From Jiangella asiatica (GTDB lineage Bacteria > Actinomycetota > Actinomycetes > Jiangellales > Jiangellaceae), in the NCBI RefSeq assembly GCF_004349065.1, contig NZ_SMKZ01000035.1, positions 1 to 64,000 on the forward strand: DNA of 64,000 bases, written 5' to 3'. The notes below the pieces were generated by a model that did not search any database, had not been told where the DNA came from, and saw only the letters and a program-made list of their open reading frames with translations. The stretch's first letter is position 1, and the number at the start of each line of letters is the position of its first letter. The position numbers were made by a program, and so were the translations under genes. This document shows positions 1-64,000 of the stretch, in pieces.

Positions 1-20
1 CAGCTGTGTATAAGAGACAG
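1..20. other. Tn5/Nextera adapter remnant at contig end
   Basis: The last 19 of these bases match the Tn5 mosaic end as written in Nextera read primers, with one mismatch (AGCTGTG where AGATGTG is expected). The match includes the diagnostic TATAAGAGACAG. This is library-preparation sequence, not genome, so the true chromosome begins at about position 21. Confidence 0.93.
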
Positions 21-246
21 GCGTCGTGGCGGGAGTCGGCGTCGCGGTCGGTGTCGGAATCGGGGTCGCCGTCGGGGTCGGGGATTCCTCCGGCGACTGC
101 GTCGCTTCGCGGCCAGAGCCGGCCGGCGCGGCCGATGCCGGCTCGTCGCCACCGAGGCGGTTCAGGCCGAACACGACGGCCGACACCACGGCGGCGACGA
201 GCAGGACCGCGAACACGCCCAGTCCGGCTTTCCTGCCTCGCGTCAC
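1..246 (-). CDS. Membrane-anchored Pro/Thr-rich protein, N-terminal fragment
   Basis: This is the start of a gene that runs off the left edge. A GTG codon ending at 246 is preceded by GGGGGAGG with 7 bases spacing. The protein starts with a short basic segment (TRGRKAG), then one hydrophobic helix at about residues 7-27, then an Ala/Gly/Glu stretch and a repetitive Pro-Thr-Ala linker (PTPTATPIPTPTATPTP). The last codons fall inside adapter sequence and are not real. Only about 75 genomic codons remain, so the extracellular or cytosolic domain is unknown. It lies divergent to mshA. I infer a single-pass secreted or anchored protein and cannot assign a function. Confidence 0.7.
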   Translation of the reverse strand, partial: MTRGRKAGLGVFAVLLVAAVVSAVVFGLNRLGGDEPASAAPAGSGREATQSPEESPTPTATPIPTPTATPTPATTPVSYTQL

Positions 247-414
247 GATGTTTCCTCCCCCTCAAACCGGCGCCCCGTCGACGCCGCTCCCACCCAGAAA
301 GACTCGTGATGCCCGGACAAGGTTGCCCCGGAGGCGGCGCAATTTGTATCACGAATAGGTATCGAACGTTCAGCGGTATCACGGGCGAAGGCGGTCGCCG
401 GTCCCCTCGCTGTT

Positions 415-1815
415 GTGTTCGTTCCGCGCACCGTTTCCGCAATGATCATCAATGGTGATGTCAGGTGGCGGCCCGCAGCCGCGCGACGGCTCGCGGGAAC
501 GTCCCGGGGAATGTCCGCGGGTCGGTGTGCGGTTGTGCCGACCGTGATGCCGGGCAGAGGCCGACCGCGCCGGGTGGCGATGCTCAGCGTGCACACGTCG
601 CCGCTGGAACAGCCGGGTGCCGGCAACGCCGGCGGCCTCAATGTCTACGTCGTCGAGCTGGCCCGGCGGCTGGCCGCGCGCGATGTCGAGGTGGAGGTGT
701 TCACCCGGGCCACGGCGTCGGACCAGCCCGCGCGGGTGGAGACGATGCCGGGTGTGACGGTCCGGCACGTGGCCGCGGGTCCGTACGAGCTGCTGCCGAC
801 GGCGGAGGTCCCGGCCCAGTTGTGCGCGTTCACGGCGGGGGTGCTGCGGGCCGAGGCGCGCCACGAACCCGGCTGGTACGACCTGGTGCACTCGCACTAC
901 TGGCTGTCCGGCCACGTCGGCTGGCTGGCCTCGCTGCGGTGGGGTGTGCCGCTTGTGCACTCCATGCACACCATGTCGAAGGTCAAGAATGCCGCGCTCG
1001 CCGAGGGTGATGTTCCCGAGTCGCCGGAGCGCGAGCTGGGCGAGGAGCAGGTGGTGGCCGCCGCCGACCTGCTGGTCGCGAACACCGACGAGGAAGCTGA
1101 TCAGCTCACGACGCTGTACGGTGCGGTGCCGCAGCGGGTCGTGACCGTGCCGCCGGGCGTGGACCTCGACCGGTTCGCCCCGGCGTCGCGGGCGGCGGCA
1201 CGGGCCCGGCTGGGTCTGCCGCGTGACGCGGTCGTGCTGCTGTTCGCCGGCCGCATCCAGCCGCTCAAGGCACCCGACGTGCTGGTGCGTGCGGCGTCGC
1301 TGCTGATCGCCGCGGATCCCGCGCTGCGCGACCGGCTCGTGGTGGCGGTGGTGGGAGGTCCGTCCGGCCCGCTTGGCGACACCGCCCATGGCCTGACCCG
1401 GCTGGCCCGCACCCTGGACGTCGACGACGTCGTCCGGTTCGAGCCGCCGGTGGACCAGTCCGCGCTGGTCGACTGGTTCCGGGCCGCGGACCTGACCGCG
1501 GTGCCGTCGTACAGCGAGTCGTTCGGTCTGGTGGCGTTGGAGTCGCAGGCCTGCGGCACGCCGGTGGTCGCCGCCGCGGTCGGCGGCCTGCGCACGGCCG
1601 TATCCGACGGCTTCTCCGGTGTACTGGTCGAGGGGCACGACCCGGCGGACTGGGCCCGCGTGCTCGGCGGGCTCATCGCCGACCCGGCCCGGCGGCGCGC
1701 GCTGGGTGCCGGCGCCGTCGCGCACGCCGCCCGGTTCGGCTGGGACGGGACGGCCGACCGTATGCTCGACGTCTACGCGCGAGCGATCCGGCGTCGGCAG
1801 ATGGTGACCGCATGA
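415..1815 (+). CDS. mshA: D-inositol-3-phosphate glycosyltransferase
   Basis: MshA transfers GlcNAc from UDP-GlcNAc to 1D-myo-inositol 3-phosphate, the first committed step of mycothiol synthesis in Actinobacteria. The GT4/GT-B fold is clear: an N-terminal acceptor-site motif ([20 protein letters not shown]), HSHYWLSG, the donor-domain [12 protein letters not shown], and the E-x7-E region [20 protein letters not shown]. The conserved part begins only at about residue 52 (RRVAMLSVH), and none of the possible starts (GTG 415, ATG 442, 511 or 547) has a convincing ribosome site. The longest frame is given, but the real start may be 442-547. The stop overlaps the next start (ATGA), and mshA, ybjN-like and gpmA form the usual actinobacterial order. 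Confidence 0.93.
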
Positions 1816-2306
1816 GTGATCAGCAGGCCCCAGCGGCGGTGGTCCGCGACTACCTCGCCGGCACCGGCCAGCCCTGGGAGGAGTCGGCGCCCGGCACGTT
1901 CTCCGTCGAGCTGCCCGGCGAGCGCAAGCTGAAGACGTCGTGCGGGCTGGCCGTACGCGACCACAGCCTCGTCGTCAACGCCTTCGTCGCGCGCCGGCCG
2001 GACGAGAACCACGAGGCGGTGTTCCGCTGGCTCCTGGAGCGCAACGCCCGGCTGTCCGGTATGGCCTTCGCCGTCGACGGCGTCGGCGACATCTATCTGG
2101 TCGGCCGGCTGCCACTGCACGCCGTCACCGCCGACGAGCTCGACCGGCTCCTCGGCGTCGTGCTGGACACCGCCGACGGCTCGTTCAACACGATCCTGGA
2201 GCTCGGGTTCTCCTCGTCGATCCGGCGGGAGTGGGCCTGGCGCCTGTCGCGCGGCGAGTCCACCCGCAACCTAGCCGCTTTCGAGCACCTGCGACCGCCC
2301 CCGTAA
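1812..2306 (+). CDS. YbjN domain-containing protein
   Basis: This is a 164-residue cytosolic protein of the YbjN family, which has a type III secretion chaperone-like alpha/beta fold and no established enzymatic role. It starts in a 4-base ATGA overlap with mshA, implying translational coupling, and ends 9 bases before gpmA. Family-like features are the N-terminal helix with a short strand region and the conserved FRWLLERN and [11 protein letters not shown] segments. The conserved neighbourhood with mshA and gpmA in actinomycetes is the best support. Its role next to mycothiol synthesis is unknown. Confidence 0.85.
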
Positions 2307-2315
2307 GCTGACCGC

Positions 2316-3062
2316 ATGACCTTTCGGCTGGTGCTGCTCCGCCACGGCGAGAGCGAATGGAACGCGAAGAACCTCTTCACCGGCTGGGTCGACGTCGACC
2401 TCACGGCCGCCGGCGAGGACGAGGCCAGGCGCGGCGGCGAGCTGCTGAAGTCACGCGGCGTGCTGCCCGACGTCGTACACACCAGCGTGCTGCGGCGGGC
2501 CATCCGCACCGCCAACATCACCCTCGACGTCGCCGAGCGGCACTGGGTCCCGGTGCGCCGGTCGTGGCGGCTCAACGAGCGCCACTACGGCGCGCTGCAG
2601 GGCAAGGACAAGAAGCAGACGCTGGCGGAGTTCGGCGAGGAGCAGTTCATGCTCTGGCGCCGCTCGTACGACACCCCGCCGCCGGCCATCGACCCGGACG
2701 ACGAGTTCGCCCAGACCGGCGACCCGCGCTACGTCGACCTACCGCCGGAGCTGCTTCCGGCGACGGAGTGCCTGAAGGACGTGCTGCACCGGTTCCTGCC
2801 GTACTGGTACGACGCCGTCGTGCCCGACCTGCGCCTGGGCCGCACGGTCGCCGTCGTCGCGCACGGCAACTCCATGCGCGCGCTCGTGAAGCACCTGGAC
2901 GACATCTCCGACGACGCCATCGCCGGGCTGAACATCCCCACCGGCGTGCCGCTGCTGTACGAGCTGGACGACTCCATGCGCCCGGTCACGCGGGGCGGCG
3001 AGTATCTCGATCCCGACGCCGCCGCTGCCGCCATCGAGGCGGTCAAGAACCAGGGCCGCTGA
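2316..3062 (+). CDS. gpmA: 2,3-bisphosphoglycerate-dependent phosphoglycerate mutase
   Basis: This cytosolic enzyme interconverts 3- and 2-phosphoglycerate in glycolysis and gluconeogenesis. The 248-residue length is normal. The phosphohistidine signature [10 protein letters not shown] lies at residues 7-16 (catalytic His10). [25 protein letters not shown] and the second catalytic His in [15 protein letters not shown] are all present, so the enzyme should be active. It is the last gene of the mshA-led operon and converges on the gene at 3069 with only six bases between them. Confidence 0.96.
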
Positions 3063-3068
3063 CGGCGG

Positions 3069-3914
3069 TCATCCCTGCGGGACCGCGGGGCGGATGGCGC
3101 TGAACTCCGCGACGGTCGCGGCGATCGCGCTCTCCACCGGTAGCCGCTCCATCGACGAGGCGCCGTAGAAGCCGTCGACCTCGGGGCACCGGTCGACGAC
3201 GAAGCGCACGTCGGCCGGCGCCGAGATGGGGCCGCCGTGGCACAGCACCAGCACGTCGGGCCGGACCGACCGGGCCGCCGCGGCCCACTGCGAGATCAGC
3301 GGCACGCAGTCCTCCAGCGTCCGGGCCGACTCCGCGCCGATGGTTCCGCCGGTGGTCAGGCCCAGGTGCGCCACGACGACGTCCGCGCCGGCCTCGGTCA
3401 TCGCGACCGCGTCATCGGCGGAGAAGACGTACGGCGTGGTGAAAAGGTCCATGGCCGCGGCCTGCCGGATCAGCTCGACCTCGAGGTCGTAGCTCATGCC
3501 GGTCTCCTCGAGGTTGGCGCGGAACGTGCCGTCGATCAGCCCTACGGTCGGGAAGTTCTGCACCCCGGAGAACCCCATCGCGGCCAGCGACGGCAGGAAC
3601 ACCGCGGGGTCGTAGAACGGGTCGGTGCCGTTGACACCTGCCAGTACGGGCGTGTCACGCACCACCGGCAGGACCTCGCGGGCCATCTCGACGACGATGT
3701 CGTTGGCGTTGCCATAGGCGAGCAGCCCCGCCAGCGACCCCCGTCCGGCCATCCGGTAGCGGCCGGAGTTGTACAGCACGATGAGGTCGATGCCGCCGGC
3801 CTCCTCGCACTTGGCCGACAGCCCGGTGCCGGCGCCGCCGCCGATCACCAGCTCGCCGCGGGCTCGCTTGGCGCGCAGTCTCGCGAGAATTTCGGCACGG
3901 TCGAATCGGGGCAT
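3069..3914 (-). CDS. TIM-barrel 'phosphoenolpyruvate hydrolase'-family protein
   Basis: This is a 281-residue protein of the TIM-barrel family (PF09370-like) that is usually partnered, or in plants fused, with a Tm-1-like ATP-binding domain. Seen motifs are [44 protein letters not shown] and the C-terminal [15 protein letters not shown] and [14 protein letters not shown]. The reaction is not firmly known. The ATG ending at 3914 has AGGAG nine bases upstream. The frame stays open further upstream and there encodes the tail of the missing Tm-1-like partner (see the 3915-4082 entry). It is the last gene of the catabolic cluster running leftward from about 5.8 kb. Confidence 0.86.
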
Positions 3915-4082
3915 GTCAGCGCTCTCCTCTCGGGGCCGCTGTGGCCACGAGGCGTCCAGGCGGGACGCCATGGCCGCGGCGAACTCGGGGTCGTTCACGG
4001 CGTGGTCCAGCTCGACGATGTCGACGACGGACCGGTCGGCCTGCGACCGTACCGCGTCGAACAGGGCCTCGTCGGAGACACT
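3915..4082 (-). pseudogene. C-terminal relic of a Tm-1-like (UPF0261) ATP-binding protein
   Basis: The open frame just upstream of the TIM-barrel gene encodes [20 protein letters not shown] followed by [21 protein letters not shown] recognise this as the extreme C-terminus of Tm-1-like/UPF0261 proteins, whose end carries a 'VELD...INDPEFA' segment. That family normally sits directly upstream of the TIM-barrel gene. Here only about 55 codons remain. They have no start of their own and abut the cupin stop codon, so roughly 350 codons are missing. The assignment rests on remembered family sequence. Confidence 0.55.
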
Positions 4083-4083
4083 G

Positions 4084-4464
4084 TCACTCCCCGACGGCTT
4101 GCCGGTCGGCGGTGGAGAAGGCGATGACGAAGATCGCCTCGTCGGTGCCGACGTTGCGGGCGTTGTGCCAGGCGCCGGTGGGGATGCTGATGGTGTCGCC
4201 CGGGCCCATCCGCACCAGCTCGTCGTCGAGGCTGTGCTCGATGGTGCCCTGCAGAACGTGCAGCACCTCGTCGCAGTTGGGGTGGAAGTGCCGCGGGTTG
4301 GCCTGGCCTGGCGCGATGTGGCAGCGGCCGACGGTCATGGCGTCGGAGTTGCCCAGCGCGCCGGACACCATCCACACCAGCCGGCCCCAGGGCTGCTCCT
4401 CGGCGACCGCGTCGCTGGTGCGGGTCAGCCGGACCTCGTGCTGGACCATGTCGAACTCCTCCAT
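4084..4464 (-). CDS. Cupin domain-containing protein
   Basis: This is a small (126-residue) single-domain cupin. The first cupin motif reads [17 protein letters not shown], with the metal-ligand His, His and Glu. The second reads [16 protein letters not shown], with the ligand His. Such proteins are often sugar-acid isomerases, dioxygenases or binding proteins, and the substrate cannot be deduced. It sits 10 bases downstream of the Gfo/Idh/MocA gene in the same operon, which suggests a role in the same carbohydrate-derived catabolic route. Its stop adjoins the Tm-1-like relic. Confidence 0.9.
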
Positions 4465-4474
4465 GCCGCGGTAC

Positions 4475-5551
4475 TCACCTCTCGATGGTCGTGACGGTGC
4501 CCGGTTCGGTGCGCCGGTAGGCCTCGTAGAGCCGCATGATCAAGCGCACGTCGGCGAGTGTCCCCTTCGTGGGTGGGGTCCCCTTCAGCACCGCCGTGCA
4601 GAAGTGCAGGATCTCCGGGACGTAGCCCAGGTAGAAGAGGTTCTTGTTGTAGAGCTGGCCGAGGGAGAACTCCGGCTCCCAGGTCAGCGGCGCCACGTCG
4701 TCGTCGACGACGAACGACGCGCTGCGCCCGTACGGCAGCGACGCGCCGCGTCGGTAGTACGTCAGCCGCACGCCGTTGTCGACGACGACGTTCGCGCCCT
4801 CGCCGACCACCTCGACCCGTTCCAGCGGGCTGGTGACGGCCGAGCCGGCGGTGAGGTGCAGCGTCCCGATGGCGCCGGAGGCGAACCGGAGGCTGGTCAC
4901 ACTGGCTCCAGTGCGCGGCTCCCACTCGTACGACATCCGCTCCACCGGGCCCATCAGGTGGTGCAGCACCGCGGCCGGGTGATAGATGTGGTCGAGGAAG
5001 CCGATCATGTGGCGGCCGTCGTTCCGGTTCGGCATCGCCGGCAGGCCCTGCGGGTAGCGCACCGAGATCGACGACGGCGTGCCGAACTCCTCGCTGTCCA
5101 GGATCTCCTTCACCTTCTCGACGGCCGGGGTGAAGATCTTCTTCAGCCCGGTCATCACGTACCGCCCGGCACCGGTCGCGGCGGCCGCCAGCGCGTCCAG
5201 CCGGGCCAGGCTGGACGCCGTCGGCTTCTCCATCCAGACGTGGGCTCCGGCGCGCAGCGCGTCCTCGGCCAGCGCCGTGGCCTGGACGTCCCCGTCGCCG
5301 GTGTAGCTGGTCACGACGAAGACCGCGTCCGGCCGCTCCCGCTCGAGCATCTCCCGGTGATCGGTGTAGGAGGCGGGCGCGCCGAACGATCGCGCGTAGG
5401 TGCTGGCGCGGTCGCCGTCGACGTCGCACACCGCGACCAGGTCGACGGGCGCGTACTGGAACGCCGGGTACACGTTGCGGTAGGAGTGGCCGCCGGCTCC
5501 GATGAACGCGCAGCGGATCCGCTCGGGGTACTCGAACTGGTAGGTCACCAT
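4475..5551 (-). CDS. Gfo/Idh/MocA family NAD(P)-dependent oxidoreductase
   Basis: This is a 358-residue oxidoreductase of the glucose-fructose oxidoreductase/inositol dehydrogenase family, which oxidises hydroxyls of sugars, inositols or their acids using NAD(P). The Rossmann start IRCAFIGAGGHSYRN, the cofactor loop VAVCDVDGDRASTYARSFG and the hallmark WMEKPTAS (Glu-Lys-Pro) are present. The ATG ending at 5551 is preferred, with GAGGA 11 bases upstream. A GTG ending at 5569 would overlap the stop of the upstream relic. It is the first intact gene of the leftward catabolic operon. The substrate is unknown. Confidence 0.9.
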   Translation of the reverse strand: MVTYQFEYPERIRCAFIGAGGHSYRNVYPAFQYAPVDLVAVCDVDGDRASTYARSFGAPASYTDHREMLERERPDAVFVVTSYTGDGDVQATALAEDALRAGAHVWMEKPTASSLARLDALAAAATGAGRYVMTGLKKIFTPAVEKVKEILDSEEFGTPSSISVRYPQGLPAMPNRNDGRHMIGFLDHIYHPAAVLHHLMGPVERMSYEWEPRTGASVTSLRFASGAIGTLHLTAGSAVTSPLERVEVVGEGANVVVDNGVRLTYYRRGASLPYGRSASFVVDDDVAPLTWEPEFSLGQLYNKNLFYLGYVPEILHFCTAVLKGTPPTKGTLADVRLIMRLYEAYRRTEPGTVTTIER

Positions 5552-5565
5552 GTCGGGTGGGTTCC

Positions 5566-5786
5566 TCACTTCAGGGCGCCGGCGACGAGCCCGCGCGTGA
5601 ACTCCTCGACGCTGGCCGCGGTGTAGGCGAAGTCCGGCCCGATGATCCGCAGCGCCGACGACGTGCCCCGGGCCGCGTCGACGGCCTGGTGCCGCCGTCC
5701 GGCGCGGACACCGTCGCTCGAGCCGCGATCGTGATCGACAGAGCCAGCAGCCAGCCGGCCGTGAGCCGTCCGCGGATGGGCGACAT
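5566..5786 (-). pseudogene. Relic of a probable carbohydrate ABC-transporter permease
   Basis: Both ends of a gene are visible with the middle gone. A good start (GAGAGGAG, five bases, ATG ending at 5786) begins MSPIRGRLTAGWLLALSITI, which resembles the first membrane helix of a sugar-ABC permease. In another frame the segment ends VEEFTRGLVAGALK and TGA at 5566, like the conserved '...GL.AGA.KG' C-terminus of MalG-type permeases. Only about 74 codons remain of an expected 280 or so, and the two parts are out of frame. It occupies the first position of the operon, where a transporter gene would be expected. The family call is inferred from the short ends only. Confidence 0.45.
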
Positions 5787-5917
5787 GCCGACTCCTCTCC
5801 GTCGGTGCCAATTCGACGCGCTGTTGGGCCTGGTGCGTCCGGTGGCTGTGTGGTGCGCTAGATTGGCAGGACTTTCGTGACGCATGCCATAGCCAAAACG
5901 CCGGAATTGGACTCTGG

Positions 5918-7393
5918 TTGGATACGCAGAAGAAATATTCGGCCAACCGTCTGGCCCGGATGATCGTGGAGACCGGCGCCAAGTCCGGTCCCCTGTACCA
6001 CCGGCTGAGCACCAGCATCGCCGAGCTGATCGACCGCGGTGAGCTGCCGCCGCTGGCGGTGCTGCCGTCCGAACGCGCCCTCGCCGATGCTCTGCTCCTC
6101 AGCCGGACCACGGTGGTGACGGCGTACCAGACGCTGCGCGAGGCTGGCCGGCTGGAGCGACGTCGCGGCAGCGGCACCTGGGTGCGTTCCGGTGCGCCCG
6201 GCGGCGAGCGCGAGACCGTCTCCGGCGACCTGCTGGCCGGTGACCACGTGGCCTCGCCGTTCCTCAATGGCCCGCTGGCCACGATCGACTTCGCCAACGC
6301 CGCATTGCCCAGCCTCGACCTGGTCGCGGACGTGGCGGCCGGCCTCACCCACGACGACTACCGGCGGCTGGGCAGCGCGCACCACGGCTACCACCCGCGC
6401 GGCCTGCCGGCACTGCGCGAACGGGTCGCCGGCTGGTACTCCGGGCTGGGCACACCGACCACGCCGGACGAGGTGCTGATCACCTCCGGTGCCCAGCAGG
6501 CGCTGGAGCTGATCGCGCGCGGCTGCCTGCAGCCCGGCGACGGCGTCGTCGTCGAGGAGCCCACCTACCGCGGCGCGCTGGAGGCTTTCGCGCACACCGG
6601 CAGCCGTATCCGGACCGTCCGCGCGGACCAGGACGGTATGGACGTCGGCGCTCTGGAGCAGATGCTGGCCGCCCGGACGCCGCGGCTGGTCTACGTCCAG
6701 GCGGTGGCGCACAACCCGACCGGCGCGGTGCTCGCGGAGGAGCGCCGCCGCCGGCTCGCCGCGGCCGTACAGGCCTCGTCAGCGGTGCTCGTCGACGACA
6801 CGTCGCTGGCCGGCACGGTGTTCCGCGGGCCGGCGCCAGCGCCGATCCTGGGCAGCGGTGATCGCATCGTCACGGTCGGCTCCATGAGCAAGCTGTTCTG
6901 GGGTGGCCTGCGGATCGGCTGGATCCGGGCCTCGGCGCGGGTCACGTCGAGACTGGCACAGGTGAAGGGCGTGACCGACCTGGGGACCTCGCTGGTCAGC
7001 CAGGAGATCGCGCTGCGCTTGCTCGACCGGGTGGACGAGGCGGCCGCGGCCCGGCGGGAGTCGCTGGCGGCCGGGTTCGAGCTGTTGACCGGGTTGCTGT
7101 CCGAGCACCTGCCGGACTGGACCTGGCGGGAGCCGCGGGCCGGCGCCTCGCTCTGGGTCCGGCTGCCCAATGGCGACGCGACGCACCTGGCGCAGGTGGC
7201 ACTGCGGTTCGGGGTGGCACTGCTGCCCGGTGCGGTCTTCTCTGCCGACCGGCACACCGACGACCACACCCGGCTCCCGTACGCCCTGCCGCCCGAGGTG
7301 CTGCGGGAGGGCGTGCTTCGGCTGGCGCGGGCGTGGCGGGCCTATGCCGAGGGCGGTCTGCGGGAGGTCTCGTTGACGACGGCGATCACCTGA
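5918..7393 (+). CDS. MocR-type (GntR-HTH/aminotransferase) transcriptional regulator
   Basis: This is a PLP-binding regulator with an N-terminal GntR winged helix (about residues 20-90; PLYHRLSTSIAELIDRGELP, LPSERALADALLLSRTTVV) fused to a fold-type I aminotransferase domain. The PLP lysine lies in GSMSKLFWGGLRIGW, and VYVQAVAHNPTGAVL binds the cofactor. The TTG at 5918 has no clear ribosome site, so the message may be leaderless or the start may lie downstream (ATG 5960). It is divergent from the catabolic cluster by about 130 bp and probably regulates it. The 491-residue length is normal for the family. Confidence 0.9.
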   Translation: MDTQKKYSANRLARMIVETGAKSGPLYHRLSTSIAELIDRGELPPLAVLPSERALADALLLSRTTVVTAYQTLREAGRLERRRGSGTWVRSGAPGGERETVSGDLLAGDHVASPFLNGPLATIDFANAALPSLDLVADVAAGLTHDDYRRLGSAHHGYHPRGLPALRERVAGWYSGLGTPTTPDEVLITSGAQQALELIARGCLQPGDGVVVEEPTYRGALEAFAHTGSRIRTVRADQDGMDVGALEQMLAARTPRLVYVQAVAHNPTGAVLAEERRRRLAAAVQASSAVLVDDTSLAGTVFRGPAPAPILGSGDRIVTVGSMSKLFWGGLRIGWIRASARVTSRLAQVKGVTDLGTSLVSQEIALRLLDRVDEAAAARRESLAAGFELLTGLLSEHLPDWTWREPRAGASLWVRLPNGDATHLAQVALRFGVALLPGAVFSADRHTDDHTRLPYALPPEVLREGVLRLARAWRAYAEGGLREVSLTTAIT

Positions 7394-7405
7394 GAGGGTT
7401 GGCGG

Positions 7406-7936
7406 GTGGCGACGGTGCCGGAACCGGACTGCTGGCTCAGTTCCGAGATGGAGCCGCGGGCGTCGGACATCGAAGGTTGGGGCCTGTTCGCGCGGGTCGA
7501 GCTGCCGGCGGACGCCCTCGTGGCACGCTTGGGCGGCCGGCTCGTTGCCGACGACGAGCTGCGTGCGCTCTTCGCCGACCCGGCCACCGGCTACGTCGAC
7601 ACCGTCTCCGTCGGCGACGGCGTCAACCTGGTCCTGCCGCCGGGTTCGCCGCTGCACTGGGGCAACCACTCGTGCGAGCCGAACCTGTGGTGGGAGGACC
7701 CGTACGCGCTGCGGACACGGCACGCCGTGCCGGCCGGCGCCGAGCTCACGCTGGATTACGGCACCGTCACCGACGATGCGGGCTACGAGCTCGCCTGCCG
7801 GTGCGGCACGGCGAGCTGCCGTGGCACCGTCACCGGCACGGACTGGCGGCGCCCGGAGCTGCGGGCCGTCTACGGCGACCACTGGGTGCCGGTGCTGCGC
7901 GAGCGCATCGCGGCCGCCGCTCGGAGCCGGCCGTGA
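7406..7936 (+). CDS. SET domain-containing protein
   Basis: This is a 176-residue protein with a compact SET lysine-methyltransferase core. DIEGWGLFARVELPAD gives the first strand pair, the SAM/substrate pseudoknot signature is WGNHSCEPNLWW, and the catalytic-Tyr region is AELTLDYGTVT. A post-SET Cys cluster (CRCGTASCRGTVTG) is present. Bacterial SET proteins of this size are common in Actinobacteria, and their targets (ribosomal or nucleoid proteins, or none) are mostly unknown. The start is GTG 7406, 12 bases after the MocR stop. No operon partner suggests a substrate. Confidence 0.88.
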   Translation: MATVPEPDCWLSSEMEPRASDIEGWGLFARVELPADALVARLGGRLVADDELRALFADPATGYVDTVSVGDGVNLVLPPGSPLHWGNHSCEPNLWWEDPYALRTRHAVPAGAELTLDYGTVTDDAGYELACRCGTASCRGTVTGTDWRRPELRAVYGDHWVPVLRERIAAAARSRP

Positions 7937-7997
7937 GCCTCGTCGAGCTCTCACCGACCAGGCCCGGGCGCAGTTCGGCTGCCTGGACTCCGCGTGA

Positions 7998-8585
7998 TCA
8001 GGTCCGGGCCGCCGGGGGCAGCGCGGCCCAGGGGGCTGCCGGCCAGTCGCGGGGGTCGTCCGGCAACGAGGCCAGCGTCGGCACCTGCTCGGCGCACCAC
8101 GGCGACACCTCGCGCCGGCCGGCCAGCACCGCGTCGCGAAAGCCCGGCCACGGTTCCCACGTGTGGTCGCCGACCTCGGAAGGGTCCGGCACCGGCTCGC
8201 CGTCCGCGACCGCCGCGAAGACCGGGCAAATCTCGTTCTCGACGACGCCGTTGGGCATGACCGCGCGGTAGCGGAACGCCGGCAGCACCGGCCGCAGCCC
8301 GCTGAGCCGGAGCCCCAGCTCGTCGGCCGCTCGCCGCTCGACCGCGGATCGCATGTCCTCGTCCGGGCCGGGGTGGCCGCAGAAGCTGTTGGTCCATGAT
8401 CCCGGCCAGGTCGTCTTCGCCGCCGCGCGCCTGGTCACCAGCAGCGCGCCGGCGTCGTCGAACACGTAGCAGGAGAACGCCAGGTGCAGCGGCGTCGCCC
8501 GGTGGTGGACCTCGCGCTTGAGCGCGGTGCCGACCGACTCGCCGCGCTCGTCGAGCAGCACGACGCGTTCTTCAGCAGCGCTCAC
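7998..8585 (-). CDS. idi: Isopentenyl-diphosphate delta-isomerase, type 1
   Basis: Idi interconverts isopentenyl and dimethylallyl diphosphate, supplying precursors for isoprenoids such as menaquinone, carotenoids and polyprenyl carriers. It has the Nudix-like fold with both catalytic residues visible: Cys in NSFCGHPGP and Glu in VVENEICPVF. Metal ligands are expected in HLAFSCYVF and in the ERRAADELGL Nudix-type helix. The start is the GTG ending at 8585, with AAGGAG six bases upstream; the frame continues upstream but without homology. The length of 195 residues is normal. It converges on the SET gene and is divergent to the sulfatase. Confidence 0.93.
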   Translation of the reverse strand: MSAAEERVVLLDERGESVGTALKREVHHRATPLHLAFSCYVFDDAGALLVTRRAAAKTTWPGSWTNSFCGHPGPDEDMRSAVERRAADELGLRLSGLRPVLPAFRYRAVMPNGVVENEICPVFAAVADGEPVPDPSEVGDHTWEPWPGFRDAVLAGRREVSPWCAEQVPTLASLPDDPRDWPAAPWAALPPAART

Positions 8586-8712
8586 ATGCCACTCCTTTGC
8601 GGCCGGCCGACCGTGGAAGGATGCCTGAGAGCCGGCTGCTGCGGCAAACACGCCGCCGGCCCATGACCAGTACCGCGCCGCGATCCCGTGCCCGTCAGGA
8701 GGCCGTCCCGTC

Positions 8713-10203
8713 ATGCCCTCGCCCGCGCAACCGAACATCGTCGTGATCATGGCCGACCAGCTGGTGCCGTTCCTCACCGGCGCGTACGGCCACCAGGTGG
8801 TCCGGACGCCGAACCTGGACCGGCTGACCGAGCGCGGCGTGCGCTTCGACGCCGCCTACACGCCGAACCCGTTGTGCGCGCCGGCTCGGGCGGCGCTGAT
8901 GACCGGGCGGTACGCGTCGTCGATCGGCTGCTTCGACAACGCCGCGCCGTTCCCTGTCGACGAGCCCACCATCGCCCACCTGCTCACCAACGCCGGCTAC
9001 GAGACGGCGCTGTGCGGCAAGATGCACTTCGTCGGGCCGGACCAGCTGCACGGTTTCCGGCACCGCCTCAACCCCGACATCTTCCCCGCCGGCATGGACT
9101 GGGTCCCGACGGTGGACGAGCACGGCCGCTTCCCACGTGGCGGGCACGCGCACTCATACGTCCCGCCGGAGGTGGGCGTGCGGCCGTGGACCAAGTTCCT
9201 CACCTACGACGAGGAGACGGCGTTCCGCGCCACCGAGTTCATCCGGGAACGCGCCAGGCGCCCGGCGGCGGAGCCGTTCTTCCTGCTGGCGTCGTTCCAT
9301 CACCCGCACGACCCGTTCCACGTCACCGAGGAGCTGTGGAACCTGTACGACGGTGCGCCGATCGACTTGCCCGAAGCGTGGGACGGCATCGATCGGTCGG
9401 CCCTGGACCGCTGGCTCGACGACGCGCACGACACCTCCGGGGTCGATCTCGCGGACCCCGATGCGATGCGGGCGCTGCGCCGGGCCTACTACGGACTGGT
9501 CACCTATGTCGACCGGAAGGTAGGGGAGATCGTCGACGCGTTGGACGCGACCGGTCAGCTGGCCGACACCGTCGTTGCTTTCACCAGCGATCACGGCGAC
9601 ATGCTGGGCGAACGAGGCATGGTGCAGAAGCGCTGCTTTTACGAGTGGTCGGCACGGGTACCGCTGATCATCTCGTTTCCCGATGGACGCGGCGCCGGCA
9701 GCCGGGTCGTCACGCCGGTGTCGATGATGGACCTCGCGCCCAGCCTCGTCGACCTGGCCGGTGTCGCTCCGCGGGACCGGACGCCGATGGACGCCGAGAG
9801 CCTGCTGCCGCTGCTCGACGGCGACCGTGGCGGCAGCGACGATGCCCGGGCCGGTGCCCGCGTCGTGTACTCGGAGTACCACGCCGAGAAGGTCCACGCG
9901 CCGGCGTTCATGGTGCGTCGCGGCGACCACAAGTACGTGCACATCCACGGCCACGGTTCTCAGCTGTTCGACCTGTCCACCGATCCGTCGGAGCGGCACG
10001 ACCTCTCCAGCCATGCCGTTGCCGCCGGCGTCCGGGCCGAGCTGCACGCCCTGCTCACCGAGCGGTTCGATCCTGCGACGCTGCACACCGCCGCTGCCCG
10101 CAGCGTCCGCCGTCGCGAGCTGGTCAAGAACGCGATGCGGCGCAACGGTACCCGCTGGGACCACGTGCCGCCGCTCGCCGCAGACGACCGCTATGTCCGC
10201 TGA
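8713..10203 (+). CDS. betC: Choline-sulfatase
   Basis: This is a 496-residue type I sulfatase. The formylglycine signature C-x-P-x-R is CAPAR, with the modified Cys at residue 55 (TPNPLCAPARAALMTGRYAS). Metal ligands are in NIVVIMADQ and in FTSDHGDMLGERG. KMHFVGPDQLHGFRHRL and the C-terminal extension ending WDHVPPLAADDRYVR match choline-sulfatases, which release choline and sulfate from choline-O-sulfate. AGGAGG lies ten bases before the ATG. No signal peptide is present, so it acts in the cytosol. No betaine-synthesis or choline-uptake gene adjoins it, and another sulfate ester as substrate is possible. Confidence 0.88.
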   Translation: MPSPAQPNIVVIMADQLVPFLTGAYGHQVVRTPNLDRLTERGVRFDAAYTPNPLCAPARAALMTGRYASSIGCFDNAAPFPVDEPTIAHLLTNAGYETALCGKMHFVGPDQLHGFRHRLNPDIFPAGMDWVPTVDEHGRFPRGGHAHSYVPPEVGVRPWTKFLTYDEETAFRATEFIRERARRPAAEPFFLLASFHHPHDPFHVTEELWNLYDGAPIDLPEAWDGIDRSALDRWLDDAHDTSGVDLADPDAMRALRRAYYGLVTYVDRKVGEIVDALDATGQLADTVVAFTSDHGDMLGERGMVQKRCFYEWSARVPLIISFPDGRGAGSRVVTPVSMMDLAPSLVDLAGVAPRDRTPMDAESLLPLLDGDRGGSDDARAGARVVYSEYHAEKVHAPAFMVRRGDHKYVHIHGHGSQLFDLSTDPSERHDLSSHAVAAGVRAELHALLTERFDPATLHTAAARSVRRRELVKNAMRRNGTRWDHVPPLAADDRYVR

Positions 10204-10326
10204 CCGCACGGCCACGGGGATCACGCGGCTGGTCACCCCCGGACTGTAGCCAGCCGGCGCGATCGGCGGCACAATCGAGACGGGCCGGCGTACCGCCGCC
10301 GGGCGCGCCCGGCTCGCGGGGGGAGC

Positions 10327-12129
10327 ATGTTGACCATCCGGCTGCTGGGCCGGCCGGCCATCGAGCACGACGGCCGGCCGGGCCGGTCGCCGCGCGGACG
10401 CAAGGCGTGGGCCCTGCTGGCCTACGTGCTGCTGTCCGAGCGCCCGCCGAGCCGGCAGCGGCTGGCGGAGCTGCTGTTCGGCGAGGCCGACGATCCGTTG
10501 GGTGCGTTGCGCTGGACGCTCGCGGAGCTGCGCCGCTCGCTCGGCCGGTCCGACGTGCTGACCGGCGATCCGGTCGGCGGGCTCGAGAATGTCGTCGTCG
10601 ACGTCGGCGTCGCCGCCGACCAGCTGGCCGATCCGGCCCCCCTGCTGGACGCCGCCGGCGAGCTGCTCGAAGGCGTCTACCTGCCGTACAGCCCGGAGTT
10701 CGAGTCGTGGCTGTCGGTGGAGCGCTATCGGGTCGCCGGGATGGTCGAGGCGCGGTTGCGGCAGGCGGCGGTCGCGCTGCTTGCCGCGGGCCGGGCGGGC
10801 GAGGCGCTGCGGTACGCCCAGCGGGCGGTCCTGAGCAACCCCGTCGATGAGGGCAACCACGAGCTGCTCGTTCGCAGCCTGGCGATGACGGGGGACGGGG
10901 TCGCCGCGCGGCGCCAGGTGGCGCTGGCCGAGGACGTGCTCCGGCGTGAGCTGGGCGTCACAGCCTCCGCGGCGCTGCACGACGCGGCGACCGTTGGCAT
11001 CGAGTCGGGCCGGACACCGCCGCTGGGTGGGCGGTCGGCCGCGCTGAGCCAGCTCGAGGCCGGGCGCGCGGCGATCGTCGCCGGCGCCGTCGACGCGGGC
11101 GTCCAATGCCTGCGCCGGGCGGTGGTGGAGGCGGGCCGGACCCGCGACACCGCGCTGCGCGCTCGCGCCCTGGTCGCCCTGGGTGCCGCGCTGGTGCACG
11201 CCGTTCGTGGACGGGACCAGGAGGGCGCGCTGGTTCTGCACGAAGGACTCGACCACGCCACCAGGGCCGGTGACCGCGCCCTCGCCGTGACCGCCCAACG
11301 CGAGCTGGGCTTCGTCGAGGTGCAGGCCGGTCGGCGGGCGACGGCGGACACCTGGCTCGCGTCGGCGCAGATGCTCGCCACCGACGACGCCGAGCTGGCC
11401 GGCATTCTTGGCGTGCGCGGCCAGAACGCGTCCGACGTCGGCGACTATCCGGAGGCCTTCGCACATCTGGGCGAGTCGATCGAGCGGGCCCGCCGGTGCG
11501 GCGACGACAGGCAGCGGGCGTGGTCGCAGTCGATCCTGGCGCGGGCGCACTTGCTCCGGTCCGAGCACAGCCAGGCCGCGGTCGCACTGGCCGACTGTCT
11601 CGACGTGGTGCGGGCGCAGCGGTGGATGGTCTTCCTGCCCTGGCCGCAGACGCTGCGCGCGGAGCTCGACCTGCGCGCCGGCGACTTCGAGACGGCCGCG
11701 GACACACTCGAGCGGGCCTGGACCCTTGCCTGTCAGGTGGGCGACCCCTGCTGGGAGGGCATGGCCGCCCGCGGCCTCGGGCTGCTCAACGCCGGCCGTG
11801 GCGACGACGCGGCCGCGACCGGCTGGCTCGGCGAGGCCACGGTGCGGTGCAACCGGATGCCCGACCGTTACCACTGGCTGCACGCACATGTGTTGGATAC
11901 CGCGATCGAGGTGGCATTGGACCGCGACGAGCCGGAGCGGGCCGGGCCGCTGGTGGCGACCCTGGCGCCGCTGGCCGCCCGGTGCGAGCTGCGCGAGCTG
12001 GTGGTCCGGGCGCAGGTGCACCGGCACCGGCTAGGCGATCCGACGGCGCTCAGGTCGGCCCGGTCGCTGGCGGCCGACATCGACAATCCGGCGCTGGCCG
12101 GCTTGCTCGCCGAGCAGCCGCTCGTATGA
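10327..12129 (+). CDS. BTAD/SARP-like transcriptional regulator with TPR-type C-terminus
   Basis: This is a 600-residue protein. Residues 1-90 form an OmpR-like winged helix (LTIRLLGRPAIEHDGR, RGRKAWALLAYVLLSERPPS), followed by a bacterial transcriptional activation domain (about 95-240; ERYRVAGMVEARLRQAA, NPVDEGNHELLVRSLA). The rest is helical TPR-like repeats with no NTPase motif. Such SARP-like activators often control secondary metabolism, but no biosynthetic cluster is near. A G-rich ribosome site (GGGGGGAG) lies just upstream of ATG 10327. It stands alone between betC and a convergent ANTAR gene. Confidence 0.87.
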   Translation: MLTIRLLGRPAIEHDGRPGRSPRGRKAWALLAYVLLSERPPSRQRLAELLFGEADDPLGALRWTLAELRRSLGRSDVLTGDPVGGLENVVVDVGVAADQLADPAPLLDAAGELLEGVYLPYSPEFESWLSVERYRVAGMVEARLRQAAVALLAAGRAGEALRYAQRAVLSNPVDEGNHELLVRSLAMTGDGVAARRQVALAEDVLRRELGVTASAALHDAATVGIESGRTPPLGGRSAALSQLEAGRAAIVAGAVDAGVQCLRRAVVEAGRTRDTALRARALVALGAALVHAVRGRDQEGALVLHEGLDHATRAGDRALAVTAQRELGFVEVQAGRRATADTWLASAQMLATDDAELAGILGVRGQNASDVGDYPEAFAHLGESIERARRCGDDRQRAWSQSILARAHLLRSEHSQAAVALADCLDVVRAQRWMVFLPWPQTLRAELDLRAGDFETAADTLERAWTLACQVGDPCWEGMAARGLGLLNAGRGDDAAATGWLGEATVRCNRMPDRYHWLHAHVLDTAIEVALDRDEPERAGPLVATLAPLAARCELRELVVRAQVHRHRLGDPTALRSARSLAADIDNPALAGLLAEQPLV

Positions 12130-12147
12130 GCCAGGGGTGGGTGACGG

Positions 12148-12819
12148 TCAGGCCGCACTGTGGTGGGTGGCGACGATCTGGCGGGCGTGCTCGCTGAGGG
12201 TGATCTTCCGCTCGCGCGCGCCGTTGCGCAGCATGGCGAAGGCGGCATCGGGATCCAGGGAATGACGCTCGATGAGGATGCCTTGGGCTTGGCCGATGGC
12301 CTGGCGGGCGTCGATGGCACGACGCAGCCCGGACTCGTGCTGGGCGGCGGCCAGCGCGACCGAGGCGTGCTGGGCGTAGAGGCGGGCGACGGTGGCGGTG
12401 TCGGCGGCGAACGCGCCGCGCCGGGTGGCGTAGACGTCGAGCGCGCCGATGGCCGACGTCGTCGTCCCGATGCGGAACGACAGGGCGCTGCGCAGGCCCG
12501 TGTCGACGACGTGGTCCCGCCAGCGCATCCAGCGGTCCTCCGCGGACACGTCGTCGACGACGATGTGTCCGGCGTGCGACATGGCGGACAGGGCCGGGCC
12601 CTCGCGGTGCTCCAGCTGCAGTAGATCGGCCTGTTCCGCGGTAGGGCTGGTCGAGATGACGACCGTGCGTCGACCCCGCTTGATGATCATGGCGGCTCCG
12701 TCTGCGCCGGTCAGTGCCTGCGCGTGGCGCAGGATGCCGTGACAGGTACGTTCGACGTCAGGCTCGCGATGCAGATCAGCCGCCAGGGTGGCTAGCCCCG
12801 AGGAGAGGCTCAGCTTCAC
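12148..12819 (-). CDS. GAF-ANTAR transcription antiterminator
   Basis: This is a 223-residue regulator with a GAF sensor (about residues 10-160) and a C-terminal ANTAR domain (about 165-220; RQAIGQAQGILIERHSLDPD, AFAMLRNGARERKITLSEHA). ANTAR domains bind paired RNA hairpins and act as antiterminators. The start is the GTG ending at 12819, with GGAGGT five bases upstream. It is divergent from the tetR-family gene and the two share a 131-bp intergenic region holding three palindromes, so TetR probably represses both. Its GAF ligand is unknown. Confidence 0.9.
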   Translation of the reverse strand: MKLSLSSGLATLAADLHREPDVERTCHGILRHAQALTGADGAAMIIKRGRRTVVISTSPTAEQADLLQLEHREGPALSAMSHAGHIVVDDVSAEDRWMRWRDHVVDTGLRSALSFRIGTTTSAIGALDVYATRRGAFAADTATVARLYAQHASVALAAAQHESGLRRAIDARQAIGQAQGILIERHSLDPDAAFAMLRNGARERKITLSEHARQIVATHHSAA

Positions 12820-12860
12820 GGTGCACCTCCGGGTCAGGTGACGACTCTGCGTCACTGTAC

Positions 12861-12874
12861 AGACAAGTCCGTCT
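12861..12874. promoter_or_regulatory. Palindromic operator copy 1
   Basis: AGACAAGTCCGTCT is a 14-bp inverted repeat sharing the AGAC...GTCT frame with two downstream copies. It lies between the divergent ANTAR and TetR-family genes. The architecture is that of a TetR-family operator; binding is inferred. Confidence 0.65.
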
Positions 12875-12881
12875 CTTGTAC

Positions 12882-12895
12882 AGACGGTTCTGTCT
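12882..12895. promoter_or_regulatory. Palindromic operator copy 2
   Basis: AGACGGTTCTGTCT is a 14-bp inverted repeat starting 21 bases (two helical turns) after copy 1. TATGCT at 12895-12900, between copies 2 and 3, could be a -10 element for the rightward tetR promoter, although no good -35 is seen. Confidence 0.7.
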
Positions 12896-12903
12896 ATGCT
12901 GGC

Positions 12904-12917
12904 CAGACGGTTCTGTC
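12904..12917. promoter_or_regulatory. Palindromic operator copy 3
   Basis: AGACGGTTCTGTCT is identical to copy 2 and starts 22 bases after it, keeping all three sites on one face of the helix. It lies 34 bases upstream of the TetR-family start codon. Confidence 0.7.
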
Positions 12918-12950
12918 TTCTTGGCCGATTCGAGGGTAATATGAGGCGTC

Positions 12951-13556
12951 ATGCACGCCCAGGAAACGGTCGGCACCGCGTTGAGCGCGCGCGAGCGCAT
13001 CCTGAGCACGAGCTACCGATTGTTCGCCCGCCGGGGCGTCAACGGGGTGGGTGTGGACGAGGTCATCGAGCGCTCGCACGTGGCCAAGGCCACCTTCTAC
13101 CGGCACTTCCCGTCGAAGAACGATCTTGTGCTGGCCTACCTGGATCGGCGCGAGCAGGACTGGACGCACGGGCTGGTCGAGCAGGAGTCCGAGGCCCGCG
13201 GAGACACCGCCGAAGAGCGGCTGCTGGCCATCTTCGACGTGTTCGACGAATGGTTCCACAGCGACGAGTTCGACGGCATCGCGTTCATCACCGTGCTGCT
13301 GGAGATGGGCAAGGACCATCCGCTGGGGCAGGCCAGCATCCAGCACCTGGCCAACCTGCGCGCCATCACCCGCGGCCGGGCGGAGGAGGCCGGGCTGCGC
13401 GAACCGGAAGAGTTCGCGCGGGCCTGGCACATCCTGATGAAGGGCTCCATCATCGCCGCGCTCGAGGGTGACACCGGCGCAGCAAAGCGGGCCAAGGCCA
13501 TGGCCCGCAGCCTGATCGACCAGCACCGCACGACCACCCCCGCGCCCTCCCCGTGA
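12951..13556 (+). CDS. TetR/AcrR family transcriptional regulator
   Basis: This is a 201-residue repressor. The N-terminal helix-turn-helix is canonical (ILSTSYRLFARRGVNGVGVD, VIERSHVAKATFYRHFPSKN), followed by an all-helical ligand domain (about residues 70-195) of unknown specificity. ATG 12951 has GAGG five bases upstream. Three phased palindromes just upstream indicate autoregulation and control of the divergent GAF-ANTAR gene. No efflux pump or enzyme is adjacent that would reveal the inducer. Confidence 0.93.
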   Translation: MHAQETVGTALSARERILSTSYRLFARRGVNGVGVDEVIERSHVAKATFYRHFPSKNDLVLAYLDRREQDWTHGLVEQESEARGDTAEERLLAIFDVFDEWFHSDEFDGIAFITVLLEMGKDHPLGQASIQHLANLRAITRGRAEEAGLREPEEFARAWHILMKGSIIAALEGDTGAAKRAKAMARSLIDQHRTTTPAPSP

Positions 13557-13605
13557 TCATGTCCCCTCGCGGTCACTGAGCGACCGCCAGGGAACATGAT
13601 CACGG
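13551..13605. terminator. Long inverted repeat after tetR-family gene
   Basis: A 24-bp stem with two mismatches and a 7-base loop starts inside the last codons of the TetR-family gene (left arm from 13551, right arm to 13605). The arms begin with the palindrome-rich CCGTGATCATGT. There is no T-tract, so it is either an actinobacterial-type terminator or a member of a dispersed intergenic repeat. Confidence 0.7.
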
Positions 13606-13738
13606 TGGTCTGCTACGGTTCCGGCAGCGGTTGGGAGGTCAGCCGGCGGCAAATCGTGCCGCAGTGCGCTTCGTCCTTCCATGGGGTCTACATGGCTCGT
13701 CCCCGCTTCGCCCTCTCCGGGCCCATCGCCCACCGTGC

Positions 13739-14497
13739 GTGGTGAGCGGGCCCGTCCCACCGTCCGATCACGAGAATGGGTCCGACAGCGCCGTCGCCTG
13801 GAATCGATCGGACATCGCGGGCCGGCTCGCCGCCGTCGCCGTCCAGCTCTCCCTCCAGTCAGAAGTGGAGGGTGCCCTGCGCACAGCTGTCGAGCAGCTG
13901 GTCGACCTGGCCGGCTGCGACGCCGCCGCGGGCGTGCTGTTCGCGCCGCGCCGGTGGCGCCTGCACACCGCGTTCGCCACCGCGGAACTGGCCGAGCTCG
14001 CCGATGCGCTGCAGGTCCGGCTCCGTGAGGGCCCGGCCGTCACCGCCATCAGTACCCGCGCCGTGGTCGTCGTCGCGGACACGCGGGACGATGCGCGCTG
14101 GACCAGTTGGGCGCCGCTCGCCACGAAGGCCGGCGTGCGCGGCGTGGTGGCGGTGCCGCTCGACCTCGGCTCACACCTGACCGGCGCCGTCACGGCCTAC
14201 TGGGCAACGGTGCACCAGCCGCTCCCCGAGGCCGTCGCGGCGGCCGAGGCGCTGGCCCGGCACACCTCCATCGCGCTGACGGCCGCCCGCGAGTCATTCA
14301 CCCTGCGGGAGGCGATCGAGGCCAGGCACCGGATCGGGGTGGCGCAGGGCATCCTGATGGAGCGCTACGGGCTGGAGGCACGGCAGGCGTTCGACGTGCT
14401 GCGCCGCTACTCCCGGGACAACAACGTCAAGCTCGGCCTGGTGGCGCGCGAGGTCATCGAGACACGGTCGCTGCCAGGGTCGGCGTCCGGCCCGTGA
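13739..14497 (+). CDS. GAF-ANTAR transcription antiterminator (second copy)
   Basis: This is a GAF sensor (about residues 25-185; AVEQLVDLAGCDAAAGVLF, PLDLGSHLTGAVTAYW) followed by an ANTAR RNA-binding domain (about 190-245; EARHRIGVAQGILMERYGLE, RRYSRDNNVKLGLVAREVIE). It belongs to the same family as the gene at 12148 but is clearly diverged. The start is uncertain: tandem GTG codons at 13739 and 13742 are chosen because translation further upstream looks non-coding, and neither has a strong ribosome site. It converges on the Dyp-peroxidase operon. Confidence 0.85.
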   Translation: MVSGPVPPSDHENGSDSAVAWNRSDIAGRLAAVAVQLSLQSEVEGALRTAVEQLVDLAGCDAAAGVLFAPRRWRLHTAFATAELAELADALQVRLREGPAVTAISTRAVVVVADTRDDARWTSWAPLATKAGVRGVVAVPLDLGSHLTGAVTAYWATVHQPLPEAVAAAEALARHTSIALTAARESFTLREAIEARHRIGVAQGILMERYGLEARQAFDVLRRYSRDNNVKLGLVAREVIETRSLPGSASGP

Positions 14498-14517
14498 CGG
14501 CGACCCGGGGGGCCGGC

Positions 14518-15783
14518 TCACGGGAGGGTCGCGCCGAGCGGGCGGGCGCCGTCGAAGCCGGGCAGGATGAGGAACGTGCCGCTCCCGGTCGCGGTCACGT
14601 ACTCGCTGAGCGCGTCGGTCTCGTCGAGCCGGAACTGGGTCTGGGCGAACGTGCGCAGGTCGCGCTGGAAACAGATGAACAGCAGGCCGGCGTCGGCGAC
14701 CCCGCCGGTGGCACCGTCGTCGAAGGCGTAGCCGCGGCGCAGCATCAGGTGGCTGCCGGTGAACGACGGGTGCGCCGCCCGCACATGCGACCGCGCCGGC
14801 GTGACGTACTGCCCGTCCGGGGTCTTCGCCAGCAGGTCCGCCTCGTCCGACGGCCCGCCGCCGGACAGCGGCGAACCGTCGTGCCGGTACCGCCCGATGA
14901 CGGCCTGCTGGTGCTCGAGCGACTCGGCGGCGAACGCGGTCGTGTCCAGCCGGAGCCGCCGAACGACGCAGACGGTACCGCCGGCCAGCGGTCCGTCCGG
15001 GATCCACACATGCTCGGCCAGCTCGTCGTCGCCGTGCGGGACGATGACGCCGTCGTGGAAGCCCAGCGGGTTGCGCGCCACGGTGCCGGTGCCGGGTGCA
15101 CGGAACCCGCGCTGCGACCACCGGATCGATGTGCCGGGGACCGTACCGGTCAGCCAGCGCGCGGCCTGGTGGACGTCGTTCGGGTCGCTGCCGTACACCG
15201 CGATCAGCAGGTCCCCGCCGGTGCGGTCGGCCGGCAGGGCGTCGTCGCCTGCGAACGCGGGCAGCGCCTGCGCGCCGGGCAGCTCCGGGTCGAGTGCCGC
15301 GACCACCCGCGGCCCGAGGCCGACGGTGACCGTGAGGTCGCCCGGCCCGTCGAGCAGCCCGCTGGTTTCAGCTTGATCGTCGCTGGTCAACGACGCGATC
15401 GACCGGCCGAGCGCGGCACAGAGCTCACGGAGCCCGACGCGGTAGGCCTCGTCGGCGGCCCCGGGAGCCGGGACGTCCGCGAGATCGAGCACGACCAGCA
15501 TCCCGTGCGGTTGCGGCGTGCCGGGCCGGGCGATTCCGGCCTGGTGCTCGCCGGCGGCCTCGACGGCCGCGGCTCGGCGTGGGTCGGTCCCGCCGGGTGC
15601 GCTGACCGCCCGCGCGCCGTCACCGTCGTCGCCGTCCTCGCGGGATGCCGCCGACGACGCCAGCACGCCTGCGGTGAGCCCGGCTCCGGCGCCGAGGCCG
15701 GCGGCCATCGCGCCGCGCAGGAGGTCGCGCCGGCGGGTGCCGGCCGAGGTCGGTGGTGTTGGCGGGTGCTCGCTGTCCATCAT
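14518..15783 (-). CDS. Dyp-type heme peroxidase, Tat-exported
   Basis: This is a 421-residue dye-decolorizing peroxidase. A twin-arginine signal (TRRRDLLRGAMAAGLGAG, residues 16-33) points to export by Tat. The Dyp hallmark GxxDG is GFHDG at residues 241-245, the expected heme-ligand His region is PARSHVRAAHP, and a second ferredoxin-like half (YAFDDGATGGVADAGLLFIC) follows. It resembles EfeB-type enzymes, but no EfeU or EfeO gene adjoins. Its ATG overlaps the stop of the lipoprotein gene upstream, so the two are co-translated, which suggests the lipoprotein works with it outside the membrane. Confidence 0.9.
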   Translation of the reverse strand: MMDSEHPPTPPTSAGTRRRDLLRGAMAAGLGAGAGLTAGVLASSAASREDGDDGDGARAVSAPGGTDPRRAAAVEAAGEHQAGIARPGTPQPHGMLVVLDLADVPAPGAADEAYRVGLRELCAALGRSIASLTSDDQAETSGLLDGPGDLTVTVGLGPRVVAALDPELPGAQALPAFAGDDALPADRTGGDLLIAVYGSDPNDVHQAARWLTGTVPGTSIRWSQRGFRAPGTGTVARNPLGFHDGVIVPHGDDELAEHVWIPDGPLAGGTVCVVRRLRLDTTAFAAESLEHQQAVIGRYRHDGSPLSGGGPSDEADLLAKTPDGQYVTPARSHVRAAHPSFTGSHLMLRRGYAFDDGATGGVADAGLLFICFQRDLRTFAQTQFRLDETDALSEYVTATGSGTFLILPGFDGARPLGATLP

Positions 15784-16559
15784 CCGCCCGTCGTGGTGGC
15801 GAGGAACTCGTCGGCGAAGCTGACCTCGGCCGCCGCGTCGCCGAGGTCGATCACGGTCCAGTCGCCGGCGCCGCCGAGGCGGACCTCCATGCGCCGCAGC
15901 ACGCTGTCGCCGTCGACCCAGTACCGCAGCGTGGCGTCGCTGCCGTCGCCAGCAGCCGTCGAGGTCGCGGGGTCGTAGACGCGGTCCTCGGTGGGGCCGG
16001 CGACGACGTCCACCGTCACGCCGGCCAGCTCGTCGGAGCGCAGCCATCGCGCGTCGGTCTGCTGGAGCAGCAGCGCGTTGTCGGGCCGGTCGTTGCCGGC
16101 CTGCAGCACGACGGCCAGCGTCGCGTGCAGCCGCGACTCGGCGGGCGCGAGCGTCGACGACGTCCACGCGGCGTCGTCCGGTGGCGGCAACGGCGGCCCG
16201 TCATCGGTGGCCGGCCCGGCGGGCTCGTGGCTGGTGATGCTCGACGCCGTCCACGCCGCCAGCAGCGGGTCGCCGCCGTCCTCGCTGACATTTGCGTAGC
16301 CGACGTGCCCGACGAAGTCGACCCAGCCGTCGACGGTGAACGTGCGGCCGCCGTCGACGACCTCGAACTCCACCGACCTAACCCCGGTCGTGTAGTTCCC
16401 GTAGCGCATCATCGACAGCCGCTGAGCCTCGTCACCGGTGAGTGGCCGCGGCTCGTCGGCGACGGTGGTGGTCGAGCCGGCCTCTGGACCCGGGTCGTCA
16501 TCGGCGCAACCCGCGAGCACCACGATGACCAGGGCCGTCAGCGCGGCGGCGATCTTCAT
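15780..16559 (-). CDS. Putative lipoprotein coupled to Dyp peroxidase
   Basis: This is a 259-residue protein with a lipoprotein signal peptide ending in the lipobox VLAGC (Cys18), so it should be anchored on the outer face of the membrane. The mature part is acidic, with an LppX/LprG-like feel: FTVDGWVDFVGHVGYANVS early, and a C-terminal repeat of the motif 'RYWVDGDSVLRRMEVRLGG'. I do not recognise a defined family. It precedes and overlaps the Dyp-peroxidase gene and may bind that enzyme's substrate or anchor it. The start is the ATG ending at 16559. Confidence 0.82.
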   Translation of the reverse strand: MKIAAALTALVIVVLAGCADDDPGPEAGSTTTVADEPRPLTGDEAQRLSMMRYGNYTTGVRSVEFEVVDGGRTFTVDGWVDFVGHVGYANVSEDGGDPLLAAWTASSITSHEPAGPATDDGPPLPPPDDAAWTSSTLAPAESRLHATLAVVLQAGNDRPDNALLLQQTDARWLRSDELAGVTVDVVAGPTEDRVYDPATSTAAGDGSDATLRYWVDGDSVLRRMEVRLGGAGDWTVIDLGDAAAEVSFADEFLATTTGG

Positions 16560-16638
16560 GGCAGCGAGTGTAGGTAAACGCGATCAGTCGTGATGTGCCG
16601 TTTGCAGACTTCGCCACGTTGCTCACAAGCGCTAAAAC

Positions 16639-16652
16639 GTGATCTGCGTCAC
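16639..16652. promoter_or_regulatory. Crp-like palindrome upstream of surface protein 1
   Basis: GTGATCTGCGTCAC has the GTGA-N6-TCAC layout of Crp-family operators. It lies 142 bases before the start codon at 16781. An almost identical site sits at the same distance before the neighbouring surface-protein gene, which argues that it is functional. Confidence 0.6.
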
Positions 16653-16780
16653 ACTGCGTGCGGATCGTGCGGGCCGCCGACTCCTAAGAGTCAGCGCCGT
16701 CATCTACCCGTCGCCGGGCGTGCTTCACAGGCGGAGGGCCGTCGGCGCTGGCGTGACGACAGCTACGGGAGGACGTGCCA

Positions 16781-19700
16781 GTGAGATCGCTGCGGAGACC
16801 ACGCGTCAGCCGGTCAGGCGACGACCAATTGCGACGAAGGGCAATGCGGACACCGGGACCCGGAGGCTCGCTGACATCGCCGGGTGCGTGGCGGCGGCCA
16901 CTGTCGCTGAGCTTGGTGCTGGCGCTGATGTCGAGCCTTCTCGTGTTGCTCGGCGGCGCGACCATGGCGCAGGCGGCGACGCCGGTGTACGAAATCCACG
17001 GCGACTGGGTGAATGTGTCGCCGCCGGTCTCCCGGGGTACCCCGGTGGTGGCTGAGTGGCGGGTGAACGTCAACGACGCCGATGAGCCGCCGAGCAACGA
17101 CCCGGTAGAGAACGCCACGGCGACGTTCACGGTGGACAAGGCGTTCTTCGACGACATCCCGGACCTGTGCTTGACCGAGGGTGTGGATCCGCCGTCGAGC
17201 ATCTCCGAAGACGGGATGACGTTGACGTGCAACTTCGGCCCCGTCAAGATGGGCACGGCGATCGTGGTGCAAACCCCGGTGGTCGCCAACGGCAGCACGG
17301 GCGAGGAGATCGTGCTGGACGGCACATCGCCGAGTGGCGAGAACGTGGAGCTGCCGCCCGTTCTGATCGAGAACCCGTTCGTGATGGACATGCAGTGGAC
17401 CGGAACCACCGACTACGAGAGGTGGGACGACCCCTACGACCCCCACTATGTGGATGTCGATCTGCAATGGTCCCTGCGACTGGGTAAGGGCTCCGACCCC
17501 GGGCCCACCGACCCGATCACCTTCCGGCTGAACGTCGCCGCGAAGGACGGGTCCAACGTGCCGCAGGCGGTGCAGGTGGGATTCCATCCCCCGAATGCGG
17601 GCGTAGAAGACAACTGGAATAAGGAGGGCTGCACGTCGTACGACTTCGCGCAGGCCGACGGGCATCCTTACTCGAGCAACCCGCCAGCGGCCCGGCACAC
17701 GAACTTCGTCGGCGGCTGCACGCTGACCCAGGTCGGCCCTACGGCCTTCGACCTCACGCTCAGCGGGATCAACTATGACCTCACCAACGTGCCGGAGGTG
17801 GACTCCCTTGGCCACCCGCTGCCACCCAACTGGGACTACGTAGCCAGCGGTTCTGTCTGGTTCCGGGTGACGACCCAGGCCGCCGGGACGATCAGTCTGT
17901 CGATGGCCCCGGAAACGTATGAGGCGCCCACCGGGCAGTCGTACGACGATCTGCCTGGCAACAACACCTCCAACAAGGTGTACACGCTGCCCGGCGGCTT
18001 CCGGGCAGGATACTGGCGGCCGTACACCGGTTCCGGTGGAACGCCGAACGACAACACGTATCGGGTCCCGGCCGGCACTACGGTCAACCAGTGGGTCAAC
18101 ACCGTTTTCGACTCCGACCAGGTGGACCCGGACACTCAGTACGGCAACTGCCTCGTATTCGACCCCACGTACATGACGGCCGTGGAGCCTCCAGCCGACG
18201 CGCCGTACGCGCAGATCCGCGGCCTGATCCGAGCCGGCAACCCGGGCTATCCGGACCAGAGTGGCCAACCGCTGAACAATCCACCGCCGATCTGGTACTA
18301 CACCGGCGGCGTGGGCGACCCGAACGCGTTCGACTGTTTCACCGGCGGTGGCTGGTCGACGACGCCGCCGGCGGACATAGGGACGGTGACCGCGGTCCGA
18401 ATCCTCTATCCGCACTCGCTTCCCCGCGACGAGGGCGTCGACGGCATCCAGCTCAACTGGTACACGCGAGTCAACGATGACGCGCCCGTGGGTGAGGACG
18501 CCTGGATGTACGGATCGGCGCTGCGCAACGGGAACACACTCGGTCCCGGAGAGCCCTGGGACTCGCAGCAATGGGCCCCAGCACCCGAGGGCGCCGAGCA
18601 CGCCTACACCAACGGACGCCGCGACTTCCTGCAGATCGTCCTCGCGGAGCCGTACATCGAGAAGTCCGCGGCCGAACCGACGGTGACGCCGGGTGTGCCG
18701 GCGGACTTCACGCTGACGTACTCGGCCACCGGCGCGGGCCTCGTTCCGCCTACCGTCGATGGCTACCAGATCGTCGACACGTTGCCGGTGGGCATGACCT
18801 ACAAGCCTGGGTCGGCCGACCCGGAGCCGACCGTGACGATGAACGGACAGAACCAGCAGATCCTGACCTGGACACTTGATGACGTGGCGACGAACGTCGA
18901 GCACGAGCTGACGTACCAGGCGACGGCGGATTCGAGCATCCCGCCGGGCACGCCGCTGACGAACACGGCGCAGTCGAGCCTGGCCGGTGCGGATTCGGCA
19001 CCGGTCGAGGAGACGGTGACGACGACCACGAACGGTTACACGACGATCCTCAAGACCTCCGACGTGGAGTACATCCCGAACCGGAACGGGGACGGTGTGG
19101 GGACCGGGTCGTGGACCGTGACCATCGAGTCGCACGACCCGATCACGCAGGCGTTCACCGACACCATCGACATCCTGCCGTACAACGGCGATGGACGTGG
19201 GACGTCGTACTCCGGTACCTACACGCTGGACGAGGTGGTGACGCCGGACGGCGGCACGGTCTACTACACCGACGCCGACCCTACGACGCTGACGGACGAC
19301 CCGCTGGATGAGCCCAACGGTGCCCCGGGCGCTCCGTCGGACCTGTGGACGACGGAGCGGCCGGAGAACCCGACCGCGATCCGGGTGATCGGCGGGGAGC
19401 TCGTGTCCGGTGAGTCGTTCTCGTTCCAGGTGGTCATCTCCACCGACGGCGCGGAGCCGCGCGATGTCTATGTCAACCAGGCACAGGCACGCGCCGAACA
19501 CACCGAGCTGGTGATGCGCACCTCGGCATCGCTGGTGGTCACCGACTACATCACCGAGAAGTCGTCGGACCCCGAGGACGGGTCCACGGTGAAGCCGGGT
19601 GACACCATCACCTACACCGTGACGGTGACGCAGGTCGGTGACGTGCCGTCGGGTGCGGTGTTCACGGACGACGTGTCCGATGTCTTGGACGACGCCGTCT

Positions 19701-21268
19701 ACAACGACGACATCGCCGCGGACATCGGCACCGCGACGTTCGAGGACGGTGTGATCACCTGGGAAGGTGAGATCCCGGTTGGAGAGATCGCTACGATCAC
19801 CTACTCGGTGACGGTGAAGGACGCGACCGAGTTGGACGAGGGCGACAGCAACACGTTCCTCCACAACCAGGTCGAGTCTCCGGGGTGTGTGGACGAGGAG
19901 TCCTGCGACACCGAGCACCCGGTCGGCTACTACACGGTGTCCAAGACCGCTGACCCGGCACCGGGTGAGACGGTGGGCATCAACGACGTCGTGACATACC
20001 ACGTGCAGGTCATCCAGAAGGGCGAAGGGGCCGTCGAGGGCGCGTTCCTCGACGATGACCTGACCGCGGTGCTGGACGACGCCACCTACAACGACGACGC
20101 CACAGCGACGTCCGGTGAGGTGTCGTACGAGGAGCCGACGCTGAGCTGGGCCGGTGACCTCGCCGTCGGTGAGGTCGTCGATCTCACGTACTCGGTAACG
20201 GTGACCGGTGAGGGTGACTACCAGCTCGCCAACGTGGTGACGTCGATCTGCCCGGAGGACGACCCGGATTGCCTCGAAGGTATCTGTGTGCCGGCGCCGG
20301 ACGAGAATCCGGACTGCCAGACGATGCACCCGATCGGCGACTACGAGGTCGAGAAGACCTCGGACCCGGTCGACGGCTCACAGGTGGAGGTCGGTGACGT
20401 CGTGGAGTACACGGTCACCGTGACGCACGTAGGCGCCGCAGACGTCGCCGCTACGTTCGACGACGACCTGTCGGCGGTCTTGGACGACGCCACCTACAAC
20501 GACGACGCGCAGGCATCGGCCGGCGAGGTGTCGTACGCGGAGCCAACCCTGACGTGGGCCGGCGACCTCAGCGAGGGCGACGTGGTGACGGTGACCTATT
20601 CGGTGGCGGTGACCGCCGACGGTGACCGGCATCTGAAAAACGTCGTCACGACGCCGGGTGACTGTGTCCCGGCCGAGGGTCAGGACGAGGCGTGCACAAC
20701 AGAGCACATCAACGGCGCCTACACGTTCTCGAAGACGTCCGACCCTGAACCAGGTTCTGAGGTCGAGGAGGGTGAGGTGGTGACGTACACGGTTACCGTC
20801 GAGCAGGTCGGCACCGCTCCCGTCGAGGATGCCATCGTGGTCGACGACCTCTCCCAGGTTGCTGAGGTGGCGGACTGGAACGACGACGCCACGGCGACGT
20901 CGGGCCAGGTGAGCATGGACAACGAGGAGCTCACCTGGACCGGAGACCTCGAGGTGGGTCAGGTCGTGACGATCACCTACTCGGTGACCGTCGGTGACGA
21001 AGCCGACGCCACTATGCGCAACGTGGTTACCAGTCCCGACGACCGCGGAGAGTGTGTCCCGGCGGCGGACGGCAACCCCGACTGCGAGACCGAGCATCAC
21101 ACGCCGGGTGCCGGGCCGGACCTGCCCGACACCGGTACCAACCTCACCACCTGGTTCCTCATCAGCGGGCTGATCCTGCTGATCGGCGGGCTGGCCCTCG
21201 CGGCCTCGGTCCGCCGGCGTCAGGTGGCCACGGACGGAAGGAGCATCGGCCCCGACGATCTGATCTGA
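16781..21268 (+). CDS. Large LPXTG-anchored surface protein with four tandem repeats (protein 1)
   Basis: This is an approximately 1,495-residue wall-anchored protein. A long basic N-region precedes a signal helix ending AQAATP (about residue 68). The middle (about 70-620) has no family I recognise. A DUF11-like domain (EKSAAEPTVTPGVPADFTL) follows, then four tandem domains of 125-136 residues (starting at about 924, 1052, 1188 and 1315), each opening '.KTsDP..G..V..GD.V.YTVTV' and containing LDDATYNDDA-like strands. The end is LPDTG (1448-1452), a membrane helix and Arg-rich tail, the substrate signal of sortase. GTG 16781 is chosen because GGGAGG lies eight bases upstream. No sortase gene is in the window. 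Confidence 0.9.
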   Translation: MRSLRRPRVSRSGDDQLRRRAMRTPGPGGSLTSPGAWRRPLSLSLVLALMSSLLVLLGGATMAQAATPVYEIHGDWVNVSPPVSRGTPVVAEWRVNVNDADEPPSNDPVENATATFTVDKAFFDDIPDLCLTEGVDPPSSISEDGMTLTCNFGPVKMGTAIVVQTPVVANGSTGEEIVLDGTSPSGENVELPPVLIENPFVMDMQWTGTTDYERWDDPYDPHYVDVDLQWSLRLGKGSDPGPTDPITFRLNVAAKDGSNVPQAVQVGFHPPNAGVEDNWNKEGCTSYDFAQADGHPYSSNPPAARHTNFVGGCTLTQVGPTAFDLTLSGINYDLTNVPEVDSLGHPLPPNWDYVASGSVWFRVTTQAAGTISLSMAPETYEAPTGQSYDDLPGNNTSNKVYTLPGGFRAGYWRPYTGSGGTPNDNTYRVPAGTTVNQWVNTVFDSDQVDPDTQYGNCLVFDPTYMTAVEPPADAPYAQIRGLIRAGNPGYPDQSGQPLNNPPPIWYYTGGVGDPNAFDCFTGGGWSTTPPADIGTVTAVRILYPHSLPRDEGVDGIQLNWYTRVNDDAPVGEDAWMYGSALRNGNTLGPGEPWDSQQWAPAPEGAEHAYTNGRRDFLQIVLAEPYIEKSAAEPTVTPGVPADFTLTYSATGAGLVPPTVDGYQIVDTLPVGMTYKPGSADPEPTVTMNGQNQQILTWTLDDVATNVEHELTYQATADSSIPPGTPLTNTAQSSLAGADSAPVEETVTTTTNGYTTILKTSDVEYIPNRNGDGVGTGSWTVTIESHDPITQAFTDTIDILPYNGDGRGTSYSGTYTLDEVVTPDGGTVYYTDADPTTLTDDPLDEPNGAPGAPSDLWTTERPENPTAIRVIGGELVSGESFSFQVVISTDGAEPRDVYVNQAQARAEHTELVMRTSASLVVTDYITEKSSDPEDGSTVKPGDTITYTVTVTQVGDVPSGAVFTDDVSDVLDDAVYNDDIAADIGTATFEDGVITWEGEIPVGEIATITYSVTVKDATELDEGDSNTFLHNQVESPGCVDEESCDTEHPVGYYTVSKTADPAPGETVGINDVVTYHVQVIQKGEGAVEGAFLDDDLTAVLDDATYNDDATATSGEVSYEEPTLSWAGDLAVGEVVDLTYSVTVTGEGDYQLANVVTSICPEDDPDCLEGICVPAPDENPDCQTMHPIGDYEVEKTSDPVDGSQVEVGDVVEYTVTVTHVGAADVAATFDDDLSAVLDDATYNDDAQASAGEVSYAEPTLTWAGDLSEGDVVTVTYSVAVTADGDRHLKNVVTTPGDCVPAEGQDEACTTEHINGAYTFSKTSDPEPGSEVEEGEVVTYTVTVEQVGTAPVEDAIVVDDLSQVAEVADWNDDATATSGQVSMDNEELTWTGDLEVGQVVTITYSVTVGDEADATMRNVVTSPDDRGECVPAADGNPDCETEHHTPGAGPDLPDTGTNLTTWFLISGLILLIGGLALAASVRRRQVATDGRSIGPDDLI
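19551..21112 (+). repeat. Four tandem DUF11/DUF7927-like domain repeats
   Basis: Four in-frame units begin near 19551, 19935, 20345 and 20722. Each encodes a start like EKTSDPVDGSQVEVGDVVEY, a central LDDATYNDDA, then TWAGDL...VTYSV and a Cys pair before the next unit (for example CVPA...C.TEH). The units form the stalk of surface protein 1. Nucleotide divergence is high enough to suggest old duplications. Confidence 0.8.
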
Positions 21269-21278
21269 ACCGCACCTG

Positions 21279-21316
21279 CGTCGTGCCCCGGCCTCACCCG
21301 AGGCCGGGGCACGACG
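21279..21316. terminator. Terminator after surface protein 1
   Basis: A perfect 17-bp stem closes a 4-base loop (ACCC), with the left arm from 21279 (CGTCGTGCCCCGGCCTC) and the right arm ending at 21316. It begins ten bases after the stop codon and separates the two surface-protein transcription units. Confidence 0.88.
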
Positions 21317-21369
21317 CTGCTCGGTGGTCGGTTTCCGCCGCATCCGTAGGGTTTGGCTGATCGTCAAAC

Positions 21370-21383
21370 GTGATCCGCGTCAC
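21370..21383. promoter_or_regulatory. Crp-like palindrome upstream of surface protein 2
   Basis: GTGATCCGCGTCAC is a GTGA-N6-TCAC site 139 bases before the start codon at 21509. It is part of a duplicated leader also found before surface protein 1 (the site there differs by one base). Confidence 0.6.
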
Positions 21384-21508
21384 AATGCGTGCTGATCGTG
21401 CCGGCCACCAACTCCTAACAGTCAGCGCCCGTCATCTACCTGCCGCCCGGCAGGCCGCTCGACAGGGGGACGGCGCAGGTGCGACGGACAGCTAGGGAGG
21501 ACCTGCCA

Positions 21509-24500
21509 GTGAGATCGCTGAAACGACGCGGAGACCGACCAGGCGACGACCAGGTGAGACGAGCATCACGGCGGACGGTTCGAGCAGCAGGTGCTCTGAC
21601 CGCACTCGGCGTGGTCGGCTCGACGCTGGCCGGGGCGGGTGCGACCCTGCCCGCCGCTCAGGCCGCGCCGGGCGACGCCATCACCGGCACCATCTGGCAG
21701 GACTACGACTCCGACGGGATGCTGGACACCTTCGAGGACTCCGGGCTGCTGGAAGGCATCGAGGTTTACGCCTACGACGCTGACGGCAACATCGCCGGCC
21801 CGGTCACCACCGCGGCCGACGGGACGTACTCGCTGCCCGTGACGAGCGACGCCGGCCCGTGGCGAGTCGAGGCCAACGTGCCGGACACCCCGGAGTGGGA
21901 GGAATGGCGCGACTCCGTGGTCGGCCGCGCGGCCGGGTCGAGCAACGGCACCACGGTGCAGTTCGTCGACACCGTCCCCGCCGCCGAAGTCGACTTCTCC
22001 TTCCAGGTGCCCAGCACGTTCGTGGAGAACAACCCATACGTGTACCTGCCGACGTTCCGCTTCGGCGGGCATGACGGTGACCAGTCCGCCGACTTCGGTG
22101 GGGCGGCGCATGAGTACGAAGCGATGAGTCCGAACGACTCGACCCCGGTCCCGACCACCATGCAGGTGCCGTTCGGCCAAGTCGGCGCCACCTACGGCAC
22201 CGCGTGGCAGCGGGCCGAGGAGCCAGGCGGCACCGGGACGGTGTTCGCCTCGGCGTATGTACGGCGGCACACTGGCCTTGGCCCCGGTGGGATCGACGCG
22301 ATTTACCGGGTCACGCCGGACGGCGGGACGCCGGACTCGCCGACTGCGAGCGCAGGCCTCTTCGTCAACCTGTCGGACTACGGCATTGACGTCGGCAGCG
22401 ACTCCGACCCCGGTGCATTGCCGGGCGACCCCAACGGCCTGCGGCCGGTGGTGAGCACCGACAACCCGGCCTACAACTGGATCATGGACGCCCAGGCGTG
22501 GGACAAGGTCGGCCGCGTCGGCCTCGGCGCCATGGAGATCTCCAACGACCAGGAATCGCTGTTCGCCGTCAACCTCCACAACCGGTCCCTGGTCGAGATC
22601 GAGATCAGCCGTGACGGCACGCAGGTGCTCGACGTGACCGAGCATGAGCTGGACGCGTACTTCCCGGACAACAGCAACCTGCGGCCCCACGGCATCTCGG
22701 CCAACCCGCTGACCAACGAGATGTACCTGACGGTCACCGACACCGCGGAGGGTGGCCCTCGGACTGACCTGCACGCCTACGTGTACGCGTTCGACCCGGC
22801 CGACCCCACCAATCTGCGTGAGGTCTTGGAGTTCCCGCTCCACTACGACCGTGGCCTGTTCAACGGCAATCTCTACAGCGCGAGCTACCAACCGTGGAGC
22901 ACCAACTCCGCGGACTGGCTCCAATTCCAGCAGGGGATCATCATGTACTCCTCGGTGCCGATCGTGGCGGACGCGCGCTATCTGCACGGTGACCTGATCA
23001 TCGGTATCCGCGATCTGGGTGGTGACCTTTTCGGGTATCTCACCCATCTCGCTCCGGACAACAACGCAGAAGTGGTCGCTCGCTCGCTCGGCGGCGAGCT
23101 GTTGAAGGCCGGCTCCAACGGTGACGGCACCTGGTCCATCGAGCAGAACGGCCAGGTCAACGGGCAGCAGGGTGCCACGACGCAGGTCACCCTGAAAGGC
23201 CCGAACGGTCAGCCGGGCAAGTTCTTCATGGACACGTGGGTGAACAGCGCCGAGCACCTCGGTGCCACGCTGGTCGTGCCGAGCCGTGCGGACGGCATCC
23301 TGGCGACCGGCATCCACGTCGCCGAGGCCGGCTACCAGGCCGGCACCCGCCGGTTCTTCCAAGACAACGGCACGCTCGTAGAGCCGCGCGGTGCGGCGAT
23401 CATCGTCAACACCGCGGCGACCCGTACGGCGAAGGGCAACAGCCTGGGTGAGCTGACCGCGATGGCGTCGGCGGCGCCGATCGAGATCGGCAACTACGTC
23501 TGGTACGACGTCGACAATGACGGCATCCAAGACCCCGACGAGACGCCGGTCGAAGGTGCCACCGTCAACCTGTACGAGGTGGACGCCGACGGCAACCGCA
23601 CGCTCGTCAGCACCACGACGACCGACGCGAACGGCCAGTACTACTTCTCGTCCAATGACGAGGACTACCAGCTGCAGACACACACCGACTACGTCGTCGG
23701 CGTGGACAACCCGGTCGACTACGAAGCCGGCGGGCCGCTGGAGAACTGGTATCCGACGGTCCCCGACACCGGCGACGCCGACTCCGTCGACCCGGACCGC
23801 AACGACTCCGACGGTTTGGTCGAGGAGACCGAGGAGGGATCGTTCCCGTATGCCGCCATCACCACGGGCGGGCCGGGCGAGAACGACCACACGATCGACT
23901 TCGGCTACTCGAACATCGACTACGAGTTCGACAAACGGATGGTGTCCGGTCCGACGGAGAACCTCGACGACGACGGCACGTGGACCATCACCTATGAGCT
24001 GGTCGCCGAGAACACCGGCATGATCGACGGTGCGTACCTGCTCACCGACGACCTCACCGGGTACGGCGAGGGCATCGAGGTGGTCGACACCCAGGTGGTG
24101 TCCGGTCCGCCGGAGGCCGACGGGCTGCTGAACCCGAACTGGGACGGCACCAGTGACCTGAACGTCGTCACCGGCGAAGTGCCGATCGAAGCGCAGTCGA
24201 CAGTCGAAAACGGCACCGAGCACATCTACACGCTGACGGTGACGGTCGCGCTGGAGACCGACCCGGAGACCGGTGAGGCGGTCGTGACGCCCGACCAGCT
24301 GGCCTGCACGCCGGACCAGGTACCGGGTGAGGGCACGACTGGGCTGTTCAACACCGCCACGATGGACCCGACCAACCATGAAGACCTCACCGACAACGAG
24401 TGCAGCGAGCTGCCGCTGGTCACGCTGGACAAGACCGTGGTCACCGAGCCGCACGTCGTGGACCGGGAGAACCAGCCGGGCGTGTGGGAGATCACCTACG

Positions 24501-25987
24501 GCCTCACCGTCACCAACGAGACCGAGGTGCCCACCGACTACGACCTCGAGGACCGGCTCCGCTTCGGCACCGGCATCGAGATCGTCGACGGCTCGGTCGT
24601 CGCCGAGAACACGGTGCCGGGCACCATCGAGACCCGGCCGGAGTACGACGGCGTCACCGACCTGTTGATCGTCGAGGACGAGCCGATCGGGGCGCTGGAG
24701 TCGCACGAGTACACCGTCACGGTGCAGTTCACGCTCGACCTGCCGAACCCGCCCGCGCAGCCCGACCCGTCGGACTGCACGCTGGTGAGCGGCGAGGAGG
24801 ACGGCACCGGCCTGTACAACGACGCCACCAGCTCGTTCAACTCCTACCCGGACAGCGACAACGAGTGCCGTGAGGTCGGCGACCCGGGGCACACCAAGTC
24901 GCTGATCTCGGCCGAGTCGATCGGCGACGGCCAGTGGCAGATCGTCTACGGCATCGAGGTGATCAACAAGGGTGTCGCGCCGACGCTCTACGATCTGGAG
25001 GACGAGCTGCACTTCACCGACCAGGTGTCGGTCGTCTCCGCGGACGTCACGGCCGCTCCTGACGAGGTGACGCTGTTCGACCCGCCGTGGGACGGGCAGG
25101 ACCAGCTCGTCATCGCCGAGGAGGTGCCGCTCCTGGGCACCGACGACGAGGGCTACACGTCGCACCAGTACGAGCTGACCGTCATCGCGGAGGTGCCGTT
25201 GCAGTTCGACTTCGGCGAGGACGGCTCCGACCCGACCGCCTGCCCGGGCGAGGGCACGGACCCGCACGCGGACACGGCGTTCAACAACGTGTCCACGCTG
25301 ACCGACGAGGCCGGCCTGGAAGACGAGGACGAAGCCTGCGCCGAACCGCCGTCGATCGACATCGACAAGACGGTCAGCAGCGAGCCGACCGCCAACGACG
25401 ACGGCACGTGGACCATCACGTACGACCTGGTGGCCACGAACAGCGGTCAGGGTGACGGCGTCTACACCGTCATCGACCAGCTCCGTTACGGCGAGGGCTT
25501 CGACGTCGAGGACTCCCAGGTGATCACCACCCCGGAGGATGTGACGCCGCTGGACACGTGGACCGGTCAAGGGCCGGAGGGCGACCCGGTGAACGTCATC
25601 GCCGAGGACGTTCCGCTCGCCGCCGGCGGGGTGCACACCTACCAGGTTCAGGTGATCTTCACCCTCGACGAGGACGCCATGACCGAGGAGTCGATGCAGT
25701 GCCCGGAGTCCGGCTCCGGCGAGAACGGCGCCCTGGCCAACAGCACCGGGATCGAGCACAACGACCTCACCGACGAGGACGAGGCGTGCATGGAGCCCGA
25801 GGAGCCGGGCGAGCCGGACAGCCCGGACGACCCGGAACCGCCGACCGACGATGACGACGATCTGCCCGACACCGGTGGGAACGTGACGCTCCTGCTGCTG
25901 GCGGCCGGTCTGCTCGTCATCGCCGGTGGCACCGGCGTGGCGTTCACCCGGCGCCGCAACACCGGCTCGGGCGGCCTGACCAGCTGA
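21509..25987 (+). CDS. Large LPXTG-anchored surface protein with SdrD-B-like domains (protein 2)
   Basis: This is an approximately 1,492-residue wall-anchored protein. The N-terminus (VRSLKRRGDRPGDDQVRR) resembles that of protein 1. A signal helix ending AQAAPG (about residue 53) is followed by an SdrD-B/Cna-B-like domain (GTIWQDYDSDGMLDTFEDSG), a large beta-rich region (100-650) without a family I know, and a second SdrD-B domain at about 659 (GNYVWYDVDNDGIQDPDETP). Four tandem repeats of about 155 residues (from about 805, 969, 1125 and 1281; 'DKTV...GTWTITYDLVATN') precede an acidic linker and LPDTG (1452-1456) with membrane helix and Arg tail. GTG 21509 has GGGAGG eight bases upstream. 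Confidence 0.9.
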   Translation: MRSLKRRGDRPGDDQVRRASRRTVRAAGALTALGVVGSTLAGAGATLPAAQAAPGDAITGTIWQDYDSDGMLDTFEDSGLLEGIEVYAYDADGNIAGPVTTAADGTYSLPVTSDAGPWRVEANVPDTPEWEEWRDSVVGRAAGSSNGTTVQFVDTVPAAEVDFSFQVPSTFVENNPYVYLPTFRFGGHDGDQSADFGGAAHEYEAMSPNDSTPVPTTMQVPFGQVGATYGTAWQRAEEPGGTGTVFASAYVRRHTGLGPGGIDAIYRVTPDGGTPDSPTASAGLFVNLSDYGIDVGSDSDPGALPGDPNGLRPVVSTDNPAYNWIMDAQAWDKVGRVGLGAMEISNDQESLFAVNLHNRSLVEIEISRDGTQVLDVTEHELDAYFPDNSNLRPHGISANPLTNEMYLTVTDTAEGGPRTDLHAYVYAFDPADPTNLREVLEFPLHYDRGLFNGNLYSASYQPWSTNSADWLQFQQGIIMYSSVPIVADARYLHGDLIIGIRDLGGDLFGYLTHLAPDNNAEVVARSLGGELLKAGSNGDGTWSIEQNGQVNGQQGATTQVTLKGPNGQPGKFFMDTWVNSAEHLGATLVVPSRADGILATGIHVAEAGYQAGTRRFFQDNGTLVEPRGAAIIVNTAATRTAKGNSLGELTAMASAAPIEIGNYVWYDVDNDGIQDPDETPVEGATVNLYEVDADGNRTLVSTTTTDANGQYYFSSNDEDYQLQTHTDYVVGVDNPVDYEAGGPLENWYPTVPDTGDADSVDPDRNDSDGLVEETEEGSFPYAAITTGGPGENDHTIDFGYSNIDYEFDKRMVSGPTENLDDDGTWTITYELVAENTGMIDGAYLLTDDLTGYGEGIEVVDTQVVSGPPEADGLLNPNWDGTSDLNVVTGEVPIEAQSTVENGTEHIYTLTVTVALETDPETGEAVVTPDQLACTPDQVPGEGTTGLFNTATMDPTNHEDLTDNECSELPLVTLDKTVVTEPHVVDRENQPGVWEITYGLTVTNETEVPTDYDLEDRLRFGTGIEIVDGSVVAENTVPGTIETRPEYDGVTDLLIVEDEPIGALESHEYTVTVQFTLDLPNPPAQPDPSDCTLVSGEEDGTGLYNDATSSFNSYPDSDNECREVGDPGHTKSLISAESIGDGQWQIVYGIEVINKGVAPTLYDLEDELHFTDQVSVVSADVTAAPDEVTLFDPPWDGQDQLVIAEEVPLLGTDDEGYTSHQYELTVIAEVPLQFDFGEDGSDPTACPGEGTDPHADTAFNNVSTLTDEAGLEDEDEACAEPPSIDIDKTVSSEPTANDDGTWTITYDLVATNSGQGDGVYTVIDQLRYGEGFDVEDSQVITTPEDVTPLDTWTGQGPEGDPVNVIAEDVPLAAGGVHTYQVQVIFTLDEDAMTEESMQCPESGSGENGALANSTGIEHNDLTDEDEACMEPEEPGEPDSPDDPEPPTDDDDDLPDTGGNVTLLLLAAGLLVIAGGTGVAFTRRRNTGSGGLTS
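23924..25800 (+). repeat. Four tandem stalk-domain repeats in surface protein 2
   Basis: Four in-frame units begin near 23924, 24416, 24884 and 25352. Shared features are a 'DKTVSSEPTANDDGTWTITY' opening, a 'LRYGEGFDV' strand, a 'V.VIAEDVPL.....H.Y.V.V' strand and a Cys-containing end before the next unit. They are not recognisably the same family as the repeats in protein 1. Confidence 0.75.
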
Positions 25988-26005
25988 CCCGGCGGCGCAG
26001 AACAC

Positions 26006-26047
26006 GCTGGGCCCGGTGCTCCGTTCACACGGAGTGCCGGGCCCAGC
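26006..26047. terminator. Terminator after surface protein 2
   Basis: A 19-bp stem (two G-U pairs as RNA) with a 4-base loop TCAC; the left arm begins GCTGGGCCCGG. It starts 19 bases after the stop codon, separates the surface-protein gene from the ECF sigma gene, and is the last element of the surface-protein pair. Confidence 0.88.
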
Positions 26048-26222
26048 ACATGCGGCCCGCCGTGCGCGACATCACACCGCGCTGACCGTGGCCGCCAGGC
26101 GGTTTGTGACGGAATTCGCGGGCCGATTTGCGGTGCATTGCGGCAATATCGTGTTTCCCCCTCGGCCGTTCGTGTGGGCACTGCCGACGCGGTGGACCCC
26201 CACGGGCCGCGAGCGTCTGATC

Positions 26223-26777
26223 ATGACCACCGGGTGGGACCGTTATGACGAGGTCACGGCACTGCTCGACCGCGCCAACGCCGGCGACGAAGCGGCGTTC
26301 GTCGACCTCTACCGGGAGGTCGCGCCGCTGGCCAGGCGCGCCGCCCGCCGGATCGTGCGCGACGGCCACGCCGTGGACGACCTGGTGCAGGAGACCTTCT
26401 ACCTCGTGCTCAACGCCGTCCGCTCCGGACACGGGCCGCGCGAGTCGTTCCACGGCTACGTGCTGGCCACCGTCCGGCGCCTGGCTTACCGCCACTCGGG
26501 CCAGCAGAAGCGCACGGTCGCCATCCACGACCCGGTCGTGTGGGACCGGCTGCTGGGTCGCACCCCGGCCGCCGACGCCGACGGCGACCGCATCGCGGCC
26601 GCCTGGGCCGGCCTCCCGGCCCGCTGGCGCCAGGTCCTGTGGCTCGTCGACGTCGAGGACTACGCACCAGCAGAACTTGCCCCGCGCATGGCGATGACGC
26701 CCAACGCCGTCTCCAGCCTGGCCACGCGGGCCCGCCGCGCCCTCCGGGCCGCCTACCTCGCGGCCGCCGATGCCTGA
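26223..26777 (+). CDS. ECF-type sigma factor (copy 1)
   Basis: This is a 184-residue sigma-70 family protein with region 2 (about residues 15-85; AAFVDLYREVAPLARRAARR, VDDLVQETFYLVLNAV) and region 4 (about 120-180; LPARWRQVLWLVDVEDYAPA, MAMTPNAVSSLATRARRALR). No adjacent anti-sigma gene with a zinc-binding or membrane segment is visible. The ATG at 26223 fits the size of its paralogue at 32259. It lies just downstream of the surface-protein pair, convergent with a LuxR-type ATPase. It shares the WAGLP.RWR.VLW and MTPNAVSSLA segments with the second sigma of the quartet. Confidence 0.88.
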   Translation: MTTGWDRYDEVTALLDRANAGDEAAFVDLYREVAPLARRAARRIVRDGHAVDDLVQETFYLVLNAVRSGHGPRESFHGYVLATVRRLAYRHSGQQKRTVAIHDPVVWDRLLGRTPAADADGDRIAAAWAGLPARWRQVLWLVDVEDYAPAELAPRMAMTPNAVSSLATRARRALRAAYLAAADA

Positions 26778-26803
26778 GCCGTACCGGGGCGAGGTGGCGG
26801 CGC

Positions 26804-29272
26804 TCATTCCGACGGCAGCAGCGCCAGCGCCGTGGCGACCCTGACGGCCTCGTGCCGGTTGGCGACACCGAGCTTGCGGTAGATGGACCGCGTCGTGGTC
26901 TTCAGCGTGTTCACCGACACGAACAAGGCCTTGGCGATGTCGGCGAGTGTCTCAGGGCCGACCAGCGAGGCCAGTACCTGGGACTCGCGCCCGGACAGTG
27001 TCGGCAGGGACCCGGTGTTGGCCCGGTGCAGCACGGCGATCTCGGTGGCCAGCGCCGCGGGCGGGCCGTCGAGCAGACCGCCGGCGATCGCCTCGCGCAG
27101 CGCCGGCAGCAACAGGATGGGCCGGCGCGAGCCGGTCCGTTCGATCAGCGCCAGCAGGTGGTGAACGTGCGGCCTTGCGCTGATGCCGCGCTGCAGTGCG
27201 CTCTCGGCCCGCAGTGCATGAAGGTCGGCGCGGACGGTGAGCGGGGCGACGCCGCCGGCATCGGCCAGGGCCGCGAGCTCGCGGTCGGCCGTCAGCGGGT
27301 CGCCCGCCGCCAGGTGGGCGCGGGCTCGGGTGGCCGTCAGCACCGCCTCGTGCCCGTGCGGTGCGATCGCGCCCTCCAGTTCCAGCGCGGCGGCCTTGGG
27401 GTCGTCGCGAGCCAGCTGGACGTGAGCGCGGGCGATCGTGGCGAGCAGTCGGTTCAGCGGCAGGCGGTTGGAGGGGTAGTCGTGGCCGCACAGCAGCTCG
27501 GCTTGGCCGGCCGCGGTCTCGTCGCCGCGCAGCAGGGCCAGCACCGACCACGCCAGCGCCAGCCGTGCCGCTGGCGGGACGGCGTCGTGCTCCAACCGTC
27601 GCTGCGCCTCGTGCAGCACGGCAGCGACGCCCGTGGTGCGCCCCTGTTCCAGGTCGAGCATGCCTCGGGTGAGGTGGACGTGGTCGGTGAACTGGTTGCC
27701 CGACCAGCCGTTGCGGTCGGCCAGGTCAGTGGCGGACTTGACCTGCCGTCGTGCGGCCGCGAGGTCGCCGCGCAGCACCGACGTGTACGAGCGCAGAGCC
27801 TCGCAGTTGGCCTCGTGCCAGGCGGCGCCGGCGTGCCGAGCCGCGGTGACCGCGGCGCCCAGGACGGTCTCGGCCAGGTCGAGGTCGCCCTCGGCCAGCC
27901 GGTTGGCCCCGGCCTGCCACTCGAAGTAGATCAGCCGGTCGGTGAGGGCTCGTCGTTCGGCGTCGGTGGCGGCGTCGACGAGGGTCCGGCCGGACCGCTC
28001 AGCGGCCTGGGCGGCCGCGGCGTCGCCCAGGCTGCGGCCCTGCACCATCTGGAAGGACCGGATGGTCAGCAGGGTTGCGCTGAGCGTGCCCTGGTCGACC
28101 AGCGCGTCGGCTTGGCCGACGCGGCGCGCGAACGTGGTGAGGTCCGGCGGCGGCGCCAGCGCCGAGACCGCGGCGAGCAGCAGGAGGACGGGGTCGGCGG
28201 CGAGGACGTCCTCGGGCAGCGTGTTGACCGCTGGCAGCAGGTCGGTGAACTGGCCGCGCGCGACGGCCGGCTCCCAGCTGGCCCGGACCACGCCCCCGGC
28301 GGTCACCTTGTCCAGCGAGCTGTCCACGACCAGCGGCAGCGCGTCGGCGGTGCGGCCGTGCGCCACCAGGAAGCGCACCGCCTCGGTGAGCAGGTCGATC
28401 CGGCGGCCGGGATGCCGCACGTCGAGGTCGGCCAGCAGGTTGTGGCGGATCGGCTCGGGCAGGCGCCAGTGGGTGTCCGAAGCGGGCACCACCCAGCCCG
28501 CTGCGGCCCAGCGGTCGATCAGCCGTGCCGGTGCGGCCCGCTCCGGTACCGCGTCGCCGTCCAGCAGCAGCCGGAGTACGGCCGCGTCGAACCGCGGTGC
28601 TGCGGCCGCGGCGGTCAGCAGGTCGCGTTCGGCAGCGGGCAGGTCACCGAGGACGTCGACGCGGACGAACCGGTCGGTCAGGTCGCGCAGCCGCCGCTCG
28701 GGCATCGTCGGGTCGGACCGGCGCGACCGCAGCGCCGCGACGACCAGAGCCGGCCATCCCTCCGTCGTCCGCCCGATCTCGACGACGTCGTCCGCACTCA
28801 GCGGAACGTCCATCCGGTCGGCCAGCTGCCGGATCTCATCGGCGTCGAAAAGCAGGTCCTGCGTGCCGACGACGTCGATGGTGCCGTCGAGGACGCGGTC
28901 GGCCGTCACCCAGGACGGCAAGGACCGGGCGGCGACGACCAGGCGGCGGCCCTGCTCCTGGGCCGACCGCAGCGGCGCCCGGACGGCGTCGTCGTCGAGG
29001 CCGGGAAGATCGTCGACGACGACGGTGTCCGGCTCGGCGGCAACAGCCCGTCGCAGCGCCTCTGGGTCGCCGTCGGGACCGATACGCTCGACGCCGCCCG
29101 GCTGCAGAGCGCGGACCACGTCGTGCAGCAACACCGACTTGCCCAGCCCTGGTGGCCCGTGCACGACGACGACCGCTGCAGCGGAAGTGCCGGTCACCAT
29201 CTCGATCAAGCGGTCGCGGATGAGGATCGGCCGGTGTTCGGCGCTTTGCCGAGCGCTCGCCGGAAATGTCAT
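26804..29272 (-). CDS. LuxR-family regulator with STAND-type ATPase (MalT-like)
   Basis: This is an 822-residue protein with an N-terminal NTPase (Walker A GPPGLGKS at 39-46; Walker B-like PDTVVVDDLPGLD), a long helical TPR-like middle and a C-terminal LuxR helix-turn-helix (about 755-815; LSGRESQVLASLVGPETLAD, ALFVSVNTLKTTTRSIYRKL). Such signal-transduction ATPases act as ligand-triggered activators. The ATG ending at 29272 has GGGAG seven bases upstream. It is divergent from a second LuxR-type gene, with 233 bases between starts, and convergent with the sigma factor at 26223. Confidence 0.9.
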   Translation of the reverse strand: MTFPASARQSAEHRPILIRDRLIEMVTGTSAAAVVVVHGPPGLGKSVLLHDVVRALQPGGVERIGPDGDPEALRRAVAAEPDTVVVDDLPGLDDDAVRAPLRSAQEQGRRLVVAARSLPSWVTADRVLDGTIDVVGTQDLLFDADEIRQLADRMDVPLSADDVVEIGRTTEGWPALVVAALRSRRSDPTMPERRLRDLTDRFVRVDVLGDLPAAERDLLTAAAAAPRFDAAVLRLLLDGDAVPERAAPARLIDRWAAAGWVVPASDTHWRLPEPIRHNLLADLDVRHPGRRIDLLTEAVRFLVAHGRTADALPLVVDSSLDKVTAGGVVRASWEPAVARGQFTDLLPAVNTLPEDVLAADPVLLLLAAVSALAPPPDLTTFARRVGQADALVDQGTLSATLLTIRSFQMVQGRSLGDAAAAQAAERSGRTLVDAATDAERRALTDRLIYFEWQAGANRLAEGDLDLAETVLGAAVTAARHAGAAWHEANCEALRSYTSVLRGDLAAARRQVKSATDLADRNGWSGNQFTDHVHLTRGMLDLEQGRTTGVAAVLHEAQRRLEHDAVPPAARLALAWSVLALLRGDETAAGQAELLCGHDYPSNRLPLNRLLATIARAHVQLARDDPKAAALELEGAIAPHGHEAVLTATRARAHLAAGDPLTADRELAALADAGGVAPLTVRADLHALRAESALQRGISARPHVHHLLALIERTGSRRPILLLPALREAIAGGLLDGPPAALATEIAVLHRANTGSLPTLSGRESQVLASLVGPETLADIAKALFVSVNTLKTTTRSIYRKLGVANRHEAVRVATALALLPSE

Positions 29273-29505
29273 GAATATGCTCCCCCCGCGCCTTTGCCCG
29301 ATTCGTTCGCCTTGATCCTCGGGTGCGGCGCTGTTGTGGATCTTAGCTTCACCCCATGCATCACCCCCAGTTCCACCCCTAGCCATTCGTCACGAGTTGG
29401 TAGCAATGCCGTCGTGGGTGTGTGCCGGTGAGCGATGCTGGATTCAAGATCGCGAATGAATGGGGGGCCCGGCGATGGCTGCAATCGCAGGGTTAGGGGA
29501 ATTGG

Positions 29506-32271
29506 GTGGATATCGATGCGCGCGACCAGGTTATCGGTCGCGATAGGGAGCAAGGCAGGATTCGCGGTGTCTTGTCGCGATTGGCGGCGGGCACGGGTGG
29601 CGCGGTCGTGGTGGAGGGGGCGGCGGGCGTCGGCAAGACCGCACTGGTGCGTGAACTGGCACGGCAGGCGAGGTCTGGCGAGGTGCCGGGCCTCGGTGAG
29701 GTCGCGGTCACCTCGGTGGTGGGGTCCGCGGCCGAGCGCGAGTGGTCGTACTCCGGTCTGCATCTGGTGATGTCGGCCGTGGTGGGTTCGCTGGCAGCGG
29801 ACCAGCGTGCCGTTGCCGCGGACCTGGTCGACGAGCTGACCAACCGCCTGGACGACGCGGGCAGTGCCTACGAGGTGGCCCTGCGGGTCCAGACGCTGGT
29901 GAGCCGGGTGTCGCAGCCGGTCGTGGTCGCCATCGACGACGCGCACCGACTCGACCCGCCGTCGCTGGACGTGCTGGGCTTCGTCGCCCGGCGGCTCGCG
30001 ACGGTGCCGGTCGCGCTGCTGATCGTCGTCGACGTCGCCGACGACGTGGCGCCGCTGCGTGGGCTTCCGGTCGTCAGCATCGGAGAGCTGACCGCCGGTG
30101 ACGCGGCCGAGCTGGTTCGGCTTGCCGGCGGGCCACACACGCTGCACAGCGTGGGCGCCCGGATCGCGGCCCGGGTCGGCGGCAACCCGCGGGCCCTGCT
30201 GGACGTCGTCGCGCGCATCCCGGACGTGCAGTTGCTCGGCCAGGTGGAGCTGGACCGGAACCTCCCGCACTCGCCGGTGCTGCAGGCGCTGCAACTGCCG
30301 GAGCTCGCCGTCCTCGACGAGGACCAGCGGTTCGCGCTGCTGGTGGCGACCGGCAGCGAGGACGGCCGGCTCGCCCCGGTGCTGCAGTCGCTCGGCGCAC
30401 CGGACTCGCCGCACGTGGCCTGGCTCTTCGCCGAGCACGTGAACCGCGCCGACGGCACGTTCACGCTGAAGCGTCCTGGGGTGCGCTCGATCATGTGGCA
30501 GGCAGCGACACTCGCCGAGCGGGACCGCGCGCACCAGGCGCTGGCCGGCGCGTACGCCGGCACGGACCCCGGCCGGCAGCTGTGGCACCTGGCGCAGACC
30601 CGGCACGAGGTCGACGACGAGCTGGCTACGCGGCTGGACGGCGTCGCGGCCGAGTCGTTGGCCCGCGGCGAGGTGGAGCGGTCCCTGGCCTTCGCGCGGG
30701 AGGCGGTGCGGCTGACGTCCAAGCCGGGCGAGCGCATCGTCCGGCTGCTGCGGACCGGGCGGTTCGCCGTCCTCGCCGGCCGGCTGGACGAGGCGGTGCA
30801 CATCGCCCGGGAGCGGTTCCGGCTGGACACGACGGTCGAGCAGCGCGCGGACTTCGCCCTCTTGGAGGTTCAGGCGCGCAACCTGCTCGACGGCGAGGTC
30901 GCGACCGGCCTGGTCAGCCGGCACGTGGAGGAGATCGCGCCGGTCGACCCGAGCCGGGCTGCGGCACTGTACCTGGCCGCGGCGCTGGGTCTGGCCGGCC
31001 GGATGGAGCAGGCCGAGTCGGCCCGCTTCCTCGCGCTCGCCGAGCAGTACGGCGACTGCGCCGACAGCGACATCTGGGTAAACCGGCGACGGGTCGCCGC
31101 GGTCCTCGCGTCGATCAGCGGCGAGCTGGACCGGGCCGTCGAGCTCGTCGACGCCGATCAGAAGGGTGAGGGGGACCTGTTCGTCGGTGCCGTAGGCGCC
31201 CTGATCCACGCCACTGTGCTGGTGAACGCGGAGCGGTTCGACCGGGCCCGTCAGTTGCTGCATGCGGTGACCGGAGGCGAGTTCGGGGATTCCCCGTTGC
31301 TGTTGCGTGTGGCCCTGTCCGGGCTGGTGAAGCTCGAGGTCAGGGCCGGTCGGCTGCGTGAGGCGCGGTCGGCGGCGGCCTGGTGGGACCGCGTCGACGC
31401 CGACAGCGCTCACCGCGCCCTCGTCCCCGCGTACATGATCCGGGCGCACGCGTTCCTCGGCGAGGACGAGGAGGCGTGGGACCGGCGCCGGCAGGCCGCC
31501 GAGGGCGCCCGCCGGCACGGTGACACGTGGGCGACCGCGGTCATGCAGGCCGAGACCGGAGCCTTCCTGCTGCTGCTCGGCCGGTTCGACGAGGCGCTCT
31601 CCGTCCTCGACCACGCCCGCCGGTACGCGCTGGAACACGCCGACCCGTCATTGCTGGGCGTGGAGCCGGACTTCATCGAGGCCTGCGCCCGCAGCGGCGA
31701 GCATGACCGCGCCGTCATCGCCCTGGCCGAGTTCGAGCTGCGGGCGGAGCGGGTGCCGACGGCCTGGGCCCGGCACACCCTGGCTCGCTGCCGGGCGCTC
31801 GTCAGCGAGGGCGAGCATGCGCTCAAGCTGTTCCGCGACGCGGTGGAGATCGGTACCGACACGGTGTCGCAGGTCGAGCAGGCCCGCACGCTGTTGTGCT
31901 TCGGCGAGCGCCTGCGCCGCCTGGGCCGGCGCACCGAGGCGCGAACCTGGCTGCAGCGCACCATCGTGCTGGCCCAGGAGTGCGGGGCCGCGGCGCTGGT
32001 GGACCGGGCCGGGCAGGAGCTCGGCGCTGCCGGCGGCTCGGTGCCGGCGACGGCCCGGCTGAGCGATCTCACCGACGCCGAGCACCGCATCGCGGCGCTG
32101 GTCGCGAGCGGAAAGCGGAACCGGGAGATCGCCGCGGAGCTGTTCGTCTCGGTGCGGACCGTGGAGGCGCACCTCGGGCGGATCTTCCGCAAGCTCGGCA
32201 TCCGCTCGCGCACCGAGCTGACCAGCATGGTGGTCAGCGGTGCCGACGACACCGGCACTCAGACGTCGTAG
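29506..32271 (+). CDS. LuxR-family regulator with AAA-type ATPase domain
   Basis: This is a 921-residue protein with an N-terminal AAA/ORC-like ATPase (Walker A GAAGVGKT at 38-45; Walker B VVVAIDDAHRLD), a TPR-like helical middle and a C-terminal LuxR helix-turn-helix (about 850-910; LTDAEHRIAALVASGKRNRE, FVSVRTVEAHLGRIFRKLGI). GTG 29506 follows AGGGGA by five bases. It is divergent from the other LuxR-type gene and overlaps the 3' end of the convergent sigma gene by 13 bases. It is not closely related in sequence to its divergent neighbour except in overall design. Confidence 0.9.
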   Translation: MDIDARDQVIGRDREQGRIRGVLSRLAAGTGGAVVVEGAAGVGKTALVRELARQARSGEVPGLGEVAVTSVVGSAAEREWSYSGLHLVMSAVVGSLAADQRAVAADLVDELTNRLDDAGSAYEVALRVQTLVSRVSQPVVVAIDDAHRLDPPSLDVLGFVARRLATVPVALLIVVDVADDVAPLRGLPVVSIGELTAGDAAELVRLAGGPHTLHSVGARIAARVGGNPRALLDVVARIPDVQLLGQVELDRNLPHSPVLQALQLPELAVLDEDQRFALLVATGSEDGRLAPVLQSLGAPDSPHVAWLFAEHVNRADGTFTLKRPGVRSIMWQAATLAERDRAHQALAGAYAGTDPGRQLWHLAQTRHEVDDELATRLDGVAAESLARGEVERSLAFAREAVRLTSKPGERIVRLLRTGRFAVLAGRLDEAVHIARERFRLDTTVEQRADFALLEVQARNLLDGEVATGLVSRHVEEIAPVDPSRAAALYLAAALGLAGRMEQAESARFLALAEQYGDCADSDIWVNRRRVAAVLASISGELDRAVELVDADQKGEGDLFVGAVGALIHATVLVNAERFDRARQLLHAVTGGEFGDSPLLLRVALSGLVKLEVRAGRLREARSAAAWWDRVDADSAHRALVPAYMIRAHAFLGEDEEAWDRRRQAAEGARRHGDTWATAVMQAETGAFLLLLGRFDEALSVLDHARRYALEHADPSLLGVEPDFIEACARSGEHDRAVIALAEFELRAERVPTAWARHTLARCRALVSEGEHALKLFRDAVEIGTDTVSQVEQARTLLCFGERLRRLGRRTEARTWLQRTIVLAQECGAAALVDRAGQELGAAGGSVPATARLSDLTDAEHRIAALVASGKRNREIAAELFVSVRTVEAHLGRIFRKLGIRSRTELTSMVVSGADDTGTQTS

Positions 32272-32816
32272 GCGGCACGTTGATGTGCGATGTATGCCGT
32301 GCGCAACGCCTTCCGGGCGCGGCTGGCCAGGCTCGACACGGCGTTCGGCGTCATGTCCAGGGCCGGCGCCAGCTCGGCGGGCGAGTACCGGTCGACCTCC
32401 AGCTGCCACAGGACGGCGCGCCAGCGGTCGGGCAGACCCGCCCACGCGGCGGCGATGTCGTCGAGCTGGGTCGACCCCGGGACCGGCTCACCGACGACTT
32501 GCTGCGGGTCGACGTCGGCGGTGACGACCAGCCGCTGCTGCCGGCTGGTCTGCCGGAAGGCGAGCCGCCGGACCGTCGACAGCAGGTAACCGAGGAAGGA
32601 GTCGTCCGGTCCGCCGCCGCGGCGGATCGCGCGCAGCACGATGTAGAACGCTTCCTGGACGAGGTCGTCGGCGTCGTGCCGGTCCGCGACCATCCGGCGG
32701 GCCGTCCTGCGGGCGGTGGGCGCGAAGCTCTCGTACAACTCGGCGAATGCCTCGGCGTCCCCCTTCCGCACCCGGCGCAGCAGATTTCTCTCGTCACTTC
32801 GTCCACCCCTGATCAC
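32259..32816 (-). CDS. ECF-type sigma factor (copy 2)
   Basis: This is a 185-residue sigma factor with region 2 (AEAFAELYESFAPTARRTAR, DADDLVQEAFYIVLRAIRRG) and region 4 (LPDRWRAVLWQLEVDRYSPA, LDMTPNAVSSLASRARKALR). It is clearly paralogous to the sigma at 26223, being nearly the same length and sharing PAELAP...MTPNAVSSLA. The GTG ending at 32816 is chosen by alignment with the paralogue; no ribosome site is obvious, and the frame is open to about 32924. No anti-sigma is adjacent. The convergent overlap with the LuxR-type gene may allow antisense interplay. Confidence 0.85.
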   Translation of the reverse strand: MIRGGRSDERNLLRRVRKGDAEAFAELYESFAPTARRTARRMVADRHDADDLVQEAFYIVLRAIRRGGGPDDSFLGYLLSTVRRLAFRQTSRQQRLVVTADVDPQQVVGEPVPGSTQLDDIAAAWAGLPDRWRAVLWQLEVDRYSPAELAPALDMTPNAVSSLASRARKALRTAYIAHQRAAYDV

Positions 32817-32982
32817 GGAAGAAACGGTTCCGCTCAGGGCTATTTCGGCACATCCTGGTAATCCACATACTTTCCCTACGTATCCCACGCGGGGGGACAG
32901 TGCAATTGGGGCATTGGCCGCCAAATGGGGTGCTTCTGCTGCGTCCGTGGCTGGCGTCGCTCGCAGCGCATGCCAACGGCGT

Positions 32983-33074
32983 CGAAATGATCACGTTCAG
33001 CAGGATCCCCTGAACATCACCATGATTGCGAGCATGGTGCGACACGAGATTTCGTGCTGAACGTGACCATTTCG
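32983..33074. repeat. 92-bp multi-hairpin element
   Basis: Outer arms of 20 bp (32983-33002 and 33055-33074) are complementary with one mismatch; the left arm begins CGAAATGATCACGTTCAGCA. Inside are two more stems: CACCATG/CATGGTG (loop ATTGCGAG) and CACGA/TCGTG (loop GATT). The left arm's GTTCAG can instead pair with CTGAAC at 33010-33015, giving a mutually exclusive fold. It could be a structured RNA, a protein-binding cruciform or a miniature repeat element. Confidence 0.7.
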
Positions 33075-33215
33075 GGCTCTTCTGACGCATCCATCGATCG
33101 CGGCGGACGGGATGTGGGTTCGGAGAAAGTTGCGGTGCGTGCGTGCTGATCGCCCGGGGCGTCGCCTCTTATCAAGTGACGGGGCGCTTGCCGGTGGTCC
33201 GTCGACGGGGGATCC

Positions 33216-33258
33216 GTCGCTCCGCTCCTTGAAGCCCCCCTTCCGGGAGCGGAGCGAC
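33216..33258. repeat. 13-bp inverted repeat
   Basis: Perfect 13-bp arms (GTCGCTCCGCTCC at 33216-33228 and its complement at 33246-33258) enclose a 17-base loop. There is no gene upstream on either strand for it to terminate. It lies just upstream of a promoter-like TTGACA. Confidence 0.7.
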
Positions 33259-33279
33259 CGACGCCGTCATCCGTCGTCG

Positions 33280-33309
33280 TTGACAGTGCGTCACGGGCCG
33301 CGATAGGCA
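33280..33309 (+). promoter_or_regulatory. Candidate promoter for the third ANTAR gene
   Basis: TTGACA (33280-33285) is followed after 18 bases by TAGGCA (33304-33309), about 78 bases upstream of the GTG start at 33387. The -35 is perfect; the -10 is weak. Confidence 0.45.
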
Positions 33310-33386
33310 GGTAGGACCGTCCGTCGTCGCCAGCGCCGGCACCCAGCCGTGCGGAGGGCCGGGTGAGGCGCCGGGAGGTGGAAACC

Positions 33387-33920
33387 GTGCGGTCGAGCCC
33401 ATCCGCGGAGTTGGCCCAAGTCGCCGCCGTGCTGCATGAGGAGAAGGACGTCGAGAGCACCGTTGACGTCGTGCTCCGGCACGCTCGGGCCATCACCGGT
33501 GCCGAAGCAGCCACCGTCGTGCTCACACCGGGTCACGGCGTCGCGATGATGTGGGCAACCTGCGGTTCGCTGGCCCGGACCGGGTGGGCCAGCGTGCTGT
33601 CGCTGCGCCTGGACACCCGCCGGACCGCGATCGGCGCGCTGAGCGTCTACAGTCCGCGAGCCCACGCGTTCGGTGGCGACGTCGCCGAGCTCGCCCGGGT
33701 CTATGCCCAGCACGCTGCCGTGGCGCTGGCGTCCGCGCAGGCGGAGTCGGGCCTGCGCTGGGCCATGGACGCCCGGCACGTGATCGGGCAGGCGCAGGGC
33801 ATCCTGATGGAGCGGCACGGTCTGGACGCCGAGACCGCGTTCGCGATGCTGCGCAACAGGGCACGCGACCGCGGCGTGAAGCTGAGCGAGCGGGCCGAGG
33901 GGATCGTCGCCGGCGAGTAG
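33387..33920 (+). CDS. ANTAR-domain protein with shortened GAF domain
   Basis: This is a 177-residue relative of the GAF-ANTAR protein at 12148. The ANTAR domain is intact (RHVIGQAQGILMERHGLDAE, AFAMLRNRARDRGVKLSERA). In the GAF domain, about 35-40 residues between ATVVLTPGHGVAMMWATCGS and WASVLSLRLDTRRTAIGALS are missing relative to its paralogue, removing the region that includes 'EGPALSAM...VVDD'. The frame stays open across the gap. GTG 33387 follows GGAGGT by seven bases. RNA binding may persist, but ligand sensing probably does not. Confidence 0.85.
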   Translation: MRSSPSAELAQVAAVLHEEKDVESTVDVVLRHARAITGAEAATVVLTPGHGVAMMWATCGSLARTGWASVLSLRLDTRRTAIGALSVYSPRAHAFGGDVAELARVYAQHAAVALASAQAESGLRWAMDARHVIGQAQGILMERHGLDAETAFAMLRNRARDRGVKLSERAEGIVAGE

Positions 33921-33941
33921 GTGCTGCCCGGCGGCGCTGCC

Positions 33942-34343
33942 TCAGCCGAGCCAGGCGGCGATCAGCCCGACCTCCACCACCAGCACGACGGCGATGGTGA
34001 GCCACTGGCGTCCGGTCGGCCACCGGCGGGCGACCGCCGCCACCACCAGCACGGCACCGCCCACGCCCGCGACGACGCCGACAACGGCCTTGCCGGTATC
34101 ACCTGACAGCAGGCCGGCGACCGCGATGATCAGCGAGAACGTCGCCGTCCCGATGACCATGGAGTCGCGCAGGAACCCTTCGGCCAGGGCACTCAGTGCG
34201 GTGGGCACGAAACGGGCCCAGGCGCGGCCGCGCTCGGCGGGGGACCGGGCATCGTCGACGTCGTCGGCCCGACGGCTCGCGGCCCGGAACAGGGCACCGT
34301 CGTCGGAGGGATCGGACTCCCGCGCAGGCTCGTCGCCGGACAT
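33942..34343 (-). CDS. Small integral membrane protein
   Basis: This is a 133-residue protein with a charged N-terminal half (about residues 1-50, rich in Asp, Arg and Ser) followed by hydrophobic segments at about 65-85 (GTATFSLIIAVAGLLSG), 90-107 (VVGVVAGVGGAVLVVAAVA) and 115-131 (LTIAVVLVVEVGLIAAWLG), so probably three membrane helices. I recognise no family. The start is the ATG ending at 34343. It follows the Rv2629-like gene in the same direction and may belong to its transcription unit. Confidence 0.7.
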   Translation of the reverse strand: MSGDEPARESDPSDDGALFRAASRRADDVDDARSPAERGRAWARFVPTALSALAEGFLRDSMVIGTATFSLIIAVAGLLSGDTGKAVVGVVAGVGGAVLVVAAVARRWPTGRQWLTIAVVLVVEVGLIAAWLG

Positions 34344-34384
34344 GCCAGTCACTCTAGCTGGAGCGACCGACACCTCCCGTGGCG

Positions 34385-35476
34385 TCAGCTGCCCGGGAGG
34401 TCCCAGCGCAACATGGCCGCGACTCCGTCGTCGGGCAGCATCTCCGCCCCGGCGAACACGACCTCGGCCGAGCTGCTCGCCGCGGCGGCGAGGACGAGCA
34501 GGTCTGCGCGGAGCTCGGCGGCGGACCGCGCGGTCCGCGGCAGCGGCAGGTCGGGATGGTCGGCCGGCCGCACCGTCCGAGCCGCGCTGCGCTCGCCGTC
34601 CAGGACCACGGTGTCGAGGCTTCGCTGCACGGCGGCGTCGAGCACGTCCGGTAGGCCGACCGCGACCGCGCTGTCGCGGCCGGCGTGCTCCTCCAGCCGT
34701 CGCACCGCCGCGTGCCGGCGGTCGTCGACGGCGCGGCGCACGGCCGCGTCGACGTCGGCGTGCAGGGTGTCGGGCGAGCTTCCCTCGGCCCGGCTGCCGT
34801 GCTCGGCCTCGACCAGCCGGTGCGCGATCGACGGGCCGACGGCGGCCCGGATCTCGTGCTTGGCGCGGGGGTCGCCGGCCAGCACGACCAGCCACGGGTC
34901 GGTTTCGCAGACCCGCTCGATCTCGGCGGCGACCTCGCGGGCGTTGCCGCGCCACACCTCCTCGGTGGGATTCTGCAGGTCGGCCCGGGCCATGCCGCCG
35001 TCAGGCACCTTCGACACGTGCAGGGTCCTGCCGTCCACGGTCCGGGTCAGCTCGGGATCGTCGCCCCAGGCCCGGTAGCAGTACAGGTCCGCCCCGATCC
35101 GGTCGGCGACGACGACTACGACCGGCGCGGTGCTGTCGCGGTAGGCGAGCCACGAGGTGACGTCGGGCAGCGGTCCCCAGGTGAGCACCTCGGTGCCGGC
35201 CCAGTTCGGCAAAGTCTCGTCCACCTCTACTCCGCCGGGCGTCGCCACGACGAATCGGCCGGCCTTTCCGGGCACACCGGTGGGTTCGAGCAGTCGCTCC
35301 ACCACCGCGTCGCTCACCGCCGCGGGCGCGCCGGCCTCGTCCAGCCGGGAACGGGCCGCGCGCGCCCGCAGGTCGAACTTCTGCCGGGCATCCTCGGTCG
35401 TCCGGCTTACGTCGAACAGTGCGCTCGCATACGGCCCTTCATGGTCGAGGATCCCTGCCAGGGCGTTCATTCGCAT
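34385..35476 (-). CDS. baeRF2-domain (Rv2629/Vms1-like) protein
   Basis: This is a 363-residue protein resembling mycobacterial Rv2629 and the bacterial eRF1-like 'baeRF' families, distant relatives of the release-factor/Vms1 peptidyl-tRNA hydrolase fold. Features include the N-terminal LAGILDHEGPYASALFDVSR, the core VVVVVADRIGADLYCYRAWG, VVLAGDPRAKHEIRAAVG and a C-terminal LDTVVLDGERSAAR domain. The ATG ending at 35476 has AGGAGG four bases upstream. In mycobacteria the homologue belongs to the dormancy regulon, and a role in ribosome rescue or stress is inferred. It neighbours other small stress-type genes. Confidence 0.82.
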   Translation of the reverse strand: MRMNALAGILDHEGPYASALFDVSRTTEDARQKFDLRARAARSRLDEAGAPAAVSDAVVERLLEPTGVPGKAGRFVVATPGGVEVDETLPNWAGTEVLTWGPLPDVTSWLAYRDSTAPVVVVVADRIGADLYCYRAWGDDPELTRTVDGRTLHVSKVPDGGMARADLQNPTEEVWRGNAREVAAEIERVCETDPWLVVLAGDPRAKHEIRAAVGPSIAHRLVEAEHGSRAEGSSPDTLHADVDAAVRRAVDDRRHAAVRRLEEHAGRDSAVAVGLPDVLDAAVQRSLDTVVLDGERSAARTVRPADHPDLPLPRTARSAAELRADLLVLAAAASSSAEVVFAGAEMLPDDGVAAMLRWDLPGS

Positions 35477-35529
35477 TCGTCCTCCTCGGGTCGGCTGCGG
35501 CTTTCGCGTCGGGGCGGTGGTGTGCCTGG

Positions 35530-35766
35530 TCACGGTTCGTCGGTGACGTATCCCGTCCGTGCGGTGTCGGGCTCGGTGTAGTCCTCGGGCAGCTCGGCGG
35601 ACACCGGTGCGTCGGTCGGCACACTCGGGGTCTGCGGGTCGGGCGCCTCGGAGTCGGGCTCGTTGTCGTCGGCGGTCTCCGGGATGCCGGCGTCCTCGAA
35701 CGAGGCGCCGGGATCGCGGTTGAACTCCGCGTCGGGATCGAGCGGGTCGTCGTAGCTGTCGCTCAT
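35530..35766 (-). CDS. Small acidic hypothetical protein
   Basis: This 78-residue, highly acidic, Pro-rich and probably disordered protein starts MSDSYDDPLDPDAEFNRDPG and ends TARTGYVTDEP. The ATG ending at 35766 has GGAGGG nine bases upstream, which supports translation. There are no Cys residues, membrane helix or signal peptide. I recognise no family. It lies in the same direction between the endonuclease and the Rv2629-like gene. Confidence 0.72.
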   Translation of the reverse strand: MSDSYDDPLDPDAEFNRDPGASFEDAGIPETADDNEPDSEAPDPQTPSVPTDAPVSAELPEDYTEPDTARTGYVTDEP

Positions 35767-35792
35767 CGTGGCGCTCCCTCCAACTCCAGGGG

Positions 35793-36419
35793 TCAGTCGA
35801 CGGTCAGGCTCTTGTCCAGCGCCGCCCGGACACAGGCGGCCGTCAACCGCGGCAACTGCTCCCGGTCCACCAGCCCGGCCAGCCGGTCCGCGCCGGCGGG
35901 CAGCTTCAGCCGGCGAGCACCGTCGGACACCCGCCGGTCGACGTACGGCGCGACATCGGTCCAGACGCCCTGCACCTCGCGGCAGAAGATGGCCGCGCCG
36001 GCCGGCCCGATGCCGGGGAACTCCCGCAACCCTTCCTCGATCTGCCTGGTCGAGCCGGCCCGCTCGTGCAGGCGGCGCAGATCGCCACGGTCGGTGTCCA
36101 GTAGCCGCTGTGCGCCGTCGCCCAGCATCGTGGACGTGCGTTCGTCGTAGCGGCGGTAGTGGCCGCGGCCCAGCGCGTCCACCCGGTCCTGCCAGCTGGC
36201 CTCGGCCATCCGCCGCGGCGTGCGATAGCCGGCCGCGAAGAGCTCGCGCGCGGCGGCCACGGCGACGTCGGCGCTGATCCGGGCCGACAGCAACAGCGAG
36301 AGCACGAGGAGCTGGTACAACGGGGCCGGCTTGTCCTTCAGCCGGATCCCGGCCTGCTCGGCGTAGGTGGTGCCGAACCGCTCGACGGCGACTGCGGCAC
36401 GGTCGGACGAAGTGCTCAT
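35793..36419 (-). CDS. HhH-type endonuclease (endonuclease III-like, no Fe-S cluster)
   Basis: This is a 208-residue HhH-GPD-fold protein. The helix-hairpin-helix is LREFPGIGPAGAAIFCREVQ, and the N-terminal helices (PLYQLLVLSLLLSARISADV) match base-excision glycosylases such as Nth. The four-Cys iron-sulfur loop of classical endonuclease III is absent, and the usual catalytic Lys/Asp pair cannot be assigned with certainty. Proteins of this type are annotated simply as 'endonuclease' in actinomycetes. DNA repair is inferred. It is divergent from the Rho-N-like gene. Confidence 0.82.
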   Translation of the reverse strand: MSTSSDRAAVAVERFGTTYAEQAGIRLKDKPAPLYQLLVLSLLLSARISADVAVAAARELFAAGYRTPRRMAEASWQDRVDALGRGHYRRYDERTSTMLGDGAQRLLDTDRGDLRRLHERAGSTRQIEEGLREFPGIGPAGAAIFCREVQGVWTDVAPYVDRRVSDGARRLKLPAGADRLAGLVDREQLPRLTAACVRAALDKSLTVD

Positions 36420-36515
36420 CGTTCACCTGCTACCCGGTCGCCCGGGAGGCAAACGGCGAGCGTGACCTCGACGTCGTCGGGTACGGAACAAGTACGAGAC
36501 GCGGAGGTGAAGAAC

Positions 36516-36842
36516 ATGCCGCAGGAGCAGTGGAACAAGAAGCGCGAGCGCCAGTACGAGCACATCAAGTCCGGGCTCGAGGACCGCGACTACAGCGAGG
36601 ACACCGCTGAGGAGATCGCGGCGCGCACCGTCAACAAGGAGCGCGCGCGGTCCGGAGAGTCGAAAGCGAAGAGCAGGACCTCGACGAAGGACATCTCCTC
36701 CGGACGGCGCGGCGGGTTGCGTTCCGGTTCCGGCCCAGGCGGCCGCACCAAGGACCAGCTGTACGCCGAGGCCAAGAGCAAAGGCATCGAGGGCCGTTCG
36801 AAGATGACGAAGGAGGAGCTGGAGCGCGCGGTCGGCCGCTGA
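36516..36842 (+). CDS. Rho-N-domain/'plasmid stabilization' small basic protein
   Basis: This is a 108-residue basic protein. The N-terminal half (WNKKRERQYEHIKSGLEDRD, ARTVNKERARSGES) matches the short helical module seen in actinobacterial 'plasmid stabilization' proteins. The C-terminal 35 residues (KDQLYAEAKSKGIEGRSKMT, KEELERAVGR) form a Rho-N/SAP-like nucleic-acid binding helix pair. The ATG at 36516 has GGAGGT seven bases upstream. It is chromosomal here, with no plasmid gene nearby, and the usual annotation name probably misleads. A role in nucleoid or stress binding is inferred. Confidence 0.83.
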   Translation: MPQEQWNKKRERQYEHIKSGLEDRDYSEDTAEEIAARTVNKERARSGESKAKSRTSTKDISSGRRGGLRSGSGPGGRTKDQLYAEAKSKGIEGRSKMTKEELERAVGR

Positions 36843-36863
36843 CGCCGCGCGCGTCCCCGGGCC

Positions 36864-36897
36864 GCCAGGCCGGCGGTGAGGGTCTCGCCGGCCTGGC
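36864..36897. terminator. Terminator after the Rho-N-like gene
   Basis: A perfect 12-bp GC stem (GCCAGGCCGGCG and its complement) with a 10-base loop begins 22 bases after the stop codon. Confidence 0.8.
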
Positions 36898-36946
36898 ACT
36901 CTGTGCGATCATGTGACTCGTTTCGAGTCGAGTCGGAAGGATCGCC

Positions 36947-38107
36947 GTGACCCGGCCGAGGACGCATCACCGTTCTCTGGTCAGCGCCCTCCTCGCGCTG
37001 ACTCTCGTCGCGGCCTGCGGGTCCGGCGACTCCGACGATGACGACGACGGCGACCCCGCGGCGCCGACGCCCGGCGGCTCGTCGACCGCGGCGGCACCGG
37101 ACTCCGCCGTCGTCGAGTTCAGCGGCATCGTGAGCGTCAGCGCGATCCCGGGCGTGCCGACCCGGCTGGAGATCCACGACCCCGACGACGTCGGCGGCGA
37201 CCCCCGGTCCATCGTCGAGCTGCCGGACGCGCCGTCGAGCACGTGGCGGCGGTCGTCGTTCTCCGCCGACTGGCGGTACGCGGTCTGGGGCGACGACCCG
37301 GTCACCGTCGGCCGCCTCGACCCGGCCGCCGGCACGTACACCGAGCTGTTCACGCTCGATCCCGGCGACGGCGGATACGCGGGCGGCGGCGTCCAGTACG
37401 GGAATCCCGCGTTCGCGCCGAACGGCTCGGACCTGTGGGTGGAGGTGCAGCGCGGCGACGATGTCATGCTGGCCTCGATCGAGGTCGGGGACGACGCAGC
37501 GGCGGACGACCTGGACGACTCCGACGTCAGCCTGCCCGCGGGCCAGCTCGGCGCCGACGAGCCGGAGTGGCGGTTCGCCAGCACCGGCGATCCGGTCCTG
37601 GCCACCGAGGACGCCCAGGTGGCCATCGGTGCCGGCGGCGACACCACCGGTCAGCCCGGCGACTGGCGAGCCACGTACTGGCTGGACGAGGCCGGCGGCG
37701 TGGTCGCGCCCGCGGTCTCGGTGTGGGCGGAGAGCAACGTGGAGGCCACCTACACCGAGGAGCTGCGCGTCGGGCCGGCCGAGTTCATCGTGGTGGCGCA
37801 CGCACCCACCGAGATCGGCTTCGACGACGGCGCCGAAGCCGCCCGCGAGTACGGCGTGGTGGCGCACGCGACCATCGACCCGGCCGCGCAGGACGTGACG
37901 CTCGATCCGCTGGTGCCTGTCGGCGGCGACGAGCAGCTCGCCCTGTGGTCGGTCGTGGCGCCGGACGAGAGCCGTGCGCTGATCTGCATCGCCTCGCCGG
38001 AGGTCCCCGACTCCGGCACCGCGTACCTGGCCGACCTGACCGGCGGCGGCGAGCCACAGGAGGCGTCGGACTGCGGGCGCCGGACCGAGCCGCTCGGCTG
38101 GTCCTGA
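36947..38107 (+). CDS. Putative lipoprotein with beta-propeller-like domain
   Basis: This is a 386-residue lipoprotein. The signal peptide ends in the lipobox LVAACGSG, then an Asp-rich linker (GDSDDDDDGDPAAPTPGGSS). The mature domain has repeated short strand motifs such as SADWRYAVWGDD, GNPAFAPNGSDLWVEVQ and VVAPDESRALICIASPE, reminiscent of TolB/WD40-like propeller blades, but I cannot assign a family. GTG 36947 has AAGGA upstream. It is monocistronic, between a terminator and the promoter at 38128. Its role outside the membrane is unknown. Confidence 0.82.
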   Translation: MTRPRTHHRSLVSALLALTLVAACGSGDSDDDDDGDPAAPTPGGSSTAAAPDSAVVEFSGIVSVSAIPGVPTRLEIHDPDDVGGDPRSIVELPDAPSSTWRRSSFSADWRYAVWGDDPVTVGRLDPAAGTYTELFTLDPGDGGYAGGGVQYGNPAFAPNGSDLWVEVQRGDDVMLASIEVGDDAAADDLDDSDVSLPAGQLGADEPEWRFASTGDPVLATEDAQVAIGAGGDTTGQPGDWRATYWLDEAGGVVAPAVSVWAESNVEATYTEELRVGPAEFIVVAHAPTEIGFDDGAEAAREYGVVAHATIDPAAQDVTLDPLVPVGGDEQLALWSVVAPDESRALICIASPEVPDSGTAYLADLTGGGEPQEASDCGRRTEPLGWS

Positions 38108-38127
38108 TCGCCGCGGCACCGCCGATC

Positions 38128-38156
38128 TTGACCCGGTGATCATCGTGGCGTACGGT
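38128..38156 (+). promoter_or_regulatory. Candidate sigma-A-type promoter for the G5/excalibur gene
   Basis: TTGACC (38128-38133), a 17-base spacer and TACGGT (38151-38156) lie about 66 bases upstream of the ATG at 38222. Spacing is ideal and both hexamers are close to consensus. A small hairpin (AACACC/GGTGTT) lies in the leader. Confidence 0.55.
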
Positions 38157-38221
38157 CGGCCTGATCCGCCGGTTGATCAACACCAGCAGGGGTGTTCTGC
38201 GGCGGGAAGGCCGGGGGGCTC

Positions 38222-38851
38222 ATGTCTGTCATCGTCGCGCGCTCGCGCGCGCTCACGTCGCTTGGCACCGCCGCACTCGCCGCCGTCGCGCTGACGCTGG
38301 GCGGCTGCGGCGCCGACGAGCCGGCGCTGTCGAGCACGGCCGCGCCGGCGCCGTCGTCGCCCGCGGCACCGTCGTCACCCACGCCGTCGGAGCCGGTGGT
38401 CACCGTCGCGACCGTGACCGAGACCGAGGCGGTCCCGTTCGACCAGGTCACCGTCGAGGACCCGACGATCGAGCTCGGCACCAGCGCCGTCACCACCACT
38501 GGGGCCGAGGGGGTGCGGACGCTCACGTACGAGGTCGTGCTGACCGACGGGGTCGAGACGTCGCGCACTCTCGTCGGCGACGAGGTCACGACGGCGCCGG
38601 TGGACGAAGTGACCACGGTCGGGACCTACGAGCCGCCCCCGGAACCCGAGCCAGAACCCGAGCCGGAGGTGGATGCGGCCGTCCAGGACGGTTGCGACCC
38701 CAACTACAGTGGCTGCGTCCCGATCGACAGCGATGTCGACTGCGCCGGCGGCAGCGGCAACGGGCCCTCCTACGCCGACGGGCCGGTGAACGTCGTCGGG
38801 TCGGACATCTACGACCTGGACTCCAACTCCGACGGCGTCGGCTGCGAGTAG
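38222..38851 (+). CDS. G5- and excalibur-domain lipoprotein
   Basis: This is a 209-residue exported protein. A signal peptide with lipobox TLGGCG (Cys29) is followed by a Ser/Pro linker, a G5 domain (about 70-135; VPFDQVTVEDPTIELGTSAV, YEVVLTDGVETSRTLVGDE), a Pro-Glu spacer (PEPEPEPEPE) and a C-terminal excalibur calcium-binding domain (CDPNYSGCVP, YDLDSNSDGVGCE with the Dx-Dx-DG...C loop). G5 domains are proposed to bind N-acetylglucosamine polymers, so cell-wall binding outside the membrane is likely. G-rich sequence precedes ATG 38222. A promoter lies at 38128. Confidence 0.9.
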   Translation: MSVIVARSRALTSLGTAALAAVALTLGGCGADEPALSSTAAPAPSSPAAPSSPTPSEPVVTVATVTETEAVPFDQVTVEDPTIELGTSAVTTTGAEGVRTLTYEVVLTDGVETSRTLVGDEVTTAPVDEVTTVGTYEPPPEPEPEPEPEVDAAVQDGCDPNYSGCVPIDSDVDCAGGSGNGPSYADGPVNVVGSDIYDLDSNSDGVGCE

Positions 38852-38898
38852 CCGGCCTTGAGCCTGGCTGCACGGACCGCGCTAGGCCATCGGGCCGC

Positions 38899-40479
38899 TC
38901 ACCCGCGACGGTGCGCGCGGACCGCGGCCGCACGGACCCGGGCGCGGCCGGTCCGGCGAGCCGCGCGGACGTCCCGCTGGCCGGTCCGTCGCCGCCGCGG
39001 CGGCTCCCGCCGCGGGTCGGTGCAGCCGTCCGCGGGGCGGGGTTCGCGCAGCCTCCCGACCTCCGCGCGCAGCCCTCTGCTGAGCAGCACGGGCCGAGCC
39101 GGCGCGGACCCCGTCGCCGGCCGGCGGGTCGTCGTGGCGTGCGACCGGGGCAGCACATACACGACGCCCCGGCCGGGCCGGTCGCGCAGGATGACCCGCG
39201 GGGCCAGCCGGCCGCGCCGCGCCAGCACCGTGCCGACGATCAACGCGCCCAGCAGTGGGCCGCAGCCGCTGGCCATCATCGCGACGTGCGCGCCGTGGGT
39301 GTGGGCGATCCAGCCGATCAACGTGCCGGACGCGGCCTGCGCGCCGAAGAGCACCAGGATGTACAGCGCCATGACGCGCCCGCGCATGGTGGTGGCCACC
39401 GCGGTCTGGACCATGGTGTTGCCGCCGGTCAAATACAGCAGCGACGCCGCGCCGACGGCGACCAGCAGGACGCTGAACGCCACCAGCGAGCCGATCAGCC
39501 CGGTGATCACCTGGAGTAGCCCGAGTACGCCGGCGGTGTAGACGAGCGTACGTAGCCGGAGCGTGCGACGGCGGGTGGAGGCGAGCGCGCCGATCACCGC
39601 ACCGGTGGCCAGGCAGGAGTTGAGCAGGCCGTAGCCCCCCGAGCCGATGTCGAAGACGTCGTCGGCGTACGCGGCCAGGACGGTGGCGAGGTTGATGCCG
39701 GTGACGGCGACGAAGCCGACCAGCACCACCGACCAGAGGATCTCCGGCTTGCCGCCGACGTAGCGCAGGCCCTCGCGCAGCTGCCCGCGGCCGCGGGCGA
39801 TGGCCGGTGCCGGCGACAGCTCGGCCGCGCGCATCATGAGCAGCAGGCCGACGGCGGTGATGCCGGCCGCGCTGTTGACGACGAACGCCCAGCCCTCGCC
39901 GACCAGCGCGATGCCGGCGCCGGCCAGCGCCGGGCCGACGAGCGCCCCGAGCTGGAACACCGTCGAGTTGATGCTGATGGCGTTGCGCAGGTGCTGGTGG
40001 CCGGCGACCTCCGGCACGAACGCCTGCCGGGCCGGGTTGTCGACGACCGTGGCCAGGCCCAGGAACGTGGCGCTGACAAGGATGTGCCATGGGCGGATCG
40101 CGCCGGTGAGCGTCAGGACACCGAGCGTGAGCGCGGAGCACGCGAACAGGGACTGCGTGACCATGAGCAGCTTCCGCTTGTCGAAGCGGTCGGCGATCAC
40201 GCCGCCCCAGAGGCCGAAGACCAGCATCGGGGCGAGTTGGAGGGTCACGGTCAAGCCGACCCAGGCGACGTTGCCGGTCAGGCTGAGCACCAGCCAGTCC
40301 TGTGCGACGCGTTGCATCCAGCCGCACGTGTTGGTGAGGACCTGGGAGGTGACGTAGAGGCGGTAGTTGCGGACCCGCAGCGATGCGAAGGTGTCGGCCC
40401 AGCGAACGGCGGCCGCGGGGGTATGTGAAGGGTAGGTGGCTTGTGAGGTCGATTTCAGGGCGGTGGACGCCGAGCTCAC
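38899..40479 (-). CDS. MFS transporter (EntS-like exporter family)
   Basis: This is a 526-residue major facilitator with about 12 membrane helices in residues 30-430. Motif A-like loop ADRFDKRKLLM and the early FASLRVRNYRLYVTSQVLT are typical of the MFS_3/EntS group, which exports siderophores, drugs or other small molecules. GTG ending at 40479 has AAGGA eight bases upstream. The last roughly 85 residues, after LRDRPGRGVVYVLP, are an Arg/Pro-rich low-complexity tail unlike the family and may reflect a lost stop codon. It is divergent from a LysR gene that probably regulates it. The substrate is unknown. Confidence 0.88.
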   Translation of the reverse strand: MSSASTALKSTSQATYPSHTPAAAVRWADTFASLRVRNYRLYVTSQVLTNTCGWMQRVAQDWLVLSLTGNVAWVGLTVTLQLAPMLVFGLWGGVIADRFDKRKLLMVTQSLFACSALTLGVLTLTGAIRPWHILVSATFLGLATVVDNPARQAFVPEVAGHQHLRNAISINSTVFQLGALVGPALAGAGIALVGEGWAFVVNSAAGITAVGLLLMMRAAELSPAPAIARGRGQLREGLRYVGGKPEILWSVVLVGFVAVTGINLATVLAAYADDVFDIGSGGYGLLNSCLATGAVIGALASTRRRTLRLRTLVYTAGVLGLLQVITGLIGSLVAFSVLLVAVGAASLLYLTGGNTMVQTAVATTMRGRVMALYILVLFGAQAASGTLIGWIAHTHGAHVAMMASGCGPLLGALIVGTVLARRGRLAPRVILRDRPGRGVVYVLPRSHATTTRRPATGSAPARPVLLSRGLRAEVGRLREPRPADGCTDPRREPPRRRRTGQRDVRAARRTGRARVRAAAVRAHRRG

Positions 40480-40524
40480 GGTGATGTTCCTTGGTGGTGC
40501 GATGACGGACGGGTGAAGATCCTG

Positions 40525-40543
40525 CTCGGTTGGCAGGACCGAG
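40525..40543. promoter_or_regulatory. Inverted repeat in the MFS/LysR divergent region
   Basis: CTCGGT-N7-ACCGAG lies between the divergent MFS and LysR-family genes, where a LysR operator is expected. A TATAAA at 40589-40594 could be the -10 of the LysR-family gene. Confidence 0.45.
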
Positions 40544-40629
40544 TACTACGTTAGGTGCTGAACGCCGATTCGCTAAGCCGATAAAGGCTATAAATGTCAT
40601 CAGGAACTCCAATAGGTGGAGGGGCGGTC

Positions 40630-41508
40630 GTGTTCGATCCGGTGCATCTGCGAACATTCCTGGCGGTGGCGTCGACGCTGAGCTTCACCCAGGCGGCGCA
40701 ACAGCTCGGCATCAGCCAGCCCAGCGTCAGCCAGCACATCCGGCGGCTGGAGGAGGCGGCCGGGCGGCAACTGCTCCAGCGAGACACCCGCGCGGTCACC
40801 CTCACCGACAACGGCGAGGCGATGGCCGGCTTCGCCCGTTCCATCCTCGCCGCGCACGACGAGGCGACCAGCTACTTCACCGGCTCGGCCATGCGCGGCC
40901 GGCTCCGCTTCGGCGCCGCCGACGACCTCGCGCTGGCCCAGCTGCCGGCGGTGCTGCGGGCGTTTCGTCAGCTGCACCCGCGGATCAACCTCGAGCTGAC
41001 CGTCACCCAGACCCGAACGCTGCTGCGCCGGCTGGAGGCCAACCAGCTCGACCTCGTCTTCATCAAGGAGTTCCCGGGCGAGGCCGTCGGCCGGGTGGTG
41101 CGCCGCGACCGCCTGGTCTGGATCGGCGTGCCCGGCACCCAGGTGCCGCCCGACGAGCCGATCCCGCTCATCACCTACTCCGCGCCGTCGGTCAGCCGGG
41201 TGACGGCGCTGCGGGTGCTGGCAGAGTCGGGCCGGCCGTGGCGCATCTCCTGCAAGACGCTGGAGGTGAACGGCGTGCTCGCCGCGGTCCGTGCCGGCAT
41301 CGGCGTGGCGGTGTTCCCCAGCAGCCTCGTGCCGCCGGACTTGCAGGCTCTCCCCGTGTCGGTCGGCCTGCCGGAGCTGGGCGACATCGACTTCACGCTC
41401 GTGGCCAACCCACGCTCGCCAGCCGAGCCCGTCGAAGCGCTCACGTCGTCGATCCTCGGCCAGCCCTTCGCCGCCCGCCCGGCGGCCGCTCCGGCGCCGG
41501 CGCAGTGA
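40630..41508 (+). CDS. LysR family transcriptional regulator
   Basis: This is a 292-residue regulator with an N-terminal winged helix (HLRTFLAVASTLSFTQAAQQ, GISQPSVSQHIRRLEEAAGR) and a periplasmic-binding-protein-like effector domain (about 90-290; GRLRFGAADDLALAQLPAVL). GTG 40630 is chosen because GGAGG lies seven bases upstream; the frame is also open from ATG 40594, which has no ribosome site and overlaps a TATAAA. It is divergent from the MFS exporter, suggesting it activates that gene in response to the exported compound. Confidence 0.92.
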   Translation: MFDPVHLRTFLAVASTLSFTQAAQQLGISQPSVSQHIRRLEEAAGRQLLQRDTRAVTLTDNGEAMAGFARSILAAHDEATSYFTGSAMRGRLRFGAADDLALAQLPAVLRAFRQLHPRINLELTVTQTRTLLRRLEANQLDLVFIKEFPGEAVGRVVRRDRLVWIGVPGTQVPPDEPIPLITYSAPSVSRVTALRVLAESGRPWRISCKTLEVNGVLAAVRAGIGVAVFPSSLVPPDLQALPVSVGLPELGDIDFTLVANPRSPAEPVEALTSSILGQPFAARPAAAPAPAQ

Positions 41509-41540
41509 GTCATTTCGGCGGAGCTAGCGTTCGTCGACCA

Positions 41541-41870
41541 TCACTTGGGCGGGAGCGAGCCGGCGAACGCCACCGACCGGCCGACCCAGCGGCGCAGGTC
41601 GTCGTCCTCGGCCAGGGCGGCGGCGTCGATCACCAGCCAGCCCTTCATCGGCCGGCCGGTCAGGTCGAACGCCCGCGCGCCGGGCTCGGCGAGGGCCTCG
41701 CCGTGCTCGTCGGGAGGCAGCCGCACCATGAGGTCGTCGTGGTGCACGCCGCAGGCCAGGTTGCCGTTGACCAGGAACGCGAGCCCGCCGAACATCCGTT
41801 TCTCGGCGAGGTCGAGCCGGTCATCGACGAGCTCGCGGATGCGGACGGCAAGTCCTTCGTCGTACGCCAT
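41541..41870 (-). CDS. TfoX/Sxy N-terminal-domain protein
   Basis: This is a 109-residue protein consisting only of the TfoX N-terminal domain (LAEKRMFGGLAFLVNGNLAC, VHHDDLMVRLPPDEHGEALA, PMKGWLVIDAAALAEDDDLR). In gamma-proteobacteria TfoX/Sxy regulates competence. Actinobacterial single-domain versions have no known role. It converges on the LysR gene and follows a relic on the same strand. Confidence 0.87.
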   Translation of the reverse strand: MAYDEGLAVRIRELVDDRLDLAEKRMFGGLAFLVNGNLACGVHHDDLMVRLPPDEHGEALAEPGARAFDLTGRPMKGWLVIDAAALAEDDDLRRWVGRSVAFAGSLPPK

Positions 41871-41895
41871 GGCGGTGTCCTTCCGTCTCGGGTCA

Positions 41896-42106
41896 GCCGG
41901 CAGTGTGTGCGACGAGGCGGCCGGCGTGCTCGGCCTCGTCGGGGCGAGGCCGGCTCGCGGTCTCGGTCCGGAGCCGCCAGCGGGAGGTGACGCCGTCCGG
42001 TCCGGCGAGGCTTGCGGAGCCGAGGGCGACGCCGATGCGCCGGCGCACGTCCGCCTCCGCCGGGCTCGAGGACGACGACGGCGTCATGGGCGAACACTGC
42101 TCGCAT
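41896..42106 (-). pseudogene. Relic of a small conserved actinobacterial protein (middle deleted)
   Basis: The N-terminus from the ATG ending at 42106 reads MRAVFAHDAVVVLEPG. In a different frame the segment continues EADVRRRIGVALGSASLAGP and DEAEHAGRLVAHTAG, then stops. Both pieces look like the start and end of one small conserved actinobacterial family, whose central part (I recall a Trp/His/Cys-rich segment) is absent. About 50 codons and the reading frame are lost. The identification relies on remembered family sequence. Confidence 0.5.
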
Positions 42107-42138
42107 GTCGCAAGTATGGGACCGGATAGGTTCTGGGG

Positions 42139-42663
42139 ATGGGCGAGGTCCTGTGGCACGTGACGATGTCGGTCGACGGTTTCATCGCCGGCCCTGACGA
42201 CGACATGGACTGGGTCTTCGAGCAGCCCCGACCGCAGGCCGACGACGACGTCGTCCAGCGGGTCGGCGCGGTGCTCAGCGGCCGGCGCAGCTACGACGTC
42301 GGGCAGCGCGATGCCGGCAAGGCCAACGCAGAGGTGTTCGAGGGCGCGTGGTCCGGGCCGGAGTTCGTGCTCACCACGCACCCGCCCGCCGGCGACCCGT
42401 CGCGGACGTTCCTCTCCGGCGATGTGCGCGACGCGGTGGCGACGGCGCTCGCGGCAGCGGACGGCAGGGACCTCCTGGTCATCGGCGCCGACGTCGCGCT
42501 GCAGTGTGTCGAGGCGGCACTGGTCGACGAGCTCCTGGTGAACGTCGCGCCGCTGCTGCTCGGTGACGGTGTCCGGCTGTACGGCGGGCCAGGACGCGAG
42601 CGTGTCGACCTCGAGCTGCTCGACGCGACCGGGACGCTGCTGCGCTACCGGCTGGTCAGATAG
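42139..42663 (+). CDS. Dihydrofolate reductase family (RibD C-terminal-like) protein
   Basis: This is a 174-residue protein with the DHFR/RibD reductase fold: VTMSVDGFIAGPDDDMDWVF at the N-terminus, GAVLSGRRSYDVG, and the NADPH-site segment DLLVIGADVALQCVEAALVD, then NVAPLLLGDGVRLYGG. These stand-alone proteins differ from FolA and their substrates are unknown; some act as pterin or nitro-compound reductases. It is divergent from the relic at 41896. Confidence 0.88.
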   Translation: MGEVLWHVTMSVDGFIAGPDDDMDWVFEQPRPQADDDVVQRVGAVLSGRRSYDVGQRDAGKANAEVFEGAWSGPEFVLTTHPPAGDPSRTFLSGDVRDAVATALAAADGRDLLVIGADVALQCVEAALVDELLVNVAPLLLGDGVRLYGGPGRERVDLELLDATGTLLRYRLVR

Positions 42664-42715
42664 CCGCGCGGGTCGGCCGACGGTGCCGTCGAGGGAGTGG
42701 CGCAGGTCAGCTGAT

Positions 42716-43110
42716 CTACGCAGGCATCGGCCGCCGCGCCAGGGCCTCGGGAATCGCCGACAGCGTGTCGACCCACCGAGCTGAGACGGGACAGACCCAC
42801 CGCGCGACGGTGGTCGCGGCCGCGTGATCGCGGCGCAGATCGCGGTGGTGGATCGGTTCGTGGTGTGCGATCAGATTGCGCAGCAGGTGAAGCTGGCGGA
42901 CGAGGGTTGTGCGCGTCTCGCCGCATGCCACAGCCGCGGAGGCCTGGCCAGGCGTGACGGAGGGACGGGATCCAAAGCGTCCGCTCGTACCGGGAGGTGA
43001 GCAGGTAGCGCCAGAAGCCACATGCCGCCGGGGTCATTGCTTTCGGCATCAGCCTGGTCTCTGATCGTGCGAGCCTCAACTCGCCTTTGCCGGCCTGTGG
43101 ACAACTCGAT
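42716..43110 (-). pseudogene. Abi-family (abortive infection-like) protein, truncated and frameshifted
   Basis: The C-terminal half of an Abi_2-like protein is visible in two frames. ACGFWRYLLTSRYERTLWIP is followed, after a frameshift near 42900-42940, by TTLVRQLHLLRNLIAHHEPI and HHRDLRRDHAAATTVARWVC, ending at the TGA at 42716. The 'LRN.IAHHEPI' segment is the family hallmark (HEPN-like R-x4-6-H). The N-terminal portion is lost where the AraC gene begins. Such proteins act in phage defence elsewhere; this copy is dead unless the frameshift is a sequencing error. Confidence 0.65.
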
Positions 43111-43116
43111 CGCTGC

Positions 43117-44082
43117 TCACGATGCTGGGGTTTCCGCGCCGCGCTTGACGGCGCCGGGCGGTAGGCCGATGACGCGCTTGAAGGCGCGAGCGAAAGCGGC
43201 CTCGGAGCGGTAGCCGAGGCGGTGGGCGAGCTGGGCCGCCGTCGCCTGCTCATGCCGCAGGGCGTCCAGCGCCAGGTTCATCCGCCAAATGGTGAGGTAC
43301 TGCATCACCGGCTCGCCGACCACCCGGGTGAAGCGCTCGGCGAACGCCGAGCGCGACATCGCCAGCTCGGCGGCCAGGCTGGCCACCGACCAGTCGTGCT
43401 CGGGACGCTTGTGGATCAGCGAGATGGCCCGGCCGATCTGCTCGTCCTGCAATGCGCCCAGCCAGCCGGTGCGCGCCGCCGCGTCGGTGTCGATCCAGGT
43501 CCGGATGGCCTGGATCACCAGGATGTCGCCGAGTCGAGTGATGACCTCCTCGCCGCCCGGCCGCAGCTGCCGCGCCTCGTCCGCCATCAGCCGCAGAGTG
43601 CTGTGCACCCAGTCCAACTGCGGCGATCCGCCGACCTCGACGTGGATGGTCTCGGGCAGCGTCTGGACCAGCCTGCGCGCGGCCGGGTGGTCGAACCGAA
43701 CGGCACCGCAGATCAGGATGGTGGGGTCGCCGCCACCGCCGTAGCGGATCAGCTCGTACCGGTCGCTGACGGCCTCGCGCTCCAGGTCCATGACGTTCGG
43801 CGCGGGCGCACCGGGCGCGCCGAGGATCTCGTGACCCATGCCGTGCGGCACCAGCGCGAGCTCGCCGGGGAGCAGCCGGCGCGGGTCGGCGTCCTCGGTG
43901 CGCAGCCAGGCGGGGCCGGACGTGACCACGTGGAACCAGATGTGCCCGGGCATCGCCGGCAAGGTCAGGCCCCACGGGGCCGTCAGCTCCGCGCGGCTGT
44001 AGAACGCGCCGTTCATGCGCAGTTGGTGCAGTGCCTCGCCCAGGGGATCGGTCGGTGCCCAGTGGCCCGTCGTCACGCTCAT
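43117..44082 (-). CDS. AraC family transcriptional regulator
   Basis: This is a 321-residue regulator. The N-terminal cupin-type sensor (about residues 10-190; MPGHIWFHVVTSGPAWLRTE, LALVPHGMGHEILGAPGA) is joined to a C-terminal AraC double helix-turn-helix (about 215-315; WSVASLAAELAMSRSAFAER, LDALRHEQATAAQLAHRLGY, SEAAFARAFKRVIGLPPGAV). The ATG ending at 44082 is chosen; an alternative ends at 44097. It is divergent from the NmrA-like/DUF1772 pair by 144 bp and is the likely regulator of that pair. Confidence 0.92.
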   Translation of the reverse strand: MSVTTGHWAPTDPLGEALHQLRMNGAFYSRAELTAPWGLTLPAMPGHIWFHVVTSGPAWLRTEDADPRRLLPGELALVPHGMGHEILGAPGAPAPNVMDLEREAVSDRYELIRYGGGGDPTILICGAVRFDHPAARRLVQTLPETIHVEVGGSPQLDWVHSTLRLMADEARQLRPGGEEVITRLGDILVIQAIRTWIDTDAAARTGWLGALQDEQIGRAISLIHKRPEHDWSVASLAAELAMSRSAFAERFTRVVGEPVMQYLTIWRMNLALDALRHEQATAAQLAHRLGYRSEAAFARAFKRVIGLPPGAVKRGAETPAS

Positions 44083-44226
44083 GGCGCCAGTATCCATCGG
44101 GTCATGCTCGGCAATCCAGCGTCTCTGGACGATCGAGCATGTATTGGGGCCTAGCGGTCATGGAAACGCCAATGAAGCGCTGTTTCACTGGACGCGTTGT
44201 CAGAAGCGAACCGTGAGGAGCTCACC

Positions 44227-45048
44227 ATGAACGCCACCACTCTCGTCCTCGGCGGCACCGGCAAGACCGGCAGCCGGCTCATCGACCGGCTGACCGCCCG
44301 CGGCGTCGACGTCCGGGTCGGCTCGCGGTCCGCCGTCGTCCCTTTCGACTGGGAGGACCGCTCAACCTGGCCGGCCGCGTTGGCCAGCGTCGGAGCCGTC
44401 TATGTCGCGTACTACCCGGACCTCGCGGTTCCCGGCGCCGTCGACGCGGTCCGGGCATTGTCCGACGCCGCCCGCGAAGCCGGCGTCCGGAGGCTGGTCC
44501 TGCTGTCCGGCCGCGGCGAGGAGGAGGCACAGCAGGCCGAGCGGGTGGTCCAGGAGTCCGGCCTGGAGTGGACCGTGGTGCGCTGCGCGTGGTTCAACCA
44601 GAACTTCGACGAGAGCTACCTGCTCGAGCCGGTCCTCAGCGGCGAGGTTGCACTGCCGGTCGGCGACGTACTGGAGCCGTTCGTGGACGCCGACGACATC
44701 GCCGACGTCGCCGCCGCGGCCCTGACCGAGGACGGCCACACCGGCAGGGTCTACGAGCTGACCGGCCCGCGGCTGCTCACCTTCGCGGACGCCGTCGGCG
44801 AGATCTCCGAGGCCACCGGCCGCGACATCACGTTCGTGACGGTACCGGCGGATGACTACCTGGCCGCGCTGGCCGACGAGGGCCTTCCGCCAGGGCTCAC
44901 TTGGCTGGTCACCTACCTGTTCCGCGAAGTCCTCGACGGCCGCAACGCCTACCTCGCAGACGGGGTACGCCAGGCGCTGGGTCGCGAGCCGAAGGACTTC
45001 GCCGAATTCGCCCGCGACGCGGCTGCGCGCGGCGCCTGGGAGCGCTGA
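44227..45048 (+). CDS. NmrA/SDR-type NAD(P)-binding protein
   Basis: This is a 273-residue atypical short-chain dehydrogenase with the Rossmann start TLVLGGTGKTGSRLIDRL. It resembles NmrA/TMR-type redox sensors or quinone reductases: the segment VRRLVLLSGRGEEEAQQAER replaces the usual Tyr-x3-Lys pair, so classical dehydrogenase activity is doubtful. ATG 44227 has AGGAG six bases upstream. It is followed after five bases by a DUF1772 membrane protein and is divergent from an AraC regulator, an arrangement that suggests response to an organic or redox signal. Confidence 0.88.
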   Translation: MNATTLVLGGTGKTGSRLIDRLTARGVDVRVGSRSAVVPFDWEDRSTWPAALASVGAVYVAYYPDLAVPGAVDAVRALSDAAREAGVRRLVLLSGRGEEEAQQAERVVQESGLEWTVVRCAWFNQNFDESYLLEPVLSGEVALPVGDVLEPFVDADDIADVAAAALTEDGHTGRVYELTGPRLLTFADAVGEISEATGRDITFVTVPADDYLAALADEGLPPGLTWLVTYLFREVLDGRNAYLADGVRQALGREPKDFAEFARDAAARGAWER

Positions 45049-45053
45049 TCCAG

Positions 45054-45542
45054 ATGGGAACCGACCGCATCGAGACCATCGCCGTCGTGGCCGCGCTGAC
45101 CGGCAGTGCGCTGCTGGCCGGGCTGTGGTTCTTCTGCTCGTTCGTCCTGATGCCCGCTCTGGCCCGCCGGCCGGCCGCGGAGGCGATCGCGACCATGCAG
45201 GAGATCAACGTGGTCATCCTGAACCCGGCCTTCGGCATGGTGTTCGGCGGCACCGCGCTGCTCTCGCTGGTGCTGACGGTCACCACCCTGGTCCGGCTGG
45301 ACCGGCCGTCCGCGGCCCTGTTGCTGACCGCCGTCGTGGTCTTCCTGATCGGCACGATCGTGGCGACCATGGCGTTCAACGTGCCACTCAACGACCAGCT
45401 CGCCGCCGCGGACGCGGGCAGCCGGCCCGCGGCCGAGCTCTGGCCGCACTACCTGTCGCGCTGGACCGGCTGGAACCATGTGCGGCTGGTCAGCTCGACG
45501 GCGTCGGTGGTGCTGCTGGCGACCTACCTCATCCGCCGGTGA
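45054..45542 (+). CDS. DUF1772 (anthrone oxygenase-like) membrane protein
   Basis: This is a 162-residue protein with four hydrophobic helices (about 10-32, 55-75, 85-105 and 140-158). Family-like features are the cytosolic VPLNDQLAA loop after the third helix and LWPHYLSRWTGWNHVR before the last. Fungal relatives include anthrone oxygenases, but bacterial members are of unknown function. The start ATG lies five bases after the NmrA-like stop. The 3' end overlaps the convergent epimerase gene by 14 bases. Confidence 0.87.
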   Translation: MGTDRIETIAVVAALTGSALLAGLWFFCSFVLMPALARRPAAEAIATMQEINVVILNPAFGMVFGGTALLSLVLTVTTLVRLDRPSAALLLTAVVVFLIGTIVATMAFNVPLNDQLAAADAGSRPAAELWPHYLSRWTGWNHVRLVSSTASVVLLATYLIRR

Positions 45543-46497
45543 GCGTGACCGCCAGCTTCTCGTTGCCGGCGAGCCAGGCCACCGCCTCGCGGACCGCCGC
45601 CTCCGCTGCGTACACGGGCGCATATCCCAGCAGGCGGCGGGCCTTGTCGATCGAGGCGTACTGGCTGCGCCACAGGTGGTCCCAGCTCTGCTCGGCGTAC
45701 TCCGGCGCGGTGCGGGCCCGGAACTCGTCCCACGACACGAACTCCAGCTCCGCGGACCGGCCGAACCACGACGCGGCCTGCTGGGCCAGGCCCCGCACTG
45801 TCAGCGCGGACGGCGCGGTCAGGTGGAAGGCCTGCCCGGCCGCCCGGTCGCGGTGCTCGATGGCCAGCTGGAATCCCTGGGCGACGTCGTCGGCGTGCAC
45901 GTGGTGTAGCAGTTCGGCGCCGAGGCCGGGGACGAGGAGCGGCTCGCCGGCGGCCAGGCGCGTCCACACCGAAGGGTCGAGGTTGCCCAGCGGGGTGATC
46001 ACGGGCCAGCCGGGTCCGCTGATGTGGCCCGGGTGCAGCGACGTCGTCACCAGCCCGCCGCCGGCGGTCTCGGCCCGCAGCAGCCGGGCGATGGCGGCCT
46101 TCTGGATGCCGTACTCGCCGGCCGGCTCGGACTCGTCGTCCTCGTCCACGGGGATGCGCAGGCTTGGGCCGTGCATCCAGATGGAGCCGCAGTGCAGCAG
46201 GTGCGCGACCCGGCCGCGCAGCCCATCGACCAGGTGCCGGGCCGACTCCACATCGAAGCACACCATGTCGACGACGACGTCGGGCCACAGGTCGGCGACC
46301 CGGCCGGCGAAGGTGCCGGCGCCATCCTCGGCGGCACGGTCGACCACCACCTGCCGGACCTCCCGCCACGCCGGGTGATCGGTGTACGGGCGGCGTATAC
46401 CACGGCTGAAGTTGACCACCTCGTGCCCGGCGGTGACCAACCGCGGGATGAGATACGTGCCGACGTGCCCGGTTCCGCCGATGACCACGATGCGCAT
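45529..46497 (-). CDS. NAD-dependent epimerase/dehydratase family protein
   Basis: This is a 322-residue extended SDR protein with the NAD(P)-binding motif IVVIGGTGHVGTYLIPRL at the start. The usual Tyr-x3-Lys is represented by EYGIQKAAIARLL (Tyr and Lys in place), and LLHHVHADDVAQGFQLAIEH is the typical C-terminal substrate-side motif. Sugar or isoflavone-type substrates are possible and cannot be told apart. The ATG ending at 46497 is chosen. It is divergent from the DapA-family gene, with 47 bases between starts. Confidence 0.88.
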   Translation of the reverse strand: MRIVVIGGTGHVGTYLIPRLVTAGHEVVNFSRGIRRPYTDHPAWREVRQVVVDRAAEDGAGTFAGRVADLWPDVVVDMVCFDVESARHLVDGLRGRVAHLLHCGSIWMHGPSLRIPVDEDDESEPAGEYGIQKAAIARLLRAETAGGGLVTTSLHPGHISGPGWPVITPLGNLDPSVWTRLAAGEPLLVPGLGAELLHHVHADDVAQGFQLAIEHRDRAAGQAFHLTAPSALTVRGLAQQAASWFGRSAELEFVSWDEFRARTAPEYAEQSWDHLWRSQYASIDKARRLLGYAPVYAAEAAVREAVAWLAGNEKLAVTLTGG

Positions 46498-46544
46498 GTG
46501 CCCATCATGGCGCTCTAAGCTCGTGCCGTCCGGAGGGAGCATCG

Positions 46545-47486
46545 ATGAAGCCATTGAGCGCGGACCAGGTCCGAGGGGTGTGGGGGACGCTCCTGCTACC
46601 CATCGAGGGGCGCGGGACGATCGCCTGGGACCGGCTGGCCGACCAGGTCGACGTGCTCGTGGCCAGCGGCTTGGACGGCCTCTACGCGCACGGGACCGCA
46701 GGGGAGTTCCATGCCCTGGACGAAGGCGAGTTCGACCGCGTGAACGAGCTGCTGGCGCGGCCCTGCGAGGCAGCCGGGCTGCCGTTCCAGCTCGGCGCGT
46801 CGCACCCGGCCACCCCGGTGATGCTCGACCGCATCCGGCGCGCGGCGGCGCTCGCGCCCGGCGCGATCCAGGTGATCCTGCCCGATTGGGTGCCGCTCGG
46901 TGACGACGAGGTCGTGCGGTTCCTGGCCGGTGCGGCCGAGACCGCCGGCGACGTGCCGCTGGTGCTCTACAACCCGCCGCACGCCAAGACCCAGGTGTCG
47001 CCGGCCCTGCTAGCCCGTGCGGCGGCCGAGGCGCCCGGGCTCATCGGCGTGAAGATGGCCGGCGGCGACGACTCCTGGTACGCGGAGATGACCGCCGCCG
47101 TGCCCGCGCTGTCGATCTTCGTGGCCGGTCACCATCTCGCGTCCGGGCTGGCCAGGGGCGCGCACGGCAGCTACTCCAATGTTGCCGCGATGTCGCCGCG
47201 GGGCGCCGTCGACTGGTACCGGCTGATGACGGCGCGGCCCGCGGCGGCCGCCGACGTGGAGCAGCGCATCGCGGAGTTCTTCAGCCGGCACATCGCGCCG
47301 CTGCGGGCCCAGGGCCTGTCCAACCCGGCGCTGGACAAGTTCCTCGCGGCGGTCGGTGGCTGGGCCGATGTCGGGGTGGCGCTGCGCTGGCCGGCGTCGT
47401 CGGCACCGGCCGAAGCGGTCGCCCCGGCCCGCGACGACGTGCGCCGCCTGGTGCCGGAGTTGTTCCCGGATCACTCGACGCGGTAG
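46545..47486 (+). CDS. Dihydrodipicolinate synthase family aldolase
   Basis: This is a 313-residue TIM-barrel class I aldolase of the DapA/NanA family. The Schiff-base Lys is in GLIGVKMAGGDDSW and the catalytic Tyr in VPLVLYNPPHAKT. The usual GTxGE acyl-site motif is GTAGEFHAL. It lacks features tying it to true lysine synthesis, and the family also includes N-acetylneuraminate and keto-sugar-acid aldolases. The short spacing to the divergent epimerase suggests a common sugar-related control region. The start is ATG 46545. Confidence 0.9.
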   Translation: MKPLSADQVRGVWGTLLLPIEGRGTIAWDRLADQVDVLVASGLDGLYAHGTAGEFHALDEGEFDRVNELLARPCEAAGLPFQLGASHPATPVMLDRIRRAAALAPGAIQVILPDWVPLGDDEVVRFLAGAAETAGDVPLVLYNPPHAKTQVSPALLARAAAEAPGLIGVKMAGGDDSWYAEMTAAVPALSIFVAGHHLASGLARGAHGSYSNVAAMSPRGAVDWYRLMTARPAAAADVEQRIAEFFSRHIAPLRAQGLSNPALDKFLAAVGGWADVGVALRWPASSAPAEAVAPARDDVRRLVPELFPDHSTR

Positions 47487-47487
47487 T

Positions 47488-48333
47488 TCAGACCCGGCGG
47501 CGCAGCGCCCATACCGACAGCGGCGCGAAGACCGCCGCGATGACCGCGGCCCACAACAGCGACTGCAGCGCGGGGGTCGTCGCGGACGCGACGTGCCACT
47601 GCGTGCCGGTCGTCTCGTCGCCGAGCATCAGCGCGCGGGAGGCGTCGGCGAGGATGGTAACCGGGTTCACCTCGACGAATTTTTGCAGCCAGCCCGGCAT
47701 GGTGTCAGTGGGCGCGAACACGTTGCTGACGAACGTCACCGGGAACAGCGCGGTGAAGCCGAACAGCTGCACCTTCTCCGGATCCTTCGCCAGCACTCCC
47801 ACCAGCACCGACACCCACGAGAACGCGAGTGCGAACACGAGCATCAGCCCCACCGCGGCCAGCAGCGAGGCGACGTCGGTGCCGATGCGGAAGCCGAGGA
47901 TCATGCCGACCGCCAGCAGCAGGAAGATGGACCATGCCTGCTTGACCTGGTCGGCGAGGATGCGCCCGGCCATGGGCGCCCACCGCGCGACCGGCAGCGA
48001 GCGCAGCCTGTCGAAGACGCCCTTGGTGAGGTCGATGTTCAGCCCGGTGCCCACGTACATGGTGATGAACAGCATGTTCATGACGATGATGCCGGGCAGG
48101 GCGAACGTCAGGTACTCGCCGGTGGAGCCGGCGATGGCCCCGCCGAACACGTAGGTGAACAGCAGCACGAACATGATGGGCTGGATGCTGAAGTCGCCCA
48201 GCTCCCACGGGTTGTGCCGGACCTGCACGATGGTGCGCCAGGCCAGCGTCATGGTCTGCCGCAGGCCCTCGGCGAGGCCGACGCGTGGGCTCAGCTCGGC
48301 CGGGGGCGGTGCGGTGGTGGCGGCTGCGGTCAT
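47488..48333 (-). CDS. ABC-2 type exporter permease (DrrB-like)
   Basis: This is a 281-residue membrane protein with six predicted helices. Typical DrrB features are the N-terminal amphipathic segment RTIVQVRHNPWELGDF, the early QPIMFVLLFTYVFGG, VFDRLRSLPVARWAP and a C-terminal TFVSNVFAPTDTMPGWLQKF. It forms the membrane half of an ABC exporter with the ATPase encoded upstream, whose stop it overlaps (ATGA). DrrAB-type pumps export drugs, lipids or polyketides. The cargo is unknown, as no biosynthetic cluster is present. Confidence 0.92.
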   Translation of the reverse strand: MTAAATTAPPPAELSPRVGLAEGLRQTMTLAWRTIVQVRHNPWELGDFSIQPIMFVLLFTYVFGGAIAGSTGEYLTFALPGIIVMNMLFITMYVGTGLNIDLTKGVFDRLRSLPVARWAPMAGRILADQVKQAWSIFLLLAVGMILGFRIGTDVASLLAAVGLMLVFALAFSWVSVLVGVLAKDPEKVQLFGFTALFPVTFVSNVFAPTDTMPGWLQKFVEVNPVTILADASRALMLGDETTGTQWHVASATTPALQSLLWAAVIAAVFAPLSVWALRRRV

Positions 48334-49304
48334 GTCAGGCTCCCCTCGGTCGGCCCTTCGTCCCCGTCTCCGTCCTCGGCCGGGTGGCCGGTGAGGGAGA
48401 GGAAGACCTCGTTCAGGCTGGCGCCCCGCAGCGTCAGCTCCGTGACCAGCACACCGGCGTCGTCGAGCCGGCGCACCACCGCGGGCAGGACGGCGGGGTC
48501 GGTGACCGGTGCGGTGACCCTGGAGCCCTGGAGCTCCGGCGTGGACTTGGTCAGCTCGCCGACGACGGCGGTGACCAGCGGCAGGTGCGACTCGTCCTCG
48601 GGCCGGACCGCGAGCGTCTGCGACCCGGTCTTGGCCTTCAGCTCGTCGGGGGTTCCGGTGGCGATGACCCGGCCGTGGTCGATGACCACGATCTCGTCGG
48701 CCAGTGCGTCGGCCTCCTCGAGATACTGCGTGGTCAGGAGCACGGTGACACCGCCGGACACCAGCCGGCGGATGAGCGACCACAGCTCGCTGCGTGCTCG
48801 CGGGTCCAGCCCTGTGGTGGGCTCGTCGAGGAACAGCATCTGCGGACGGCCCACCAGGCTGGCGGCGAGGTCGAGGCGGCGGCGCATTCCGCCGGAGTAC
48901 GTCTTTGCCGCGCGGTCGGCGGCGTCGGTCAGGTCGAAGTCGGACAGCAGCTCGCGGGCCCGTTGCTTGGCCGCGGGCCGGGGCATGCCCAGCAGCCGGC
49001 CGATGAGCAGCAGGTTCTCGGCACCGGTGAGCATCTCGTCGACGGCGGCGTACTGCCCGGTGAGTCCGACGAGCTGGCGGACCTGGTGCGCCTGGCGCTC
49101 GATGTCGTAGCCGCCGACGCTGGCCGTGCCGGCGTCGGGGCGCAGCAGGGTGGCGAGGACCCGCACGGCCGTGGTCTTGCCGGCGCCGTTCGGCCCGAGC
49201 AGGCCGAGCACCGTGCCGGTGCGGACGCCGAGGTTGACGCCGTCGAGGGCGGTGGTCTCGCCGAAGCGCTTCACCAGGCCGTCGGCCCAGATCGCGTGGT
49301 CCAT
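48330..49304 (-). CDS. ABC exporter ATP-binding protein (DrrA-like)
   Basis: This is a 324-residue ATPase of the DrrA/daunorubicin-resistance group. Walker A is LGLLGPNGAGKTTAVRVL, the signature motif is YSGGMRRRLDLAASL, Walker B is MLFLDEPTTGLDPR, and the C-terminal LRGASLNEVFLSLTGHPAED is the DrrA-type domain that contacts the permease. The ATG ending at 49304 has AAGGAGG six bases upstream. It is translationally coupled to the permease gene. Energy for export of an unknown hydrophobic compound is inferred. Confidence 0.94.
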   Translation of the reverse strand: MDHAIWADGLVKRFGETTALDGVNLGVRTGTVLGLLGPNGAGKTTAVRVLATLLRPDAGTASVGGYDIERQAHQVRQLVGLTGQYAAVDEMLTGAENLLLIGRLLGMPRPAAKQRARELLSDFDLTDAADRAAKTYSGGMRRRLDLAASLVGRPQMLFLDEPTTGLDPRARSELWSLIRRLVSGGVTVLLTTQYLEEADALADEIVVIDHGRVIATGTPDELKAKTGSQTLAVRPEDESHLPLVTAVVGELTKSTPELQGSRVTAPVTDPAVLPAVVRRLDDAGVLVTELTLRGASLNEVFLSLTGHPAEDGDGDEGPTEGSLT

Positions 49305-49416
49305 GGGGAACCTCCTTGTTCCGCCGTGTCGGTCCAGCATGCACCGGGGGTCTGACAGAGTCGAGGTCGTCCGATTCCTCCAAGCCGCCGGCGGGGCGGC
49401 GCGGCAGGATGGGTGC

Positions 49417-50331
49417 ATGGACGACGTACTCGATCGCGCGGCCGCGTTCATGGCCGGCCACGCCCGGTTACTCGACCGGCACCGCTTCGATCTCGCCGTC
49501 GGGCGAGGCGGACCAGAGGCGACGACGGCCACGCTGGCGGCACTCGCCGGCTACCGCAACGACGACGGCGGCTTCGGCTGGGGTCTCGAGCCCGACCTGC
49601 GGTCACCGGAGAGCCAGCCCGCCGGCGCCCTGCACGCGTTCGAGGCGCTGGTCGACGTGGCGCCGGCCACGAGCGTGCTGGCCGGTCCGCTGTGCGACTG
49701 GCTGAACTCGGTGACCCGTCCCGACGGCGGGCTGCCGTTCGCGCTGCCAGTCACCCAGCCGGCCGGCAGCTCCCGCTGGTGGGTCGACGCCGACCACGAC
49801 GAGTCGTCGCTGCAGATCAGCGCGGCCGTCGCTGGCTCGGCCCACCGGGTGGCGCGCCATGACCCCGTCGTCGCCGGGCATCCGTGGCTGACTCGGGTCA
49901 CCGACTTCTGCCTGCGCCGGATCGAGCGGTCGCCGCACCTGCAGGCGATGGAGCTGCAGTTCGCTCTCGGCTTCCTGGTCGAGATGCACGACGCCAGGCC
50001 GGAGGCGTCGGGGCTGCTGCGCGAGCTCGGCCAGCGGGTCCCGGCCGACGGCGGCATCCCGGTCGAGGGCGGCATCGAGGGCGAGGCGATGCACCTGCTC
50101 GACCTGTCGCCGGAGCCGGGCACGCCGTTGCGCGACCTGCTGGCGCCGGACGCCGTCGCGGCCGACCTCGACCGCCTGGCCGGCTTGCAGCAGGAGGATG
50201 GCGGCTGGGTCGTCGACTTCGCGTCGTCGTCGCCGGCCGGCGCGCTGGAGTGGCGCGGCTACCAGACGGTGTGGGCGGTGAGCGTGCTGCTGGCGCACGG
50301 CCGGCTGACCGCGGGCGAGGTCAGCGCCTGA
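49417..50331 (+). CDS. Terpenoid-cyclase/protein-prenyltransferase-fold protein
   Basis: This is a 304-residue protein with an alpha/alpha-toroid signature: repeated aromatic-Gly segments such as RNDDGGFGWGLEPDLR, TRPDGGLPFALPV and QQEDGGWVVDFASSS. This is the squalene-cyclase/prenyltransferase fold, but the DxDD or zinc-site residues of true cyclases and prenyltransferases are not apparent. ATG 49417 is divergent from the DrrA-like gene. The 3' end overlaps the last codons of a methyltransferase relic on the other strand. The substrate is unknown; structural or binding roles are possible. Confidence 0.82.
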   Translation: MDDVLDRAAAFMAGHARLLDRHRFDLAVGRGGPEATTATLAALAGYRNDDGGFGWGLEPDLRSPESQPAGALHAFEALVDVAPATSVLAGPLCDWLNSVTRPDGGLPFALPVTQPAGSSRWWVDADHDESSLQISAAVAGSAHRVARHDPVVAGHPWLTRVTDFCLRRIERSPHLQAMELQFALGFLVEMHDARPEASGLLRELGQRVPADGGIPVEGGIEGEAMHLLDLSPEPGTPLRDLLAPDAVAADLDRLAGLQQEDGGWVVDFASSSPAGALEWRGYQTVWAVSVLLAHGRLTAGEVSA

Positions 50332-50511
50332 TGCAGGTGTAGGCGCCGAACAGCGCGTCACCGTAGGACACGCGACGATCCGGAACCCGGTGCGTTCGAG
50401 CATCGGCTCCAGCAGCCAGCGGAACGTGCTGTGCTCGGTGCGCACGTGCTCGGCGTAATCGTCGCCGACGACTCGCCCGCACCGTGCCGCGGCGGCCGGC
50501 GCGAACTGCAC
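50321..50511 (-). pseudogene. C-terminal relic of a class I SAM methyltransferase
   Basis: One frame reads DDYAEHVRTEHSTFRWLLEP and MLERTGFRIV, which I recognise as the conserved C-terminus of a common actinobacterial class I methyltransferase. A 1-2 base frameshift near 50368 then leads into SYGDALFGAYTCIRR and a TGA at 50321. Everything upstream, roughly 130-170 codons including the SAM-binding motif I, is missing. It overlaps the end of the convergent terpenoid-cyclase-like gene by 11 bases. Confidence 0.6.
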
Positions 50512-50603
50512 GGTGGCATGGAGCCGATCGTGTCATGCGCTCGCGCGGGGTCGCACGGAGATTTCTCGCGATGCTCGGCACGCGGGGATCGCGGTGTGCG
50601 ATC

Positions 50604-51488
50604 ATGCTCCCGATGAACATGAGTCTCACTACCAACATATTCGGTCAAACCGCCACGGTCCCTCCGCCGACTGACGTCCGGGCCACTGCCGGCGAGATTA
50701 TTGTGTCGCTCCGAGGGTTGTACCGGGAACTCGACAACCGCTGCGACCTGCGGCCGGGCCCGGAGGTCGACGACCTCTTCGGCCGGCTGGTCCGGTTGGT
50801 GCTGACCGCACCCGGCGAGGCCGTCCCCGCGGTCCTCAACGACCTCGAGGTCCAGGAGCTCGCGCCGCGGCTGCGCGAGCTGTGCGGCCGTGGCGAGAGC
50901 GAGATGGAGCTGGCCTGGGCCGGGCGCATCGCGTCAGCGCCGGCGCCGCGTCAGGAGCTCGCGCTGTTCCCGTACCTGGACAACTACCGCCAGCTCAGCC
51001 GCATGGAGATCGGGGTGCTGGCCTCCGCCCTGCCGCGGCGGGCCCGCTCGCTGGCGTTCGTCGGCTCCGGGCCGCTGCCGCTGAGCTCGTTGTTCCTGGC
51101 CGGCGACCTCGACCTGAGTGTTGACAACCTCGATCGCGACGGCATCGCGCTCGAAGCCGGCGCCCGGGTCGCGACCGCGCTGGGCTACCCGGACCTCACG
51201 TCGCACCAGGTCGACGTCGCTGCGGCGGACCTGTCCGGCTACGACGTCGTGGTGCTGGCCGCGCTGGTCGGCGACACCGTCGAGGCGAAGCGGCGCATCC
51301 TCGACCGGCTGGGCGCGTCAATGCGGCCGGGGGCGGTCCTGCTCGCTCGCAGTGCGCGCGGACTGCGCACGCTCCTGTACCCACCGGTCGACCTGGCCGC
51401 CCTGGCCGGGTTCGAGCTGCTCACACAGGTCCACCCGGTCAACGACGTGATCAACTCCGCCGTCCTGGCCCGGGCACTCGGGAGATGA
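50604..51488 (+). CDS. Nicotianamine synthase-like protein
   Basis: This is an approximately 294-residue member of the nicotianamine synthase (NAS) family, which joins aminobutyrate units from S-adenosylmethionine. It includes bacterial CntL-type zincophore enzymes. Diagnostic motifs are ALFPYLDNYRQLSRMEIGVL (about 120-139) and the Rossmann motif AFVGSGPLPLSSLFLAGD (about 151-168), followed by VDNLDRDGIALEAGA. The start is uncertain: ATG 50604 or 50613, or ATG 50571 with GGAGA nine bases upstream. A single base separates its stop from an ATP-grasp gene, so the two form an operon. The histidine racemase and opine dehydrogenase partners of staphylopine clusters are not adjacent. Confidence 0.85.
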   Translation: MLPMNMSLTTNIFGQTATVPPPTDVRATAGEIIVSLRGLYRELDNRCDLRPGPEVDDLFGRLVRLVLTAPGEAVPAVLNDLEVQELAPRLRELCGRGESEMELAWAGRIASAPAPRQELALFPYLDNYRQLSRMEIGVLASALPRRARSLAFVGSGPLPLSSLFLAGDLDLSVDNLDRDGIALEAGARVATALGYPDLTSHQVDVAAADLSGYDVVVLAALVGDTVEAKRRILDRLGASMRPGAVLLARSARGLRTLLYPPVDLAALAGFELLTQVHPVNDVINSAVLARALGR

Positions 51489-51489
51489 C

Positions 51490-52758
51490 ATGGCGACCCT
51501 GCTGATGGTCGAGAGCTGGACACAGTCCACGGGGCTGGCGCTGCCGCCGCTGATCCGTGAGCTGGGACATCAATACGTCCTGTTCACGCGGGACCCGGCG
51601 CTGTACCCGCCGGCCACGGCCGGGGCGCACCCCGTCGTCCGCGACGCCGATGAGGTGATCGTCGTCGACACGAACGACCGTGCGTCGATGACGGGCGCCG
51701 TCATCGACCTGGTGTGCCGGCGCCGCATCGATGGCGTCCTCACCACGTGCGACTACTACCTCGAGGCGGTCGCCGGCTTGAGCGGGATGCTCGGCCTGCC
51801 CAGCGCGCCACCGGAGGCGATGCGCCGGGCCACCCGCAAGGACGAGGTGCGGGCGGCGCTGCGCCGCGCCGGGCTGCCCGGCCCGCGGTTCGCCGTCGCC
51901 GGCAGCTGGGACGAGGCCCGCGCGGCGGTCGCCGAGGTCGGGTTCCCGCTGGTGGCCAAGCCGGTGGACCTCAACTCCGGCACGTCGGTGCTGGAGGTCC
52001 ACGACGAGGCCGGCCTCAAGGACGCGTTCTGGGACGTCGCCGGCGTCGAGCGGAACACCCGCGACCAGCCGCTCGCGCGTCTGCTGCTGCTGGAGGAGGT
52101 GCTGACCGGGCCGGAGGTCAGCGTCGAGGCGGTCACCCGCGGCGGTGAGACCACCGTCGTCGGCATCACCGCCAAGGGCGTGACCGGCCCGCCGTCGTTC
52201 GTCGAGACCGGGCACGTGTTCCCGGCGCCGCTGCCGGCCGGCGTGGCCGCCGAGGTGACCGAGCACGTCCGCGCGGCCCTGGCCGCCCTCGGGTACACCC
52301 ACGGTCTCAGCCACACCGAGCTGAAGCTCACGCCGGCCGGGCCGCGCATCGTGGAGATCAACCCCCGGCAGGCCGGCGGCTACATCTTCGACCTCGTGCA
52401 CCTGGTCACCGGCACGCACCCGCTCGAGCTGCTCGTCGACCTCGCCCTGGGCGCGACCCCGCGGGTCGGCGCCCCGCCTGCCGACGCGCCGGGCAGCGCG
52501 GCGGTGTCGTTCGTGCTGTCCCCGGTCGACGCCACGGTCACGGGGGTCGACGGCACCGGCGCTCTGGACGCCGACCCTGCCGTGCGCCGCTGGGAGCTCC
52601 ACGTCCCCGGTGCCGTGCGGCGGGCGACGGACAACAACGCGCGCCTCGGCCACGTCCTCGCGGTCGACGACGGCGACCGTGCTGGCGAACGAGCCGCGGC
52701 CGCCGTCCGCTCGCTGCGGCTGCGCCTGTCCGACGGCGGCGTCGTCGCACCCGCGTGA
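51490..52758 (+). CDS. ATP-grasp domain ligase
   Basis: This is a 422-residue ATP-dependent carboxylate-amine ligase. A pre-ATP-grasp Rossmann domain (about 1-100) precedes the ATP-grasp fold: RKDEVRAALRRAGLPGPRF, the ATP-contact Lys in FPLVAKPVDLNSGTSV, and the Mg-ligand region HTELKLTPAGPRIVEINPRQ with Glu/Asn. GGGAG lies five bases before the ATG, which follows the nicotianamine synthase-like stop by one base. Family members form amide bonds between amino acids, so it probably conjugates the NAS product to an amino or carboxylic acid. The acceptor is unknown. Confidence 0.9.
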   Translation: MATLLMVESWTQSTGLALPPLIRELGHQYVLFTRDPALYPPATAGAHPVVRDADEVIVVDTNDRASMTGAVIDLVCRRRIDGVLTTCDYYLEAVAGLSGMLGLPSAPPEAMRRATRKDEVRAALRRAGLPGPRFAVAGSWDEARAAVAEVGFPLVAKPVDLNSGTSVLEVHDEAGLKDAFWDVAGVERNTRDQPLARLLLLEEVLTGPEVSVEAVTRGGETTVVGITAKGVTGPPSFVETGHVFPAPLPAGVAAEVTEHVRAALAALGYTHGLSHTELKLTPAGPRIVEINPRQAGGYIFDLVHLVTGTHPLELLVDLALGATPRVGAPPADAPGSAAVSFVLSPVDATVTGVDGTGALDADPAVRRWELHVPGAVRRATDNNARLGHVLAVDDGDRAGERAAAAVRSLRLRLSDGGVVAPA

Positions 52759-52764
52759 GGCAGC

Positions 52765-53607
52765 TCAGCGGGCGAACAGGCCGATCGCGTCGTAGGCGAT
52801 CCAGGAGCCGTCGTCCTTGGTCACGGTGAGCAGGTTCTCTCCGGCCACCAGCAGCCCGGCCGGGAGCGGCCGTTCGACGTAGGACGGGCGCAGCGGCGAG
52901 CCGGGCAGGGTGCTGTCGCCGACGGTGGAGCCGCGGGTCGCGCCACCCTCGAACGTCAGCCGCTCGACGGTCGCGCCGTTGACCGTCAGGACCGCAGAGC
53001 CGGGGATGGTGGCGTGGCTGTCGATCAGCCACAGCGCCAGCCAGACCTGACCCGCTGGCGCCGCGGCCAGGTCGAAGCGGAGCCGGAAGACGTGCGGGCG
53101 CCGGCCGGCCCAGGCGTCGGCCGGTCCGGGGTGCAGATAGCTCCAGGCGAGGCCGGCGTTGTCGGTGCCGTGGCGGAAGTCGACTCCGTCGGGGAACGTC
53201 GCCGGGTACTGGGCGTAGCCGCCGGGGGAGAGCGCGAACTCCAGGCCCGTGCCGTCGTACTCGCCGACCACGGCCAGTGCCGCGCCGGTCGCCGTCACCG
53301 ACTCCTGGCTGCTGGCGGTCAGCGGCGCCGAGGCCCGGCTGCGGGCGCCGGCGGCGTCGACGGTGAGGACGCGGTAGGTCCAGTTCGCGCCGCGGCCACC
53401 CAGACCGCGGTGCACGAAACGCGGGTAGACGGTCTTGGTCAGCAGCGTCGACGGGTCCACGGCGACGTCGGCGGCGTCCGGCGCGCCGTACACCGCGTAG
53501 TGGTCGACGACGAAGTCCCACGGCGCCGGGGTCCAGTCCAGGGTGATCCGCCCGAGCTGGCCCTCGGCACGCAGGCCGGTGACGGCGGGGACGTGGCGGC
53601 CGCTCAT
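52765..53607 (-). CDS. FnIII/carbohydrate-binding-like domain protein coupled to PhoD
   Basis: This is a 280-residue protein without a signal peptide. An N-terminal fibronectin III-like part (VTGLRAEGQLGRITLDWTPA, NWTYRVLTVDAAGA) is followed by a domain resembling the C-terminal CBM-like module of rhamnogalacturonan lyases (FRLRFDLAAAPAGQVWLALW, ENLLTVTKDDGSWIAYDAIG). Its ATG overlaps the phoD stop (ATGA). It may be exported bound to the Tat-targeted PhoD, or the two may once have been one protein separated by a frameshift. A catalytic lyase domain is absent. Confidence 0.8.
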   Translation of the reverse strand: MSGRHVPAVTGLRAEGQLGRITLDWTPAPWDFVVDHYAVYGAPDAADVAVDPSTLLTKTVYPRFVHRGLGGRGANWTYRVLTVDAAGARSRASAPLTASSQESVTATGAALAVVGEYDGTGLEFALSPGGYAQYPATFPDGVDFRHGTDNAGLAWSYLHPGPADAWAGRRPHVFRLRFDLAAAPAGQVWLALWLIDSHATIPGSAVLTVNGATVERLTFEGGATRGSTVGDSTLPGSPLRPSYVERPLPAGLLVAGENLLTVTKDDGSWIAYDAIGLFAR

Positions 53608-55148
53608 GCCAGACGCTCCAGACCCGGCGCGCCGGCCGGCGTGACGAACGTGGCGACGGTCTCCAGGGGTGCGTCCGCGTCCGCCTCGATCCACGGCACG
53701 ATCTTGAAGTGCGAGGTCATCTCGTCCGGCGTCAGCGTGACGTGGACGTAGCCGCGACGGCCGTCGTAGAGCTTGACGTAGGGGTGCCGCACCCAGTCCG
53801 GCGTGTAGGCGTCGGTGGGTGCGCCGTCGCCGTCGGAGGCGATCGACGTGCAGATCAACTCGACGCCTACCGTCGGCGAGGCGGGGTCGGCGAAGTCGGC
53901 CTTGAGCTCGGCCGCCACGTGCTTGTGGATGTCGCCGGTGAGCACGACCGGGTTGCTGCTGCGCCGCATAGCGGCGAGGAGCCGGGCCCGGTTGGCCGGG
54001 TAGCCGTCCCACTGGTCGGTGCGGTCCTCGGTGATGGCCGCGACGGTCACGCCGTTCGCGATGACGTTCCAGGTCGCGTTCGACTCGACCAGCCCGACGT
54101 AGAGCCACGCCTCTTGGTCCGGTCCGAGCAGCGTGCGCTCGTCGGCGTACTGGTCGTCGACGTCGACCGGTGGCCGGTCGCGGTACTGCCGGGTGTCGAG
54201 CACGTGGAACCGGGCCAGTCCGCCCGCGTCGAAGCGCCGGTGCACCGTGCTGTCCGGGCCCGCGGGCAGCACGGCCAGCGACACCGGCAGGTTCTCGTAG
54301 AACGCGCGGTACGCGACGGCGCGCAGGTGGACGAAGTGCTCGGGGCTGACGCCGTAACGAGAGCCGTCGGCGCCGTAGTTGTTCTGCACCTCGTGGTCGT
54401 CCCAGGTGACCATCCACGGCGCGGCGGCGTGCGCGGCCTGCAGGTGCGGGTCGGACTTGAACAGCGCGTAGCGCAGCCGGAACTGTTCCAGCGTCTGGAT
54501 CTCGACCGCGTGCTCCGGCGTGACGGAGGCGCCGGCGCGCCACAGGTTGGCCGCGGTGATGCCGTACTCGTAGATGTAGTCGCCGAGGAAGAAGACCGCG
54601 TCCAGCTCCTCGGCGGCCAGGTGCCGGTAGGCGGTGAAGTGGCCGTGGTACCAGGCCTGGCAGGAGGCGGTGGCGAACCGGAATCCGGCTGCCGTTTGCT
54701 CCGCCCCGGGCAGCGTCTTCGTCCGGCCGACCGGACTCATCTGCCGGCCGACGATGAACCGATAGAAGTACTCCCGGCCCGGCTCCAGTCCGTTCACCTG
54801 CGGATGCACGGAGTGGGAGAGTTCCGGCGAGGCCACTGCGGCACCCCGCCGGACGATCTGACGGAAGCCCTCGTCGGCGGCGACCTCGTAGCGCACCGGC
54901 ACCGGCCGGGCCGGCATGCCGCCGTGACCGTCCGGCGCCAGCGGCTGCGGCGCCAGCCGGGTCCACAGCACGACGCCGTCGCTGGCCGGGTCGCCGGAGG
55001 CGACACCCAGGCCGAAGACACCGTCCGGCACCTCCACGTCGGCGGCAGCGGCCAGCGCCTCTGGTGCGGAGACACCCAGCGCGAGAGCGGCCGAGCTGAC
55101 CCCGCTGAGCTGGAGGAACGTCCGTCTGCTGAGTCTGCGCTCGGTCAC
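53604..55148 (-). CDS. phoD: PhoD-type alkaline phosphatase, Tat-exported
   Basis: This is a 514-residue secreted phosphodiesterase/phosphomonoesterase that releases phosphate from organic esters, including teichoic acids. The Tat signal is LSRRTFLQLSGVSSAALALG. The Fe/Ca-site motifs of PhoD are present: FATASCQAWYHGHFTAYR, VFFLGDYIYEYG, VTWDDHEVQNNYG and VVLTGDIHKHVAAELK. An N-terminal FnIII-like domain (about 45-145) matches the family. GTG ends at 55148. The next gene overlaps its stop. No Pho-box is evident in the 100 bases before it. Confidence 0.94.
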   Translation of the reverse strand: MTERRLSRRTFLQLSGVSSAALALGVSAPEALAAAADVEVPDGVFGLGVASGDPASDGVVLWTRLAPQPLAPDGHGGMPARPVPVRYEVAADEGFRQIVRRGAAVASPELSHSVHPQVNGLEPGREYFYRFIVGRQMSPVGRTKTLPGAEQTAAGFRFATASCQAWYHGHFTAYRHLAAEELDAVFFLGDYIYEYGITAANLWRAGASVTPEHAVEIQTLEQFRLRYALFKSDPHLQAAHAAAPWMVTWDDHEVQNNYGADGSRYGVSPEHFVHLRAVAYRAFYENLPVSLAVLPAGPDSTVHRRFDAGGLARFHVLDTRQYRDRPPVDVDDQYADERTLLGPDQEAWLYVGLVESNATWNVIANGVTVAAITEDRTDQWDGYPANRARLLAAMRRSSNPVVLTGDIHKHVAAELKADFADPASPTVGVELICTSIASDGDGAPTDAYTPDWVRHPYVKLYDGRRGYVHVTLTPDEMTSHFKIVPWIEADADAPLETVATFVTPAGAPGLERLA

Positions 55149-55248
55149 GGGACACGACCTTGGCCGACCGAGATGGACGAGAGTTGACCTATCGGTGAAG
55201 CATGGACCGTTGGCCCATGTCGGTTCGAGTGGCGTGCCCCGGGTCGGT

Positions 55249-56670
55249 TCAGCGCTGCTGGGTCAGCGGCAGGCGGGTGGTGAACGTCGTGCCGCCGGGG
55301 CCGGTGGTGAACGTGATGGTGCCCTGGTGGCGTTTCTCGACGATGCGCTTGGCGTTGTCCAGGCCCAGGCCGCTGCCCTCGCCCATCGGCTTGGTGGTGA
55401 CGAACGCCTCGAACAGGCGGCTCCGGACTTCTTCCGGGACGCCGTGACCGTGGTCGGTGACGTCGACGACGGCCCAGTCACCGTCGCGGTAGGTGCGTAG
55501 CTCCAGCACGCCGCGGCCCTTCATCGCGTCGACGGCGTTGTCGATGAGGTTGGTCCACACCTGGTTGAGCTCGGCGGCGAACGCGGGCACCGGCCGCAGG
55601 CTGGTGTCGTAGTCGCGCCGTACCTCGATGTCGGCGAGCTTGTGGCCGAGCATGACCAGGGTGCTGTCCAGGCCGGGGTGCAGGTCGACCTCCTGGTGGG
55701 CGGCCTGGTCGAGGTGCGTGTACTGCTTGACCGAGGCGACCAGCGTGGAGATGCGGTTCGAGGCGTCCTCGACCTCGTTCATGAGTGCCTCGGTCTCCAG
55801 CGTGTACCCGAGCCACCGCAGTGCCGCCTCGAGGTCGGCGCCCACTTCGCCGGCGACGTCGTCGAGGAACGTGGTGTCGAGTCCGGCGGCGACGAACACC
55901 GATGCGAGGTCGACGGCGCCGCCGATGCCGAGGTCGTCGAGGTGGTCGGTCAGCTCGTCCTCGAGGTCGGTCTCCTGCAGCGGCGTCAGCGGCTCGCGCT
56001 TCTTCGAGGCGATCTCGACGGCGCGTTCCTGGATGCCGATCAGCCGGGCGATCACCACCGGGTCCACCGTGCCGGAGGCGATCATGCCCAGCTTCTGCCG
56101 CATGTGCGCGACGCGGTCGCGCAGCTGCCCGGCGGCCCGGACGGTGGCGGCGGCGGGGTTGTTGAGCTCGTGTGCGAGGTTCGCCGACAATGTGCCCAGC
56201 TGGGCCAGGTGCTCGCGCTGGCGCACCGTCGCCTCGGTGGTCCGGATGCCCAGGTACAACCCGTCGAACAGGTGGACCGCCATCGGGAACCACTTCTGCA
56301 CGAACGCGGCGAACGCGTCGGCGGGGAAGCGCAGGAACCGGCAGCCGGTCACCGCGTGCAGCGACGTCGGGTAGGCAGCCGCGGCGGCCGACGTGGCGAA
56401 GGCGCGCACCGCACCCGCGTACGCACCGCGGTAGTCGGTCTCGTTGACAACGATGTCCTCGCCGTCGGCGTGCCTGACCAGCCGCAGGGTGCCTTCCAGC
56501 AGCACCCACAGCGCCACCGACGGCTCGCCCGCGCGGTAGACGGTGCTGCCGGCGGGGTAGGCGCGGACATCGCTGCTGGCGGCTACCTCGGCGAGCTGCT
56601 CGGGGGTCATTCCTTCGAAGAGGAACAGCGTGCGCAGCTCCTCGACGTCGATGGGCATACCGGTGGTCAC
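55249..56670 (-). CDS. Sensor histidine kinase with cyclic nucleotide-binding domain
   Basis: This is a 473-residue protein. A CRP-like cNMP-binding domain (about 10-140; FLFEGMTPEQLAEVAASSDV, YPAGSTVYRAGEPSVALWVL) is followed by a HisKA-like phosphoacceptor (LGTLSANLAHELNNPAAATV) and a HATPase domain (VWTNLIDNAVDAMKGRG, GEGSGLGLDNAKRIVEKRHQ). No membrane helix is present, so it senses a cytosolic signal. GTG 56670 overlaps the stop of the receiver/reductase gene and has GGAGG four bases upstream. The pair is a coupled two-component system with an unusual response-regulator output. Confidence 0.9.
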   Translation of the reverse strand: MTTGMPIDVEELRTLFLFEGMTPEQLAEVAASSDVRAYPAGSTVYRAGEPSVALWVLLEGTLRLVRHADGEDIVVNETDYRGAYAGAVRAFATSAAAAAYPTSLHAVTGCRFLRFPADAFAAFVQKWFPMAVHLFDGLYLGIRTTEATVRQREHLAQLGTLSANLAHELNNPAAATVRAAGQLRDRVAHMRQKLGMIASGTVDPVVIARLIGIQERAVEIASKKREPLTPLQETDLEDELTDHLDDLGIGGAVDLASVFVAAGLDTTFLDDVAGEVGADLEAALRWLGYTLETEALMNEVEDASNRISTLVASVKQYTHLDQAAHQEVDLHPGLDSTLVMLGHKLADIEVRRDYDTSLRPVPAFAAELNQVWTNLIDNAVDAMKGRGVLELRTYRDGDWAVVDVTDHGHGVPEEVRSRLFEAFVTTKPMGEGSGLGLDNAKRIVEKRHQGTITFTTGPGGTTFTTRLPLTQQR

Positions 56671-58325
56671 GTCGCCTCCAGGTAGCGGTGTACCAGCGTG
56701 ACGGCCATGGCACCTTCGCCGACGGCGGACGCGACGCGCTTCACAGACTCGGCACGCACGTCGCCGGCGACGAACACGCCCGGGACGCTGGACTCCAGGT
56801 GGTACGGGTTGCGCGCCAGCGGCCACTCGTGCGGCGTACGTCCGTCGGCGTCGAGCAGCGCCGGCCCCGTGAGCAGGAAGCCGCGCTCGTCGCGGACGAA
56901 CTGCTCGCCGAGCCAGCCGGTCGGTGGCTCGGCTCCGATGAACACGAACATCCGAGAGGCGGGCAGCGTCTGCGTGCCGCCGTCGCGGGTGTCGGTGATC
57001 ACGATGCGCTCCAGCCGGCCGTCGCCCTCGGTGGCCGTCACCTCACTGCAGGTGCGCACCTCGATGCGGGGGTCGGCCTCGATCCGCGCGACCAGGTATT
57101 CCGACATCCGCAGCCGCAGGTCGGGACCGCGCACCAGCATGACGACGCGGTTGGCGTAGCGCGCGAAATGCAGCGCGGCCTGGCCGGCGGAGTTGGCCGC
57201 TCCGACGATGAAGACGTCCTCGCCCTTGCAGCCGGGGGCCTCGTGCGCGGACGCGCCGTAGTAGATGCCCCGCCCGGCGTGGTCGTCGGCGCCGGTGGCC
57301 GGCAGCCGCGTCCACCAGACGCCGGTGGCGATGACGACGGCGTGCGCGGTCACCTCGTGGCCGTCGTCGAAGCGCACCACCCGGCCCTCGCCCTGTGCGA
57401 CGACGCTGACGGCGGAGGCGGCGGTGAGCATCTCGACGTCGAAGCGGACGGCTTGGTCGCGGGCGCGCTGGGCCAGCTCGGCGCCGGAGACGCCCTGCGG
57501 GAAGCCGAGGTAGTTCTCGATGAGGCTGCTGCGTGCCGCCTGCCCGCCGACGCCGGCCTTGTCGACCAGAAGCGTGCGCAGGCCCTCGCTGGCGCCGTAG
57601 ACGGCCGCGCCCAGCCCGGCCGGCCCGCTGCCGATGACCACGAGGTCGTAAAGGGGGCTACCCGCCGTCGTCGCCAGGCCGAGCCGCTCGGCGACCTCGC
57701 GCAGCGGCGGGCAGGTGAGCACCACGCCGTCCGGCATGACCACGGCCGGCAGCGCGTCGTCGGCGATGCCCGCCGTCTGCTGCATGGACGCGCCCTCGTC
57801 GCCGCGCAGGTGGCGGTACGGGACCTGGTTGCTGGCCAGGAACTCCTTGAGCCCCTGGGTCTCGGCCGACCATTGGTGGCCCAGCAGGGTGACGCCCTCG
57901 AAGCCCGGCCGGCTGTCGCGGGCCCACTGGTCGAGCAGCTCGTCGAGGACGGGGTAGAGCTGCTCCTCCGGCGGGTCCCACGGCTTGACGAGGTAGTGGT
58001 CGAGATCGACGTCGTTGACGGCTCGGATGGCGGCGTCGGTGTCGGCGTACGCGGTCAACAGCACCCGCTTGGCCTGCGGCACCAGGTCCATCGCCTGTTC
58101 GAGGAAGTCGATGCCGGTCATTCCGGGCATCCGGTAGTCGGCCAGGATGAGTGCGGTCGCCTCGCCGCGCAGGGTCAGCTCGCGAAGCACGTCCAGGGCG
58201 GCCCGGCCGCTCTCGGCACGCACCACCCGATGGTCGCCGCCGTAGCGTCGACGCAGGTCGCGGGCGATGGCGCGGCTCACCGCGGGATCGTCCTCGACCG
58301 TCAGCAGCACTGGTCCTCGTGGCAC
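56667..58325 (-). CDS. Response-regulator receiver/FAD-dependent reductase fusion
   Basis: This is a 552-residue fusion. An N-terminal receiver (about 1-125; phosphoacceptor Asp63 in LILADYRMPGMTG, Lys in HYLVKPWDPPEEQ) and a thioredoxin-like linker (about 140-225) precede a thioredoxin reductase-like FAD/NAD(P) domain (LVVIGSGPAGLGAAVYGASE, VFIVGAANSAGQAALHFARY, VPGVFVAGDVRAES). The active-site CxxC of thioredoxin reductase is replaced by YYGASAHEAPG, so it is not a disulfide reductase. GTG ending at 58325 follows GGAGG by six bases. It is coupled to the histidine kinase downstream. Redox output controlled by phosphorylation is inferred. Confidence 0.92.
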   Translation of the reverse strand: MPRGPVLLTVEDDPAVSRAIARDLRRRYGGDHRVVRAESGRAALDVLRELTLRGEATALILADYRMPGMTGIDFLEQAMDLVPQAKRVLLTAYADTDAAIRAVNDVDLDHYLVKPWDPPEEQLYPVLDELLDQWARDSRPGFEGVTLLGHQWSAETQGLKEFLASNQVPYRHLRGDEGASMQQTAGIADDALPAVVMPDGVVLTCPPLREVAERLGLATTAGSPLYDLVVIGSGPAGLGAAVYGASEGLRTLLVDKAGVGGQAARSSLIENYLGFPQGVSGAELAQRARDQAVRFDVEMLTAASAVSVVAQGEGRVVRFDDGHEVTAHAVVIATGVWWTRLPATGADDHAGRGIYYGASAHEAPGCKGEDVFIVGAANSAGQAALHFARYANRVVMLVRGPDLRLRMSEYLVARIEADPRIEVRTCSEVTATEGDGRLERIVITDTRDGGTQTLPASRMFVFIGAEPPTGWLGEQFVRDERGFLLTGPALLDADGRTPHEWPLARNPYHLESSVPGVFVAGDVRAESVKRVASAVGEGAMAVTLVHRYLEAT

Positions 58326-58492
58326 CGGCGTCCTCCAGGCTGGATGGGTCGCTGCCCATCGTCGCACCAACCGGGCCGAACTCCACATCGTCTCCGGCAG
58401 TTCAGCGCCCGGCCATCCGCGTGACACCATTCATGACAAAACTGACATGGCCGTACCAGTCCCGTGTCAAGCCCCGGACGAAGGAGTGCCAC

Positions 58493-59362
58493 ATGTCGCG
58501 AACCCTGCTGACCGGCGGACTCGCCCTTTCTGCCCTGCTGAGCGTCGCGGCCGTCGTGCCGGCCCAGGCCGCACTCACTCAGGCCGCACCCGCCGGAGCG
58601 GGCGTCGTCGACATCGCCCACCGTGGATCGTCGGGGTCGGCACCGGAGAACACCGTCGCCGCCATCGAGTACGCGGTAGACCAGCGGGCCAGCTTCGTCG
58701 AGGTCGACGTGCAGCGCTCCGCCGACGGCGAGCTCGTGCTCATCCACGACACCACGCTGGCGCGGACGACGAACGTCGAGGAGGTCTTCCCCGACCGGGC
58801 GCCGTGGAACGTCGGCGACTTCACCCTCGCCGAGCTGAAGCAGCTCGACGCCGGCACCTGGTTCTCCGAGGACTTCGCCGGCGAGCCGGTGCCGACCCTG
58901 CGCGAGGGCATCGAGGCGCTGGGCAGCACCGGCCTGTTGCTGGAGTTCAAGGCGCCGGAGCTCTACCCCGGGATCGAGGCGGAGATCCACGAAGAGGTCT
59001 CGTCGATCCCCGGCTACCTCGACCGCGCGCTGCGGACCGGCCGCTACGTCGCGCAGTCGTTCAACATCGAGTCGATGCGCACGTACCACGAGATCGCGCC
59101 GGAGGTCCCGGTCGGCCTGCTCTACGGCAGCCGGCCCAGCGACGAGGTCCTGGTCGAGGCGAGCGAATGGGCCGACCAGATCAACCCCAGCCAGACCGTC
59201 ACCGACCAGGCGCTGGTCGACCGGGTGCACGAGCTGGGCATGACCATCAGCGTCTACACCCTGAACACCGGACAGCTGATGCGGAGGTTCATCGACCTGG
59301 GCGTCGACGGCATCATCACCGACTACCCCGGCGTGCTCCACGACATCCTGCGGAACAGCTGA
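58493..59362 (+). CDS. glpQ: Secreted glycerophosphodiester phosphodiesterase
   Basis: This is a 289-residue exported enzyme that hydrolyses glycerophosphodiesters to glycerol 3-phosphate and an alcohol. A Sec signal peptide ends near AQAALT (residue 27). The catalytic His is in DIAHRGSSGSAPENTVAAIE, and the metal ligands are in VEVDVQRSADGELVLIHD and LLLEFKAPELYPG. The C-terminal VDGIITDYPGVLHDIL is standard. ATG 58493 has AAGGAG six bases upstream. With PhoD nearby, it suggests scavenging of phosphate and glycerol esters. It is divergent from the two-component pair. Confidence 0.93.
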   Translation: MSRTLLTGGLALSALLSVAAVVPAQAALTQAAPAGAGVVDIAHRGSSGSAPENTVAAIEYAVDQRASFVEVDVQRSADGELVLIHDTTLARTTNVEEVFPDRAPWNVGDFTLAELKQLDAGTWFSEDFAGEPVPTLREGIEALGSTGLLLEFKAPELYPGIEAEIHEEVSSIPGYLDRALRTGRYVAQSFNIESMRTYHEIAPEVPVGLLYGSRPSDEVLVEASEWADQINPSQTVTDQALVDRVHELGMTISVYTLNTGQLMRRFIDLGVDGIITDYPGVLHDILRNS

Positions 59363-59365
59363 CCG

Positions 59366-60316
59366 CTACCCGTCCAGCCCGCTCAGCCGCTGCTTCGCTG
59401 TCCGGCGGCGCCGCCTGGCCTGCTCGGCGTCCTTGCGGGCCCGGTCGACGTCGTCCTCGCCGGACTCGATGTCGTCGCGGGTCTGCTCGACGTCGCGGCG
59501 TGCGTCGGCCAGCTCGGCGGTGAGCCGCTCGACCGCCGCCTGGGCGTCCTCGAGTCGCTGCCGCCGCTCGTCGAGCTGCGCCTCGAGGTCGTCGAGCCGG
59601 TCTTCCGCAGCCGATACGGCATCCTCGGCCTCGGTCAGCTCGCGCGCCGCGGTGTCGCGGTCGTCCTCAGCGGCGGCCTCTGATTCGGCGGCCTCCTCGG
59701 ACTCGGCCTCTTGCTCGGTCGCCGTGTCGCCGACGGCGTCGGCTCCGGCCCGCCTCGGGCGCCGGGTCGTCTCCAGCCGCTGACCGCGCGCCACCCGCGC
59801 CTCGGACAGGGAGATGACCTGGGCCGGCTCGCCGTCGTCGGACACCGCACCGAAGCCGACGTGCTGCAGCGCGTGCGCGAGGTGGCCGGCGCGCAGCTCG
59901 TCCGCGGCCCGCGGATCGGCGATGGCGGCCAGCAGGGTCTCGGTGAGGCTCTCGATCATCTCGGCGGTGGGCTTCTGGCCGGCACCGCGAGCCAGCCGCC
60001 GGCCCTGCTTGAGCAGGCCGTCGACGAGTTCCTTGCGCCGGTTCGTCAGCTCGCGCAGCTTCTCGCCGTCCATGGCCGACATCGCCCGGCGCATCTCGTC
60101 GCCGAGGTCGGCCAACGCCCGCAGCTCGTCCTGGTGCTCGCGGGCCACCTGGTTGGCGAGCCAAGCGGCCAGGGTGGGCTTGCGCAACGCCTTGATCCGG
60201 GCCGCGACCTCGGCGGCGCCCTCGCTCTTGGCCTGTTTGGCCAGGGTGTTGCGGGCTTCGACGAACTGTTCGGGCAGGAGCGCGTACAGCTGGTCCGCCG
60301 CTTCGTCGAGATCCAT
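59366..60316 (-). CDS. Coiled-coil hypothetical protein
   Basis: This is a 316-residue protein. Its N-terminal half (about 1-170) is helical, with the conserved-looking LPEQFVEARNTLAKQAKSEG and IKALRKPTLAAWLANQVARE. Its C-terminal half (about 215-305) is a highly charged heptad-rich coiled coil (LDDLEAQLDERRQRLEDAQA). Similar proteins occur widely in actinomycetes without a known function; the coiled coil suggests oligomerisation or scaffolding. The start is the ATG ending at 60316. It lies just downstream of a DUF2630 gene in the same direction and may be in its operon. Confidence 0.82.
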   Translation of the reverse strand: MDLDEAADQLYALLPEQFVEARNTLAKQAKSEGAAEVAARIKALRKPTLAAWLANQVAREHQDELRALADLGDEMRRAMSAMDGEKLRELTNRRKELVDGLLKQGRRLARGAGQKPTAEMIESLTETLLAAIADPRAADELRAGHLAHALQHVGFGAVSDDGEPAQVISLSEARVARGQRLETTRRPRRAGADAVGDTATEQEAESEEAAESEAAAEDDRDTAARELTEAEDAVSAAEDRLDDLEAQLDERRQRLEDAQAAVERLTAELADARRDVEQTRDDIESGEDDVDRARKDAEQARRRRRTAKQRLSGLDG

Positions 60317-60331
60317 GGCCCGATGATGCCT

Positions 60332-60577
60332 CTACTGCAGGTACTTCTCGACCTCGTCGACCGGACGTGGGCCGGCGTCGTCCGGGTCCTGCCCGGCGTC
60401 CGCCCGGGCGCGGCGCTGGCGTAGCAGGTCCCAGCACTGGTCGAGCTGTTGCTCGACGTCCTGGAGGCGGGCGTGCTCCTCGTCGGTGGAGATCTCGCCG
60501 GTCTGCAGCCGGGCGCGCAGCTGCCGTTCGTCCTCGACGAGGTGTTGGATCCTGGCCAGGATGTCGCTGTCTGCCAT
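60332..60577 (-). CDS. DUF2630 family protein
   Basis: This is an 81-residue helical protein of the DUF2630 family (ILARIQHLVEDERQLRARLQ, LQDVEQQLDQCWDLLRQRRA, ending VDEVEKYLQ). It is restricted largely to Actinobacteria and its function is unknown. The length is normal. The start codon, ending at 60577, is followed by a 15-base gap between its stop and the coiled-coil gene, so the two are probably co-transcribed. It is divergent from the EEP-family gene. Confidence 0.9.
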   Translation of the reverse strand: MADSDILARIQHLVEDERQLRARLQTGEISTDEEHARLQDVEQQLDQCWDLLRQRRARADAGQDPDDAGPRPVDEVEKYLQ

Positions 60578-60653
60578 GTCTTACTCCCGCAGGGGCCCTT
60601 TGGCGTTCGCCTGACTCTGCCGAGCATAGGGCCCGAGCGGTAGCGTCTGCGTC

Positions 60654-61604
60654 ATGGTCGTCATCGGCACGTGGAACCTGGAGAACCTGTTCCGGCCCGG
60701 TGAGGAGTCCGGCCGGCCGCCGGACCAGTCCACCTACGAGACCAAGCTCGACGCCCTGGCCGGCACGGTCGACCGCATCGCTCCCGATGTCCTGGCCGTG
60801 CAGGAGGTCGGTGAGCCCGCCGCGCTGGACGACCTCGTCGCCCGGCTCGCCGGCTCGTGGGCCACCCACCTGTCGGCGCATCCGGACAGCCGCGGCATCC
60901 GGGTCGGCGTGCTGTCCCGGCTGCCGGTGGACGACACCGACGATCTCAGCGCGTTCGCCGACGGCGTCGGCCCGGTGCGGGCCACCGACGGCGGCGCGCT
61001 GACCGAGGAGATGGGACGCGGCGCGCTGCGGGTCCGGGTCCGCACCGCGGCGGGCGAGCCGGTCGACGTCGTCACCTGCCACCTCAAGTCGAAGCTGCTC
61101 AGCTACCCCGGTGGCCGGTTCGACCCGCGCGACGAGTCCGAACGGGCCCGCTACGGCGCCTTCGCGCTCTACCGCCGCGCGGCTGAGGCCGCCACCGTCC
61201 GCGACTGGGCCAACGCCTTGCTCGACGGCGACGGCCGGGGCCGATCGCTCGTCGTCTGTGGCGACCTCAACGACGAGCCGGGCGCCGCGACCACCCAGAT
61301 CCTGCTCGGCCCGGGCGGGTCGGAGTTCGGTACCCCGGGCTTCGATCGCCCCGACCACGGCGACGCGTGGCGGCTGTGGAACACCGCGCCGCTGATCCCG
61401 GAGGAGCGCCGCTACAGCCGCGTCTACCGTGGCCGCGGCGAGCTGATCGACCACGTGCTGATCTCACACCGGCTGCTGGATCGGGTCGAGAAGGTCGACA
61501 GCGTCGTCGACCGTGGCCTGCCGTCGGTCACCGACGACCCGCGGGTCCGCGCCGTGGCCGGCGACTCCGACCACGCCCCGGTCGTGGCCACCTTCACGGG
61601 GTGA
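60654..61604 (+). CDS. Endonuclease/exonuclease/phosphatase family protein
   Basis: This is a 316-residue EEP-fold metal-dependent phosphohydrolase with the full motif set: GTWNLENLFRPG, VLAVQEVGEPAALDDL, VTCHLKSKLLSY, VVCGDLNDEPGA and the C-terminal GDSDHAPVVATF. No signal peptide is present, so the enzyme acts in the cytosol. The family includes nucleases, phosphodiesterases and inositol-phosphatases, and the substrate cannot be told. The 3' end overlaps the convergent FAD-dependent oxidoreductase gene by 11 bases. The start is ATG 60654. Confidence 0.9.
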   Translation: MVVIGTWNLENLFRPGEESGRPPDQSTYETKLDALAGTVDRIAPDVLAVQEVGEPAALDDLVARLAGSWATHLSAHPDSRGIRVGVLSRLPVDDTDDLSAFADGVGPVRATDGGALTEEMGRGALRVRVRTAAGEPVDVVTCHLKSKLLSYPGGRFDPRDESERARYGAFALYRRAAEAATVRDWANALLDGDGRGRSLVVCGDLNDEPGAATTQILLGPGGSEFGTPGFDRPDHGDAWRLWNTAPLIPEERRYSRVYRGRGELIDHVLISHRLLDRVEKVDSVVDRGLPSVTDDPRVRAVAGDSDHAPVVATFTG

Positions 61605-64000
61605 CCGTGAGGTCCTCGAAGACCGCGCGGCCCAGGCCGGTTTCGACGTGGGCGCACGAGAGGACGCCGACGTCCTGCGTTGCCGCCGCCGTCGGCAGGG
61701 TGACGGTCCCGATCACCTGCCACTGACTGCCGTCGAGGCTGTACGACGCGTGGAACCGCGTCTCCTCGCGGGTCAGCCGCAAGTGCACCGGGGACGGCGA
61801 TGGGTTCAGCTGCGCGCGCAGCACCGACTCGACGGTGCCGGAGCCGTCGGCGTCCCAGAGCACCAGCAGCCCGTTCGCCGGCTTGACGACCAGCGCGACG
61901 TACCCCGTCGACACCCCGGCCGCGGTGAGGTCGTTGCGGAACACCAAGCCGGCCCGGGCGTTCGGGTCGGTGGCCTCCTGCTCGACGACGGTGACCGTGG
62001 CCGTCGTCGTCGGGCCGGCACCGTCGGGCAGATAGACCGCACCGTACTGGTCGATGCCGGTCCACAGGTCCGCGCCGTTGCCGAGCACCGCGAGCTCGCT
62101 GCCGCGCTGGCCGAAGTACGCCCGGGTCGAGGCGGTGGTGAGCAGCGGCGGCTGTACCGGCTCGGCTACGACGACGGTGTGCTCCGTGCTGTCGGTGACC
62201 GGGTCGGCCTGGCCGTCCAGACGGTATGTTGCCGTCGCGGTCAGCCGTGCGTCCTGCACCGCGCGGTCCGGGATGCCGGCGGTGGCCCGCCAGGTGGCCT
62301 GGAACGACTCGCCCGGCGGTAGCGCGTCGACCTCGTCCGGGGTCGTCGGAGCGAGCGTCCAGCCGTCGGGCCCGCCCAGAGCGAGCCGCAATCCCGTCGC
62401 CGTCGTCGCCTCCTCGTTCACGACGGTTACCGTGACGTTGCCACTCGTGCCCGGCGCCAGCTGTTCCGGGGCCTCGACCGTGACCGCGCTGGCTCCGGGC
62501 GGCCAGGTCAGCACCATCTGCTCCGCGCGCAGCCGGCGCCGCAGGGTCGGATAATCGACATCCTGGACCGACGTGCCGCCGTCGAGGGCGAGCTCGGCCG
62601 CGACGGCCGCGGCCTGGCCGGTCGCCATGAACACCGGCTCCATCCGGGCCGAGCCGAACGCGATGTGCGACGCCGAGATCGCGCACGCCACCAGCAGGTT
62701 CTCGCACTCGCCGCGGGCCGGGACGATGGAGCGGTACGAGATGCCGTACGGCCCGGCCGGCGGCACCTGGACGTCGCCCTCGTTGCGGGCGAAGCCGTTC
62801 ACGACCACGCGGGCGCAGTCGTGCGAATCCATCGTGTACGAGGCCAGCGCGACCGGGTCCGGCGCGGCGCGGTTCCACCGGCAGTCGTGCTCGGTGATGA
62901 CGTAGTCGGACACCATGCGGCGTCCCTCGCGGATGTACAACTCGTGCGACCAGCCGTCGGTGCCGGTGAACTCGTCCTGGGTGAGCCCCCAGCCGTTGAC
63001 CTCGGCGCGCACGTTCTCCGGCACCCGGGGATCGTTGGCGAGGAACCAGAGCATGCCCTGCTGGTAGGTGACGTGGTCCTGGAAGATCGTCTCGCGGGTG
63101 GCGTAGTCGGCCTCCGGCCACTCATAGTTGCGGCCGATGTTGTCGGTGCTCACCGCGCCGTTGTTGTTCATGTCCGTCTTGCCGTTCGGCATAGGCGTGT
63201 TCAGGCGCATGGCGTCCCAGACACCGGCCCGGAGGTAGCGCAGCAGCAGCTCGTAGCGCGCCGGATCGTAGCCCGGCGGCCGCGGGAACGGTCGCCGCTC
63301 GGCCGAGCGGGTCAGGCAGATGCGGAAGTTGTAGGCCTGGATGCGCCGGTCGCCCTCGCCGGTCGTACCCGGCGGGTCGGCCGAGATGCCCTGGAGCAGC
63401 CCGCTGGCCGGGTCGCCCGGCACCACATACGGGTCGATCTGGCGCTGGAACTGGTGGCCGGTGCGGAACTGGACGCCGTTGAGCGTCTCGCCGTAGGTGG
63501 CGTTGGACTCGCGGCCGACGGCGTAGGTGACGCCCGCCGCCGCGAGCAGGTCGCCCTCGTAGGTGGCGTCGATGAACGCGTCGGCGACGAAGAGCTTGCC
63601 GTTCTCGGTGCGCAGCGCCGTGATCTTCCGGTCGGTCACGCGCACCGACTCCAAGCGGTGCTCAAGGAAGACCTGGACGCCCGCCTCCGCCACCCAGGCG
63701 TCGAAGATCGACTCCGCGACGTGCGGCTCGAACGTGAACGACTCCGGCCGGCCGTAGTGCTCACCGAGGCGGCGGTAGAACTCGCGGCTCAGCCCGCCGA
63801 TCGCCTCGATCCGGCCGGTGTCGGTGGCGCCCAGTCCCGCCGAGCTCAGCCCACCGAGGTGTCGTCCGAACACCACCAGCGCCACCGACCGCCCGGCCTG
63901 CGCGGCCCGGACCGCGGCCACCACACCGGCCGATGTGCCGCCGTAGACGCACACGTCGGTGCGGACGCCGCCGGGGTCGCGAGGCACCGGGTAGTAGTAG
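61594..64000 (-). CDS. FAD-dependent oxidoreductase with NEW3 domain (5' end outside window)
   Basis: This is at least 798 residues. The N-terminal FAD domain has the dinucleotide motif TDVCVYGGTSAGVVAAVRAA and GRHLGGLSSAGLGATDTG, with internal DAFIDATYEGDLLAAAGV, as in FAD_oxidored/'xanthan lyase'-type proteins linked to polysaccharide catabolism. An NPCBM-associated NEW3-like domain (about 495-570; VEAPEQLAPGTSGNVTVTVV) and a C-terminal beta-sandwich, possibly concanavalin-like (LHLRLTREETRFHASYSLDG is close to it), follow. A GTG ending at 63987 is a possible start, but the frame is open to the edge, and a signal peptide may lie beyond it. Confidence 0.85.
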   Translation of the reverse strand, partial: YYYPVPRDPGGVRTDVCVYGGTSAGVVAAVRAAQAGRSVALVVFGRHLGGLSSAGLGATDTGRIEAIGGLSREFYRRLGEHYGRPESFTFEPHVAESIFDAWVAEAGVQVFLEHRLESVRVTDRKITALRTENGKLFVADAFIDATYEGDLLAAAGVTYAVGRESNATYGETLNGVQFRTGHQFQRQIDPYVVPGDPASGLLQGISADPPGTTGEGDRRIQAYNFRICLTRSAERRPFPRPPGYDPARYELLLRYLRAGVWDAMRLNTPMPNGKTDMNNNGAVSTDNIGRNYEWPEADYATRETIFQDHVTYQQGMLWFLANDPRVPENVRAEVNGWGLTQDEFTGTDGWSHELYIREGRRMVSDYVITEHDCRWNRAAPDPVALASYTMDSHDCARVVVNGFARNEGDVQVPPAGPYGISYRSIVPARGECENLLVACAISASHIAFGSARMEPVFMATGQAAAVAAELALDGGTSVQDVDYPTLRRRLRAEQMVLTWPPGASAVTVEAPEQLAPGTSGNVTVTVVNEEATTATGLRLALGGPDGWTLAPTTPDEVDALPPGESFQATWRATAGIPDRAVQDARLTATATYRLDGQADPVTDSTEHTVVVAEPVQPPLLTTASTRAYFGQRGSELAVLGNGADLWTGIDQYGAVYLPDGAGPTTTATVTVVEQEATDPNARAGLVFRNDLTAAGVSTGYVALVVKPANGLLVLWDADGSGTVESVLRAQLNPSPSPVHLRLTREETRFHASYSLDGSQWQVIGTVTLPTAAATQDVGVLSCAHVETGLGRAVFEDLTVTP

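Follow-up and report, generated by a model that had tools for sequence, protein, structure and literature searches.

A two-gene operon in Jiangella

The window analysed here, a 64-kb stretch of DNA taken as a whole, carries a nicotianamine synthase (NAS) gene at 50613-51488 and a gene for an ATP-grasp ligase of the L-amino acid ligase type at 51490-52758, both on the plus strand. The NAS stop codon ends at 51488 and the ATG of the ATP-grasp gene stands at 51490, leaving the one-base gap described by a sequence-only reading of this DNA. That reading had also proposed a survey of NAS genes for ATP-grasp neighbours. Among the Jiangellaceae, the ATP-grasp gene is the next gene on the same strand in all 20 NAS-bearing genomes. 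Compared pair by pair across these genomes, NAS identity and ligase identity correlate at r = 0.953, as expected under joint descent. Adjacency and correlation together argue that the pairing is not due to chance; the NAS/ATP-grasp operon is real.

The NAS gene is more likely to start at 50613 than at the ATG at 50604 chosen in that reading. Each of the genus's 12 NAS genes has ATGAACATGAGTCTC at the 50613 position, and at the 50604 position the nearest relative (L003) reads ATC instead of ATG. The upstream ATG falls inside a promoter-like stretch. A putative -10-like element at 50600-50605 (plus strand) lies 7 nt ahead of the 50613 start codon, and most of the genus's 12 loci have TGTG-N2-ATNAT at that position. 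The operon transcript is probably leaderless, judging from this arrangement. A search of 49300-53000 against Rfam returned no riboswitch or known RNA leader up to E 0.1.

Next to the pair, we recognised no dehydrogenase, racemase or dedicated importer. The earlier statement that no dehydrogenase, racemase or transporter adjoins thus holds for the immediate neighbours but overlooks an ABC-2 type exporter pair (a DrrA-like ATPase and a membrane protein) about 1 kb upstream, at 47488-49532 on the minus strand.

The two enzymes and their expected chemistry

The product of the first gene matches the NAS family PF03059 with an E-value of 3.4e-58 (197.6 bits; cut-off 27.1), whereas the CntL equivalog model, with its cut-off at 350 bits, gives 18.7. 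Of the two names in the label ‘CntL/NAS-family’ proposed from the sequence, NAS is therefore the better one for the family. The predicted structure has a pLDDT of 88.7 (residues 1-20 below 50; NAS residue numbers are counted from 50604). Its best solved fold match is MtNAS, the thermonicotianamine synthase of Methanothermobacter (3fpj; Z 29.1, 2.4 A over 255 residues), followed by CntL (7c9m; Z 25.1), with methyltransferases next at 17.5; MtNAS is also the top match in Foldseek. The fold match spans residues 26-293 and includes the helical N-terminal part. Glu102 and Tyr128, invariant in all 21 aligned NAS rows, align with Glu81 and Tyr107 of MtNAS, which deprotonate the acceptor amine (PMC10491745).

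A second set of residues links this enzyme to plants. In a study of the Arabidopsis enzyme AtNAS1, C69, E73 and 206-VGMD-209 are described as common to plant enzymes and absent from microbial NAS-like proteins, and activity is abolished by E73Q or by loss of VGMD, though not by C69A (PMC10248798). The arrangement C94-x3-E98-x3-E102 and the sequence AALVG occur in 23/23 prokaryotic NAS proteins (20 from Jiangellaceae, those of G098 and G402, and that of Halocatena), where the plant-type spacing is judged by the published AtNAS1 numbering rather than by alignment to AtNAS1. Judged in this way, the enzyme shares its catalytic Glu and Tyr, C-x3-E-x3-E and AALVG positions with plant and fungal nicotianamine synthases. 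The equivalent of VGMD is VG in all 23, followed by two residues that vary, unlike in the plant and fungal enzymes. In contrast, our alignments place Tyr and Gly in MtNAS, and Thr and Val in CntL, at the equivalents of C69 and E73; MtNAS, which thus lacks the Cys and the first Glu, is also missing the four-residue VGxx stretch, and CntL is missing the VG. By its C-x3-E-x3-E and AALVG positions the enzyme looks like a plant-type synthase, and its most likely product is nicotianamine. It differs from the plant and fungal enzymes in being bacterial, in standing in an operon with a ligase and in having a Zur-type operator.

The second protein scores above cut-off with ATP-grasp_4 (E 5.4e-17, 62.3 bits; cut-off 27) and LAL_C2 (37.5 bits; cut-off 29.4), as well as with ATPgrasp_N, ATP-grasp_3 and GARS_A. 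Its best NCBIfam match, the ATP-grasp half of PRK02186, stays below cut-off. By sequence, the nearest solved relatives are the L-amino acid ligases BL00235 (E 1.8e-20) and BacD (8.4e-13), and the top fold match is 3vot, with Z 37.3 over 381 residues and the next match at Z 32.9. BL00235, BacD/YwfE and RizA can be superposed on almost the entire ligase (Z 37.3, 32.7 and 32.5) and have the same combination of ATP-grasp and LAL_C2 domains, but the ligase is only 18-22% identical to them in structural alignments and, unlike them, is encoded with a NAS. E277, E289, N291, R293, K117 and K157 are invariant in 20/20 rows and would be catalytic residues; the first four fall in the conserved HTE...E...R pattern. 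Since the best family and fold matches are L-amino acid ligases, amide formation is the expected chemistry. This agrees with the earlier prediction of an amide-forming rather than a reductive step.

What the ligase would act on depends on the type of NAS. In a CntL- or MtNAS-like route, NAS would load an amino acid starter with one or two aminobutyrates, and the ligase would supply or extend that starter to give a dipeptide-type metallophore (in the known enzymes, CntL uses D-His and MtNAS uses Glu). Such a route is close to what was first proposed for this locus. The nearest solved relatives of the enzyme are indeed MtNAS and CntL, and an L-amino acid ligase could supply a dipeptide acceptor. 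Yet the CntL model lies far under its cut-off, and the positions described as plant-specific in PMC10248798 are present here and absent from both MtNAS and CntL, so that we find this route doubtful. With a NAS of plant type rather than a CntL, the substrate of the ligase would probably be nicotianamine or a close analogue and not a one-aminobutyrate intermediate. The peptide-like aminobutyrate compound first predicted would thus keep its amide ligase and its metallophore role, but would be built on a different substrate.

Distribution and genomic neighbourhood

The genome that contains the window has one NAS. Among the 148 genomes searched (this one included), NAS occurs in 21, namely 20 of the 22 Jiangellaceae, a family of soil and salt-tolerant bacteria, and one genome from outside the family (G098). 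The gene is missing from two incomplete family genomes, G013 (81% complete) and G014 (75%). Scanning genome contigs with the NAS alignment recovered 13 loci, of which six are from Jiangella, one from Haloactinopolyspora, five from Phytoactinopolyspora and one from a MAG.

The distribution outside the family is based on 148 relatives, 396 genomes of the phylum, 66 of the class of a second outside genome (G402) and 149 of the family of G098. NAS is above cut-off in 1/66 genomes in the class of G402 and in 1/149 in the family of G098, and weak partial matches occur in G370 and G444. Both G098 and G402 have NAS with no ligase homologue near it. NAS is also present on two plasmid records of Halocatena marina and stands alone in the one inspected.

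Besides NAS and the ligase, no neighbour recurs in more than 9 of the 21 stretches compared, as counted with a crude gene caller that detects NAS itself in 18/21 and the ligase in 17/21. Those that recur include a short-chain dehydrogenase, an MmyB-like regulator, an MFS protein and a PhoD phosphatase. The ABC-2 ATPase recurs in 8/21 loci and is not a constant partner. A search with the opine dehydrogenase family PF10100 matched 0/22 family genomes and likewise 0/14 control genomes.

A predicted Zur operator in front of the pair

A predicted Zur-type operator of 15 bp, TGAACATGAGTCTCA, lies at 50614-50628 on the plus strand and overlaps the start of NAS. The Zur motif of S. coelicolor, obtained by ChIP-chip, is tGaNNatSatNNtCa (PMC5472717), and the site matches 10 of its 11 specified bases. 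The computed match is what would be expected of a Zur operator.

The DNA upstream of the 21 NAS loci contains one conserved element. In 14 loci, those of the genus and of two closely related genomes, it reads ATGAACATGAGTCTCAC; six Phytoactinopolyspora-type genomes have ATGAACATGAATCTCAT instead. In G098 the element is absent, and no Zur-like site was found before its NAS. Both forms, and also the site common to znuA genes, agree with 10/11 specified bases of the S. coelicolor motif, and a Zur-type site precedes NAS in 20/20 Jiangellaceae loci. In six loci the site lies about 75-155 nt upstream of NAS and hence outside it. There, the element opens a short reading frame (25-52 codons), and the stop codon of this frame overlaps the start codon of NAS in 6/6.

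Over the first 12 NAS codons, all six invariant residues with degenerate codons keep their codon in the 12 genes of the genus, against 38/139 in the rest, which supports a constraint acting on the DNA. A peptide-level cause for the conserved MNMSLT start was rejected on the same counts, on the pLDDT below 50 of residues 1-20, and on the position of the element outside NAS in the six loci just described.

The local form of the box came from the znuA promoters of the same genomes. Among the 22 promoters of ZnuA genes that were read, TGACAATGGTTGTCA occurs in 18 and a variant in three (G018, G013 and G014); one, that of a second ZnuA-type gene in G012, is without a site. The site of G014 is nearer to the start codon than other znuA sites, and that of G013, TGAACATGAATGTCA on the opposite strand, shares 14/15 bases with the Phytoactinopolyspora-type NAS site. 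In the family genome G021, a pattern search found the NAS site and no znuA-type site. A Fur-family gene adjoins znuA in 19/21 family loci, a count that leaves out the second ZnuA-type gene of G012; the exceptions are the G013 and G014 stretches. Second ZnuA-like genes were also considered as carriers of the box and rejected, with best sites in L126-L136 that score only 9.7-11.4.

Models trained on znuA sites were used to rank 63,986 positions of the window. A matrix made from four znuA sites and no NAS sites has its top score over both strands at 50614, and this position keeps its first rank when G013 is left out. At a lower threshold, the four-site matrix returns 22 positions in 417,801: all 20 NAS sites, plus 2 positions that outscore them. 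A degenerate site pattern was designed with knowledge of the NAS site, and its count is therefore no proof; moreover, the variant znuA sites of G018, G013 and G014 were first noticed through it. For this reason, the znuA models were rerun from the commonest site upward. Built from that site alone, the model ranks the NAS site joint second in the window and finds 20 NAS sites and 5 others in 418 kb. Adding G018 leaves the NAS site second with 3 others in 418 kb, and adding G013 puts it first with 1 other.

The S. coelicolor consensus on its own scores 5131 highest in the window, with the NAS site and 48066 sharing second place. Among the matches listed, the exact consensus has 0-8 sites per family genome and its reversed control 0-1; the NAS and znuA sites are missing from these matches because each differs by one base. 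Two other candidates were set aside. With up to three mismatches, ATGAAAATGATTTTCAT, which we take to be the textbook Zur box, matches the genome that contains the window only at 48065-48081, inside the ABC transporter genes and not at NAS. Matches to ATGACC/ATGATC-CATGAGTCTCACAC in three genomes of the genus fall on the start codons of a putative secreted-protein gene (identified by eye) and were taken as chance.

Outside the family, G402 has zur, znuA and an ABC-3 permease gene no more than about 6 kb from its NAS. Zur-like sites were found there at znuA and before an ArsR-type gene, and none directly before NAS.

The Zur-type site at 20/20 NAS loci provides new zinc evidence for the metallophore role first suggested for the pair. 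It also bears on two other uses of the product. ATP-grasp ligases also make antibiotics, and the models for dapdiamide synthase and alanine-anticapsin ligase match the ligase weakly, below cut-off; the pair might thus serve a specialised metabolite with aminobutyrate or azetidine units but no metallophore function. The constancy of the Zur-type site and the presence of the pair in 20/22 family genomes, with no further biosynthetic gene found in all loci, make this very unlikely. A different possibility is an intracellular zinc buffer, in which the ligase modifies or traps nicotianamine made by NAS, and the product stays inside the cell and redistributes zinc during starvation. No exporter or importer is constant beside the pair in the 21 loci compared, the NAS genes of Halocatena, G098 and G402 have no ligase gene beside them, and presence in 20/22 family genomes suggests a housekeeping use. 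However, Zur-controlled metallophores, including pseudopaline, are typically secreted (PMC6103462), and in the window an ABC-2 exporter pair lies 1 kb upstream. We consider a purely internal buffer unlikely.

A candidate pathway to a nicotianamine-type zincophore

With a probability of roughly 0.6, we read the pair as a new form of nicotianamine-type metallophore biosynthesis, that is, a plant-like NAS and an amide ligase behind a Zur-type site, acting as a zinc-starvation operon in which NAS makes nicotianamine or a close analogue and the ligase then amidates it. Both enzyme families, the operon, its conservation and the Zur-type operator are computed results; from these we infer the activities, the plant-type product, the order of the steps, the ligation partner and the biological use. 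When zinc is low, Zur would come off its predicted site at 50614-50628, and both genes would be transcribed into one mRNA, probably leaderless. NAS would move 3-amino-3-carboxypropyl groups from SAM, with Glu102 and Tyr128 as the catalytic pair, to yield nicotianamine or a close analogue. Next, the ligase would activate a carboxylate as an acyl phosphate and form an amide between the chelator and an amino acid or amine. The product would be a peptide-like zinc chelator, for use in zinc uptake or in the handling of zinc inside the cell.

The closest known systems are the opine zincophores staphylopine, pseudopaline and bacillopaline (CntL and CntM), with which the pair shares a NAS-superfamily enzyme acting on SAM, a small biosynthetic core and a link to zinc; the pseudopaline genes are under Zur (PMC6103462). 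The second enzyme differs, however, being an ATP-grasp ligase here and an opine dehydrogenase there, and the pair has no constant transporter neighbour. The NAS also differs in failing the CntL model and in having plant-type positions. Coelibactin and ethylenediamine-disuccinate (EDDS), described in PMC6103462 and PMC5472717, are Zur-controlled zinc chelators of actinobacteria, like the product predicted here, but are other compounds.

We found no description of a NAS/ATP-grasp pair in the open-access literature; work behind subscription may exist. One published survey used CntM as its handle and itself names the limit that this sets (PMC7438024). Because it was CntM-based, it could not have found the pair.

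If the preferred reading is right, amide ligation would be a further way to finish a nicotianamine-type chelator, beside the bacterial opine dehydrogenase and the mugineic acid route by which plants do so. It would also mean that features of the plant-type nicotianamine synthase exist in bacteria, and that an ATP-grasp gene behind a Zur box could serve as a marker for metallophore clusters invisible to dehydrogenase-based surveys. More speculatively, a nicotianamine derivative from plant-associated Jiangellaceae could affect zinc exchange with plants.

Relatives of the ligase in other clusters

The ligase profile matches 61/393 genomes of the class at E 1e-40 or better, and 20 of these are Jiangellaceae. 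Nine of the ten best matches outside the family share one gene order: ATP-grasp, DUF364-like protein, PALP, MFS and substrate-binding protein. Seven of the nine clusters come from one genus with large genomes, probably Streptomyces. In the two clusters that were scanned, the best model for the PALP protein is the diaminopropionate enzyme SbnA (244 bits; cut-off 350); for the binding protein, the matches are to models of nickel binding and staphylopine-complex binding. All of these scores are below cut-off. We found no NAS in the stretches around these outside ligases. The DUF364-like protein was considered as a distant NAS and rejected (hhalign probability 0.7%; no solved relative).

Upstream of the ligase, 7/9 clusters have a Zur-like box, with a best site at two or fewer mismatches to the 11 specified bases that ranks 1 to 3 among the 14,987-15,487 positions of its own stretch. 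The best sites of the remaining two, L091 and L097, have 3 and 4 mismatches. The nine clusters appear metallophore-like. The ligase clade thus has a zinc connection in two settings, and this favours a metallophore role for the pair in the window.

A broader proposal joins the two settings. A bacterial plant-type NAS would make nicotianamine under zinc starvation and the ATP-grasp ligase would amidate it, giving an undescribed peptide-type nicotianamine zincophore; in addition, the same ligase clade, associated elsewhere with a diaminopropionate-type synthase, would mark a wider and so far unrecognised class of NRPS-free, Zur-controlled actinobacterial metallophores. We put this combined claim forward tentatively, at somewhat less than an even chance. 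The tenth outside match is a fusion of PALP and ATP-grasp that adjoins NRPS genes.

Ligase relatives in conserved clusters

In nine actinobacterial loci that hold the nearest relatives of the window ligase outside Jiangellaceae (L091-L099), five genes are conserved, encoding the ATP-grasp ligase itself, a DUF364-like protein, an SbnA-like PALP protein, an MFS protein and a NikA/CntA-like binding protein. A Zur-like box, the predicted operator of the zinc regulator, lies upstream in 7/9 of these clusters, and the whole looks like a candidate zinc metallophore cluster. At L100:6683-9175 and L101:5991-8228, PALP and ATP-grasp/LAL domains are fused in a single protein, with the domains in either order and with NRPS genes adjoining.

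Near the window operon, about 1 kb upstream of the nicotianamine synthase (NAS) gene, lies an ABC-2 pair on the minus strand (47488-49532; a DrrA-like ATPase and a membrane protein). Its ATPase recurs in 8 of the 21 stretches compared, and the pair is a possible exporter, albeit an inconstant partner.

Leader and promoter variants

Six Phytoactinopolyspora-type loci (L002, L007, L009, L014, L016 and L021) carry a short leader frame of 25-52 codons upstream of NAS, which starts within the Zur box and is otherwise unconstrained in sequence. Its end overlaps the NAS start codon in all six, and the arrangement as a whole suggests that leader and NAS are translationally coupled. The NAS promoter and leader also occur as a second copy, with a Zur-like site, at L157 (G002:C249, about 69187-69201); no NAS frame was found directly behind this copy, which is likely a remnant of duplication. 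Separately, at L195:2061-2075 (G012), the Zur-like site TGATAATGAGTCTCA precedes a lipoprotein-like gene rich in His and Asp, for which no Pfam match was found.

NAS outside Jiangellaceae

In G402, from another class, a NAS with the plant signature (C-x3-E-x3-E and AALVG) sits inside a zinc island (L090:1574-9266). The island also holds zur and znuA, a gene for an ABC-3 permease and an ArsR-type gene that has a Zur-like box; a methionine aminopeptidase-like frame was recognised there by eye. Plant-type positions are likewise carried by a solo, plasmid-borne archaeal NAS of Halocatena marina (L089:6965-7729).
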